NCBI GenBank assembly: GCA_015179125.1
Contig: WHVA01000459.1
Span: forward strand, 1 to 64,000
Reading direction: 5' to 3'
Source: Gautieria morchelliformis
Lineage: Eukaryota; Basidiomycota; Agaricomycetes; Gomphales; Gomphaceae
Length of the DNA stretch: 64,000 bases
Positions 1 to 64,000 of this stretch are shown here, in pieces. Within the stretch, counting starts at the first letter, position 1. Each line of letters starts with the position of its first letter. Made by a program: the position numbers and the translations under genes. The notes below the pieces were generated by a model, which made no database searches, was not told the DNA's origin, and saw only the letters and a list, made by a program, of their open reading frames with translations.

Positions 1-284
1 GGTAAAAGTTGGCGAAGCCAAGGAAAGACTGCACATCCTTAACACGTTGGGGTTCCGGCCATTCTTGAATTGCCTTGACTTTGTCCTCTGCCATGGTAAG
101 ACCTGTTGGAGAGAGGATGTAGCCGAGGTATTCGACCGTGTCGCGATGCCATTCACATTTCTCTGCTTTTGCATAGAGATGGTGTTTGCGTAGGCGGCGG
201 AGTACTTCGCGGACATGTTCCCGATGTTTTTCCCGTGTGTCAGAATAGATGAGGATGTCGTCAATGTAGACTAGGGCTACCATT
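1..284 (-). mobile_element. Ty3/gypsy reverse transcriptase fossil (fragment)
   Basis: Read on the minus strand this stretch encodes the middle of a Ty3/gypsy reverse transcriptase, with the catalytic YIDDIL box followed by the conserved YLGYILSP and FLGFANFY blocks. It runs off the left edge of the window and stops at about 284, where KDZ transposase sequence begins in the same orientation. Only part of pol is visible and no LTR can be seen, so this is a fragment of an old element. Family assignment is firm; length and age of the parent element cannot be judged. Confidence 0.85.
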
Positions 285-2050
285 GGCTTGGTTGAGCTCA
301 CTCCACACAGTCTCAATGAGTTCCCCACACGTTTGCCCCACACCGGGCGTGAAGTTCAGTGACCAGCGATATCCGCAATCCAATTTATGGCCGGCAAGGT
401 GCATTTTCGGTATGAGGGCAGTCATTCTGGAGACAACCGGTACCATGTGAGGAAAATGTTGCTGAAATCGGGTCACAAGGTGCACCATGTATTGGCATGC
501 CACATCGTATGTCAAGCCTACTTCTTGCAGGGAGTGGCATTCCCGTAGGGCCTGAGCTAGTGCATAATCGGCATTTGCGTAACTAAGACATTGGCGACGT
601 GTCAGGACAAGGACACAGGTATAATGCGAGAGGGTCACACCGTTCGCCTTTTTGGAGGTCAACGACGGCACCAGGTTGTATGATGCCATGACGGGCACAT
701 ACGACGGCAACCACACCAGTAATTTCAGCATTCTTAAATTTAGCTTTATTCTGCATGTTGACTGCTTTGAGGTGTGCGCACGTCAATTTCTGCATGAGTG
801 TCAATGCTTGATCAAGGTCATTTTGTGGGGTCAACTTACCTCAGGGGAGTCTCCAATTGTCGAGAGGTATGTGCGATAGGCTGAGGTTTCCGCACAGTAC
901 CCATGCCCCTCACCCAGTGCGATGTCACCGGGGTCGTCTCGTTTCTTTTTCTTCTGGGCGGAAAAGTTGCCGTCTACAGATAGCCACCGTCGGTGGATGT
1001 AATGTCGTGACTCAGGTGTATTGCACCAGCCGTCAGGAATGTTGAAGTGGTCCTCAGGACATGCCGGGCAACAGACGGCCAGTGTCCCAGGCATGCGATG
1101 GGAGAGGATGGAGTCTATGCCGTGGACCTGGCCACTCCGTTTCAAGGCTACCAAATGACGCCACATGCACACAACACGCAGGAACTCTTGATATTTGGTC
1201 TGCCCAATTGACAGTGTCAGCCTATCATGGTTGTGAGAAGGTACAGCGCCCTTACGGTGATGGTATGAGAAAATGCTCTGTCTGTGTGCCAACATAGGGC
1301 ATCACAATAGTCATAGGGAGATTTTTTGGAAGTGAGACTCTGAATGTGAAAGTCTGCGAGGGTGGCGAAAGTGAAAGCACAACTGATGCGCTGAGGATCT
1401 TGTACTGTCGCTGGAAACAACCCCATACGCATGAGTTGACAAACAGGGTTGGGGTGACCATCGCAGTGGCACAATTGCAAGGCGACACGATGGTGTCCAT
1501 TGGTATGGACCACGTCAAACTGTCGTGGTGGATGCTGGTGTGGAATTTGGGGGCAGACATTGTCATGCTCATGTCCTAAACCAATGACAAGCCCCAGGTC
1601 AACCAAAGCTGTTGGAACATACCGCTCACCGTTCCAGCGCTGCACGCGATGGAAGGGAAGACTTCGGTGGGTTTCCACCATACAGGACGCACAGAACGTG
1701 GGGATTTCCAACATTCTAGGCATCGCAAAAGCCCTGCTTGTCCACAGTGGCATGTGAAGGATTCGGGAAAGGGAACCTCATGCTCGAACATCCCTTCCAG
1801 CAGCTCAGGGATTCTTTGGATGAAAGATTGCATGAATCCCGAGGCACCCTGAAGTGGGGGTGGGACCATGGTCAAACTTGGTTTGGGTGGTAGAGGTAAA
1901 GCACAGGCCTACCTGGTATCGAGGCATTTCCACTGGCGGTGAGTGTTTGTGTGGAAGGGCCGTATGGCATTTCGTGCGTTTGGGAGGCCGACTGGAGTTG
2001 ACGGCAAACTGCTTCATGGACGGGCGGGTCGATGAATCAAAGGGCAAGGT
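285..2050 (-). mobile_element. KDZ (Kyakuja-Dileera-Zisupton) DNA transposon, truncated transposase
   Basis: Minus-strand frames read in order as a KDZ transposase. Upstream part at about 1576-1875. The CxC2-type cysteine region at about 1217-1753 contains CASC, LGLVIGLGHEH, a CHC pair and FPATVQDP. The core follows: ACPEDHFNIPDGW then DGNFSAQKKKKRDD (831-1295), CARHGIIQPGAVVDLQKGER (583-834) and CQYMVHLVTRFQQHFP ... KMHLAGHKLDCGYRWSLNF (261-731). The frames connect partly through likely introns and partly by frame change near 640, so the gene is probably dead. The C-terminal third normally found after the WSELN block is missing, because gypsy sequence begins there. The product would cut and paste its own element in the nucleus. 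Family call rests on motif order that I know for KDZ proteins. Confidence 0.85.
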
Positions 2051-2339
2051 GGTATGAGTGACAACGGACTAGTGAGGGTCCGCATGCCATCTGATGCGGC
2101 TTGCCATCCCCTGGGGCTGGGAGGACGAGGCCTCGCAATTGTGGGCGGCGGCCAACGTCGATCCACGTGGAGCAGCGGGAAAGCTTTGGGGAGTCTTCAT
2201 AGGTCCTGGATGGAACTGGCGGATGGCCGTGGTTTTGGGCTGAGTGTGTGTGGTTCTCAACTTGGGAAGATGCTTTGATTCTGCGGCCGCGGCGCGGCTC
2301 TCCCCGCCTCAGCCCACGACTTCGTTCACAAGTCTCGAA

Positions 2340-2663
2340 ATGGGAATAACAACAATGTTCGTGAAAGTTCGTCGAGGTATGTACATTGAGAATATCGTCC
2401 AGATCCTTAGTTATGCCTTTAAAGTAGATTCTCTCACAAAGGAATACAAGTATCCGCCACCTCCTGCAGAGAGCGGTGTACCGAATGCGGACGGTATTAC
2501 TTCTACCATGCTAGAATTCGACTGGGAACCACATGTCGCACCTCAGGCGACCAAGGTACAATGGAAAGACGACTCGAAAGAGTTGACGAAGCTATACGGC
2601 CACATCGCAGGTGAAGAGGGAGATGATAGGCCCTCTGACCCTGGCAGTTTCTTCAACTTTTGA
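2340..2663 (+). CDS. hypothetical ORF, 107 aa
   Basis: An ATG-started open frame of 107 codons, rich in charged residues and with a PPPP run near residue 40. I do not recognise a domain. It sits just beyond the upstream end of the KDZ element, and GC-rich sequence without clear coding features follows. It may be one exon of a larger gene or chance. No intron signals were found that extend it convincingly. Confidence 0.25.
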   Translation: MGITTMFVKVRRGMYIENIVQILSYAFKVDSLTKEYKYPPPPAESGVPNADGITSTMLEFDWEPHVAPQATKVQWKDDSKELTKLYGHIAGEEGDDRPSDPGSFFNF

Positions 2664-3320
2664 GCATGCTGACGATCCTTTCGATATCGGCATGGCAATC
2701 GCCACCGATCTTTTCCCAGAGTCCGCCAGCTCCAGCGCGCGCTCCGAGATTCCACGCACGCCATGCGATGCTTTGATCGATGCATGCTCCACGGTCCCGT
2801 ATTGCGCAGCCTCGAACCGCCGCTCTGCACCGCAGCCTCCTACCCGCGCTCCTGTTCGCGCGCAAACACGCCACCACGTCCGCCGCCCTCGCGTACACCC
2901 GCACTCACGTACACTTGTCCCTCACGCCACAGCTGACCAAGGACTGCAGGACCCATCCCTGTCGTTCGCACGCCGACGGCAGACCCTACGACCGCGCTAC
3001 CGCCCATCCCACGTGCGTCACTACGTCACGAACGCGCGAGGTCCCGTACAGACAAACGGGCCCGCGCCCGCTCATGCGTGCACGGGCGGCCACAGTGAAC
3101 GTCGAGCTTGAAAACAGAGCGCACCCACGCCGCCAGACTGCGCGGCTTAGTGTACTTTGCCCATGGCCCAAGGCAGCGCTCGGCCCTATTTCCACTCTGC
3201 AATCATTTCACCGGTGGACAGAACATCTCAACGGTCACGTGATATCATGCCACTGTGGCCTACTATTATCATGCATGATGCATGATGAGAGGCGATACAT
3301 GCGAGACTACGTCTAGAATT
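2664..3320. other. GC-rich stretch without a supported gene
   Basis: C-rich, CGC/CAC-rich sequence in which all three plus frames stay open for long stretches because of base composition. No motif, repeat unit or splice pattern supports a gene. Confidence 0.4.
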
Positions 3321-3470
3321 GTACAATCTGCGCCGCTGAGTCCTCGTGGTCTGATTCCACGGTGAGGTCAATGACCACGCGCTCATTCAGATCTCGTACA
3401 ATCTATGCCGCTGAGTCCTCGTGGTCCGATTCCACGGTGAGGTCAATGACCATGCGCTCATTCAGATCTC
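3321..3470 (+). repeat. 75-bp tandem repeat, two copies
   Basis: Two head-to-tail 75-bp units (3321-3395 and 3396-3470) both start GTACAATCT and end GCTCATTCAGATCTC. They differ at only a few positions, including the bases after GTACAATCT, C/T in GGTCTGATT and ACCACGC/ACCATGC. The low divergence implies a recent duplication. No coding role is evident. Confidence 0.9.
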
Positions 3471-3975
3471 CGCCCTCGGGAAGATTTCGTGTCAAGTCGA
3501 TCACATCCAGCTCATCTATGATGGGTGTCTGCGTGTACTTACACTTTCAAGGACATATTGTTGAGTCCTGGAGAGGCGCTCCATGTTGAAAAAGAGCATG
3601 TACATGCCCGTAAGGTGATGGATGTATTGAGGTTGAAGGGGTTCGTTTGGATGTGTGTCATACCAAGACTCTCGCTGGCTCGTCAGCCATACGAGTTGAG
3701 ATGGCTTGAACCGCAATCTCCTTGGAATGGGGGGCATTCGCACAGGTGGGACCTTGGCCCTGTGAGATGTGAGCCTTTTAAAGTTGAAAGGGGACCTTCA
3801 CAGGTCCACAGGAGGGAGTGGCACGCAATGGGTACGCTAACTGATACAATGGGCCCACCGATCCGTGCACTCCGCTCGAAATGATTCTGTGATGTCTTGC
3901 CACAACCATGCGTACGTACCTATAAAATTTGTGGCCCCTGCCGTTTGTGTTGTCCACGAAACTGAGGCCACAGCT

Positions 3976-5153
3976 ATGGCTAACACCCCACAGAGTCTCC
4001 CTAAACAGTGCCCCAATGGCACTGCGGCCTTTCGCCAAGAGATCATTGCCTGCCTGCGGGAGCTTGTCAATAAAGTGGCCCCATCGAAACCGAACATCGC
4101 TCCAGAGGCTCACATCCATGCCTGCTATTTGGACTTGTGCTTTGGAATTACGAACCAGGAACCCCAAAATGTCGGGCGATGGCTGCAACGTGGGCGCGTT
4201 CCCATGTCTATTTCCATGAAGTGTTGAACTGACACCACCTGTGCCAGTGCAACACCTGTACCTTCTTTCAGTAGGTCACACCTGCTATTCCAAAGCGAGA
4301 ACTTCAAGCTGCTGGCATCCTCGAGCAACTTGCCATTTTGCGTGCTATCCAGCCCATCCACCGCAACCATAAGGATGCCGTGGATGACCCGCCATCAACC
4401 CCAGCTACTGTCGCATCAGCCCAAAATCCCCAGGCGATCGGGCCTCAGAGAATCCAGGGCGCCCTTGGGATGACAGCCCACGCCATCACCGTGATTATTT
4501 GGTTGCAGGTACGGTTTCAACCTGTGCCCGGTCGGTTGTTTTTCCTGATTTTTGATCCATACATGGTCCAGTCTCACATGGAGCCCTTTGACTTTGAATG
4601 TGTGGCACGCGCCAGTGGCCACTTCGTGCTGCGGGACCATGGTCAGATAATGAGCTGCCTTGAGGCCACACCACGTCTGGAGTCGTATCACCCGCGTAGT
4701 CTCACTTGGGCTGAGCACACTATTTCCCTAGTCCTCCCTGTGCTCCCAGGGGATATACTCCTTTATCGTGCTGTGGGACTGCACCCAGGTGAATGTCCAG
4801 GCCTCATAGAGCAGATATCTGTTCTCAGAGAGGTGCGTCATGACGGCGGCCGTCTTTTTGGTGAACCCTCAGGCTCAAAGTTTCCTCCTCGTCGAATGGA
4901 CTCTGGTGGCTCCTCTTGGCCGTCTTCCCCTTCACCTTCTGGAGATAAATCCACCCGCCCACTCTCACCCTCCTTGGGAAATTCTCACAGTTCGCCAATC
5001 TCGTCATCATTGCCAGGTGGCCACCCAGAATCTGACACGCACCTGCCAAAAAGGAAAATCCACCTGTCCCCTGGGCCCCCAAGCGATGGACCCATGTCCA
5101 AGCAACCAAAGAGAGTATGTGTGGCCAAATATCGACCCCCGTGTCCTTTCTGA
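3976..5153 (+). CDS. unrecognised gene, at least two exons
   Basis: An ATG at 3976 opens a frame to about 4220, and after a likely intron ending in CTTTCAG near 4272 a long second exon runs to the stop at 5151-5153. The second exon encodes about 290 residues. The first part is mixed hydrophobic and polar, with blocks such as GRLFFLIFDPY and VLPVLPGDILLYRAVG. The last 90 residues are Ser/Pro-rich, with basic clusters (KRKIH, KQPKRV), and look disordered. I do not recognise the family. The exon-1 donor could not be fixed because the phases of the obvious GT sites do not match. It lies upstream of another unrecognised plus-strand gene and near KDZ sequence, so a transposon passenger gene is possible. 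Confidence 0.4.
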
Positions 5154-5666
5154 TGGATGGATTTTCAGACTGCCGCTCCCTCTCCCCCATGCAGCGGCAG
5201 ATCTCAAGATGTCATCGTGATTGATGATTAGCTCAGTCACAATGAGTATAGATATACCATAGCCAATCTCATTAGATGCCACACCCTCTGTCTTTCCATC
5301 AGTGGGCGCCCTGGGATCTGACGACTCCGTTCGGCTGCAAATCCTGTGTGTGTATGTGACCAAAGTTTGCATTGTTGCAATCAATTATAGAGTGATTGAC
5401 AATTGTACTGGATAAATGCGCAGTGAGAACCGCAAAAATTTTCCTTTTGTTTTGGGGTGGACCTTACGCTCCACCCCCTAAATTGTTTGTGGTGGACCTT
5501 AAGCTTTGACCATTGACACCCATTATGTAATCCCTATACAACCACTCGCAGCCCTGGCCAGTTGATTCCACACAATCGCAAGCCAACTCTGTCGCTCTCC
5601 CAAAACTTCTCCCAACCTTCCAGTCCACTGATCACCCCTCCCCCAGACAGCTACCTCTACGCAGTC

Positions 5667-8027
5667 ATGCCAGCATCGACACCATCTCCCACCCTTAATC
5701 TACAGGAAATTGTTTTGCTTTGTGGCCCTGCAGCGGAATGGCTTAGAGGCCAAATGCCCGAGTACCTCAACCTCGACATGAAACGTGGCTCCTGAGCCGG
5801 ATATTCTCAGCTCAAGGTGACTGAATTTATTGAACACTTTGGCCTTGGCTTACAGTGCCAGGATGATGGTCGCATGCACGATCCCCTAGAAGGCCTGTCG
5901 CTTCGCACAGGTCCAGCCACGGCAGGTGCACTGCAAGAGGTCAATTCCTTTCGCTTCCTCACTTTGATGAGCAATTTGTCTAATACCTGTTTGTGCCAAG
6001 ACAGGCAATTACATGGTGGTTACTTAACAATGCAAAGACTCACCGTGCAAAGAATACCAAAATCGCCCCATCACTGATCTCGTTTGCCCCACCGACCAAG
6101 AAGACCCATGCCAAATCTCTCTTCGCTCGGGCGCATTCCAGCGAGCTCAAGAACCATATGAACACGAAAGTGCGCGCCCTTGAGCTGCCAACACAGAACA
6201 ATCTCGCTTTTTGGTATGAAGCCTTGAGCGAGCTTTTGGATGCAGAAACCCCTGAAGAACAAGCTGAGTGGTACCGTCAGGCCGAACAGCAAAATAACCA
6301 GGTTTCCGGCGAAGCATCTGCTGCAGAAATTGACAGGTTCGTGACAATATCCATCCTACACACATCTTGGTTTATCCCTGTTCACAGCAATCAGCAGCTG
6401 GCTCCCGCCACTCTTCAGAATGTTCTCCAACATCTGCTCGGTTGAGAGCCAAATCAGATTGGGGAGGCTGTTTTTCATTTACAGGGAGCAATGCTGGGAC
6501 AAGGTGATGTGATCCAAATTTTCAGGTATGTGGCCACTGTCTGCCCATCACTGTGCACCAATGTGGTCTAGCTGCTGCGTCGGGCCACCAGGAGCGGAAG
6601 AGCTCGAGTCATATTATGGTGAATATGACACTCACTTGAGCCACCCCTTTGTCGACTGGGCCCATCATGTACTGAGTCGTAAGTGGTTCCCAGCGCGTAC
6701 CTGCATTCCAATTTAACCAAGCTTGTCAGCGGTCACCACACCTTACGTTGATGGTGTCACTGTTCAACCTAACGGAATGCCAGTCATGCCTGATCTAGAC
6801 ACTGAAGAGCTCTCCAATGCGCAGTTCACACAGCTTTTGGCAGAGTACCTGGCACATGCCTGGCGTAAGCATCATCACCTCCTCAAGGGCGCTGTGTGAG
6901 TGACATGCCTTTGTCACGCAGGCTTTGCACACACAGCCGTGGGTGCTCCCACTGTGCCACCCATTCCCTGGACCAAGGTCGCGAGTTCCCCTGACCAATT
7001 TGTACACCCCAACCGCTTGCCCCAAAACATCATCTTCAAGAAGCCCGGCGATATGCTAGGTGCACATCGCCAACTTCTTTACCTCCATATCATTGAACAT
7101 CAAGATCCTTTTGATGAGATACATCAGTTTGCATTCACTCCCAGCACTGAGATCGAAGAAATCCTTGAATATGAAACTGAAATCCCAGGACACGAAATGT
7201 AAGTCATACCTGTCATTTACCAGTTGACTCCTGTTGGTCTGAAACACTGATCAGACCCGCCGACGGACAAATGCAGAAACTGCCAACTGAAACATCAGGT
7301 TCCAACTTGAGGACCACTTACATGGTTACCCAAGCCACGCAATATCATGAGATCCCACCACCAAATACCCTCGAGGCCCAAACAGAAGCAACTGCGGGAC
7401 ACACGTCAACAGTTCAGACGCTTCCCCATGCTGACCTGTTGCTACCAGCGCAACGGATCAAACATGCAGCACAGAGGTCTACAGAGGATAATCACAGTTC
7501 TAGACAGGATCATGTCGAGGAACCACATTCACTGCATGAACCAGAAACGCCACTTATGGGGAGGAGTACCTGTCGAGCAACAAGCCCAAGTTCCGGTGCT
7601 TTGGCCGCTGACCTTGAGCCCAAACTCCCTGGCCCTAGTAAAGGTCAGGCCAAACGCAAAACTTGCGCGGATAAGGAGTGAGCCCCTTTTGAAATAGTGT
7701 GAGTATGATACAATGGTGACGGCTCACTCAGGGTGACTCAAACAAAAGAACGGCAAGGGCGTGGCAAGAGGTACGTGCAACGGCTGCTGAAGACATAGTG
7801 ACCAACGAGCTTTTGTAGGCCTCACATGCTGTCTGAGAAGGCCGCGATCGCCAAACAGTATGTCCACTGAACCGTGATTTTTATGTTGACCCTTTGACAT
7901 AAACAGAGAACGTGTAGCCCGCACATCATTATCGGCATCTCATGGCTGTGGTGGAGGCAAGCGTGGTATCAGGGGGTCAAGAGGTCGAGGGGCTGGAGTA
8001 CGGGGCCACAAGGCCACGGGAGCCTAG
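5667..8027 (+). CDS. unrecognised multi-exon gene with RG-rich C-terminus
   Basis: Eleven exons can be traced: 5667-5939, 6005-6336, 6388-6440, 6489-6525, 6572-6678, 6730-6864, 6922-7198, 7255-7677, 7732-7770, 7819-7857 and 7907-8027. The ten GT-AG introns are 46-65 nt long and the frame is kept across the junctions. An in-frame TGA at 5793-5795 interrupts the first exon, so either the gene is inactive or the first exon is wrong. The product has a helical segment with FWYEALSELLDAETPEEQ, an acidic middle, a Ser/Thr/Pro-rich region and a basic tail with repeated RG/GRG, typical of nucleic-acid binding. No named domain is recognised. The consistent splicing argues for a real gene. Its relation to the gene ending at 5153 is unknown. 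Confidence 0.55.
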
Positions 8028-8972
8028 TGGGAATTGCACACGGTGAGTGCGTGGGACTGCCCGAGCCCGAAAATGATCCTGATGACCGAAAAATGATCAC
8101 AGGCAATTGATTCACTGATATAGGTAACTCAGAAGTGCCCCAAAGTGACCTAGAATAGAGTGGATATAGAGCCGATTCTTGAATCGTGGTTATACTGGAT
8201 TGACATAATTAACGATGTGTATTTCCATTGCAACTCCATTGGATTGATTTTGGATTTGTATTGAGTCGAAATCTGTGAATTCTTGCGTTGGATTCCCAGT
8301 GAATTCATGGGTTACTTCGATGCGAATGTTGAACGGTCTTTTCGTCATATTGCCATCGTATTTTTGGGAGTATCGGTGGCGCACGAGTGGAATCGGATGG
8401 AGAAAAAAAAATCCAATAGAAAAGCAATTAATCAAAAGGCCCTTGCTCATAAGGTAGGATTTCATAGTTTCAGCTTTATTGCCTGCCAATTTGTATAGAT
8501 ATATTGGCTCAACAGAATTGAACATAGGTATAGTGATATGCACCCTTTCTCTTGGCTATCTTCCGATTTCCTGTCTCTGCGGAAGTCCCCAGACTCCAAC
8601 GACTTATCCACCGACACAGACACGAAAAGCCCCCATAGCACAAAAAGTCGAGCAAGTACATCTCCCATTTGTGCGCCTTGAATATCATGCGGATGCGCTT
8701 CTTCACGATGTCCCAGATCTGTGTGAGACCCGGGTAAAATGCAGAACAAAAAGGCAAAGGAGGTCAGCATCAAAAGCACAGCGCAACTGAATGCACCCTG
8801 GCTCCAAGCCTCTGGAAGGCCGGCATAATTATATTGAACATCCAATGCATGTGACCTCCTCTGCATCTGGCGTGTTCCTGGGGCCTGAAAGGCTAAAACC
8901 CCCAGCCTGCAGGACTCGCAAGCAGCATGCTGCATGGCCGCCAAAAACACTGAATCGGCGAAGTGGCCTGCA
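8028..8972. other. no supported gene
   Basis: Moderately AT-rich DNA with short open frames on both strands. None shows a domain, an intron pattern or biased composition. I see no repeat unit in it. Confidence 0.35.
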
Positions 8973-8973
8973 G

Positions 8974-9004
8974 ACTTCAAGCTTCAAGCTTCAAGCTTAA
9001 GCTT
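8974..9004 (+). repeat. short CTTCAAG tandem array
   Basis: Three to four head-to-tail copies of a 7-bp CTTCAAG-like unit, degenerating into AAGCTTAAGCTT at the right edge. Confidence 0.8.
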
Positions 9005-9289
9005 CGAGATTTGAAAAGTCATTGATCACAGTGCAGTGGAGAGCTCCTCGATTTCATCTTTGGAGCTGTCAATGATCTGGCTAGATTTGGTGAGATATGG
9101 CAGCCAAATGACTCCCTGCACTCACCCCGCATCACTTTTCACTAGGGATGACGATGTGAGGCATTGGGATTTAGGGTGTGGGAATAGGTGGAGGGATGAA
9201 AAAACAGTTGAGAAATTTTTCAACTCATTCAAAACTTTTTTGTAACTACAGTTGACTCTTGGACTTCGCAAACGACGATTCACATTGGT

Positions 9290-9440
9290 GCCCAAAAGCC
9301 TGGGCTTAAGGGCCGGGCTCAGGGCTTCTGAAAACAAAGCCAAGCCCTCCTCCTTGGTTGGAGGCCTGGGCCCAGCTTGGCTCAGGCTTTTATGGGCTGG
9401 CCAGGCTCAGGCTTGAGCCCAAGCCCACAGAACACTACAG
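9290..9440. repeat. degenerate GGGCT/AGCCC-rich low-complexity tract
   Basis: Repeated permutations of GGGCT, GCCTGGGC and GGCTCAGGCTT in both orientations. It is self-complementary at many points and could fold. It is not coding in any frame. Confidence 0.7.
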
Positions 9441-9517
9441 CCAGCTAGGGTTGCCCTTACAGGTTACTACAGAGACAACTGATAAGTAACCTGTTGGTCT
9501 ATGGGAAAGTAAGACTC

Positions 9518-9680
9518 ACCTCAGTGAATGGGAGATTCACTGAGGTGTGATGATATTCTAGCGAGGCTCATATAACCACTACCTGGTCCGCGTGTACTAG
9601 CTTACTAATACTCTAACACTACTATATGTATCGGACTCGTAGTTAGTGTACCTCAGTGAATTGCCTATTCACTGAGGTAC
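9518..9680. repeat. paired identical hairpins (CCTCAGTGAAT stems)
   Basis: Two perfect hairpins share one stem. The left (9518-9546) is ACCTCAGTGAAT, 5-nt loop, ATTCACTGAGGT. The right (9648-9680) is GTACCTCAGTGAAT, 5-nt loop, ATTCACTGAGGTAC. About 100 bp of AT-rich sequence lies between them. Because each end is itself palindromic, the 163-bp unit has both direct and inverted terminal repeats, as a small foldback element would. Confidence 0.8.
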
Positions 9681-9786
9681 GTACCGCCTCCTTCAGATAT
9701 ACCCAGAGGCATAGAGGCTTACCGTCGTAAAGCCCTTAACCTCCTGTGTATCTAGTCTACTGCGCTCATGCTGAACTTCAGCGCTT

Positions 9787-11250
9787 GCGGGGCCAGCAGT
9801 TCGGTTTTCCATGATGGCTAACTATATATTCAAATCCAGGACGCCTTTGACATCCAAGCTATACATCCTCGCGCAATGTCCCTGGCATCTATGCATGCAT
9901 TGTGATACGAGCAGAAAAATGACCATAGTGCTACGTTTCATCAAGTACTGATATACTTCCAGAACTCTACAAAATACAGCTCCTGGTGGGGTATATAAAT
10001 TAAGAGAAAGCAAAGGGTGGAAAATTATAAATAAAATATATCGTGATTGGTGGCGTGTGAAATATGTACCGTTCGCTAGTGTGTATTGCGAAAAATGTCG
10101 TTTCCGTAATGGGTGTGCTGGAGTCCATGCATGGTGTCTCTCTGTCCTTGTCCTGATTTAGACCTTTCCCCTCTATTTCTCTTTTCGTGAGAACCTTCCG
10201 CAGCTACCAAGCGCGCCCGCACAAGACGCTAGGAGTAGGGCAAGCAGAGCTACAAGCGTCAGCCATATTGCATTACCGTATTGGGCGGATGGGCTGCCGA
10301 CAGCTTGGACTTCCGCACGAATACGACTACGGAAGGCGCTCCAGAGGACCTGTCGGAAGGCAAATGATATAATGAATAAGAAAGCGGCAACGTAAATGTC
10401 AAGAAAGGAGGGAAAGTGTATGCAAGGTTAACACTGACCATATCGATTATCCAAGCAATTAGCGTTATGATGGTCGCCAATGTAGCAGCGAAGGTCATAA
10501 GTATCGTTCCGGCTCTTGAGTAGGCAGCTCCACAAAGACCGAATAAGACTGCAAGCGCCGACAGGCCTGCGGCTAAAAGGACGTTAGATAGAAACAGGGT
10601 AGAAGGATCAAGGTACTAGTACCAAGAGGATGGAGAATGAGCGCAAATGTTAGACCGTGTATCGCGTCATTGATAAGTTTTTCCAGAGTCGTATTCCTGC
10701 ATGGGGCGAGGATGGCTTCAACCTCCCGAGACGTTTGGAGAGAGTATACGTACGGTAAGCCCAACACGGCAGAGTTGATGCGGTACCCTACGCTGCGCGC
10801 AGAACCTGTAAACCCGAACACGCCAAAGTGTGTGATATGTCCGCGAACATTAACGTCAAGGAATGATATTTTCTCCGTAATCGGTGCTGAGGCCTGGATA
10901 ACGCATTTAAGTGTCTGAGGAAGGTGTAGGGGAGGCCGAATGTGCGTACAGATACCTAAAACCCACAGAGGTTAGTTTTGGTGACAACTTACATGATACA
11001 AAACGTACGAATATAAGAAGGACCATCGCCGCGAAGCATGGCAGGAGACCAGGGAATGCAGGAGAAGCTATTATGCAGTTGTTTTGTGTCACAGCAGTTG
11101 GCTTGTCCGCTTGTCAGTGCTATGGTACAACCGACGCTATGGAAGTGGATAAGTGGCTTGAACCTCGCCTCCACGGCTAGTTTTTATAACGAGGGTGGGG
11201 AGCGATGAGGTACTGCAAGGCATCTGCAATTGAGGTGAATCCACGCACTT
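9787..11250. repeat. segmental duplication, copy 1 (PalI segment)
   Basis: This block matches 28150-29600 in the same orientation, starting at GGGGCCAGC[AG]GTTCGGTTTT and running through the whole PalI/SUR7-like gene into its upstream region. Identity is high by eye with scattered substitutions and small indels. The similarity fades near 11250/29600. Confidence 0.9.
10173..11071 (-). pseudogene. PalI/SUR7-family membrane protein, degenerate paralogue
   Basis: This is the minus-strand counterpart of the intact gene at 28489-29410, with the same six-exon layout. Exons encode a first membrane segment (PCFAAMVLLIF), a 6-nt exon (10950-10955), SAPITEKISFLDV, GFTGSARSVGYRI, a second membrane segment (LAVLFGLCGAAYSRAGT), a third (LIAWIIDM) and a fourth (GNAIWLTLVALLALLLASCA) ending CGRFSRKEK. 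The codon matching the paralogue's start is ATA (11069-11071), and I see no other in-frame ATG nearby. The usual PTW is changed to PIT. These changes suggest a dying copy. Family members sit in the plasma membrane and act in pH signalling or eisosome organisation. Confidence 0.78.
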
Positions 11251-11357
11251 GCCGAAAACGTCTCGGCGTTCTCTGGGAGAGCGTCACGACTAAGATGTGA
11301 TGCCGGAGCACCGTATGAAATACAGGCGTAGTTGATAGTAGCTGTCACTCGGTCACT

Positions 11358-11460
11358 GAGTGTTTTCGCTACCAATAGACATTATTAGCTCAACTGAATT
11401 GAACATATTAGGCACACCACTCAGTTGAGCTAATAATATCTATTGGTAGCGAAAACACTC
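11358..11460. repeat. near-perfect 40-bp inverted repeat (hairpin / MITE-like)
   Basis: The left arm 11358-11397 (starting GAGTGTTTTCGCTACC) and right arm 11421-11460 (ending GGTAGCGAAAACACTC) are reverse complements over about 40 bp with one or two mismatches, around a 23-nt loop. It lies just outside the PalI duplication, so it was not copied with it. No ORF is present; a foldback or MITE-like element fits. Confidence 0.88.
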
Positions 11461-11639
11461 AAGTTTTGAGTTACTAGTTTGAGTTACTTCGACGGGAGAA
11501 CGGGAGGGTAGACAAAAAATTGTCGGTGGAAAGAACGCTTGGGAAATACAAGGTTTTACTTGAGACAGTCAGGGTGGTGAGACAAGTGTTACTAAACATT
11601 TTGGGTCGCTCTGCAAGCCGCCCTGGGGCTGTCGAAGCA

Positions 11640-11875
11640 CGAGCTCAACCGCAGACGGTTCACGAAAGCGAGATGAGATGCTCTGTGGGCCGCCCTGGGG
11701 CTGTCAAGTGTCAACGCACGCCGGTCACTGCCTAGCCAACCGCGGACGGTTCACCAAGGCGGGATCTGGTTGCTAGCCAGCCGCGGACGGTTCACGAAGG
11801 CGAGATGAGATGGTCAGCGCATGCTGGCCGGACTCTCGTTGATTAGCGGCGTGAAAACCAGAGATTTGCACCGCA
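11640..11875 (+). repeat. dispersed repeat with CCGCGGACGGTTCACGAAG units
   Basis: Three imperfect copies of an ACCGC(G/A)GACGGTTCACGAAGGCGAGATGAGAT unit lie near 11648, 11738 and 11782. They are interleaved with two GCCGCCCTGGGGCTGTC copies and followed by GCGCATGCTGGC and a GTGAAAACCAGAGATTTGCA tail. The same unit and tail order recurs at 50735-50870. Confidence 0.8.
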
Positions 11876-12487
11876 ATGAAGAGTCCACGCGCTTGTCAGA
11901 CTCCTACCCAGCGCCCGCGTTATGGCACCTGCGTATATGGGTGTCTCACGGCTGAATCCGAGGAGAGTCCGAAACTTTAAGTCGCTCATAACTAGGGCTC
12001 GGCGCCGCACCCGTACACCGCCGTTCGAAACTGAGGTTGCGACGGCCTTCCAGCTAGTATGTTAGGAGGAGTCAACACCGGTCTACGGGAGCCGCGTGTG
12101 GAACCTCTCAGCTATGTTTGTAATAAAGTTAGCCTAGCCTTTCACAATGCTATAGCTTTTTCAACACTGTAGGAAAGATCGGAACTTAAATTCAGTTTCC
12201 AATGCACTTACATGGATTGTCCGTTCCAATTTGTACTTTTTTAGGGTTCCAGAAATTTACAAAAATACAGAACTTTTTTTCAGTACTAATTTGAACTACA
12301 AAGGTTCCAAAAAAATTTTTTTTGACTCATCGACGCAACACTTTTTAAGTTAGAAAATGAACTTTGTTTCTCCAAATTGATATAAAGTGTTCAATGGCTA
12401 ATGACTCGAGAAATGATAACCATGATAGCAGATTGCAAAGCACTGCAGAGATGATACACGTATCTGGGAAATTCGAAAACTATGCGG
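11876..12487. other. intergenic, AT-rich with degenerate GGTTCC/GGAAC words
   Basis: No gene is supported. From about 12160 to 12330 the sequence is A/T-rich, with recurring GGTTCC(A), GGAAC and runs of T or A, which suggests decayed repeat DNA. Confidence 0.35.
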
Positions 12488-12748
12488 CTAGTCATCATCT
12501 TCCGGCTCTGGATTGACGAAAACAGTGCAAGCGAGGTCCCCGCTGCGATCGATGATTCCCCACTCATTTCCACGCTGGACTCGCCCCACGACACCATCAC
12601 GGTCAATGTCAATGTTGCTACCAGTGCCTGCACCACCGAGATCACCAGATCCATGTTCTTCACGATCCGATTCCAATGAGCCGAGAGCAAGTGCTGCCTC
12701 GACAGCTTGACAATGACGGATATGTTGCCTAGGACCTAGGAGCTTCAT
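12488..12748 (-). pseudogene. coding remnant with GRVQRGNEWGIIDRSGD motif
   Basis: A minus-strand frame ends in VVGRVQRGNEWGIIDRSGD followed by an acidic tail and a stop at 12488-12490. Nearly the same C-terminus (VVGRVRRGNEWGIVDRSGD) closes the plus-strand frame at 49845-50078. I recall similar tails on proteins of basidiomycete DNA transposons but cannot confirm the family. The N-terminal part does not match the other copy, so this is probably the last exon or a relic of a repeated gene. Confidence 0.45.
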
Positions 12749-12947
12749 GCAGGTAGGAATGCATCTGCAGGGCTCTTTGCCAGCAATGGGAGGAAGCGAG
12801 CAGGCCGGCGCTAGTACAGTACTTGGGGCAAATGAAAATCCTCAAGTCAGTTGAATCTCCGTTCATTAGGTAATCCTTAATTTTTAGATTGTACCACCAG
12901 CTTCCCACCACTCACAGACTCATTCCTCGGACTCGACACTGAACACA

Positions 12948-13807
12948 ATGGTGAAGAAGTCTAAATCCAATCAAATTCCACTGGAGTGGACATGTAAGTT
13001 CCAACTTTTCTTGGTGTCTTAAGGCCGTGTTTTGACCCTCCCACAATATTCCAGCCTACAGCCTTGCCACACTGCATAGATATCTTTCACAAACTCTATG
13101 CTCAGGGTGTAGACCCTAGAACCCTGTTGCCACCCACAGTCCCAGGTAAAGCCTAAAATTGATTTTGCATGCATATACTCGTTTTTTTTTCATTTATCTC
13201 TAGCCGGCGCTGATCCCTCCCCTGCAGAAGAAACCCCAGATACCTCTATTGAAGCCGCTTCAGCCCCCCTCTTCCCATCAGATACCCCCAATTTAACCAC
13301 TACCTCTGTCAGTGCCGCCCAGCCCATCAGCACAGTCCGACATCCCAGCTGCCCCTCTTGCCACCATCATCCCGGCTGCTGCTTCCATAGAGGTGCACAT
13401 GCTCAGGAAGAAACGGCTGTGAGTTCGAGAATTCATTCTTTCGATCATCACAAATTAATTATCCACATTTCGATAATGTCACCACTTAGGCCAAATGCAA
13501 CAACATTGCCATGGTGAGCGCTCTCTAATATCACGCGATCTTTATGACTTAGTATTCTCTCATCAGGAACCAGTACCACCGGTGCAGCCACCCAGGAAAC
13601 AGGTGAGTTAGATATCTACAAAATACCCAACCTAACTAATAAAATGCCGCGTGTATAGAGCACATGGGTTTCCAAGCCGTCTAAAAAAGTCTGTGAGGTA
13701 TGCCTACCCCATCTCATATTATCATTCTCGGGAATAGGACACATACTAATCATGCTCACTAGATGGACGAGAATGTCATCTCTGCATCCAAAACCAAGAA
13801 CAAGTGA
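12948..13807 (+). CDS. small unrecognised gene, seven exons incl. 24-45 nt exons, 162 aa
   Basis: Exons at 12948-12993, 13062-13145, 13204-13418, 13490-13513, 13567-13602, 13659-13697 and 13763-13807 sum to 489 nt and close in frame (162 aa). The last four exons are only 24, 36, 39 and 45 nt and all are phase 0. The N-terminus is basic (MVKKSKSN). A short helical part ends AQGVDPRTLLPP, then a Ser/Thr/Pro-rich region holds a CPSCHHHPGCCFH cluster that could bind metal, and a Lys-rich tail follows. The layout (short helix with G-DP-T, acidic/Pro-rich middle, small Lys-rich exons) resembles the minus-strand gene at 48534-49254. Function unknown. Confidence 0.55.
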
Positions 13808-14555
13808 GACTCACGCGGCCACCATCCATGCTATTTCAATATCCATTCTTGCCACTCGTACGTGGCACTCGCCCCACTATTTCCACTCATGCATGGCACT
13901 CATCCCACTCTCTTTACACTGTTTGCATTCGCCCCATTCCACTCGCGGCACTCGCCCTTGACCCTCAGCTCTCGCATTGGCGCAGGCACTTGTCTCTCGC
14001 GCATAGCTTATTGAACTCTCAACTCGCATCAGCCCCAGCTTGTTATCGCATTCAGCTCTCCATCATTCCCATTCCCATTCACAATATGCTCTTCACTCAC
14101 AGAGTCGCATGCCCCAAGACATGGCTTGGTGGCATTGTACAGTCCATAATTAGGAAAATCCCCCCTCTGTAATTAGTTGTTACTGAACTTTAGAGTCAAT
14201 GAACACTTTTGTTCAGTTCTAAAATACCTGAATTAAAGTTCCGATGGAACTGCCCTTCAGTGCAACTATGCGCACCAAGTGACATTGATACTACTAGATT
14301 TCAGTACGTGACAAACATGGCAGCAAGGTATCTGCGTACTTAAGATCAGTTCTCTGGAACTGTTTTATGAGTTCCGAGGGAACTGATTTTCAGGGGCCGC
14401 TCTTCCTGCAGTGTCAAACCTCTCGCACGCTGTATCTGTGTACCGGGTAAGACTGCATTGTGGCATCATAGGCCACTTGTCAACCTTTGCAGAACGTTGA
14501 CCGCTGTGGTTCAGACTGTCTCCAGCATGAGGTGACACATCTATTGGGAGCAGGT
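13808..14555. other. pyrimidine-rich tract and spacer, no gene
   Basis: From 13820 to about 14100 the plus strand is C/T-rich, with recurring CACTCGCCC and CTCTCGC words. The minus strand near 48000-48205 has a comparable tract behind the related small gene. The rest is unremarkable, with GTTCCGA-GGAACT words like those near 12200. Confidence 0.4.
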
Positions 14556-14868
14556 TTGCTAGCGAGCACGTAGGTTCGCAGAACATTTATATTAGGCCAT
14601 AGCAACTAGGCCACTAAGGTGCTGCTGGAGCTTTTCCAGTGGCCCTGTATCAGCTGATTTCCCGGTCTGAATAATCTGGTTCAAAGGCCTGTATTGCGCC
14701 GCAGACATGCATTTGCTAGTGAGCACACAGCTTCTCAGAGCGTTCAGATCAGGTGATAGGAAATAGGCAACTAAGGAGCTGTTGGGGATTTTCCAGGGGC
14801 ACTATATCAGCTGAAACAATGGACTGAATAATGCAGTTCAAAGGCATGTATTGTGCCATAGATAGATA
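14556..14868 (+). repeat. ~157-bp tandem repeat, two diverged copies
   Basis: Units begin TTGCTAG[CT]GAGCAC at 14556 and 14713. They share TATCAGCTGA, a CTGAATAAT block and GTTCAAAGGC.TGTATTG. The units differ by small indels and many substitutions, so the duplication is older than the one at 3321. Confidence 0.75.
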
Positions 14869-15125
14869 CAGTGGCATGTTGGTAATATGGCTTGATTGAA
14901 GCATTAGCTCCCTATCCGTGAGCTCAACGCCTCCAGATCCTTCATCGCAGTAGTTGGGTATACTGTAGCCGCACGACCAATGGCTCAACGATATTTTGGG
15001 TGACACGGCACTTCCATCAGGACAATGGCTCAATGTTCCACATGATGTGTGACACACCCGATATGGCTCCTTGCCTTGCTTAGACTTGTATAAAATTTAC
15101 AGCGCCATTTTTTTCTACAGTACTT

Positions 15126-15278
15126 ATGTCCAAAACCCTTGGAAAAAGAAAGCGACAAGTCACGGAGAATGAGGAGAGCATAAGTAACTCGGCAAAAAAA
15201 GTGGGGAAAGGGGAGCAGACTGAGGCCAAAGATCGACCGAGACTCAAGAGGCAGGGGAATGCGCAAAAAATAGCCTAA
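15126..15278 (+). CDS. small basic ORF, 50 aa
   Basis: An ATG opens a 50-codon frame that is strongly basic, with GKRKRQV near the N-terminus and PRLKRQ near the end. It could be a first exon with a nuclear localisation signal or a chance frame. No partner exon was found. Confidence 0.25.
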   Translation: MSKTLGKRKRQVTENEESISNSAKKVGKGEQTEAKDRPRLKRQGNAQKIA

Positions 15279-15640
15279 TCAGCTCTACCAAAATTTGTTC
15301 TGGATGGAGCATCAAAATCCATTGTAAGCAGCTATTATGTGAGTACAGCCTACAGTATAAATGTTGATGTTTTTGGGTTTGCAAGCAGTGTCAAGTCATC
15401 AGCATATCAAGTAACCGTGCCGTGACTTACAAGTACAGTAGTTTACATGTATTTGTCCCATCCATTTGTAACTCACCACAACACCAAGTCGGTGCTGTCC
15501 CCTTCCCTTGTGTCCTCTCTCCTCTCTCCTCGAAAATTCCAACAATAAATACTTATATCTTACCATGACTCAACCAACTGGATGAAGGCTCAGATGCCAC
15601 CGTGACACGTTACAAGCACCCAAAATGGCTTGGCCCAAGG

Positions 15641-16023
15641 CACTGCGAAAAGGATGAAATTCACAATATGGAAATACATGATGAAACACATTCTTTACAT
15701 TTAGTACATACATGGTTCTCAAAATTGCCCATACATGTCTAAAACTTTTTGTTACATGTGTGTATTAGAGGGTTTTGGAAAACTTTATGTTTTCTGGAAT
15801 GTTCTAGAGACCAGGCATCATGCAGAATACCCTGATCTTCACGCCTCCTAGTGTCTAAAACATTCCAGAAAACATAAAGTTTTCCAAAATGCTCTAATAC
15901 ATATGTGGAACAAAAGGTTTTAGACACGTATGGGCAATTTTGAGAACTGTGTGTGTACTAAAAGTAAAGAATGTTTTTTCATCACATATTTCCAAATTGA
16001 GACTTTCATCCTTTTCGCAGTGA
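15641..16023. repeat. foldback element, ~150-bp inverted arms
   Basis: CACTGCGAAAAGGATGAAA at 15641 returns as its reverse complement at the right edge (TTTCATCCTTTTCGCAGTG, to 16023). In between, the arms pair over most of their length, for example CCAGAAAACATAAAGTTTTCC against GGAAAACTTTATGTTTTCTGG. The centre is near 15832, and arm divergence is roughly 10-15% by eye. There is no transposase, so this is a non-autonomous MITE or foldback. Confidence 0.88.
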
Positions 16024-16129
16024 GGGGTGTTATTGAGCCATTGGTCATGCGGCTACAGTATCACGTTCTCATCCTGCGGGTGCTTGAAATCTTCCTGGTC
16101 AACCAGGAGATTCATTTTCATCTGCCTGA

Positions 16130-16600
16130 GCAATGGTTAGTCCACACCCAAATGTCAACACTGTGACCACTCACTCAACCAATGCTTCCTTGCCCGCATA
16201 CGTGATCTCCCATTCCCGTAACATCTTGTCAATGGTCAGCCACATCTTGTCTGGTGCAGCCTCAGAGTCCCGGAGAGCAGTACACTGTGATCAAACCAGG
16301 TGTGAGCAAGTGGAAGTCCGAAGATGAAACCTATGACCAAACTTGCCAGGAATGTGAGGTGCATCTGAATGTGTGCGGTCACTGACAGCTTGGCCTTCGA
16401 CTTGAATATGATGGCATGTCTGAGGGCGGCAATGTGGGAATCAGAGCAGGGACAGTCTTCTTTCAAAGTGCAAGACATCTGTGATGAGCATGTGTTAACA
16501 ATAGAGGCTGCTGCAACAGCTTTACACAAACTCACCTACATTTTGATGAGGTTCCGAGCATTCATGAGGTGAGTGGCAATAGCAGAGTGAACTATCTTCA
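16130..16600 (-). pseudogene. unresolved coding fragments
   Basis: On the minus strand one stretch reads as LRDSEAAPDKMWLTIDKML and neighbouring pieces have GT..AG-like borders, which suggests exons of a gene lying downstream of the foldback element. I do not recognise the family and could not fix a start or stop. Confidence 0.25.
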
Positions 16601-16749
16601 TTTTGTGGGCTTCTTTCTCAGGTGGGAGAGTGCTTATAGCTAGGTGGATGCTCACAACTTTTTATTACCTGTAGCTTCACCCATTTTATTCTCAGATTAT
16701 AGAAAAGAAGAGGATGAAAGTACATGCCAATCTTATTGTTGGGATATAA

Positions 16750-17192
16750 ATAATTTTACTTTTGTCCCTCCCCGAGCGGCGGCTCCACCGACGAGAACAC
16801 CAATTCTTATTTTTATGCCTCTTCTTATTTTTTCTACCCACTTTTAATATACACTATATCATTATAACTATTCATATATATTACAAATATCTACACAACT
16901 ACTATTACTCCATATTGTAGTCTAATACTCTCTCATTATAACTAGTCATACTAATACTCCTACTCATATCTAATAGAAGTATCTCTCCAAGTATCTGTTA
17001 CTCTATTGTGTAGTCTAATGCTCTCTCATATGTATATATATCTTCGAGATGTTTAAATATATACAGAATCATCTAATAACATCTATTATTCCCCTTATAA
17101 ATACTACTATATATTCCTATATGTTGTTATTAATACTCTTATAATGTATATTATATACTCATATATGCTGTATCACATGACCATTATGATTA
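16750..17192 (-). repeat. AT-rich dispersed repeat (LTR-like), copy 1
   Basis: The reverse complement of this stretch matches 63550-64000. Shared blocks run from CTCCACCGACGAGAACACC, through long TATATA and CTAATACTC words, to ATATGCTGTATCACATGACC at the right end. Outer borders resemble TG..CA but no matching target duplication was seen. It may be a solo LTR or an AT-rich part of a larger element. Confidence 0.75.
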
Positions 17193-18230
17193 TCCTCCCT
17201 TGTGATCAGTGACAAGGGTGAACCTTTGTCCTAGAAGTTTATCATCCCATTTCATGAGAGGCTTGAGCACGGTGATTGTCTCATGCTTGTAAGTCCTGTA
17301 GTGTGTCAAGATTGGATTTTAGGCATTAATATTGTGTATTAGTGAACACAGTGAATGCCCGAATGACTTGTGCGATCAAGTGTGTAGTTTGGCAAACAAC
17401 GTCAAGCCAGTAAAGGTTTAGAAGGTGTAAGAGGGCTACCCGAATGGGGCTCGCCCTATCTACAGTCGTAGTGAAATAGCCCATGAGACTTGATGATGAA
17501 ATGTACAAGGTCTTATGGAAAGGTTGTCTAGTAGTAACAATCCTTTCACCAGCGAAGGTGCTCCTTCGGAGCCCTTCACCAACAGCACCAATTTTTAAAA
17601 TATATGTCAAATTCAAAATGATTTAATAAATGATCTCTGTTGCTCAGCGGCTGGGACTGCTATGTTTGTCTCGTCGCTGTGTGCTGACTAAGCTCGGCGA
17701 GGCGCATCCGTCAGTGATGGATGCTGGTTATGTGACCATGTCGATGGAAGAATGAGTTCGATCTAAAGAACAAGTATCTCAAAAGGCTTCGCTTTTGAGA
17801 TAGTTTAGAGTAGGCAATGATAATAGACTCTCAACGAAGATTTAGAGAAAAGTATCAAAAACTAAGCTCTGTAGCTATCAAACAAGTCTACCGTTACTTC
17901 AGGGGGCGAAACAGTAATTTCTGGATGATCCATTCGTACATTTGTGGTAGCTATTTATACTATAATAGTGATGACTACCCATGTTCAGGATACTGAGTGG
18001 ATGGATCGAAAAACTGTGTGTAAATAAAGGGGTGACTGTTTGTAGTCATAAAGTCATATAAAAGATGGGGATATTCACAGGGGGGATAGGCTTTGGAATA
18101 GAGCCTTTTATCTGCTATACAAAGCTCCTGTCTACATGGTGTTAGGATAATAGTCAGTTGGACGTGTCATGGAGTACAATAGAAAAAAGAGCTATATTTC
18201 TCTTGTGCAACATAAATACTGCCCTTGGCG
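17193..18230. other. no gene; contains a small hairpin
   Basis: No convincing coding sequence. A perfect stem TATCTCAAAAG / CTTTTGAGATA with a 6-nt loop lies at about 17775-17802, inside otherwise ordinary intergenic DNA. Confidence 0.4.
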
Positions 18231-18443
18231 ATGGAGCCGCCATCTCTGTGCCTCTTCTGTGGGGCAGCTAATCGAGCATGTGTATTTGGAATGATGTTCT
18301 GTGGTCATTCCCTAATGTCTGGTGCTCCTGCGCAGTCTGTGTACCTCTGCAGCATTTGGTGCCTGCACCTCCTTGGTGCCTGTGGCCTGGCGCCTGTCGA
18401 CGTCATGGCCAATGCCATCTGCCAACAGGCACGCTATCTCTGA
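18231..18443 (+). CDS. Cys-rich hydrophobic ORF, 70 aa
   Basis: An ATG-started frame of 70 codons is rich in Cys and hydrophobic residues (LCLFCGAANRAC, MMFCGHSL, CSIWCLHLLGACGL). It resembles neither a signal peptide with a mature domain nor a known metal site. It lies in repeat-rich DNA between two retroelement zones and may be chance. Confidence 0.2.
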   Translation: MEPPSLCLFCGAANRACVFGMMFCGHSLMSGAPAQSVYLCSIWCLHLLGACGLAPVDVMANAICQQARYL

Positions 18444-19339
18444 TCGGCCACGCATGGCCAATGCCGGTATTCAATGTTCCTGTATCTTATCTGATCGATA
18501 GATAAGATAGCTGTTGATCATGATATTTATCTGGCACTTGCGCGTGCTGATATCTATGATGTCGTGAGCATCGTTTCCATTCTTTAATAAATTCTTTTTG
18601 CTCTTTTGTTAGTCTCTTTATATGTATAAGGTGATTTAAATAGTATAGTTGCGTTTATCACAACACCAATAATGGTATGAAGACTAAAGTAGTGAAGGTA
18701 AAGTATGGAACTCACCAGTGGTGCTCAAGTCCTCCTATGGCTTAAGATAGTACTCTATAGAAGAGGGCTTAAGACAATAGTCACAGTGAGGTCAAGTTTT
18801 GCACAAGATAGACATATGATAATTGAACTGCAGAATATACATGCGAATGTAAACTACTTATACCAGATGCTCATCTGATATCAGCGAATAGTAAAGAGGC
18901 CATTGTGAGTCAGGGTTGGATAGGGGTGCGCAGTCAAGATACAAATAGATGAAACACATATACAATAGAGGAAAGGAGGAGTGTGAATGTGAAACAATAG
19001 GGGGAGAGAGGACAAATGTATCTATGTAAGAAAACACCCCTTGAGACCTGCATACATGTTACCCTGCACAGACTCTTGGTCTGCTGGGTTGATCCCACAC
19101 GATCTACAGGTAGGACATCCCACGAATGCATCCCAGCCATAGGAACACCCAAAGGGGGTCGGGTTGGGAATGTGATGGGGCCAGTGATGAACCATCACGC
19201 CGGGTAAAGGATGTTGATCGTGTTTGATGGTGTGCCTACTGGCGAATGATGCGAGTAGCAAATGGTCATTCAGTGAATCTGGCGAAGAGCGAATGGAGCA
19301 AACATAGAGGTGGAGTGATGAAAGTAAAATGTGGATAGC
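18444..19339. other. intergenic or decayed element sequence
   Basis: No gene is supported. From about 18950 onward, minus-strand frames may belong to the decayed gypsy element to the right, but no diagnostic motif is visible there. Confidence 0.3.
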
Positions 19340-22300
19340 TGGATACAAGAAATAAATGAGTCATGGCATAGTGTTGCTGAGAAATGCTAAACTTCTTTGA
19401 CAAGAAGCCAGCTGGCCGACAGGTCTTCCAGTCGGGGCATTGACCGTAGACTGCACCGACACCAGCTTTTGATCTGTTGGTGATAACCCAGATGGGTTCT
19501 GGGATCTGTGCATCAATTGGATGCAGGATTGGGGCCTTACAGGCCAGTGCCTTGATGCTTTGCCAGCATTTGTCAAGTGGGGTCCATTCAAATGGACGGT
19601 TGTTACGTGCGCAGCCTGACAATGGGGTTGTGTATGCGCTAACATCTGGCATGTAGTCTGCCAGGTATTGTACCAGTCCAAGGAAACACTGGACGTTGTT
19701 ATCGGTGGCCTTCGCCATTAATGAATGCGCTGCATTTTGTCCTCGTCGGCGTGTACATCTTGGCCATCAATGATATGGCCAAGGCACTCCATTCTTATGG
19801 AATAGAGATCAACCTTTTCCTTGCTTAGGAAAAGGTGGTTCTTCCTCAGTCTGTCAAAGACTATGTGTAGGTGATCCTTGTGCTCCTGTATCAAGAGCGA
19901 GAATATGAATATGTCGTCCATGTATACATGGAAGAAGCAACCTATGCAGAGATTGCTGTCATCAGCCGTTGGAATGTCAATGGTGCATTGCAATCACCCA
20001 TTTGTATCACTTGGCTCCTGAAGGTGCCAAGGATCGTAGCAAAGGCTGCCTTTGCTACATGATCCGGATGAATCTGAATCTGCTCATATGCTTCGGACAT
20101 ATCGAGTTTAGTGTGATATCAACAGCGAGCCATGTCGCTGCAGATGATATCTTGATCTGGGAAGGGCATAACGTCCTTCACAATGTTCTCATTCTGCTGT
20201 TGCAGATCAAAAACAGTCTGCAGTGTACCATTATTCTTTGGCACGCATAGCATGGGTACTGCCTGTTGTGCGACTGCTGGTATCCACCACTTTGCAGTGG
20301 TGTATCTCTCTATCTTTGCGGAGATTTCCTCATGGAAGTGTTCAGGGCATTTTGGTAGGCTATTGTCAGTGATCTTCTCCATCCATTCCTCATGGAGGCA
20401 AGGGATGTCATCATCCGTGAGGATGACAATGGCTCGCTTTGTTATGATAATCAAGTAACGACAGTAATGACATCATCAGAATCCATATCTAAGACACACT
20501 GACGAAACCGAACCACACGCTTCCCAAAACCCATGCCCACGTCCACACTCAGACACATAAAGATATCCCCGAACCCCCTGACTCGCATACACACGACGCC
20601 GGACCAATACATTATCACGCACACGTACAGGGCACGCCAAGCCGGTCGCCATCACATTACATATGTCAATCCCATCAATCTCGATCGAGGGACCAACCCA
20701 AGGCGCAGATCCCCGCTTAGGCACCAATTCAGATGCAGTCAAGACACGATATGCATCCGATCGTCCCTGAGCGGCTTCGACCGCAGCTCCACGATTTCTC
20801 TTATATATCACACACATGTCCCTCCACACCACCGCCTTGTGCACAACAAACTCTTAGTATTCCCTTGTACCATTCACTTGAGGGTTCGCCCCGGACTCCA
20901 CACCACATCCCCCTATATTCCTGCGTCACAAATCGCACGTATCGCGTCGACGCCAAGTCTTTTCCCAGTAGTCAAATAGTACCGACGAATGTAATTGTTA
21001 AGTATGAATAACAGTAGTTTTACCTCCCCATCGTCTCGAGATTTCCAACCGAAACAGTTACCATAGTATACGTACTTCTCTCAGCAATCAGGCCTCTATT
21101 CGATTCAGCTTCCCTTGAAGCTTGAATCACATCTCTATACGAAACCCAAACACATACACTGTAACTCTTATCACGCTTGGATGCCATTAGGCGCTGTGTG
21201 CTTCTGTTAGGTCCCGCAGCACGCAGGACCACCTTCCTTTTTCCCATTGCTTTCACTGTCAGGTGAGATCGCCTCTCCCTACTATTGTAGGGAGAGCTCA
21301 AGGACGAGTCGTTATGTGACTTGTCCTCCTGGCTTCAATGAGTCAGGTTAGACTTCAGTTCCAGGGTGATCCTGTTCACCCTTGGCCCCTTGCCTTCGCT
21401 CAGCGTTTCATTATCGTCAAACAATACCGTGCCAGTGGGGATTATCTCGCTCCCTATGCGGGTTGTCCCTGGACTTGAGAAGTCCAAGGTGATGCCAAAT
21501 CTCCTCAGGAATGGTGTCACCAAGATCACGTCATAATATTTGACATTGGCTACGTTGAAGTGCTTGTCATAGGTTTCACAACCAAATTTAATAGTCATGT
21601 TCATTCCATAATTGATTGTGGAGTGACTGCTAATTTCAGTGCAATTGGCTGATCCAGGGCAAATGTTTTTATCCCTGTGGCACGTGTGAACTCAGGGGAT
21701 AGTAGTGCCCCTTCACTCCCGCTATCAAGCAGGCAGTGGGCCTTTGTTGAAAGTACTGAAGAAACACTATATCACACCACCACCTTCACTACTACAGTCC
21801 CTAACAGGAAACAGAGTCAACTACCCACATCCGAACACGCATACACTCACCCAACCCATCTCCGAGATCGCCGAGCTCCAGCACACACGTTCGAACCTAC
21901 CCAATCCACGCATCCGATCAGTCCGATGATATAAGAACACGTACCACATGCTACCACAGTCCAGATCACCCCTATCCATCTTGTACAAGTACGCCGAGCC
22001 CGCTCCCAAGAGCTACACCTCATATGATCATGTGACTCAATCAAGGGACATGACACGACGAGTCAACCCTGCATATAACTCGACTACATCCCCTATCTTT
22101 CTTGAAACCTGTTTTCCTTTCTCTAATATCATGCTTTACACTCTACCAAGTTCCACACACCAGTCGTACTTAATCCTAATCCCTCACATACGCTGTTCTC
22201 CCCATTTCACTTATTTTTTGTTCTCATTCTGTAGTGCACCAAGAACGCCAAGCTTCATTCCTCAACAGTTAAATACTTGACACTGTACGCTAGGATCAAT

Positions 22301-24490
22301 AGTGAATTCCACTCTTATATTTACTGCATATTGCATTAGTCGACCTTACTAGCATATATTGCAAGATGCATATACTTAGTTGTATGTGCATATATTCTGC
22401 TACTTTGGATCTACTCAATTTTTCTCTCACTCAGAGATTAAATCATACTTCTATTAGTTACAACTTCAACACTAACAAGAGCCTTAATGCCATTTATTTC
22501 CCAGTACCCCGAGCGGGACGGTTTTCATTTCGTGGCCACATTGGCTGCGTCTGGTGTTTGCTTCGATGGTGCGGTTCGGCCACCTTGTCTGGCATGGCCG
22601 ACATGCGTGCGGTCATGAATTTTGTGGCGGTTTTGTCCTTCAGCGCAATTATAATCGTGCTGGATCTGTAGGCAGTCACGTTGTCTTCCACCTCTTCGTC
22701 CCATTCATAGTACTGGGACGGTTCAGGTTCCCACTTATCAGCGGGTGCGTCTCCATTGTCCAGAGACTCAATGGGTTGGGCTCACCCTCCCCCACTTCAT
22801 TGATCCGCTGAAGAGAGTATTGCTCAGGATCTGCATCCGGATCCTCATCGTCATTATCATGCCTTGTGGCCACAGTCCACATACTGGACCTGAGTTGGGG
22901 GCACTCCGCCCTTTTTGTGGCAAGGTTGGCCACATTCAAAGCATGCAGCACTGATTTGATTACCGCTGGGCCAATCATTATGTTGGTTCATCGATTTCAA
23001 CGCCGGCGTCGGCCTCAGTGAGGTCCCTGGCGCTTAAGGCTGTTTGGCCCCAGGCAGTCGTCCAGCTTGGGCTGGGCAGTGGGGTGGGGGTAGTTGAGAC
23101 ACCCCACTCCTTGGGAACAGGATAGGCCTGCTCAGGCCTGTCTGTGTTACTGGCTTGTTCGCTGCCGGCCAGGCTGCACTTGCTGATGTAGCAGCACTCT
23201 CTGCCCGGTGCATCCCCATGTTATATTGGGACACTTCCTCAATCATTCGGGCTGTTTCGAAGAGCTGCTCTATCAAGCTGCTCTCAGCATTATACCCCTT
23301 TTTGAGGACTTTGTTGCACAGTGTCTCGCACAGCGCTACGAACCATCTATGGAACATGTAGTCATCCGGCAGTTATATCATACGCACTGCGTACTTCATG
23401 AGTTCGTTCAGCATCTCCTGAACGGTTTTTGTGCTCTGCAAGACCGCATCGAATTTATTTGATCCGTGATGGTATGTCAGCATATGCAGGAACCTTTTTT
23501 GAAGGCCCTGCATCACTGTTTCCAAGGTCCAGCTGTGGACCTGGTGGTCAAAATGTTCCACGTTCCAAAGAAACCACTCCTGGGCTTCACCGGTCAGGCG
23601 AGTGCCCATGTAGCTGACTTGCATGTCTATGCTGGTCGGTCCTAGGAGGCAATTCATTTTCAGCCATCTTAGGATGGCTGCAACAAAGATTTCAAACTAT
23701 TCCAGGTCTGATCCCCCTGTGTATGGCTCAGGGTGTGCCAGCTTCACGCCGGCCTTTGCTAGCACGGACTTCTCAGGGTCCGTGTCTGCAGTGTCTGCTA
23801 GCGCCACACAGATCATCCATGTGATTCTGTCGTATGGCTCTTGCGAGCCATCGGCTTGATTGGGTATGCCCTGTCGTTCTGTCAGGGCCATGGATCATTC
23901 GTGTGGCTGTGACACCGCACGGGGAAGGCTATTGTATGCTCTAATGGGGCCCAGGCCCAGGTCGGGCTTAGGATTGGGAGCATTTTGTGCTCTTGGATCT
24001 GGGGGGGCCTGTGACAGGTGTCCCCTGTCAGTCCCACGTTGCAGATGCACAGCCTGCTGTTGTAGGCTGCGCACACTTGTCGTGCATCCTGCACGGCATG
24101 CGTGAGCTGCTCATCAGGTTGCTGAGCAGCATGGCCTTGAGCCAACACTTCCTCAGCATTCCTTGCTAGCAGTTCGAGGGCCCATGTATGGCAGCACGCA
24201 GCTGCAGCTTCTTTTTGCTGCCAATGCGTGGCTTCAAGCTCCAAGCTCCCCGTCATTGCTTCAGAATCAGGTTCTGAGGCAATTTGCTCCCTGACAATCT
24301 GTTGGATCATCTTACGGTTGCCTGCGGGGCCAGCCAGTTCCCAGTGGGGTTCATTGCTGAACCATATGTCCTGTTCGACCGGGACGGTTGGTGGTGGCAT
24401 TCGCTGCCAGTCTTGTTCTTCCCGGTGCTGTTCTTCAGCAACTTGTCCACACTCGCTAGCTGTGGACTGGCACGAGCTGGTGTTCTGTGT
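19340..24490 (-). mobile_element. decayed Ty3/gypsy retroelement (gag-PR-RT-RNase H remnants)
   Basis: Parts occur in family order on the minus strand. Gag-like frames run from about 24400 to 23034, and a zinc-knuckle-like CFECGQPCHKK lies near 22950. An aspartic protease (LLDSGSEGALLSP, then the block at 21335-21604) follows. Reverse transcriptase (about 20454-19718) has a YMDD-type box (VYMDDIFIFS) and CLGHIIDG. An RNase H-like portion extends to about 19340. No integrase or flanking LTR pair was recognised. The element is clearly broken, with many breaks, and is interrupted by two stretches of other sequence (about 20470-21310 and 21745-22480). It is a fossil of moderate to old age. Confidence 0.85.
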
Positions 24491-24509
24491 TCCCCCAGAT
24501 CATAACAAC

Positions 24510-24940
24510 TGAAAATTGATCGCCGGCTACCTCTACTCTTTAGGCTCAGGCCTGGTTACTTGGAGCTCAAAGAAACAGCCAGCCATGGCGATCTCGAGTG
24601 TCGAGGCCAAATACATAGTGTGCAGTGATGTCACAAAGGAGGCTGTCTGGCTACGGAACCTCCTCAGGCTCCTTGGTTTTGAGCAGAAGGCCTCCACCAC
24701 TATCCAATGCGACAACATGGGCATGATCGTCCTTACCAGGGACCCATCCTTTCATGCCAGATCCAAACACATAGACGGCTCATCACTTTATTCGCGATCA
24801 TGTCTCATGCAGCAAAGTACACTGTACCCATGTCCCTACACATGATAACTCTGCTGATATCCTTACCAAATCCCTTCCCCATCCCACTTTTTCCCACCTC
24901 ACCCCAATGCTCAGTTTGCACAGGTGTTCTAGCGTCACAT
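24510..24940 (+). mobile_element. Ty1/copia 3'-end fossil (RNase H end of pol)
   Basis: The frame encodes the RNase H block typical of copia pol, with GLVTWSSKKQPAMAISSVEA, EAVWLRNLLRLLG and HARSKHID, and then NSADILTKSLP of the C-terminus. It is a fragment that begins abruptly next to the gag end of the opposite-strand gypsy fossil. The 3' LTR could not be delimited. Confidence 0.85.
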
Positions 24941-25099
24941 ACCCAAGTACCCACATGTTTGGGGTTACTTGGGACATGAGTCGAAGTTCCGGCCTTTCCC
25001 TCAGTTCCATCACACATACTGTGAGACTGAGGTAAAGTGCTCTTATACTTGCTTATCCTTGTTATTGATAGTCCCTGTATCTAGAACTGACACATCAGG

Positions 25100-25425
25100 T
25101 ACAGTTCCTACAGAAACAGGTGATAAATTGTAGCTGATTAGCCTCTTGACTTTCCACCACTTGAGGTGTTGAAGTGTGAGCAATATCACATCAATGTCAT
25201 TCATTATGTCAGGCCGAAACATAGTATATTAGTTAGTACTCAATGAATATTACTACTCACATGGTTGTAACCTAATATACTACATTTCAGCCTGACACAA
25301 TGAATGACATCGACGTGATGTCGCTCCCACTTCAACACACCTCCTCGAGCGGCGGAAAGTCAAGAGGCTAATCAGAACAAAGAAGCTACAATTTTATCAC
25401 CTGTTTCATTTCCTTGTTCAGGACT
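25100..25425. repeat. MITE-like inverted repeat (copies A and B)
   Basis: A left arm (about 25100-25260) starting near ACAGGTGATAAATTGTAGC and containing CTGATTAGCCTCTTGACTTTCC is the reverse complement of the right arm (about 25262-25425), with some mismatches. The arms also share GTCATTCATTATGTCAGGC. It has no ORF. Confidence 0.85.
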
Positions 25426-25500
25426 GGACAATTAGACTTGTAGTGACCTTTCTGGCCACAACTGTAAGAAGTAATTGGGGAAAGATCAGTCTTTTTCTTT
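25426..25500 (-). mobile_element. gag zinc-knuckle relic
   Basis: Between two MITE-like copies the minus strand reads SCGQKGHYKSNCPV, the core of a CCHC zinc knuckle of retroelement gag. Only this short piece is left, a fossil with no flanking structure. Confidence 0.5.
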
Positions 25501-25502
25501 GT

Positions 25503-25655
25503 TCTGATTAGCCTCTTGACTTTCCGCCGCTCGAGGAGGTGTGTTGAAGTGCGAGCGACATCACGTCGATGTCATTCATTATGTCAGGCTGAAACATAGT
25601 ATATTTGTTAGTACTCGATGAATACTCATGCGGTTGTAACCTACCAAATCAATCT
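25503..25655 (+). repeat. MITE-like repeat, copy C
   Basis: A third copy of the unit in A/B, again CTGATTAGCCTCTTGACTTTCC followed by GTCATTCATTATGTCAGGC and CATAGTATAT.TGTTAGTACTC. It is closer to copy B than to A (both carry GCCGCTCGAGGAGGTGTGTTGAAG). It abuts the 3' end of the membrane-protein gene to its right. Confidence 0.8.
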
Positions 25656-25659
25656 ATTA

Positions 25660-26902
25660 TCATCTCTGTTTTCTATCAACAGGATACAGAGACAGCATAT
25701 GGGGAAAGAGAACATACACAGCGACCACAAGGCGATACACTAAAGATGACGACCTGAAAGGCAACAGAGAGTGGTACTCCAAGTGCCTTCCCTCCAGTCC
25801 GTTGAAAAACCCCCAGCGGCGGTACAGAATGTGGATTATGCATGCTTTGAAAGAGATTAAGGAAACAACAAAGCGAGGGTCAACTTACAATCAAATACGA
25901 GAGTGACAATCAAGATAGAGAGCAATAAGGTGTACTGAGAGATAGGGCTGTGGATGTCGTAGTTGGTTTGCCAAGTCTGGATGAAGGCATGGAAAGTACT
26001 CACAAGGTGTGCTGAGAGATAAGGCTCTGGAGGTCGCAGTCGGTTTGCAAAGTCTAGATGAAGGCATGGAAAGTGCTCACAAGGCGTTCTTATCAAGTAA
26101 CATACAATAAAAATTCCTCTAAGAGGCAAATAATCTTCCAGATTGAAACTGAAAATAGATTCAAAATCAGAGAGGCTTAGCCGTAGAAGCAATGGGGCCT
26201 GACGAGAGGTTACCGCCAGCACCGACAGCCGGCAACGAGAACGCCAGTTGAGCCACGTAAGGCGCTGCTAAAAGCTGTCGTAGTGAAGAAAGGTCTCATA
26301 AATACCAGTGACAGGTTGACAAATGAGATCTACCGTAGCTCTCGTCCATCGAATCTGTCTGTGACTACGAGGCTCATGAATAGCAGCTTTGAAATCAAAC
26401 CAAAGCTACGTGTGTTTGAATTGTGTACTCATCATGACGATAAAAGAACACGGCTACCTGAACAATCAATGCAGACATGGCTGTATCTGTCATCGCCTGA
26501 GCTCCGGAGCCCAGTGCTGCCTGAGTCAAGCACTCCTGGTCGGACTGGATGAATGGAAAAGGGCATCCAAGAACTAGACTTGCTGGTCCTAAACGGTATA
26601 GTCTGCCGCATCCCGTGCTGTGCCCCGAAATACGACAAGCATTTGACTCACCCGAAAGAGAATGTTACGCTGGAAAATATCCATGTGAAGTAAAAGTTAT
26701 GAAACGTAAGATCCCGTTGCGCCGTTTTCGAAAATATAGAGAAAAGGAGGCGGATGGGAAGTCCAATGTGACCGCCGATGATCTGCAGCGCACGGTAAAT
26801 GGCTTGCTGTTGCCTCAGCTCTGCAAAAGATCCGCACAAAGCAGATGAAGAGGGCAGCAGGAAAATTAATGAGTCTCCCGCACGTTCGTTTGGTTGATTC
26901 AT
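25660..26902 (-). CDS. probable multi-pass membrane protein, 3' end cut by a repeat
   Basis: Starting at the ATG at 26900-26902, exon 1 (26652-26902) encodes IGGHIGLPIRLLFSIFSK and a second membrane span (FHNFYFTWIFSSVTFS). Exon 2 (26458-26578) follows in frame with ECLTQAALGSGAQAMTD. Further exons carry APYVAQLAFSLPAVGAG (near 26250), TLLLSILIVTLVFD (near 25890) and RLVVAVYVLFPHMLSLYPV (near 25700). The spacing and HxGLP, QAAL and APY blocks resemble an expanded agaricomycete seven-span receptor-like family that I know only as uncharacterised. A 77-bp tandem duplication (25927-26079) overlaps one exon, and MITE copy C lies where the C-terminus should continue. Likely truncated; exon joins beyond exon 2 are tentative, and ligand and partner are unknown. 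Confidence 0.45.
25927..26079 (-). repeat. 77-bp tandem duplication, two copies
   Basis: Units 25927-26003 and 26004-26079 both begin AAGGTGT.CTGAGAGATA and end TGAAGGCATGGAAAGT.CTCAC. They differ at about ten positions. The unit covers an exon edge of the overlapping membrane-protein gene. Confidence 0.85.
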
Positions 26903-28149
26903 ATTGTCCAGGATAGCCGCGGCATTCGGTGTGAGCAGGAGTTGCATGTTGTCAGCACTGTGGCCATCAAAATGGCACAAGGTTATCTGGTCTAGTACAG
27001 CCAAATGTCAGATGCTTCAGGAGTCGTAAAGCCACCTAAAACTGTAACTGTTTATTTCATACTGGGTCAATGCCGGCAGGTAGTCAGATACAGGACGTCC
27101 CTCGCACAGGTTCTGAAGCGCAATAGCCTGGATTCCATTGTTTGAGCAGCCACGCCGGACGAAACATGTTTCAAAGATCGCCAGTTGAGGCTGACACTTC
27201 CCCAGTGCTAGCTCCTATTTTCAGTTGAACTTCCATAGTGGCTGAACAGTTCACCTGTAACATCATTGTCCCATTGGGAAGAGGGGCTGACAATGAAATG
27301 GTGGGAAGAGAGACCGGCATGGAGGGACTGAACGCAGACATAAGTTCTCCGCACAAGACTTCAAAATATTATGCTTACTGCTTGAACACATCGCAGAAAA
27401 AACAAAGCGTATACTCACAGCAATCCCGGGCATTTTCGCGATCATAGAGAGAAATTTTTCAAGTAGAAGCATCAGTGATGATTGACATGGAGACGGTTTT
27501 GGTTTAAGAGCGGAATGATAAATTACCGAAGTGATGACTGTATATACACAGGGGTCTCGGTTTGGTTAAATGGCTTGAAATGATTACAAGGAGAACCTAG
27601 AGGCATCAGTTGTCATTTTGAACTTCTCAGCTTCATACGTCACCTACTGGATCCATGTAAGTTATGAGATGGGGGTGTCTCTTACAAGAAAGAAGCAAAA
27701 CACAAAAGCTGCCATATCTGTGGATACAACAATTGCAAAATGGCCGTGAAGCGCCACAAAACCATCACCGCGATCATCCAGGAGTCAAGAAATATAAGCT
27801 TACTTGCCTTGTAGCGCATCAGGTGAACTGATTTGAGGATTGTTGAGAGATGGTGTGAGAGGAACTGCCGCATAAAGCGCGAAGTCGGGAGTGTGTTTGA
27901 ATTTGAAGAGGTCGTCGCAAGCTCGCAATTAGCGTTTCGGGCATTTAGCGTTTTCCCTGCCATGCAGTGCCACTCCTGCGTGACCGCGTCAGAAATGGCA
28001 CACGTGACCTGACGCGTCCGTTGATAAGTTATGTAACAGCTCTCTCCCCTCGCGTTTTTTCTTCTTTTGTTTCTTTGTATTGCCACCCACGATACGCTAC
28101 TTTCTGCAACCGCGTTTTCAGGGCCGCAGGAGTTCGTCTGAACTTCATC
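26903..28149 (-). other. unresolved exons or upstream region
   Basis: Minus-strand pieces look coding, for example IQAIALQNLCEGRPVSDYLP near 27120 and MPVSLPTISLSAPLPNG near 27320, and splice-like borders occur. I could not join them to a start or to the membrane-protein gene to their left. A separate small gene is possible. Confidence 0.25.
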
Positions 28150-29600
28150 GCTTTCGGGGCCAGCGGTTCGGTTTTTTCCTGATGGCTAACCACATATCCC
28201 CGCGCAATGTCCCTGGCACATGTGCATGCATTGTGATACGAACAGAAAAATGACTATAGTGCTACGTTTCATCGAGTACTGATATACTTCCAGAACTCTA
28301 CATAATACAGCTCCAGGTGGGGTATGTAAAGAGAAAATAAAGCGTGGAAAATTATAAACACAATATATCGTGATTGCTGGCGTGTGAAATACGTAACGTT
28401 CGCTAGTGTGTATTGCGAAAAGTGTCGTGTCCGTAATGGGTATGCTGGAGTCCATGCATCGTGTCTCCCCGTCTGTGCTTGCCCTGATTTAGACCTTGCC
28501 TTTGCTTTTCTCATTTCGTGAGAACCTTCCGCAGCTACCAAGCGCGCCCGCACAAGACGCTAGCAGTAGGGCAACCAGAGCTCCAAGCGTCAGCCATATT
28601 GCATTCCCGTATTGGGCGGATGTGTTGCCAACGGCTTGGGCGACTTGAGATTGAGCGACTGCCGAACGAATACTATTACGGAAGATGCTCCACAGGACCT
28701 GTCGGAAGGCAGATGTTATAGAAAAATGTCAAGAAAAGGGGGAAAGTGTATGCAAGGTTAACACTGACCATATCGATTATCCAAGCAACTAGCGTTACGG
28801 TGGTCGCCAATGAAGCAGCGAAGGCCATAAATATCGTTCCGGCTCTGGAATAGGCAGCTCCACAGAGACCGAATAAGACGGCAAGCGCCGACAGGCCTGC
28901 GGCTAAAAGGACGTTAAATAGAAACATCAGGGTAGGAGGGCCAAGGTACTAGTACCAATAGGATGGAGAATAAGCACGAATGTTAGGCTGTGTATCACAT
29001 TATTGACATTATTGTCCAGAGTCGTACTCCTGCATGGGGCGGGGATGGTTTCAGCCTTCCGAGACATTTGGAGAGAGAGAGTATACGTACGGTAAGCCAA
29101 ACACAGTAGGGTCGATGCGGTACCCTACGCTGCGCCCAGAACCTGTAAACCCGAGCACGCCAAAGTGTGTGGTACGTCCGCCAACGGTAACGTCAAGGAA
29201 TGATATTTTCTCCCAAGTCGGTGCTGAGACCTGGATAATGCATTTGAGTATCAGAGGAAGGAGTAGGGGAGGCCGAATGCACGTACAGACACCTAAAGCG
29301 CGCAGAGAGGTTAGTTTTGGTGACAACTCACATGATACAAAACGTACAAATATAAGAAGGACCATCGCCGCGAAGCATAGCAGGAGACCAGGGAATGCAG
29401 GAGAAGCCATTATGCAGTTGTTTTGTGTCACAGCAGTTGGCTTGTCCGCTTGTCCGTGCTATGGTACAACCGACGCTATGGAGTGGATAAGGGGCTTGAA
29501 CGCGGCCTTGCCTGCATGGCCAGTTTTTGTAACGCGGCTGGAGAGCGATGACATACTGCGCGGATTTTGCAATTGGATCGATCCATGCGCTTGTCTCATT
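28150..29600. repeat. segmental duplication, copy 2 (PalI segment)
   Basis: The partner of 9787-11250 in direct orientation, offset by about 18.3 kb. Copy 2 keeps an intact gene, whereas copy 1 has lost its start codon. Non-coding flanks are about as similar as the exons, as expected of a DNA-level duplication. Confidence 0.9.
28489..29410 (-). CDS. PalI/SUR7-family four-span membrane protein, 208 aa
   Basis: Six exons on the minus strand (29348-29410, 29287-29292, 29091-29230, 28956-29029, 28769-28902, 28489-28698) sum to 627 nt and close in frame. The second exon is only six nucleotides (Val-Ser). With it, the product reads LIFVSVSAPTWEKISFLDV, the usual start of this family. Membrane spans lie at about residues 8-24, 98-115, 121-145 and 172-192, and the extracellular loop has GVLGFTGSGRSVGYRI. 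The C-terminus is short and basic. Family members (PalI/Rim9, SUR7) work at the plasma membrane in ambient-pH signalling or eisosomes; which role applies here is not shown. Introns are 53-70 nt. The degenerate paralogue lies at 10173-11071. Confidence 0.87.
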
Positions 29601-29946
29601 GCGCACCGGGTCACGTGATATAAAGCTGTGTGACTGTGGAACTGCGCATACGTCTGTTACGACACGGCTACCGGCCACATGGCCGATCCCCGCACCAAAA
29701 ACAGTGCTCTTGGCGGACCTGCGGCGTCACGTCCGCGCAGTCCCGCGCAGCTGTACACCCAACAACGGGATATGATATGTGGGCGGTGAGTATAAATGGT
29801 GTAAAAGGACCTGTAACTCCTATATTTGGATTTTTTATGGAATTTTTTTGTATACATTTCTTGTTTCGTCTGGCGCACGAAGAGGGCCGACCATTCACGA
29901 CCCTCCCCTCCCTCGCTGCGCTTGGGGGGTCCCCCGATCCGGCTGT
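29601..29946. other. intergenic between PalI-like and pseudokinase genes
   Basis: No coding sequence is supported. The right part is C/T-rich and probably holds the 3' UTR of the minus-strand pseudokinase gene. Confidence 0.4.
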
Positions 29947-32604
29947 TCAGGTGGGCCCACTAAATGATACGTGCTTAGTTCTGTCAGACCAGCGCGGCCA
30001 TTTGAAACACGTTTTTCTTGTGCCATCGGCTCTTGTGGGAACATTGCTAAATTCAGCAAGTTTCCTTCGGAACGCTACTATATTTGGACGCTCTTGTGGG
30101 CGGACACTCCAGCAGATTGTCAAGAAATACCAGAAGGGATCGTTTGGCGAGTATTTGATCTTCATTGATGGTCTCGCGAGGACATTTCCGTCGACTAGAA
30201 CATGTTTCAGAACCTGTGGATCGCTGAGACCTTGGTAAGGCTCTTCGAGAAGTATTAACTTGGAGAAAGTCATTGACTGAGAGCCGATGAATTTTATAGA
30301 TGCCACGATGTTACCTACCTCGATGCAGGTGCTCGCAAATGCATATACATCGCTTTTTTCACTTTTTGATTGAACTGGTGAGTCAGCGATCAAGGTCTCA
30401 GGTGCCGACCAGCGAATGGAAGAGGGAAGGCTGGTGGTGATAGAACCTGTTTTTGCCATAATTAAGCCGACTACTTGGAAAAGGCCATAATTTATAAGCC
30501 TCGGCGTTCCCGTATCGGTGACCATAATATGTGCCTATAGGCTTCGTTTTGCGTGGGTTGTGCGTGACTTTGTAAACGACTCACGCATCTAATGTCCCCA
30601 TGAACTATTCCTTTGGCGTGAAGATATAAAACTCCATCCGCGATCTCCTGAAGCTTGAGACAACGATAAATGAAGGTGCAGTCGTAAATGATCTGGAAGG
30701 TCATACCATGTGTAGAGTGTTGATGTCATTATGCGCCTTGACATATTCCAGCACAGTCCCATTGTGGTATAAGGGCCAGGCCATGCCTACGGCGCTGTGC
30801 TCCAAGACTAACCCGTAGAATGGGCTGATATTCTTGTGAGACAGCGCCTGCCACCGTAGAAACTCGCGATAAAGAGGCTGGTTGGCTATGGGTCGGCGAT
30901 AAAACTAGCTGGAGTTGAAAATATATCGTACTTTCACAAATAGATCATATGGTTTGCCTGGTGTTCGCAAGAATCTGATCACAACCTGCAGTCTGGCGTA
31001 AATTGTTTCCATTCTGGATAAAACATACACTCACTTGAATTTCACCGGTCTTCGTGTTATATACGCCCTCCACATCAGAGTTTAAGTTATCTGCGAGGGA
31101 CAGACTACCCGTCTTGAGCACAGCACTCGAAATATCTACACTTGGCTCCGAATTATCTTTTTGCCCAGGAGTCTCGCGAATGGCTTCCGGGTATGCTGAC
31201 GTTGTCGACAAAGGTATGAGTGGATCTCGACTTAGTTTTTCTTCTTGAGATGGTGACATCTCGTTTAATAATTTGAAGATTTCATAGGCATGTCCGCGGA
31301 CATTTGGGTTCTGGTGTTGGCGTAGTAGGTCGAATATTGTCTTCTTCTTGATACAAAGCTCGACGAATGGTGCGGACCCCCAGTAAAAACAGTGGATGAT
31401 ACGTTTCAATACCTATGTCAAGTACGTATGCACATCGTAATGCCTTGGAAATATCACACCTGGAACTCACCTTGACACTCTCGTCATAATTTTTCCGCAA
31501 CGATGACGTGGGGCTGATTAAGTCATCTACAGCATTCAATATCGAGCCCAGTCCGTCATTTCCACTGGATAAATCACGATGTCGTCAATGATGAAAGTTG
31601 TTTAGATCAGGAGAGTCACCTATGAAACGTCATCATAGCCACCTCTTCTTTCTCTCGAAGAAGTATAGATTTAGATTGCTCATGTTTACTCTCATGTTCG
31701 TGTTTGCTCTCAGGCTGGTCTTCGCTAAGCAAGGCAATGAGATTGGTCCTTAGTAAGTCAAATATTACTCACTGCAAGGATTCTTTTATGGTCGACAACC
31801 TTGTTTTCTTATGGTTTACGCTAAGCAAGGCAATGAGATTGGTCCTTAGTAACTCAAATATTACTCACTGCAAGGCTTTTATGTTCTGACGTTTCTGTTT
31901 CCTCTGTTCTGGCCTAGGCAAGGCAATGAGATTGGTCCTTAGTAACTCAAATATTACTCACTTCAAGCTTTCTTTTCTGTTCTCCCGTCTCAGGAGTAGC
32001 TCGGGGGTGAATAGTTCCGGAATGATCACAGGAGCTGGCCGCTCCTGCAAGGAATCTGGAAAAATAACAGATCTGGATACTGTTGATGAAGAGCCCGCTT
32101 TGTGTGTCCCAGATGGTTGAACAGAATTAATCAGGACCCGAGATAGAGAGCGTGCGTCGGACGAGATCTCGCGTGCGACAGGATTTCCGCCACCTTCATA
32201 TTGCTCTAAGCTGCCTAGAAATTGCGCCTGCGACGCACAGAAGATTTTGAATTCAGAGGATACATGCGAAAGACAACTCTTCATCAATTTAAGAGTCTAA
32301 TGCGATAAGTGTGTTATTATCATTGGTTTGTTTATAAGGCACTGGCAGAACTTACATGCAAAATTTCGAGGGGTTCATATGAATATGGGTGCCTAAGTCG
32401 TCGGACCATTACCCTTTGTATTTCCTTCCGCGCCTCCCTGACAACAAAGTAAGACTCAGCTTTGACCGGGCGTGGGTGAGATGCATTTACTAACTCGATG
32501 TATGTTAGCCTAGATATCTCGGCCACCTGAGTGGAGTCTGGTGGCTTTGCTGGATCGATTGCAGCACGTACGAGCAGTTTTATCGCCTCGATATCAACAA
32601 GCAT
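29947..32604 (-). CDS. TKL-type protein kinase-like protein (predicted pseudokinase), 691 aa
   Basis: Twelve exons on the minus strand (32356-32604, 31962-32296, 31869-31913, 31773-31820, 31620-31724, 31471-31564, 31035-31412, 30932-30985, 30707-30877, 30585-30653, 30319-30534, 29947-30258) sum to 2076 nt and close in frame. The N-terminal ~390 residues are helical and include a Lys/Glu-rich linker. The kinase domain fills residues ~400-660: VVIR for the beta-3 VAIK, a REF alpha-C glutamate, HGDIRCAH for the catalytic loop, INYGL for DFG, WSAPE, SDVYAFAS and a typical C-lobe (ICWSVRPQERP). Lys becomes Arg, the loop Asn becomes His and the DFG Asp becomes Asn, so phosphotransfer is unlikely and a scaffold role is inferred. 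Three of its introns are nearly identical (31725-31961). Fungal TKL kinases are numerous and poorly assigned. Confidence 0.85.
31725..31961 (-). repeat. three near-identical 48-nt introns
   Basis: Introns at 31914-31961, 31821-31868 and 31725-31772 each run GTGAGTAATATTTGA ... TTACTAAGG ... TTGCYTAG and differ from the middle one at a single base. All are phase 2 and 48 nt long. The intervening exons of 45 and 48 nt share only their last ~20 nt well (ATAAAAG..CTTGCA). Confidence 0.92.
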
Positions 32605-33226
32605 ACCGAAGGAGACGGATGCACGTTCGATATACAGATGTTAGTTTATATAGGCGTAGAAGCCTGAGAATAGTGGGTAATGTGTGGCAGTGCACATGTG
32701 CTTCTCTGCCTAGAATGTCTGAAGATCATGCCTGGATCGCAAGCGCCGGTACTATATATATGCTATTGCAAGCACTCTGGGTACTGTAACCTTAGATAGG
32801 GCCGTGCACTGGATAACGTGACGCTTCGGATCGACAGCCTCATGGCAAATCTGGCAGATGAACTTTCCTCAAGCGATACCGAGCTCCGTGTTTCGGGTTC
32901 TCTCTTGGAGTTACTTAGCTTGTATGTAATGGTCGCCGGCAAAGTTTACGATGAACAAGTCGTTCGATTTCAAGGACCCTCAATTGCCCAGGATATAATG
33001 CCCACAGCATACTTTATCAAGTACCTGTTCTGGCGATAATGATAGATTATTCACCTAACGTATTCGAAATGATTTTTTTGCAAGTGCGCCCAGCACTAGC
33101 TCACGGGACAGAGCTGCGCCTCGCCACCGCAGCGATATACGGTAATCCTCCGTACCGGTGTCGCGACGCGCAACTTCCCGCATGATATGCCTGAGTCAGT
33201 CACGCACGCCACCACCCATACGCCGC
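32605..33226. other. intergenic, with a 65-codon ORF
   Basis: This is the spacer between the 5' end of the pseudokinase gene and the 3' end of SEC61. A plus-strand ATG at 32842 opens a 65-codon frame (to 33039) with a leucine-rich middle (VSGSLLELLSLYVMVAGK). It has no recognised domain or splice partner and may be chance. Confidence 0.3.
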
Positions 33227-35041
33227 CTACATCAGATCACCCAGCCCGGCAAATTCTGGCCCACCAGATTCCTATTCAAACGAGATAAGTAAACGTGTAT
33301 CACATCGTAACGACACAGTGCAGTTAGGCTACTCACGCGCACACCAATTTCCCAATCTAGAAGATGAACTAAGGCGTTAGCAAAGTGGCCATATTGATGG
33401 TGACGTCACTCACAGCTGTAAATTGTGGTAACGGCCATCAGTATACCCGTACCGCTACCGAGGGCGCCGATCAGGTCAGCAGCCACGGAGAGCGCGCCGA
33501 GGATCGCGCCACCGAACGCTGCAGCTGTGGGGATGACCCGCTTAAGCTCCTTGTACATACTGCCCTCACGATGCCCCGCCATGACCTATTGAGGAGGACT
33601 AAGTGTCCGGAGGAAAGTATGGTACTAATGAGCTGCATACCATCTGCTGCTCCTTTAGCTGTTTCGCAACTTCTCTCGGTCCACTTCCAGATACCTCGAT
33701 CCACGTCTTCGAGAACAGTGCGCACGCGGAAAGCATGAACGTAATGTAGATGAGCGCGTGCACGGGGTCGAGGAGAGCGGCGGTCAGCGTATGAGGGGGC
33801 GACATGTAGTACGCGATACCGGACGTTGCAGACAGTTGTGCGCTGTCTTCTAAGGGCTACAGCGAGTTCAGTCAACACCCTATCAACGGTATGCAACACA
33901 TACATACCTCCCACACGCCCAGAAGTCGGACGAAGAAGTTGTCCGGGAAGCGGTGGCTCAACATCTGTGAGATGATGAAAACATTGCTCGTCAGGGCACT
34001 CTCGAGCATGATGGGCATGTTCGAGGTATAGAAGAGCTTGACGGGGTAACTGCCACGCTGGCCACGGAACCGGTTGCTCTTGACCGGAATCTCGATGCGG
34101 AAGCCTTGAAGGTAAATGACGATGGCGAAAACGAGACCCGTGGCGACAAGATTCATGACGTTGGGGAGACGATCGCGGTAGAATGCCTCCTTGAGCGCAC
34201 GGCTCTTGTCGTTCCATGTGAAAAGAAGATGGAAAAGCGCAACGATCGCGCCTTCGAACTCTGGCCCACGGCCGGTATTGACGGTTGTTGGGCTAAAGGC
34301 TTTCCAAACTATCGATTCACAGATGTTGGTCGCGATGAAAAGAGAAATGCCGGAACCTAGGCCGTAGCCCTTTTGGAGCAGCTCGTCCAGTAATATCACA
34401 ATGAGAGCCGCCGCGACCAGTTGAAGGATCAGAAGGAGACAAACGCCAGCTCCGATATCAGAGGGCTGGCCGTATAGGCCCGTGAGAACGTACACAGTGG
34501 ATTGACCGAGCGCAATGATGAGTGCGAAGACTGACATGCGTGTTAAAAGCGACACCAGGGAGCATGGCAAGTGTACGCACGCTTTTGGGCACCACCAAAG
34601 AGCGCCCGGTCCTCTTTGAGAGCGAAGTCGACTTCGATAAGATTCGCGCCAGCGAGAAGTTGCATTATCATGCCTGACGTGACAATGGGCGTGATTCCCA
34701 ATTCCATGAGAGTACCACGGTTTGATGCTAGGATGACTCGCATCCAGTAGAGCGGGTCAGACGAGTCGGAAGACATGATTCCATAGAGTGGGACTTGGGA
34801 GCAGACGAGGAAAATAAGAAGTGTGACGGACGTCCATAATACTTTTTGGTTAAACGGGACCTACAGATGACCTGTCAGATCATAAGGTATAGAGATTTAC
34901 GTGCATCATTGTACTTTTCGTTCTGGGGAAGAAACTTCTGGGAGGATAGGCAGGAACGGCCGGACAAGGTTGAGGAATCGGACTACAGAAAGTGTGTCAA
35001 TACGCTGGGATATATTAGGACTACTTGTACTCACAGCTCAT
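33227..35041 (-). CDS. SEC61: Sec61 alpha subunit, ER protein-conducting channel, 476 aa
   Basis: Eight exons on the minus strand (35035-35041, 34915-34982, 34581-34860, 33908-34530, 33641-33856, 33414-33585, 33337-33356, 33227-33271) sum to 1431 nt and close in frame at the length typical of the family. The first exon is seven nucleotides. Diagnostic blocks are [20 protein letters not shown] at the N-terminus, [76 protein letters not shown] and the C-terminal YWEIGVRE. It forms the ten-span pore of the Sec61 translocon, passing or inserting nascent proteins at the ER membrane together with the beta and gamma subunits. It is transcribed away from the gene at 35140 across about 98 bp, probably a shared promoter. 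Nothing suggests damage. Confidence 0.97.
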
Positions 35042-35139
35042 GCTGGTGAGCTTGGGATGGAAACGAGCGGGGTAACAGCGTTGGCAGCAGACGTGGCGTT
35101 GAGCCTGGGAAAGCGACAAGCAACACCAAATTCCAGCTT
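35042..35139. promoter_or_regulatory. putative bidirectional promoter, SEC61 / unknown gene
   Basis: Only 98 bp separate the two divergent start codons. No TATA box is evident. Assignment as a shared promoter and 5' UTR zone is inferred from the spacing. Confidence 0.4.
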
Positions 35140-35793
35140 ATGCGCCCAAGCTTTGTGCTGCTCGAGCCGCTGAAGCAATGGCTCAACGTTGCGACACCAC
35201 CAGCGCGCCGTATCGTGCGGCAAATAATCAAAGACTCTCCTGAGCCTCTCCACACGCAGGAGATATTTCTGCGGTCTCAACGTGACTTTCCTTTGCAGCA
35301 GCCGGAGGAAGCAGCACAAACTTCAATACATGAAAAGCTCCTTCTCCGAAGAGGGCCACCGTTACCTCCGAATCCTATTCATCATATCCGAAGTATAAAG
35401 TATGTGCTTTACTTGCACTTGTTGCGTACGTCTCACATTTTGTAGGTACCTCAAAGCGTTGTTCTCCCTGACCTCGAAAAGCGGGACGAGATCGTGAAAG
35501 TATACCACACACGTCCCCCAACGCCCGAGGAGCGCGAGATCGCAGCCGCACTCAAACCCCCCACCCGTTCGCAACGTAAACGGCGTGGAGCAGTCGGACC
35601 GGGGAAACAGCCTACACGTCTCAACAGCAGTGGAGGAGTCAACGAGTGGGTCTGGCGTGTAAAAACTCAAGAGGACCATGAGCGGGAAGCTTTCTATAGA
35701 GAGAGGGCCGCGCAGAGGAAAGCGCACGCTGAGCGACAGCGTGCGGAGGCGCGCCAGAATCGTCCCGCACGGCGCAGGCCATTGCGGAAGTAG
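35140..35793 (+). CDS. conserved-looking unknown protein, two exons, 198 aa
   Basis: Exons 35140-35399 and 35457-35793 close in frame (597 nt). The N-terminal half is helical (LLEPLKQWLNVATPPARR, EIFLRSQRDFP) with an HHIRSI motif at the splice junction. The second exon encodes VVLPDLEKRDEIVKVYHTRP and then a highly basic, Arg/Glu-rich C-terminus (EDHEREAFYRERAAQR, ending RRRPLRK). Such basic tails occur in mitochondrial ribosomal and RNA-binding proteins, but I do not recognise the family. An acceptor at 35445 would also be usable but loses the frame, so the one at 35456 was chosen. Confidence 0.65.
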
Positions 35794-35918
35794 CAACCGA
35801 TGGGAGAATGAATAGAACAGAAATTCCCTGGTCCCTCGAGGGAGTAACAGGGAACTCTAGAAATGACACAGTCTAGTATAGCTACGGTGCATGCGTCTAC
35901 GTTGCATCTATATCAACC

Positions 35919-38138
35919 TTATTTTCCGCCCTTTCCCCTCCCCCTCTGGACGCCTTCTTTCCCCGGCAGTTCTCTCACAACATTCAAGCCCATTACCTTT
36001 CCTCCCTTCAGTCCCATCTTGCCCACTGTTTTACTCATGATAGGCGGAGGCCTCCATTTCGGTGGGTTTGCGGCGCCTGTGGACTCGACCACAAATCCGT
36101 CACGCCTCTCAGCATCAGCTCCCTTGTAGCGTAGTACATCATGAGCGTACGCCGCCGCCTCATCGATTAGTCGCTGTTCTGTCCAGCCGAGGTCTCGAAG
36201 TGAGCCTTTATATAACCCGAGCCAGGCCTGATCCGGAGACATGATTCAAAATATCGTAAGACGATGCCATGTAGAGAACGCACCTGATAGGCTTGTTCTT
36301 TGGGTTCTTTTTCCACCCTGTCCATCGCGTCCTCCACTCTTTGACGCCAGTATGCTGGCTCCGCTTCTGTGTTACAACGATATAAGAGAGAAACCCACGG
36401 GTTTCTTGTGTTGAAAGAGAACACAAACCTGCCGCTACATCCTCCCACGGCTCTAAATTTAACTCCTTGATTCCTTTCGACCGGAGGAAGAAGTCCTCGT
36501 ACGGCGCGAGGATAAGCAGCCCGGTGCCTGTCTGTCCCGCACGTGCCGTCCGACCAAGGCGATGGATATCTGTGCAAACGACATCTGAGTCTCATCGTCA
36601 TACGGATGGATCGGCATATACGCGCATTGTTCAACGCTACTGGGTATTCCGACCTGCACGACGTGGGTAACCCCTGGTACATCTATGCCTCGTGCGGTCA
36701 CATCACTTGTGAATAACACGGCACTCTGAGCGCCAGTGAAGCCGGCCGTGGCGCGTGTGCGAGCGGGCTGCGAGAGCCGTGAGTGGATCGTGAACAAAGG
36801 GACACCTAGGGATGGATTCAGTTCTCCAAACTACGAGACGGGTCAGAGATTAGTGTGAATTACAGGTGACAAATGCGAGAGGAATGCTGGACATACCACT
36901 TGTGCCGTGATACCCGTGGCACGAGCGGTATTTGAGAAAACCATGATCTTAGCTCGAGGATCTGCCCTCGTCCATTGCGCAAGGAGTCGGGCGAGGGCTG
37001 GAAACCCTTCGGTAGGTGGAACGACGAGCGCATGCTGCTTCACGTGTGCGTGTGTCGCAGTGTCGGTCTCAGAAAGTGTAGAGATATGCTTGTGAGTAGG
37101 CAGGAGCGCCATTTGGGCGATCTTGTGCACATCGGGCGGGATAGTTGCAGAAAATAAGAGGGTCTGTCTTTGCGAGCAGCATTGTGAGTTCAATTCATCA
37201 GCGTAAGGGAATGTGCGGACCGAGGTGTGGCCGCCCTGTTGGGAAGGCTTTGGATGATGCGCTCAATTTCGCGCTTGAAACCTGCATCTAAAAGACGATC
37301 CGCCTCATCGAGTACCAGGAACTTGACACTTCCTAATTTGGTATTAAGGCCATGATTTTCGAGGAGATCTATCAACCGCCCAGGTGTCTAGTGGCACATG
37401 AATCAGCCAGATGATGCGAAAGCCAGCATGGAACTCACCGCAACCAGGATATCGGATCTAGCTTCACGCATACGTCTCACGTCCCCGTTCACGTTCGTTC
37501 CACCGACAACACATTGCACCCCCAAGCGGCTTGTCAATCCTGACCCCTGGAGGAGAATACGGGCTTCCTTTTCGATCTGCTGTGCCAACTCCCGAGTTGG
37601 AGAGAGTACGAGCGCAGAGATATGTTGCAGAGGAGGAAGGCGGAAGCTAGGTGATGCTAACTGTTGGATCACCGGTATAAGAAAGGCGAGCGTCTTGCCC
37701 GTTCCCGTCTTTGCACGCGCAAGGCTGCCATAGAACAGACAGAAATCAACACCTGAATCACGCTAAAGGCGGTGCTGACATACACATCGGTTCCCTGTAG
37801 TACAACGTCCAGAGTCGCGGCCTGTACAAGCGTGCAAAACTCAAACGGAATGCCCTTAAGAACTTGATCGCTGATTTGCCCACGAGCTGCAAAGTCGCGG
37901 AACCGAACCGAAGAGAAGTTGCTCGCCATCGCTACAGGAGACGTTGAGCGCGTTACGGGATAGAAGAAGCGGGGGTAGGTGGAAGGAGAGGTGGTGCCGG
38001 CTTAGCATACGGTGCAGCGGCACTAGCATGACGGCGAGGGTGGCGGTGGTGATGAGGACGTGCGCGCGATGGAGTAGACGAAGACATGAAGCTGGTAAGA
38101 GAGCGGATAAGCTGTTGTGGCCTTGTAGGACCCAACAT
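35919..38138 (-). CDS. DEAD-box ATP-dependent RNA helicase (MSS116-like, probably mitochondrial)
   Basis: All helicase motifs are visible in order on the minus strand: AKTGTGKT (I), PTRELAQQI (Ia), [16 protein letters not shown] (Ib), [10 protein letters not shown] (II), SAT (III), [12 protein letters not shown] (IV), [15 protein letters not shown] (V) and [10 protein letters not shown] (VI). The upstream Q-motif region is [20 protein letters not shown]. Exons include 37784-37929, 37439-37724 and several more down to the last one with [15 protein letters not shown] and a Gly/Lys/Arg-rich tail, stop at 35919-35921. The start is uncertain. The ATG at 37929 gives a plain N-terminus, and one at 38138 gives an Arg/Ser/His-rich leader like a mitochondrial presequence but needs a weak donor. 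Motif VI is reached only through a GC-AG intron or a frame lesion near 36625. Unwinds RNA with ATP. Confidence 0.88.
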
Positions 38139-38247
38139 CAACTGTCTTTTGCCGAAAATACTCGGTGACTTGAAGCCCCGACGTGGGTGGGCATGGGCGC
38201 GTAAACTAACCACCAAGCGCCTATACTTCAACCCTGCTCCCGAAACA

Positions 38248-39100
38248 ATGTCCTTCCACCGAACAGCACGATTGCAGCATTTCATAACGGCTCAGACATG
38301 TAGATACCGTCGCTACTCGACTCATCTTTCCGGAGAGAACCATGTTCTCCGCCCTCAAACGACAATGCACGCACAGAATCTTAGTATTCGAGAGGTGCAT
38401 CCGCAGCGAATAGCTACACCCATCTGGGCGGTTCAGAGTTCACCTTCACCATGGTTTAGATGTTCGTTTTCATCACATATAACTACTCGATGCTTCGCCA
38501 CAGCAGCGGATCATGCAGAGCCTGGCACCAGTCGGACAGCCACGTTGCTCGTCGCCACACCGAAGCGTGAGGAGATGGATCCAGAAGAAGATATCGAGCT
38601 CCTGAGTCCTGATGAAGCACAAGTGCTTCTTACTGAGCGCGCGGCAGAGGTGGGAGCCCTGTATGGACGTTGTTGTTCGATCTGAACAATGAGTTGTATC
38701 ACTTCTCAGAAGCTACGTGCTATTTCAACCAGCGAGAACGACCCGTCATTGTCTTTGCGTATCGCGGTCGAGTCAGGGGGGTGTCATGGGTATCAGTATA
38801 AGATGGAACTGACATCTCAGCGGGCACCAGACGACTAGTACGTCCCTTTACATCGTCTCTGTCCCACTTACTATCTCATTATATTCGCTCCCATTCACAT
38901 TGATCTGTTTCAGTCAATTCATTCACCGCACTCATCGATCTGCATCCATTGTAATTGACGCAGTGTCCGTCGACCTTCTCAAGGGCTCAACAATCGATTA
39001 CGCCACCGAGCTCATCGGTAGCAGCTTCAGGATCATTGACAACCCTCAAGCGAAGGGAAGTGGGTGTGGATGTGGTGTTAGCTGGGAAGCAAAGTTTTAG
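38248..39100 (+). CDS. ISA2: Isa2-type mitochondrial A-type iron-sulfur carrier, 238 aa
   Basis: Three exons (38248-38649, 38710-38837, 38914-39100) sum to 717 nt and close in frame. The first ~100 residues are basic and Ser/Arg-rich, fitting a mitochondrial presequence. The A-type core follows, with LLTERAAE, LRIAVESGGCHGYQYKMEL, IVIDAVSVDLLKGSTIDYAT and GSGCGCGVSW. The three conserved cysteines (SGGC and GCGC) are present. With Isa1 and Iba57 this protein makes 4Fe-4S clusters for mitochondrial enzymes such as aconitase and lipoyl synthase. It is divergent from the helicase gene, with about 110 bp between the start codons if the longer helicase is right. Its 3' two-thirds, with downstream DNA, were duplicated to 56286 as a pseudogene. 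Confidence 0.95.
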
Positions 39101-39437
39101 TGTGGTGAGACGGTGGCCCGAAGGATTCTGTGAATTTGTGCTTCAGCTACTAGAGTGGATTACACGGATTATGAGTAAATTAGATGCAGATAGGTTTGTA
39201 CCTGCGCGTACGACCAATCAGTACGTGGTTCGAAGTACGTAGCATAGTTTTTGTGCCAGCTTCGCGAATGCTTGATGCCCATCTTTAATATCAAGCTAAA
39301 GATCAGTGGCTCAACTTCAACGTCGCATCGTCTAGAGCATAGACGGCGTCCTGGGATGAAAGGAAGAGAGGGAAGGCACAGCCATGCATAGTCCTAGCCT
39401 CCAACCCACCCCTCCCGGACACTTTAGATAAGATTGG

Positions 39438-41262
39438 GTTCCCTTGTCGAAGGCAAGGGCTTCTAACCCCGGGAAATATAGATCCGACATCGCGGTTCTT
39501 TGTATTTGATGTTATGTATGGGGGATTTGTATGCCGTATAAAGAAAGAAAATCGTATTTGATAATTGGTTTTCTATCGAATAGAAATAGCCGTTGTAATT
39601 GTAAGCCGCTTTGTCAACATTGTAGACATTTACTGCGTCTATCTTATCTCGTGCTATATTGGGTATCCATGCGGTTGACCGGTTTAGCCCTGACGAATTC
39701 GATTACGTGACTGTGTAGTTTCGCACTTTTCTTCCTCTGCATATAAATTTCCTTGAGTCGTTGCTCAACAATCCTTCAGAAACCTAAGAATTATGTCGTG
39801 CTAACGACCTCTGCCACTAGTCTATCGACTTTGCGTGACGATGCCCTCTCTCCCTGCCTTGTCGTCGTCATTTACTTGAAACTGCATCTCCCGAACATCA
39901 CATCGTCGCCGTGGTTTTCGACAAAAGGTTATGCCCTATCCCTTCCCGTTGTCTACCTGCAAAATATTAAACCCAGACTGTCTTTATCTCTAGACTGCTC
40001 CTGTCCTTCCGTACCTGTATCTTGAAGATCTCACCGGCAAGAAAAGGTATCTCTACCCTACTCCTCCCTATGAATTTACTAAACCGGCCCTTTAAACTGC
40101 AAATGCTGATACAGCTTCCTCTCAACCCTCCATGGACGACGATACGACGAACTTTCCCGTCTCTAATGATTTCAAACACTGTTTTGATCAAATCAAATGT
40201 GATTACTCAGTAAACCTCCTCCCCATCGATTCCTGTGCTCACTTTGTCCAACCGGAACGTACTCTGGATTTATGAAACGGTGAGTTGGCCGAAATCCACT
40301 TGTCGTTAACCCACAATCATATCAACAAAGCGGGAAAGTCCTTCCACTTGTTTAACGGGCATATACGACAAATTGTCGTTCACGCACCAGGTTCTGGCAC
40401 ACCCATCTCACCTTATAAGACAAAAAACGTTCGAGAGCACCCTCTCAGACCATCTCCGGAGGCAGAGCCAAAGATTTCATTACGTAGGCTCTTGTGGTCA
40501 GATTCCGTGTCCACAAACTTAGTAAGGTATATTCGACAGAGGTGTTCGATGGCCTTTTCCTGGAGTGGACCGATCATATACTTGCTTGACGTGCGGATTC
40601 ACTACTTCGCGCTTTACCTTTCCGCGGCTGGATACTGCAACTTCTAACATACTGTTCCTTCCCGTAGTAGAGCACCAACGCAGAAGGTTCCTTGGTGGGA
40701 TACATTGTGCATCTTAGCAAAGAATACTCTCGAGCTTGAAGATAGTTGACTCACGCAAACGAAAAACGGTCGAAAAACCGTCCGTCCTCCCTCCACAACG
40801 TTCGAAGTTTGCGTTCCCATTTGCTTTTTGCATTCCGCCTTGTCTCGGCCAAGTTGTAGGACGGACTCACGTACATAACGACTTTCAACGTCTTCCGGGA
40901 CAGGTCATCGTCTTTCCCCTTTTTATGACGTCTTCGTCCGCGGTTGTTCGTCAATGAAGGTTGGGTAGAACTGGCGATCGGATTTGGTTGAAAGTTGTTT
41001 GTCGGCGAGTAATCAATTTCGCGCACAGATTCTTGTACTGTACGACAAAGTATCTGAAAATAAAGCATTCTAGTGACTCCGATGTCCTCGACCAAGGGCC
41101 GCGCCGGAGGTAACTCCGTTACCTTTCACCAGACAAAAAACAAAGAGGCTTCTTTTGAAAAGTAGTCTACATAATTGATTTAAAAAATAAAATATAAAAG
41201 AGCCTGGTCAAACATCTCTGACGTCTTCGACAAGGGCCACGCCGGCGACGCCGGCCTCTAGT
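39438..41262. mobile_element. ~1.8-kb insertion of unknown type, defined by empty site
   Basis: The paralogous segment joins TTAGATAAGATTGG almost directly to GTGACGGCGTCATGGG (57930). In copy 1 about 1.8 kb lies between them. The left end carries CCCTTGTCGAAG and the right end its reverse complement CTTCGACAAGGG, so short inverted termini are present. A diverged form of the right-end motif also occurs near 41090. Inside are a TATAAAT box at about 39742 and plus-strand pieces that look like spliced exons (VLPYLYLEDLTGKK near 40000), but no transposase is recognised. This could be a non-autonomous DNA element or one carrying an unknown gene. Confidence 0.6.
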
Positions 41263-41409
41263 GTGACGGCGTCATGGGATCGTGTGACAGAGTTGAAGAT
41301 CGTGTGACAGAGTTGAGCGTGGCAACTTGAAGAAGATTACCGGAATATTGCCGCGGCAGTGCCATGTGGCGCCTTTGTCGTAACCTAACCACCTCCAACA
41401 CCGCGAACG

Positions 41410-44400
41410 ATGGACAATGAGGGCGCAGTGCCGTAAGTCCATGATAACTTCTCTAGTAAGCCAATCCTTGACTCTCCGCCCCGAAGTATTCCTGCAGCAA
41501 TAAGCAGGGTAAAAGTTGCAGGGAGGACTCTTTCGTTTTGCGCCGTCCATCGTATACTGACTCTTGACCGTCGACCACAGGCTTGAAATGTAATCACCAT
41601 CCCAATATCGGACTGTTCGGCCAACGTCCTGGCAAATACTACGTGAAACTTTTTGTCGATGAGGATGTCAAGAAGACTGCGGTAGCCGCGAGAGGCAATG
41701 CTACCTCGTGGAATGACTCATTCTATTTGTTCGTTTAATTCCAGTTTTATTATCCTCGCATGATCTTAAATCCATGCCCAGCAACGACTTGCATGGGGGT
41801 TCCGTGTTAGAAATGGAAGTCTACAGGCATCATAGAATTAGTAGTGATGAGTACATTGGCGGTGCGAAGGAAAGGATCGAGTTGCTGCTGGCAGAAGGAG
41901 CAAGTGGAGGTCAGTCCTTTTCGTTTAACGACCGAATGCACGCGTAATCATCGAACACAGCGGCTGTTCCTCGCAAACTGCGTAAATGCGATGAGGCAGG
42001 GAACATGCATGATGTTCAGACTGACCTGGAGTTTACCATCACGTCTGTCACGACGTCCGATGATGCGCTGGAAGGCGAGTTGAACGAAGCAGTCAGCGAA
42101 ACGAAAGTGGTCCAAAATATAAATCCCGCGCCGTCCCGAATTATTGATGCAGGGAATGTGATCGACGGCATTATTTCCACCACCAATAATACTGTCATCC
42201 CGACAATGGACGTTTGGGATCCACTCCTGGACAAGATCAAGCTGTTTACCGATATCGTGGATGGGATCACCGAGGTATGGTTCAAACGTCGAAGGTCTCC
42301 GAGGCCGTCTCATGTACACGGTTTGCTTCATTCTAGATCCATCCTTACGCCAAAATGGCATGGTCTATCCTGTCCATTGCGCACAAGGTAAACCTACGAC
42401 ATGCATCAGCTCGATAAACATATCTGACGTCTGGCCAGACGATCATTGCTCAGAAGGAGCGGGACGATAGCATCAATGAGCTGGCGAAGACCATTGGAGA
42501 CACCTATGGGTTCGTCCACCTGGCAGAGCCGTTGAAGAAAATTGAATCGCAAAGGCCAATTATCTTAGCCTTGGCGCAACAGACGTTAGAGTGTAGTTAC
42601 TTTATCCGCGACTATGCCAAAAACAAGAACTTCTGTATGTTGGACCCATTGTGTCAGGTGGCCATGGCTGATGATCTTTATTCAGGGAAAAGAACCGCGA
42701 AGAACCTAGTGTCGGATGTCGACAGCAAGGTCAAACAATACCAGGACACATTCAACAAAATCAAGTTGGCGTTACAGGAGCATGCTGTTATTCATACTGA
42801 AATCACTGTCCTACGTGTTCTGGATGTCGTCGGCGATCTCTGTGAGTTTCTGATTTGGGGCCTTTCCCGAGGCTGATACACCTTGCAACCAGCCGGGGAA
42901 ATTCACCTTAATGATATGCCCTACGCAGCGGGAGCTAGTTGCGATCCTAAGCAAGGCTGTCTGCTGGGTACTCGGGAGAAAGTTGTTGGGGAGATCTGCG
43001 ATTGGGTCAACGAGGATAGCGACGACACCCCGCGGATATTTTTCTTGAACGATGTCGCGGGTGCCGGGAAATCTGCGATTGCTCACGAGGTCGCTCGACG
43101 ATTTGGCAGGCTCAGACGTCTCGAATCGTCATACTGTTTTGACCGCGCTCATCAGGCAGAACGCTCCCCCAAAAATGTGTTTAGCACAATCGCTCGTGGT
43201 CTGGCTGATCTGGATCCGGAACGCAAAGCATCGTTATTGAAAGTGGTTCGGGAGCAGCGAGACCTTCGGACCACATTCGTGCCTAGTTTGCAGTTCGAGA
43301 AGTTCATTCTAGCTCCCGCTCAGGGTCTAACCGCCGTTGGGCCGACGGTGATGGTTATTGATGCATTGGATGAGAGCGGGGACAGGGAAGCTCGTGAGGG
43401 TCTCTTGTCTGTCCTTGGCAATGAAGCAGCAAAACTGCCCTCTAACCTCCGTCTTCTTATCACCTCGCGGGGCGAAGAAGTCATACGAGACGCCCTTCTT
43501 AGGAAGAAGCATGTACTGTCCAGGTCCATAAGGGATATTGACCCCAACCCTACCGATGACCTCTCTCGCTTTGTGAAAGTCCAGCTAGGTCACCTTACGG
43601 CCCTCGAGCACAAATGGCCCAATAAGGGCTGGTGTCGATTATTGGTCGAGAAATCTGAAGGCCACTTTCAATGGGCGTCCACGGCTTGTCGATTTGTCAA
43701 AGGAGATGGGAAAGGGGGTCGGGATCCTGTTCAGCAACTGGAGAAACTTTTGGTCAAGAACCTGCGTGGGTTGAATCCGCTATACCTCGGTATTCTCAAG
43801 CAGATATTTGAGGATGACGATGACTTGACGGATGATGACGATTTCCAGCGTCGCTTTCGTTTGGTGATGGGATACATCCTGACTGCCAGAGAACCGCTCT
43901 CGATGTCTGCCCTGCAGAGGCTGTGCAGTGGAGACGGGTCGGGTACCGAGGTTCATGCAATAGTTGGATACATGGGGGCTCTGTTGAGCCTTCCTACTCA
44001 AGGCTCTGGCCCAATCAGCCTGCTGCACACCTCTTTTCGTGACTTCTTGACAGATCGCAAATGGAGTGGATCATACTACATCGACACATCTTTACACCAC
44101 GACGGCCTTGCGCTCTCATGCTTGCGCGTGATGAAGGATGAACTTGACTTCAACATTTGTCAGCTTGAAACTTCACATCTGCGCAACGATGATATTGTCG
44201 ACTTGCCGGCACGGATCAAGAAGTACATATCATCACAACTTTCCTACTCTTGCCGTTTCTGGGCGGACCACGTTTCCGTGACGACATTTATTCCTGAGAT
44301 AGGTGCAGAAGTCAGGGAGTTCTTCGAGACTAAGCTACTCTACTGGCTAGAAGTTTTGAGTTTGCTCAAGAAGGTATCCATCGTATCGGCAGCGCTCTCC

Positions 44401-46821
44401 TCAATAGGTGTATGGACCCAGGTAAGCGCCATGCCCAGTGCTATGGCTTTGATAGACGAGTTCTGACATGAGTCAATGAATTCCAGGATAATGATACTAC
44501 AGCATTCGTGACAGATACCCGCAATTTTCTAGCTGCATTTGGGAATACAATCTCTCAGAGTGCTCCCCATCTCTATTTTCGGCACTCCCGTTTGCACCTG
44601 AAAGGTCGAAAGTATCTGAGACTTACCTCCCACGATTTCCACGACTACTGAGCATCGAGACCGGGAAAGCGACGAACTGGCCACCAATTCAATCCGTTCT
44701 GGAAGGCCACACCGGCGTGGTCACGTCGGTGGCATTCTCGCATGACGGCAAGCGCATCGTCTCCGGGTCTGGTGACAAGACGATCCGTGTGTGGAATGCA
44801 GAGACCGGGGAGGCCATTTCAGCACCATTCGAAGGCCACACCGCCGGGGTTACGTCGGTGGCATTCTCGCAGGACGGCAAGCGCATCTTCTCTGAGTCTG
44901 ATGACAAGACGATCCGTGTGTGGAATGCAGACACCGGGGAGCTCATTTCAGCACCATTCGAAGCCCACGCCGGCTCATTCAAGTGTGTGGCGTGCTCGCA
45001 CGATGGCAAGCGCATCGTCTCCGTATCTGATGACCAGACGTTCCGTGTGTGGAATGCAGAGACCGGGGAGCTCATTTCAGCACCATTCGAAGGCCAAGCC
45101 GACAGCGTCTTGTCGGTGGCGTTCTCGCACGATGGCAAGCGCATTGTCTCCGGGTTTTCAGGGTACACGATCTGTGTGTGGAATGCAGACACCGGGGAGC
45201 TCGTTTCAGAATTATTCGGAGGCCACACCGACTGGGTCTGGTCGGTGGCGTTCTCGCATGACGGCAAGCACATCGTCTCGGGGTCTCGTGACAAGACGAT
45301 CTGTGTGTGGAATGCAGACACCGGGGAGCTCATTTCAGCACCATTCAAAGGCCACACCAGCAGGGTCAGCTCGGTGGCGTTCTCGCATGACGGCAAGCGC
45401 ATCGTCTCCGGGTCTTTTGACAAGACGATCCGTTTGTGGAATGCAGACACCGGGGAGCTCATTTCAGCACCATTCGAAGGCCACACCGAATTGGTCATTT
45501 CGGTGGCGTTCTCGCACGACGGCAAGCGTATCGTCTCCGGGTCTTTAGACAAGACGATCCGTATATGGAATGCAGACACCGCGGAGGTCATTTCAGCACC
45601 ATTCGAAGGCCATGCCTCCTGGGTCACGTCGGTGGCGTTCTCGTACGATGGCAAGCGCATCGTCTCCGGGTCTGAAGACAAGGCGATCCGTGTGTGGAAT
45701 GCAGACACCGGGGAGCTCATTTCAGCACCATTCGGAGGCGACATCGACTGGAACAGGATGATGACGTTCTCACCTGAAAGCCACTCCTCCTGGGTCAGGT
45801 GGGTGGCGTTCTCACATGATGGTAAGCGCATCGTCTCCGGCTCTGAAGACAAGGCGATCCTTGTGTGGAATGCAGACACCGGGGAGCTCATTTCAGCACC
45901 ATTCGAAGGCCACACCGAATTGGTCATCTCGGTGGCGTTCTCGCACGACGACAAGCGCATCGTCTCCGGGTCTGAAGACAAGACGATCCGTGTGTGGAAT
46001 GCAGACACGGGGGAGGTCGTTTCAGGACCATTCGAAGGCCACACCGACGGGGTCAAGTCGGTGGCATTCTCGCTGGACGGCAAGCGCATCGTCTCTGGGT
46101 CTGAAGACACCACGATCCGTGTGTGGAATGCAGACACCGGGGAGCTCATTTCAGCACCATTTGAAGGCCACACCTCTTGGGTCAGGTCGGTGGTGTTCTC
46201 GCAGGACGGCAAGCGCATCGTCTCCGGGTCTGATGACAAGACGATCCGTGTGTGGGATGCACACACCGGGGAGCTAATTTCAGCACCATTCGAAGGCCAC
46301 ACCTCCTGGGTCAGCTCGGTGGCGTTCTCGCATGACGGCAAGCGCATCGTCTCCGGGTCTGGAGACCAAACGATTCGTTTGTGGAATGCAGACACCCGGG
46401 AGCTCATTTCAACACCATTTGAAGGCCACACCGGCGAGGTCATGTCGGTGGCGTTCTCGCACGACGGCAAGCGCATCGTCTCAGGGTCTGAAGACCACAC
46501 CGTCCGTGTGTGGAATGCAGACACCGGACCATTCGCAGGTCAGGCACCTAGTCAGTAGCTGTTGCCTTAATTTGTTGGAACATGACGAAACCTGCTAATA
46601 TCCTTTGCACAGCTACAGGGCCTTTTCGACATGACTCACGGCTAGAAAATGGCTGGTTACTTAACTCGCCCTCAGAGCTTTTATTCTGGGTTCCACCCTG
46701 GTCTCAGCCAGGTTTGTGGTGGCCGGCGAATACCGCCGTTATCGTGAAGGGGTCCACAAAGGTTGATATGAGCCGGTTTGAGCATGGGACTTCGTGGACA
46801 CAATGCAGAGGGGCAGCCTGA
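41410..46821 (+). CDS. C2-NACHT-WD40 NLR (STAND, HET-E-like), copy 1, frame-disrupted
   Basis: The gene starts near the ATG at 41410. A C2-like region (about 41590-41930: HHPNIGLFGQRPGKYYVKLF ... MEVYRHHRISSDEYIGG) precedes a helical linker. The NACHT ATPase is in exon 42893-44421, with Walker A FLNDVAGAGKSAIAHE, Walker B VMVIDALDES and LLITSRGEEV. Fourteen WD40 units (44717-46550) follow, then a spliced last exon (46613-46821) with LLFWVPPW and GLWWPANTAV. Such receptors act in fungal heterokaryon incompatibility or non-self sensing; that role is inferred. Compared with copy 2, one base is missing near 44580, which puts the WD40 array out of frame with NACHT. This is either a real lesion or a sequence error. 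Splicing within the C2 part is unresolved in both copies. Confidence 0.88.
44717..46550 (+). repeat. WD40-encoding tandem array, 14 x ~129 bp
   Basis: Units encode ~43 residues of the form VTSVAFSHDGKRIVSGS, then DKTIRVWNADTGE and ISAPFEGHT. Unit 8 is 14 residues longer (RMMTFSPESHSSW inserted). Variation concentrates at the residue after SGS, in the two residues after GHT and in the residue after V. The repeat period keeps the antisense strand open for 611 codons. Confidence 0.95.
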
Positions 46822-48009
46822 GTTTCCCAGGGCACTCATTGAACTCATTGACACACAGACATTGCCATCTCTTGCTATCATAGTGATTTGACTTCCTATT
46901 GTACACCCAATAGGCCTGTAATAGTCTGTCTTGCACACAGCTCACAGTATGTCCTATAGCACATCTACTGTGTAATCTAACAATTCACACAAGTTCATCA
47001 TAATGGGTGGCAGGGCTTATTATGTGGAATACAGTCTATGCTCTCTTCTGACCCAGATTAGCTGCACAGTGGCACTAGCAGCATGGTGCTCTTTCTAATC
47101 ATGCAGTGTGACTGGGTCAATATAAGGTCAACATTCAACACCAAACATCTCTTGTAGACATATTGCTAACTACTCAACAATGCTTTTATGATGATGAGCT
47201 ATGTGCACTGAGCAATTTTTACAGCCAACAATATCTGCACATGAGCCACCTAACACGCGTCTGCCACTGTGAGCCGACAAGGAGCAAGTCAACCCTTATA
47301 CCAATTCCAACACGGACAAGATCATCAACAAGCAGAACGGTCGCCGTGACGCCCAGTCCCGTTCAAATATTTTCATGTCCACCTACCTTGCCAACTCTGT
47401 GACAGATTCCTGAACCCTCACTGCGGTTTATACCATTACTGTGATGTAGTTGGCCGAGCTCTGACTAGATCACCTCAACCTCTATGCTGGACCCACTCAA
47501 TAACATTGCGGCCACCCAAACTTTGACACACCTTTCACTTGCATGAGTTCATGTCTTCAGCCTAGACATGTGTGATCACAGCGGCACAGACCTTGATGTA
47601 CCTTGCTATAAATAGGCACAAAATGATGCACTACTCTTGCACCTCTCAAGGGGCCCAGAACAGCAGATGATGAGAATCATTGCACTGCAGTAACTCGGAG
47701 CACTTAATATAAGTACATTACGCACCAAATTTTCAGTGCCCAAGTTACTGATAATAAGTAACCGGGGAGCGGATTTTTGACGCTTCCTCTCGATAAGCTG
47801 CGTACCGAAATCTAGTAGCTAGAATGTCCGCTTTCAGTGTCCTAGAACACTGGTTTTCCGCTCCTAAGTTACTTATAAATAGTACTCTAGAACACAATAA
47901 AACAGTACTTTCTATTACTGAAAAAGCACTTAGAGATACATTGATTGAAAGCTAGTGTGAACAATGAAATGGACACATGCAGTTACAAACCATCATAGAA
48001 GAGACAAGA
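46822..48009. other. NLR 3' flank and spacer
   Basis: The first 500 bp are part of the segmental duplication and non-coding. The remainder shows no gene. Near 47730-47880 there are recurring AAGTTACT-GATAA / AGTAACC words and GCGGA/TCCGC words that suggest an old degenerate repeat. Confidence 0.4.
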
Positions 48010-48205
48010 GCTGACGGCCGGTAGAGACAGGTGCGAGAGCGGAAGCGATATATTGGGAGAGTGAGAGCAGCCGAGGGAACATATTGCGAGAGCGAGAGCT
48101 TGAGTGTAAGAGCAAGATCAAGTTTGAGCACGAGCAGAGCGAGGGCAGGAGCAGTCTATTGTGGGAGTGAGGGCAGCCGAGGGGACATATTGTGAGAGCT
48201 GGTGC
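48010..48205. repeat. GA-rich degenerate minisatellite
   Basis: A purine-rich tract in which GAG.GAGAGCAGCCGAGGG.ACATATTG occurs twice about 109 bp apart, separated by further GAGAGCGAGAG words. Confidence 0.7.
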
Positions 48206-48533
48206 GGCTTGCGCAAGAACATGGGTCTATCTGTATTTTACGTAGTCAGTGTGGGGCAGATACAATGAAAAATGGCCTACGCAGGTACCAAGTAATAGAA
48301 GAGGGGGAGGGTTCGAGAGCATCATGGGTTGGCACCACGAGCTCTAGCAGACGGGATCGACTATGTCTCCATCAGCATAGCGCAACGGCATCGAATACAC
48401 TTACTTACCTTGCGCTGGGACTTCCTGGCTCCATCAGCAGTGGCTGCAGATGTAGATGGTGCCGGCGGAACCACCTGTGCGATATCAGCATAGTTTGACA
48501 TCCGGGAGCATAATAATAGGCATACCTTTACTT

Positions 48534-49254
48534 CTATGGTCTTCTTTGGGACTGAATCGACCGTTTTATAGCGTTTGGACTATATATAAATGTATCAAAA
48601 TATGTAATTGAAGGAATGACAGACTTACCGGGCCAATTGAACACCATCCTCAACACTGTCTTCAATGATTTTCCTCTTGGCTTTCTTGATAGAGTTTGTT
48701 GCACTCTTCTTTGAGACATTGACGGCAGAAGGGACAGGGAGAGGTGCTTGCTTCTGTTTACCTTTCGTTTTTTTAACCCCTAGGGTCTCGAGATCGAGAT
48801 TGATGTCGTGGTTGTCAGGTGATTTGTAGTTAGGCCTGGCAACGTCACCTGGGTGAATAAATGACGGCTCTTCGTCCTCAGACATGTCCCCAGAATTGCT
48901 GTCATTATCCATGGACTCAGGTTGATGGCTGTGTTTCGGGTCATAGTGGGAGGGAGGGGGTGTAAGTTCAGATCTGCCTGAGTCGCTGTCTTCAGGGTCG
49001 TTGTCCACAGGAGGAGAAGTGGCGGCTATGACATAGCATCAATATCAGTGCATTACATGCGAGTCGTATTCACTTGAAATGAGACATACCATTAGGAATT
49101 GAATGAAACACTGTCTTGGGGTCCAATCCTTCAGATATCATCTGTTCGATGAGCCCTTTGGCACATGCGTGTAAGGGTGTTGAGCAGGGATTGATCGCGC
49201 GATAACATCACAAATATGAGACTCACTTTGCATTTTCCTCGTGGAACGCTCCAT
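48534..49254 (-). CDS. small acidic unknown gene, four exons, 178 aa
   Basis: Minus-strand exons 49227-49254, 49090-49155, 48629-49025 and 48534-48579 sum to 537 nt and close in frame. A short basic start (MERSTRKMQ) leads to a helix with EGLDPKTVFHSIP. A long acidic Ser/Asp/Pro region follows (SDSGRSELTPPPSHYDP, SGDMSEDEEPSF), then a Lys-rich block (SIKKAKRKIIED) that could be a nuclear signal. In another frame, two further exon-like pieces lie downstream (SKRYKTVDSVPKKTIE; VVPPAPSTSAATADG to about 48410), so the true 3' end may be further left. The architecture resembles the gene at 12948-13807. No known domain. Confidence 0.5.
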
Positions 49255-49844
49255 TATGCCAAGTTATTGAGAATGGACACGACTAAAATTGATGAAAACG
49301 TGTTGAAGCCTCTTTTCTGTTAGTCGGGGTGGAGGTCGGGAGAAAGGAGTTAGAATTCCTATTGCATCGGAGATTCAATCACTTGGAGAAATTTTGGACT
49401 ACGCACATAGCATACTGCCAGACACCCGCCCATGTCTGTGTATTCCTACATGCACAAAACCTATCAGCAGTCGCCAACGTCGACGACACCGACACCTTCT
49501 AAAAAAAGCTAGAGCGCTTGACCCCTCAGAATCCGGATCAGACAGTGGAGCCGACAGGGTAAGGTAAGAATAGCTAATGGTGGCGACAAGATACGCGCTG
49601 CATGTGCCGTCAGCCAGGCCCAAGCTGAAACTACACGCGACTCTTCCTTTGTCCGCGTGTGTTACTTCTCACCCTGCTAAGTTTCCATATCTGTGACTAA
49701 TCTCGTGAGTAGTACACGCTCCTTGTGCAAAATCACCGTCGTGGACGCGACTCGGAACCAGAGCAAATACGTCAGATATTCTATGGACAACTAGAAAGCA
49801 TCATCGATGTTGTCCTACCTCGCGCACCACGTATCAACATCGCG
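49255..49844. other. no supported gene
   Basis: Spacer upstream of the small acidic gene and of the coding remnant at 49845. A plus-strand frame SEPEQIRQIFYGQLESIIDV just upstream of 49845 may belong to the remnant. Confidence 0.3.
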
Positions 49845-50078
49845 ATGCCGAAACGTCACCTCCTCGCCCTGGTGATGCCTTGTTCGACAGGCGGTCGGGG
49901 TGCAACCAAAGTTGTAACCACTTACTCTTTGACCACGGCGCCGATCGTGATTGATTTACGCACAGTTGAGTGTGTGGTAGGACGAGTCAGGCGAGGCAAC
50001 GAGTGGGGAATCGTGGACAGGAGTGGAGACTATGCACGCACAGTCTTCGTGGATCCCGTGCAGCAAGAGGAGCAATAG
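49845..50078 (+). CDS. coding remnant or last exon with GRVRRGNEWGIVDRSGD tail
   Basis: The frame starts MPKRHLLALVMP and ends PIVIDLRTVECVVGRVRRGN, then EWGIVDRSGDYARTVFVDP and an acidic Gln/Glu stretch. The open frame extends upstream beyond the ATG to about 49725, so this may be a terminal exon. Its C-terminus matches the minus-strand remnant at 12488. Function unknown; a transposon-derived gene is my best guess. Confidence 0.4.
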   Translation: MPKRHLLALVMPCSTGGRGATKVVTTYSLTTAPIVIDLRTVECVVGRVRRGNEWGIVDRSGDYARTVFVDPVQQEEQ

Positions 50079-50734
50079 AGGAATCTGGTGCGTATATCTG
50101 GCATTTATGTACATTAACTCGTACGTCACTAACCTACGACGCACAATCACTGCAGCCTGTCTATCTAAGGCCAGCCAACTGCACACTGAGTTCCTCCCCG
50201 AGGCACCCCCGACTGACCCACGGCTGCGACTTTTCCAATTTCAAATTGATACCTTCACCCGCGAGCATCTCTCCACCATGGTCAATTCCATCGCCGTCCA
50301 CGCACCATCCGATTCCAGCAAACAGTTCAACGGCCAATACTTTCCGGATTCATCGGCCCTATGGCGCATGATCACTCGGCTTGCACGATATACAACCTCT
50401 GTGGATGGATGTCTAAGTGGGGCTATGACGGCCGAGTGAAGAGGGCGATCGCGTTTCAAAAAATTTTTTTCACATACTTGCATGTTTTTTAGTATCTGAA
50501 ATTCAGTGCTCCAAAGCACTTATTTTTGGTGCTCATTTAATGATATTTTTGAGCACTGATTTGTCAGTGCTCAAAGGTACTGAATATTACCGTTTGTGTA
50601 AAAGGTACCGAAATCTAATGTCGGAGTTTTCTCCAGTGATTGAGAGAATTACATCGGGCTTATGTAATATCTTGGTTTTTTCAAGCGAGGTGAATAGGAG
50701 CAGGCGAGACGTATTCCTGAGCTGTCAACGCACG
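50079..50734. other. intergenic with a palindrome
   Basis: A plus-strand frame ends at 50439 (MVNSIAVHAPSDSSKQFNG near 50278) but lacks recognisable domains. A hairpin GAGCACTGA / TCAGTGCTC lies at 50551-50572 in AT-rich DNA. Confidence 0.35.
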
Positions 50735-50870
50735 AGCTAGTGGCTAGGCAACCGCGGACGGTTCACGAAGAGAGAGAGGTGAGCGCATGCTGCTGGCAGA
50801 GTTGACTGCTGGCAGAGTTGATTAGACGCGTGAACTTGAAAATCAAATATTTGCATTATGTCAGCTCGCG
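50735..50870 (+). repeat. dispersed CCGCGGACGGTTCACGAAG repeat, second locus
   Basis: One copy of ACCGCGGACGGTTCACGAAG, then GAGCGCATGCTG, a short GCTGGCAGAGTTGA direct repeat and GTGAACTTGAAAATCAAATA, in the same order as at 11738-11875. Confidence 0.8.
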
Positions 50871-50993
50871 GTGATTATTATAGGCACAGTTATGTAACAT
50901 TCATGCTGCCGAGTAACTGAGGCAGAAGGAAGGCTCAGCGCTCAGGCACTGACAGCAGCCTATAAGATATGTAACAAGGTATGGCGCTTCGCC

Positions 50994-53333
50994 ATGGCTA
51001 ACTTTACTCTGCGTTCCAAGGCTGTCCAGTTGTCCTTGACCGTCGTCGTGCTATTGGCTGTGCACATCTGGTTCCAAAGTTTCAGAGAATCGTACAAGAC
51101 GCCCTCGATATATGGTTATTTTGCATATGTTAAGAGCAGCTTCTTCCCTGAAAATCTATGGACGGGGCATACTGTCAGGGAAGATGGCCTGTTGGAAACC
51201 GACATGGCGAGTCGTCATCCGCTCTACGACCTGATTGAGGACGCAGAGAGGCGATGGGACGACATGAATGCTAGGTGTGTGATGAGTTATGGTCAAGTTT
51301 CGTGAGGCCTAACACACCTTAAGACAAAGCAAGACGCTCACGGCTGCTGTAGCCGAGTATGTCAGACGGAATGGATATCAACCTCCAGCTGGTTTCGATT
51401 TGTGGTGTGTAGTAGGACAGTGGTACACACCTCAGGCGTCTTAAGTTAGTTGCACCTAGGTGGTCTTACACTCAGAAGCACGATGTCAAGCTAGTGGATG
51501 AGGTCTGTCACCAGCCATATTCTGTGTACTCTCAGTGCACTGATGCTGCTGCCTTGCGTTATAGTTTGACCAGATCAACTATGATATCACGCCCTTTCTT
51601 GCACTTTCTCCTCGCATGTTCCGTTCACGTGTGGATGCTATCTCCGACCCAAGTCATGCATTCCATATCAATGTCACAAATGGCCACACAAACCGGTACG
51701 GCCCTTTGTGGTGGGATGGAGACCAGCGCGCGTTGTCAACTATGCTCATGAGATTTTCACGTACATTGCCCGACCTTGTGATACACGGCCATGATAACCT
51801 CCGTGCCGATTCGTGGATCGGGGACGATCTGCGGCAGGAGGCTAGTGCCAAGGTTCGACGTGGCGAATGTTCGTTATCACACCAACACCAGCTTACAACA
51901 ACTAACTTTTTGAGATAGATTTCACAGAAGAAGAGCTCCAGCACTTTGAAAGCATCGAGCGAAATTCGCACCGCAACCTCACAAATGTTTGCCTGCCTGA
52001 CGATCCGATTTTCAATGTATCCCTACCTTCTGACGCACGTGAGCTTCTGTTTCGCCGAGGTATATAAAGTCGAGCTAACCATCTGTTGGGTCAAGCCAAA
52101 TTTGTAGCATCACATCTTACTTACATGTCGCCCTGCTCTAGCCTTGGTGTTCATCACGCCTCACCCCTGCTTTTCACTCCAGAAGCTAGGCCGCTGAAAT
52201 TGGACCCACATTTTGTATTTTCGAAGCACCGCCCTGACTCAGGTTTTCTTCTTCCCACAAACACTTGGGATTTTTTTGATACCCTTCTCGTCACACCTCA
52301 TGAATGGGCAGAGCGTCAGGATGAAGGTGCGAATAAGCTTTACTGGCGAGGACCAGTAACTGGCTGGAATTGGTACCGGGCAATGGCCCCTCCCGAGTCG
52401 GGCATTACGTGGCGAGATGGTGCTCGCGCGAAGTTGGCATTGTCCTTCAGCACACATCTAGATCCTGGAGAAGAGGTCAAGGTACTCTTGGAAGGCGGCG
52501 ACCCCGATAAGGGTTTAGTGACTAAGGTGTATAAGCGAGAATGGCTCAATGCGAGGTGGATGGACGTGGGTTTGACAGGGTCGCCTATACAGTGTAATGT
52601 GGAAGAAGGGACTTGCGACGATATGCAGAATGCGCCGATGTGGAAAGAGCCTTACCCTAGGCATAAGGAGAGCCGGAAGAAGTATACTGTCGATGTCGGT
52701 ACGTTCTGACCTGCTGCTTGTCCCATGTATCAGAGTCGCCTGACCTTAGTGGCTAGATTCGAATGAATGGAGTAAGGAGTTTCAGCGTAAACTTAGCGCC
52801 GGCCTGTAAGTGGTACTTGGTGAGCCTCCCGGGTGACGCTTGGGTGACAATAAAACGTACTTCAGGATCGTCTTCAAATCGACAACCTATCCTGAATGGT
52901 ATACACAACGGTGACTACCTGCTACATGCCTTTTAAATGTTGCGCTTATTCTGGCTCCTTGACACGATGACAAGGATTATGCCATATTATCATTATATAG
53001 TGCGTCGCGGGCTCTCATCTTTATGAAAGCCCTGTTTGAAATGTGACACAGCCCATACAATCGGACTACTCCGATGTGTACAATATTATGGCTTTCTTTT
53101 TAGGAGACCCAGAAACAGGCATAGGCGGACACGAAGAGTTTGCGGAGAAGATCAGCCGTCACGCCGGCGAATATGCACGCAAGTATTGGCGATGGGAAGA
53201 TATGCAAGCATACGTGAGTCCACCCGAAGCCTCGTCCTCGATGGTGCTGACGGACCTCAAGTTTTATCGATTAGTACTGGAGTATGCTAGGTTGGCAAGC
53301 GAGGACAGAGAGGCGGCAAGTTTTCGACTGTGA
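50994..53333 (+). CDS. CAP10-type glycosyltransferase (GT90), type II membrane protein
   Basis: The ATG at 50994 is followed by a signal anchor (LSLTVVVLLAVHIWF, residues ~13-27) after a short basic cytosolic tail, as in Golgi type II enzymes. Several exons follow, with short GT-AG introns (for example one beginning at about 51275, and one ending at 51570 before FDQINYDITPFLALSPRMFR). The CAP10 core is present: DLVIHGHDNLRADSW, HFVFSKHRPDSG, NKLYWRGPVTGWNW (the family's WRGxxTG block) and YPRHKESRKKYTVDVG. The last exon has DVYNIMAFFLGDPETG and ARKYWRWEDMQAY, stop at 53331-53333. Members add xylose or related sugars to capsule or cell-wall glycans in the secretory pathway; the exact donor is not readable. 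A six-codon uORF (50981-51001) overlaps the start. Confidence 0.88.
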
Positions 53334-53979
53334 AGCCTGAGTGCGCTATCGATTCCTGTTCCTGTAATATAGTGTACACTCTCACCGCGAAGTTTTGCGA
53401 GGTCGTTCAGTTGGGTGGAATTGGTCGAATACATTGTATGGTTTCACAGTTACCATTGATATCAACTTGCCAAAATAATAAATAATAATAATAATAAAAA
53501 TTGCGGCTGATCTGTGCCGATTTATATCTCTCTCAAAGTGCAGTGCAGTCCCCGTCCTTGTATATATTAGTATACTGATGCTGAAGCTGAGCCCCCTACG
53601 GCTGCATGACACATCTATTAAATATGTGTCTACAATTTTATATTCCTATATACCTACAATAATACTATTTACAGTAATGCCTAACGCATTGAAGGCATGT
53701 ACTGATTGTGTCCGCGAATTCAGAATCAGCCACCACGAGTCAGCATTTATAAGTCATCGAATGCATGCACGTCCTGCAGCCTGTAGGAAGAACCGGGCAG
53801 TGATTATTTGTTTGTTGGTCATTAGGCGCTGCAAAGTCAGTTAAAAAAGGCCTGAAGATCAGTTCAAATGGGCTCACAGCCTATTGTACTCGAAGCTTAC
53901 AACACGCGCGCTCTACTAAAGTAGAATAACAAGAAAGAAAGGAAATAAGTATACTGTTTTCCATCCATCAAGTCTATGT
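53334..53979. other. intergenic, with an AAT microsatellite
   Basis: An (AAT)n run lies at about 53474-53498. No gene is supported. Confidence 0.5.
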
Positions 53980-55800
53980 ATGGGTTGGCGACCGATCGAT
54001 CGAGATCGTGTTTTCCTATCACGTGACCTACCCAAGTGTGTTCAAATCCCAGAGACGCAAACACTGACTTCCCTCCAATCATCATGGTACCACCATTCCA
54101 ACACAACCATTTGCAGCCCTTTGCCGTTTCTAACCCAACCGGCCCTCTCGTGTGTGTATACGTCTCTTATGGTCTTAGCTACCCTGCCGCTTCCCCATGT
54201 CGAGCTGCACGTCCCCTCCATCCCTCAGGACTATTCTACAGAGCATCTATCGTTAGCGTTCTCCAAACTCGCGGTACCTTCACTGGGAGCTGCGACCCAT
54301 CACATCAACTCTCATTCCAGTCATCACACTGATAGTATTGTAACGGAGTCCGAAGCCTACGCGTCTGTATTTTGCCGTGCTCTTGACAGCACAGCACCGA
54401 GTTCCTTGGGTCACCGTCCCATTTACCCCTACGTCAAGCCACTGCTCCCACCATGTCCGGATAATTCAGCGTGGCTTCGGAAGGAGGCTGTCAGACTTCT
54501 TGGCAACTTCGGAGACAGGGAAAGATGTGCGTAAGGGAGGGCCACTGGTGTGCTACTGTCAGTGGGTATATGCGTTACATGTGCTAGGCGCAGAGCTTAG
54601 AGTGTGGTTCTCATCAGTCGATTTGGCCATACAAGTCGACCGCTGTCCATGGATATTCACCTCGAGTTGCCTCGGAAGAGCGACTTACAGAACCAAATGA
54701 GATATTATGTAAGTGCAACGCTCAGCCATATCTGCGAAAGCTGCTTTGAGTTTAGCTCACTATGAAGTGGTGATATGCGTTCCCTCACTGGGGCTATGAT
54801 CCGCACTCCTGATGTTGTTTTGTATGTATATGCATCAGAGCGCTGACTGCCCCTTCCCTCTGTTTCTGCCACCGCCCTCCACCTCCCGCATATAAGGTCT
54901 TTGTCTTCAGGAAGGATGTCGATCAAGGAGCAGCCGATCCTGAATGGGCGAGCCCGTGTCATGATAACAAAGCCCTCAGTGAGTATTGCGCAACTTCGAG
55001 CTCGATCCCAAATGGTCGCTGTTACTCGATCTCAAGCTCAATTCTACTCCTGATGAAGTTGTACAGAGTGTTGATTAATACTACAAAGACCAACGCAGTA
55101 ACAATCGCCCATGTAAATACGCGCAGATGTCATCTACCCTCTCCAACGCTTCTTTTCGTTGTAGACCAAGAGTCTCAGCTAAATCGGCAGCATGGTTTGG
55201 GGTTGTCTTCAAATTGTCATTACAGTCAGTATCCTCGCTTGTCCACTCCATTTGACATTGATTTCTGTGGAACAGGTTGTTATGACTTCGCTGGATACCT
55301 TGAAAAGATTGTGGACGAATTGGAGCGGTTCGCCGACGGCTTCCACTACGGTTATAGCACTGAGGTAGGAATAAGCACGCTTCTGCAATGTCTGTGTACG
55401 ACCCCATAGCCCTCTGGTGCTCACTTGCTGAGTGGACCCATCATAGCCTGATACAGTGGCAGCATCGCGCATATACCGATATGCCGTCTCAACAGTACAT
55501 CACCTGGCATCTGACTGTTCGCACCCTGTTGCATTGGATCGTCTGTTCCTCCGAGTCTCGGGAGTTGTCCCGTTGTGTCCTGTACCCCGAAGTATCACAC
55601 ATGTATCTGTCCGATCCCACCCTCACAGTGCTCACACTCATGCGAAGTTGTCTCCCCCGTGCCCAATCTCTCCCCTCGCGCTCGGGGGTTCCAACAATGG
55701 ATCATATCCCCACGTTGTCGCCATTCCTAACCACCACTCCTAGTTCCATTTGCATCACCTTGCCACGTGTCCTTGAGCCCAATGCCTGATCCTGGTGAGT
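53980..55800 (+). other. unresolved plus-strand coding-like pieces
   Basis: Overlapping open frames occur at 54084-54332 (MVPPFQHNHLQPFAV) and 54174-54534 (MVLATLPLPHVELHVPSIPQ ... SAWLRKEAVRLLGNFGDRE), and further pieces at 54890-55040 and 55388-55789. Composition is gene-like and splice-like sites occur. I could not build one consistent model and recognise no domain. A decayed or lineage-specific gene is possible. Confidence 0.3.
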
Positions 55801-56285
55801 GCTGATTCATATCGTGTCACCTTATGTAACAGCAAGTTGCAGATGACCGCCACCGTCGTCATCTTCACCAGCCCCCATGCCGCCGCACCTGGGATCGTGA
55901 AATTGCCTGGGGTGTGGGCTGTTTGATAGGTGATATTCTTTGGTTTTCACGCGCTGTTTCATAGGTATTTTGCCTTATACATTTTCCTGATGACTTGTAA
56001 ACAATGCAACTTGCATGTAGTTGAATTTCAACAAGAATGCAAGCCAAAATCCACGGAAAAGTCGGACTCTCAACGGCTACCGCGGTGCGGGTTCGTCAGT
56101 GATTATCTTACCAGAAACCAGTGGCCCTCGGAACACCTCGCTGGCACCATTGGTATTCCGTGGTAGGTGTCGTGAATCCCAGTATGTACCACCTGATGAA
56201 ATGGTCCTTGTTCCACTAAGGCCGATTCCCTGATTTTCACTGGATTATATGAGTTTTTAGTTACAACAATTTATGTAATGAAAAC

Positions 56286-56949
56286 GGTTCAGTGTTCACC
56301 TTAACCATGGTTTAGCTGCTCCTTTTCATCACATATAACTACTCGACGCTTCGCCACAACAGCGGATCGTGCAGAGCCTGGCACCAGTCGGGCAGCCACG
56401 TTGCTCGTCGCCATACCTAAGCGTGGATGAGGAGACGGACCCAGAAGACGATATCGAGCTCCTGAGTCCTGATGAAACGCAAGTGCTTCTTACTGAGCGC
56501 GCGACAGAAGTGGGAGCCCTGTATGGACGTGGTGGTTCGATCTGACCATTGAGTTGTATCACTTCTCAGAAGCTACGTGCTATTTCAACCAGCGAGAACG
56601 ACCCATCATTGCGTATTGCGGTTGAGTCAGGGGGGTGTCATGGGTATCAGTATAAGATGGAACTGACATCTCAGCGGGCACCAGACGACTAGTATTTGTA
56701 CATCGTCTCTTTCCCACTTACTATCTCATTATATTCGCTCCCATTCACATTGATCTGTTTCAGTCAATTCATTCACCGCACTCATCGATCTGCATCCATT
56801 GTAATTGACGCAGTGTCCGTCGACCTTCTCAAGGGCTCAACAGTCAATTACGCCACCGAGCTCATCGGTAGCAGCTTCAGGATCATTGACAACCCTCAAG
56901 CGAAGGGAAGTGGGTGTGGAAGTGGTGTTAGCCGGGAGCAAAGTTTTAG
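56286..56949 (+). pseudogene. ISA2 pseudogene (5'-truncated duplicate)
   Basis: The duplicate of 38429-39100 lacks the start codon and presequence exon start. Compared with the parent it has a 4-nt insertion (CGTGGATGAGG for CGTGAGG) near 56425. The motif GSGCGCG has become GSGCGSG, removing a cluster-binding cysteine, and the C-terminus is altered (SREQSF). The exon-intron layout is kept, so it arose by DNA duplication and not by retroposition. Confidence 0.92.
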
Positions 56950-57166
56950 TGTGGTGGGACGGTGGCCCGAAGGATTCTGTGAATTTGTGCATCAGAAGCA
57001 GAGTGGATTACACGGATTATGAGTGAATTAGATGCAGATAGGTTTGTACCTGCGCGTACGACCAATCAGTACGGTGGTTCGAAGTACATGGCATAGTTTT
57101 CTGCCAGCTTCGCGAATGCTTGATGCCCATCTTATCAAGCTAAAGATGAGTGGCCCAACTTCAACG

Positions 57167-57826
57167 TTAAAAACATTTCTAGGCAGGAACAAATAAGAGT
57201 GGTACCTGTCATAGAAGGATCAGGTAATTAGTTAGTTTGGAAGTGCCAGAGCACATCTTACCGAGAAGTTTGCCATAGGCTTCAGAGCATACGTGACAAA
57301 CGACAGCACCGTCGGACAACGTAGTGGACGAGCATGTGCTTTCGCTATAAATAGCATCAAAGATCTGCCAGTGACGAAAACGTTAGGACGCTATAATGAT
57401 CTTCAGAGATAATAGAAGCATAATTTGCAGTAGACAGCGTCGAGAAACTAGTGGCAACAACTACTGAACGTCACTTAAGCGCCAATACAGACACCAAACC
57501 AAAATTATTCTTACCTGATATTAGACCAGTCCCAACAAAGTGCCTTAGGCGGCGCATTTGCACCAGATGAGGATCCATGTAGTTGCGTTAGATGCACCAA
57601 TATAACCTAGAGGAGGTGCCACCCACCACTCCCTATCAATGATGCCGAGACCAGGTACGCTGATGTTGCAAGATGCAAATTTAGAGAACTTGCGAAGGTG
57701 ATAGGTGGTGTGACAAGACCTGCACCAATGTTATATCTGACCTGGTCAGCTCTCGATAAACTTACCAGCAAGCATGGCGAGACTCATGTCGCAAGCCTGA
57801 AGGAACTGCAAGTACTAAAGGCAACA
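57167..57826 (-). pseudogene. NCS2 nucleobase (uric acid/xanthine) permease gene fragment
   Basis: On the minus strand, exon pieces separated by intact introns read LQACDMSLAMLAG, LVTPPITFASSLNLHLATSA YLVSASLIGSG, VQMRRLRHFVGTGLIS, VVATSFSTLSTAN, IFDAIYSESTCSSTTLSDGA and SEAYGKLLGTTLICSCLEM. These are in the order found in UapA/UapC-type purine permeases, covering roughly membrane spans 1-5 of a protein with about 14. The sequence is absent from the paralogous position in copy 1, so it was inserted after or during the duplication. Because introns remain, it came from genomic DNA. No ends of the gene are present. Confidence 0.8.
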
Positions 57827-58099
57827 TCGTCTAGAGCATAGAAAGGCGGCGTCCTGAGGTGGGGAAGGCACAGCCATGCATAGCCATAGCCTCCAACCTA
57901 CCCTCCCGTTTTAGATAAGATTGGCCCGCGGTGACGGCGTCATGGGATCCTGTGACAGAGTTGAGCGTGACAAGACCGTCATCATTTTCTTCGTTTTCTT
58001 CCCGGAATGCGGCAGTGCCATGTCTTCCTGATAGGTCCGAAATATGGCAATGCCATGGGCGCCTTTGTCGTAACCTACCCACCTTCAACACTGCGAACG

Positions 58100-61000
58100 A
58101 TGAACAATGACTCGGAGGGCGCAGTGCCGTAAGTCAACGATAACTTCTCTAGTAAGCCAATCCTTGACTCTCAGCCCCAAAGTATTCCTGCAGCAATAAG
58201 CGGGGTCAAAGTTGCAGGGAGGACTCTTTCGTTTGCCCCTTCCATCTTATACTGACTCTTGACCGTCGACCACAGACTTGAAATGCAATCACCATCCCAA
58301 CATTGGACTGTTCGGCAAACGTCCCGGCAAATATTACGTGAAACTCTTTGTCAATGAGAATGTCAAGAAGACTGTCGTAGCCGCGAGAGGCAATGCTGCC
58401 TCGTGGAATGAGTCATTCTATTTGTTCGTTTAATTCCAGTGTTATTATCCTCACTCGATCTTAAATCCATGTCCAGCAACGAATTGCATGGGGGTTCCTT
58501 ATTAGGAATCGAAGTCTACAGGCATCATAGAATTGGTAGTGATGAGTACATTGGCGGTGCGATGGAAAGGATCGAGTTGCTGCTTGCAGAAGGAGCAACC
58601 GGAGGTCAGTCCTTTGCGCTCATCGATGGAATGCGCGTGTAATCACCGAAGACAGCAGCCGTTGCTCGCAAACTGCAAAAATCAGATAAGGCAGGGAAGA
58701 TGCATGAGGTTCGGACTGTTCTAGAGTTCACCATTTCGTCTTTCGCGACGTCCGACGGGGCGCAGGAAGCCCAGTTGGGCGAAGCTGTCGGCGGAACGAA
58801 AGTGGTCGAAAATATGAAGCCCGCGCCGTCCCGAATTATTGATGCGGGGAATGTGGTCGACGGCATCATTTCCACCACCAATAATACTGTCATCCCGACA
58901 ATGGCGGCTTGGGATCCACTCCTGGACAAGATCAAGCTGTTTACCGAGATCGTGGATGGGATCTCCGAAGTATGGTTCAAACGTCGGCGGTCTCGGAGGT
59001 CATCTCATGTACACGGTTTGCTTCATTCTAGGTCCATCCTTACGCTAAAATGGCATGGTCTATCCTGTCTATTGCACACAAGGTAGGCGTATCACATACA
59101 CCAGCTTGATAGATATATCTGACGTCTGGCCAGGCGATCATTGCTCAGAAGGACCGGGACGATAGCGTCAACGAGCTGGTGAAGACCATTGGAGACGCCT
59201 ATGCGTTCGTCCACCTGGCAGAGCCGCTGAAGAAAGTTGAATCGCAAAAGCCAATTATCATATCCTTGACAAACCAGACAGTAGAGTGTAGTTACTTTAT
59301 CCGGGACTATACCAAAAACAAGAACTTCTGTATGTTGGACTCATTGTGTCGGGTGGCCATGGCTGATGATCTTTATTCAGGGAAAAGAACAGCGAAGAAC
59401 CTAGTGTCGGATGTCGACAGCAAGGTCAAACAATACCAGGACACATTCAGCAAACTCAGGTTGGTGTTGCAGGAACATGCCGTTATTCATACTGAAATCA
59501 CTGTCCGACGTGTTCTGGATGTCGGCGATCTCTGTGAGTTTCTGGTTTGGGGCATTTCCTGAGACTAATACACCTTGCAACCAGCCGGGGAAGTTCTGCT
59601 TAATGACATGCCCTACGCAGCGGGAGCTGGTTGCGATCCTAAGAAAGGCTGTCTGCCTGGTACTCGGGAGAAAGTTCTTGGGGAGATCTGCGACTGGGTC
59701 AATCGGGATAGCGACGACACCCCGCGGATATTTTTCCTGAACGATGTCGCGGGTGCCGGCAAATCTGCGATTGCTCACGAGGTCGCTCGACGATATGGCA
59801 AGCTCAAACGTCTCGGATCGTCATACTGTTTTGACCGCGCTCATCAGGCAGAACGCTCCCCCAAAAATGTCTTTAGCACAATTGCTCGTGGTCTGGCTGA
59901 TCTGGATCCGGGACGCAAAGCATCATTATTGAAAGTGGTTCGGGAGCAGCGCGAACTTCGGACCACATTCGTGCCTAGTTTGCAGTTCGAGAAGTTCATT
60001 CTAGCTCCCGCTCAGGGTCTAACGGCCGTTGGACCGACGGTGATGGTTATTGATGCATTGGATGAGAGTGGAGACCAGGAAGCTCGCAAAGGTCTCTTGT
60101 CTGTCCTTGGTGACGAAGCAGCAAAACTGCCGTCTAATATCCGTCTTCTTATCACTTCGCGTACCGAAAAAGACATCCAAGATGCCCTCCTTAGGAAGAA
60201 GCATGTGCTGTCCAGGTCCATAAAGGATATTGATCCCAACCCTGCCGATGATGTCTCTCGCTTTGTGAAAGACCAAATAGGTCACATTACTGCCCTCGAG
60301 CGTAAATGGCCCAACAATGGCTGGTGTCAATTATTAGTCGAGAAATCTGAAGGTCACTTTCAATGGGCATCCACGGCTTGTCGATTTGTCAAAGGAGATG
60401 GGAAGTATGGTCGGGATCCTGTGAATCAGCTGCAGAGACTTCTGGTCAAGAATCTCAGTGGGCTGGATCAGCTATACCTCAGTGTTCTCAAGCAGATATT
60501 TGGGGATGACGATGACTTGATGGATGATGACGATTTCAGGGATCGCTTTCACTTGGTGATGGGCTGCATGCTGGCCGCCAGAGAACCGCTATCGATGTCT
60601 GCCCTGCAGAAATTGTGCAATGAAGACGAGTCGGGGACGGAGGTTTATGATATAGTAGGACCCATGGGCGCTCTGTTGAGGCTTCCTTCTCAAGAATCTG
60701 GCCCAATTAGTCTGCTACACACCTCTTTTCGTGACTTCTTGACAGATCGCAGCCGGAGTGGACTGTACTACATCGACACATCTTTACACCATGACGGCCT
60801 TGCGCTGTCATCCTTGCGCGTGATGAGGTGAACTTTGTTTCAACATTTGTCAGCTTGAAACTTCACATCTGCGCAACGATGATATTGTCGACTTGCCGGC
60901 CCGGATCAAGAAGTACATATCATCACAACTGTCCTACTCTTGCCGTTTCTGGGCGGACCATGTTTCCGTCACGACTTTTATTCCTGAGATAGGTGCAGAA

Positions 61001-62844
61001 GTCAGGGAGTTCTTCGAGACTAAGCTACTCTACTGGCTAGAAGTTTTGAGTTTGCTCAAGAAGGTACCCATCGTATCGGCAGCGCTCTCATCAATAGGTG
61101 TATGGAGCCAGGTAAGCGCCACGCCCAAGTGCTATGGCTTTCGTAGACGAGTTCTGACATGACTCTAATGAACTTTAGAATATTGATACTACAGCATTTG
61201 TGACGGATACCCGCAATTTTCTAGCTGCATTTGGGAATGTACTCTCTCAGAGTGCTCCCCATCTCTATTTGTCGGCATTGCCGTTTGCCCCTGAAAGGTC
61301 GAAACTATCTGAGACTTACCTCCCACGATTTCCACGACTACTCAGCATCGAGACAGGGAAAGCGACGAACTGGCCCCCAATTCAATCCGTTCTGGAAGGT
61401 CACACCGACGGGGTCACTTCGGTGGCATTCTCGCAGGACGGCAAGCGCATCGTCTCCGGGTCTCGCGACAAGACGATCCGTGTGTGGAATGCAGACACCG
61501 GGGAGGTCATTTCAGCACCATTTGAAGGCCACACTGGCGAGGTCATGTCGGTGGCATTCTCGCATGACGGCAAGCGCATCATCTCAGGGTCTGATGACAA
61601 GACAATCCGTGTGTGGAATGCAGACACCGGGGAGGTAAATTCCGCACCATTCGAAGGTCACACCGACGAAGTCACGTCCGTGGCATTCTCGCATGATGGC
61701 AAGCGCATCATCTCCGGGTCTTATGACACCACGATCGGTATGTGGAATGCAGACACCGGGGAGGTCATTTCAGCACCATTCGAAGGCCATACCGACAAGG
61801 TCACGTCGGTGGCGTTCTCGCACGACGGCAAGCGGATCGTCTCCGGGTTTGTTGACAAGACGATCCGTGTGTGGAATGCAGACACCGGGGAGGTCATTTC
61901 AGCACCATTTGAAGGCCACACTTGCCGGGTCACGTCGGTGGCGTTCTCGCATGACGGCAAGCGCATTGTCTCCGGGTCTGCAGACAACACGATCCGTGTG
62001 TGGAATGCAGGCACTGGGGAGGTCATTTCAGCACCATTCGAAGGCCACACCGAATGGGTCACGTCGGTGGCGTTCTCGCATGACGGCAAGCGCATCGTAT
62101 CGGGGTGTTATGACAGGATGATCCGTGTGTGGAATGCAGACACCGGAGAGGTCATTTCAGCACCATTTGAAGGCCACGCCTACGGCGTCACGTCGGTAGC
62201 GTTCTCGCACAACGGCAAGCGCATTGTCTCCGGGTCTGCGGACAACACGATCCGCGTGTGGAATGCAGACACCAGGGAGGTCATTCCAGCGCCATTCGAA
62301 GGCCACACCGAATCGGTCAGGTCGGTGGCATTCTCCCACGATGGCAAGCGTGTCGTCTCCGGGTCTTTTGACAACACGATCCGTGTCTGGAATGCAGAGA
62401 CCGGGGAGCTCATTTCAGCACCATTTGAAGGCCACACCCACTGGGTCACGTCGGTGGCATTCTCGCACGATGGCAAGCGCATTGTCTCCGGGTCTTATGA
62501 CAACACGATCCGCGTGTGGAATGGAGACACCGGGGAGGTCATTTCAGCACCATTCGCAGGTCAGGCACCCAGTCAGTAGCTGTTACCTTGATTTGTGTGA
62601 ACATTATGAACCTGCTAATATCCTTTGCACGGCTACAGGGCCTGAGTTTCGACATGACTCACGGCTAGAAAATGGCTGGTTACTCAACTCGCCCTCAGAA
62701 CTTTTATTCTGGGTTCCACCCTGGTCTCAGGTAGGTTTGTGGTGGCCGGCAAATACCACTGTTATTGCAAAGAGGTCCACAAAGCTTGATCTCAGCCGGT
62801 TTGAGCATGGGACTTCATGGATGCAATGCAGAGGGGTGGCATGA
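58100..62844 (+). CDS. C2-NACHT-WD40 NLR, copy 2, frame-disrupted
   Basis: It has the same layout as copy 1: start near the ATG at 58100, C2-like region, helical linker, NACHT (exon from about 59585; FLNDVAGAGKSAIAHE, VMVIDALDES, LLITSRTEKD), nine WD40 units (61400-62571) and the terminal exon (62639-62844; LLFWVPPW, GLWWPANTTV). Relative to copy 1 the codons near 60826-60835 lack two bases, which ends the NACHT frame about 60 residues before the hinge. The hinge-to-WD40 junction that is broken in copy 1 is open here (AFGNVLSQSAPHLYLSALPF leading into the repeats). The acceptor before the last exon has shifted by 26 bases and stays in frame. Role as for copy 1, inferred. Confidence 0.88.
61400..62571 (+). 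repeat. WD40-encoding tandem array, 9 x ~129 bp
   Basis: Nine units use the same consensus as copy 1. Most carry EVISAPFEGHT where copy 1 favours ELISAPFEGHT, so each array has partly homogenised within itself. The array is shorter than that of copy 1 by five units. Confidence 0.95.
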
Positions 62845-63549
62845 GTTTCCCAGTGGAAACACTCATTGACACATGAATGTTGCATCTCCAGCTATCATAG
62901 TGATTTGACTTCCCATATTGTACATGCAGTAATCCTCCAATAGTCTATCTTGGACACAGTCTGTCCTGTAGTGCATCTACCATAGCTAACAATACACACA
63001 AGGTCATCATAAATGGGTAACAGGGTTTGGTATGTAGAGTACAAACTATGCTCTCCTCTGACCCAGATTAGCTGCATGGCACTCATCATGATGGTGTGAT
63101 CCATGAGTTCATGTGTCGGCCTGTAGCAAAGTGAATTCTAATCATGTGTGTAGCTGGGTTGATGTAATTAAACTAAGGTCACTGTTGAACTCTGAGCATC
63201 TCTTGTAGACATATTGCTAACTACTCAACTACGCTGAGGTTGACATATCTGATGATGAGCCATATGCACTGAGCAAATCTTACAGCCATCAATATCTCCA
63301 CATCAACCAGCTAACACACGTCTGCAGGTGTGAGCCAATGAGGAGCAAGTCAACCCTTGGATCAATTCCAACAAGGACAAGATCATGTTGCAGGTCCCGG
63401 AGGGTGTGCAACCCACAACATTCTCCCACCATGATGTGATTGTGTCAGATGTGTCAGAGGCTGAGAAGCCTTGAGCACAAGGACATGGCATGCTATATAC
63501 CACCACCCATGAATCCGATGCTTTAGCAGCGGACTATGAGGAGGTTAAT
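62845..63549. other. NLR copy 2 3' flank
   Basis: Non-coding sequence homologous to 46822-47330 up to about 63386. Beyond that it is unrelated to copy 1 and leads into the AT-rich repeat. Confidence 0.5.
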
Positions 63550-64000
63550 CAAAAAGGTCATGTGATGCAGCATATATAAGTATGTAATATATATTATAAG
63601 AGTATTAATAACAACATATAGGAATATATAGTAGTATTTATAAGGAGAATACATGTTAAGAAGATTTTGTATATATTTAAACATCTTGGATATATATATA
63701 TATATATGAGAGAGTATTAGACTACAAGATAGAGTAATAGATACTTGGACAGATACTTCTAACAGATATGAGTAGGAGTATTAGTATGAATAGTTATAAT
63801 GAGAGAGTATTAGACTACAATATGAAGTAATAGTACTTGGATAGATATTTGCAATATATATGAGAAGGAGTATTAATATGAATAGGTATAATGATATAGT
63901 GTATATTAAAAGTTGGTAGAAAAAATAAGAAGACACATAAAAATAAGAAGGGGTGTTCTCGTCGGTGGAGCCACCACTCGGGAGGGACAAAAGTAGGATT
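63550..64000 (+). repeat. AT-rich dispersed repeat (LTR-like), copy 2, runs off the window
   Basis: The inverted match to 16750-17192, from GGTCATGTGATGCAGCATAT through TATATA-rich blocks to GTGTTCTCGTCGGTGGAGCC. Similarity extends slightly left of 63558 (AATC.AAA.GGTCA), so the true element may be larger. Confidence 0.75.

Follow-up and report, generated by a model that had tools for sequence, protein, structure and literature searches.

A candidate case of local tandem intron multiplication in a kinase-like gene of Gautieria morchelliformis

Three putative introns of 48 nt, differing from one another by one or two bases, lie side by side in a single kinase-like gene within a 64,000-nt stretch of Gautieria morchelliformis DNA (contig WHVA01000459.1, positions 1 to 64,000, referred to below as the window). 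The explanation that we favour, with somewhat better than even confidence, is that one 48-nt intron was multiplied locally in tandem within a repeat-prone linker, and that the introns were later duplicated again or homogenised while the exons changed fast. The unusual point of this array is that its introns are more alike than its exons.

Results

Three near-identical introns in one gene

The features of the array and of its host gene are as follows.

31914..31961, minus strand: intron copy 1, 48 nt, phase 2, GTGAGT...TACTAAG...CCTAG
31821..31868, minus strand: intron copy 2, 48 nt, phase 2, ending in CTTAG
31725..31772, minus strand: intron copy 3, 48 nt, phase 2, C at base 16
31962..31983, minus strand: last 22 nt of the upstream exon (Ea), 16 of 22 identical to the same place in Ec
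31869..31913, minus strand: putative exon Eb, 45 nt, between copies 1 and 2
31773..31820, minus strand: putative exon Ec, 48 nt, between copies 2 and 3
31620..31724, minus strand: downstream exon (Ed), matching Ec at 7 of its first 10 nt
31035..32604, minus strand: 5' part of the gene, beginning at the predicted ATG (32604) and ending directly before the donor at 31034
29950..30892, minus strand: kinase-like part of the host gene, with its exons read in pieces

The coordinates and the 48-nt length of the three introns, first given in a first-pass annotation of this DNA, were re-read from the sequence and hold, as do the differences reported there: C/T at base 45 between copies 1 and 2, and G/C at base 16 between copies 2 and 3. 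The mismatches thus number one between copies 1 and 2, one between copies 2 and 3, and two between copies 1 and 3. GTGAGT and TACTAAG are present in all three copies, as had been claimed; TTAG, ascribed to all of them as well, is found in only two, copy 1 ending in CTAG. Modelled splicing agrees with the annotation in placing all three introns in phase 2. The 48-nt intron had no match at up to three mismatches in 100 dinucleotide shuffles of the window, and chance likeness of the three copies is excluded. Each copy is closed by stops in every reading frame, a TGA following at once in that of the exon; a coding reading of the 48-mers is rejected on account of these stops, because of which the segments must be spliced if the gene is used. 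A size typical of introns in this gene likewise favours splicing, though indirectly.

Six introns of 48-59 nt are modelled in the 5' part of the gene, with a predicted start codon and predicted splice sites; the modelled introns of the first gene part measure 59, 48, 48, 48, 55, 58 and 49 nt. The gene had been described as closing in frame, and this stands through seven introns (436 codons, no stop), the kinase part being open in pieces only. A hand-joined 3' stretch matches Pfam kinase models (PF07714, 1.8e-22), while two hand-joined stretches upstream of the kinase region gave no Pfam family. NYG stands at the place of DFG, the usual kinase motif at that position, which would be in line with naming the product a pseudokinase. 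The host locus has one match in the assembly, and a literature search found no publication describing the gene.

The exons carry a weaker repeat in register with the introns

Directly before the intron, Eb and Ec both have CATAAAAG, followed by a 3-nt indel and CCTTGCA, and the likeness weakens farther off; the earlier description of exons matching mainly over their last ~20 nt was therefore broadly right. Upstream of copies 2 and 3, the indel is the sole difference within 15 exonic nt, and 2 nt downstream are also common to both. The unbroken identity of copy 1 with copy 2 or 3 extends past the splice sites by 1 nt upstream and by 0 nt downstream. The copies are spaced 96 and 93 nt apart, a difference due to the 3-nt AAT indel in the exon. 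The repeat unit of the array measures ~79 nt and takes in exon ends, clearly for copies 2 and 3 and more weakly for copy 1 (16/22 with Ec).

The in-register alignment of Eb with Ec was equalled or beaten by none of 2000 base shuffles, those of Ea with Eb and of Ec with Ed by 4/2000 each and that of Ea with Ec by 33/2000, and Eb and Ed were only weakly and not significantly similar (125/2000 as good); single bases and not codons were shuffled, and an A-rich coding bias may inflate these exon similarities. The in-register exons, together with the 15 common exonic nt around the indel, point to local multiplication of a segment made up of an exon end plus the intron.

Whichever of the small exons Eb and Ec are included, the four possible combinations are open and of equal length modulo 3. 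Both exons are multiples of three with phase 2 on either side, so that the frame survives when a unit is gained, lost or skipped, and such a change would thus be tolerable. The open skip forms include a version with a single 237-nt intron, and frame alone therefore cannot prove that Eb and Ec are exons.

The end of exon Ed can be aligned with the paralogues described below (ILLREKEEVAMMTF / ILELDKDEVAKMTF). An 18-nt tandem repeat, read by eye on the minus strand at 31676-31711, also lies in this exon and codes for ESKHEHESKHEQ (ESKHEH / ESKHEQ); the linker is thus repeat-prone beyond the intron array.

Paralogues without the linker

Only two family members were found in the assembly, as adjacent genes on contig C579 (loci L009, L010 and L042). 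They can be aligned to the window gene to either side of the linker, and in the models three of their introns agree with its own in place and phase (0, 2, 0). Both are without 99 linker residues and have there a single modelled phase-1 intron of 79 or 80 nt, in which no likeness to the 48-mer was seen beyond splice signals (484/2000 shuffles as good). Common descent of the 48-mer with this intron is rejected, given the absence of similarity beyond these signals and the phases, 1 versus 2. Since the paralogues are without the linker and their intron is unlike the 48-mer, the array, as far as the gene models go, is located in a linker particular to the window gene among the family members found. 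The missing linker is at most suggestive of a varying copy number, a gain here and a loss there fitting alike. A kinase query gave no match on C579 at E 1e-5. By eye, the non-coding DNA flanking the paralogue pair also looks duplicated.

Introns and exons have diverged unequally

Introns 2 and 3 are identical at 47/48 positions and exons Eb and Ec at 27/45 in frame (Fisher p 3.4e-6), or at 31/44 when gaps are placed liberally (Fisher p 2.5e-4). The claim that the introns are more alike than the adjacent exons is thereby borne out. The Eb-Ec mismatches fall 5, 7 and 6 on codon positions 1, 2 and 3 (15 of each), with no sign of a silent-site excess among them. In the in-frame reading, all 9 complete codon pairs that differ by substitution alter the amino acid; only 3 of these 9 differ by a single base, too few for testing.

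A duplication of a single age, with equal rates over whole units, gave likelihood ratios of 23.9 in frame and 15.3 in the liberal gapped alignment, and 7.3 for copies 1 and 3 with the 22 upstream nt. These values reject a single tandem duplication with equal exon and intron rates, so that a hypothetical second process must be added. In the 15 exonic nt that border copies 2 and 3, divergence does not exceed that of the intron (likelihood ratio 0.55), which suggests that the copied segment reached into the exon.

The paralogue pair on C579 served as a control: its exons are 90.6% (687/758) and its introns 91.6% (316/345) identical. One intron was taken 20 nt longer here than in the later model; all five introns scored 88-93%, and the conclusion is therefore independent of this difference. 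As the pair diverges equally in introns and exons, a general intron constraint is unlikely as the cause of the intron identity. Recent re-duplication or exchange accounts better for the extra likeness of the three introns, as does an unusual speed of the linker exons.

Genome-wide search for further copies

The whole assembly (122,073,039 bases, 1113 contigs) was searched with the 48-nt intron at up to three mismatches. Three matches were obtained, all of them in the host gene, and each half of the intron searched alone under the same threshold led to the same three places only; these counts are lower bounds for repeats, and the DNA search skips very common words. A reversed-pattern control had no match in the whole assembly. 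The annotation had proposed such a search for copies at other intron sites; it returned only the host-gene copies, and an introner, tried as a candidate, is rejected on these searches with the whole intron and its halves at up to three mismatches.

Further arrays were surveyed in 30 sequences that included the window and totalled 259,270 bases, about 0.2% of the genome. Pairs had to be of equal length, at least 80% alike, canonical, provided with a branch-site motif and within 2 kb of each other. Only the host-gene array passed, after 2 rows at WD40 periods had been dropped. The filter, with its branch-site motif and equal lengths, did not pick up the repeat at 25927-26084 (see below), and a sample of this size under so strict a filter says little on rarity.

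Discussion

A scenario for the array, and its rivals

Under the favoured explanation, the starting point would be one spliceosomal 48-nt intron in the low-complexity, repeat-prone linker of a kinase-like gene. A segment running from the end of one exon through the complete intron into the start of the next would have been duplicated by replication slippage or unequal crossing over, presumably at the level of DNA, and the three copies would be spliced. Afterwards the exon middles would have changed fast by substitution and slippage, and meanwhile the introns would have been duplicated again or homogenised via short exchanges between copies. The order of these events and the homogenising step are what we infer from the present sequence. 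Judged by the intron identity, the multiplication was probably recent. Of the two readings offered in the first-pass annotation, tandem duplication with conversion is kept as the best one, in view of the in-register exon similarity and of introns that are more alike than exons; the introner-like reading is given up.

One feature of the array, the identity of copy 1 ending at the splice sites, fits intron-only copying better than the favoured explanation. The intron of one unit of an old exonic repeat may have been copied precisely into the matching place of the others, either through reverse splicing and reverse transcription or through conversion of a unit lacking the intron, with the exons unmoved. 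Introns that are 96-98% alike between exons (Eb/Ec) that are 60% alike in frame would also be expected from such a course, as would identity of copy 1 that stops no more than 1 nt from the splice sites on both sides. Against it stand the 15 exonic nt, with the indel, that copies 2 and 3 have in common upstream and the 2 nt downstream, and the genome, where no copy was found elsewhere at up to three mismatches; moreover, we know of no intron-less unit or species. We regard this route as unlikely, although with a real chance of being right, and the conclusion that the intron spread within one gene in this way, into matching sites of an older exonic repeat, as doubtful to a very slightly greater degree. 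If true, it would be a form of intron propagation that is neither an introner nor an ordinary tandem duplication. Plain tandem duplication of exon plus intron could do without any homogenisation if diversifying selection or slippage acted on the exons and the introns simply drifted. All nine differing Eb-Ec codon pairs altering the amino acid, the even spread of mismatches over codon positions and the WD40-like arrays nearby, with units 84-86% alike, are consistent with it, WD40-like repeat arrays being a class known for diversifying evolution of units. It would, however, require a charged low-complexity linker to be under very strong selection, excess exon change is absent from the C579 pair, and the codons with single-base differences are too few for testing; we consider it distinctly improbable.

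The array might instead be one 237-nt intron with internal repeats (31725-31961), or be spliced variably, Eb and Ec then not being exons, or not always. Its length is divisible by three, splicing from the outer donor to the outer acceptor keeps the frame, the models of both C579 paralogues show one intron near the same place, and the openness of exons as short as Eb and Ec is weak evidence for them. But every copy has the full signal set at a typical size (48 nt, the others being modelled at 49-59 nt), and the likeness of the 48-nt cores would be left unexplained, which makes this reading hard to credit. Hardest of all to credit is a dispersed introner-like element that inserted three times in the host gene by happenstance, an idea to which we give almost no weight. 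Near-identical GT-AG units with a branch site in one gene are what it has in its favour. The 122 Mb of the assembly yielded no further copy at up to three mismatches, whole or by halves, and fungal introner-like elements have an unusually stable predicted RNA fold, whereas the fold of the three copies is ordinary (z -1.23, -0.07 and 0.22).

Relation to known systems

By analogy, the closest precedent for the array is CNN00420 of Cryptococcus neoformans, where introns were gained by repeat expansion (Sharpton et al. 2008, PMC2395259). As described there, that gene is, like the present one, single-copy, with introns identical or one base apart and with short exonic repeats in the same gene; the repeated unit comprises exon ends and a full intron in both (~107 nt in CNN00420, ~79 nt here) (PMC2395259). 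Several near-identical introns in one gene and not elsewhere are thus found in both cases. CNN00420 is documented by ESTs, by orthologues that have gaps at two of the introns and by strains differing in repeat number (PMC2395259), whereas the array is read from sequence. In the array, as a difference from CNN00420, the exon middles resemble one another far less than the introns do.

The introns of the spider silk gene MaSp2 of Argiope, which are on average 97.6% alike within the gene, have been linked in their homogenisation to unequal crossing over (PMC9779670). The silk genes Flag and MaSp2 and the array have in common near-identical introns alternating with repeat exons; the former are structural genes of animals, built of many units whose exons are homogenised, whereas the latter has three tiny units with diverged exons (PMC9779670, PMC3522626). 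Introns more alike than the exons would predict, as in the silk genes, are seen here except at the 15 exonic nt bordering copies 2 and 3. Introner-like elements of Dothideomycetes are likewise near-identical fungal spliceosomal introns, but are described in hundreds of copies in unrelated genes, against three in one gene here (PMC4457414). In Zymoseptoria tritici, other intron duplications, including those in tandem within a gene, made up <1% of single intron gains in that report (PMC4457414). The creation of introns by tandem duplication at an exon-intron boundary involves a local tandem duplication as well; there a new intron is created across the duplicate, whereas here a complete intron would have been multiplied, which the paper on that route terms propagation and not creation.

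Few clear cases of recent intron gains with an identified source are described (PMC4974935). The array joins a known, rarely described kind of intron gain, to which it adds one example. Source intron and copies stand side by side in it, and its small size allows sequencing in different strains. The array could serve to distinguish DNA-based tandem multiplication from intron-only copying, and to show how intron homogenisation behaves in a fast-changing linker.

Other repeats in and near the window

Two tandem copies of a 77-nt unit (88%) were seen at 25927-26084. Read by eye on the minus strand, they form two 69-nt GTGAG...CTCTCAG intron-like stretches 8 nt apart; on the plus strand the units read as a GVLRDKALEVAVGLQSLDEGMESAHKA-like peptide, and either strand may be genic. 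At 3321-3470 there are two tandem copies of a 75-nt unit, a multiple of three, with 94% matches. WD40-like and minisatellite arrays dominate among the matches listed by an unfiltered repeat search. A minisatellite of GTGTCCCCACAGGTAGC-like units lies at L033, ~7400-8200 (G000:C400). Two large arrays of 129-nt units, 84-86% alike, occupy 44702-46527 and 61395-62560; we take these units to be WD40-like from their motif. Further 129-nt units are present on the same contig (L040, 4366-5267).
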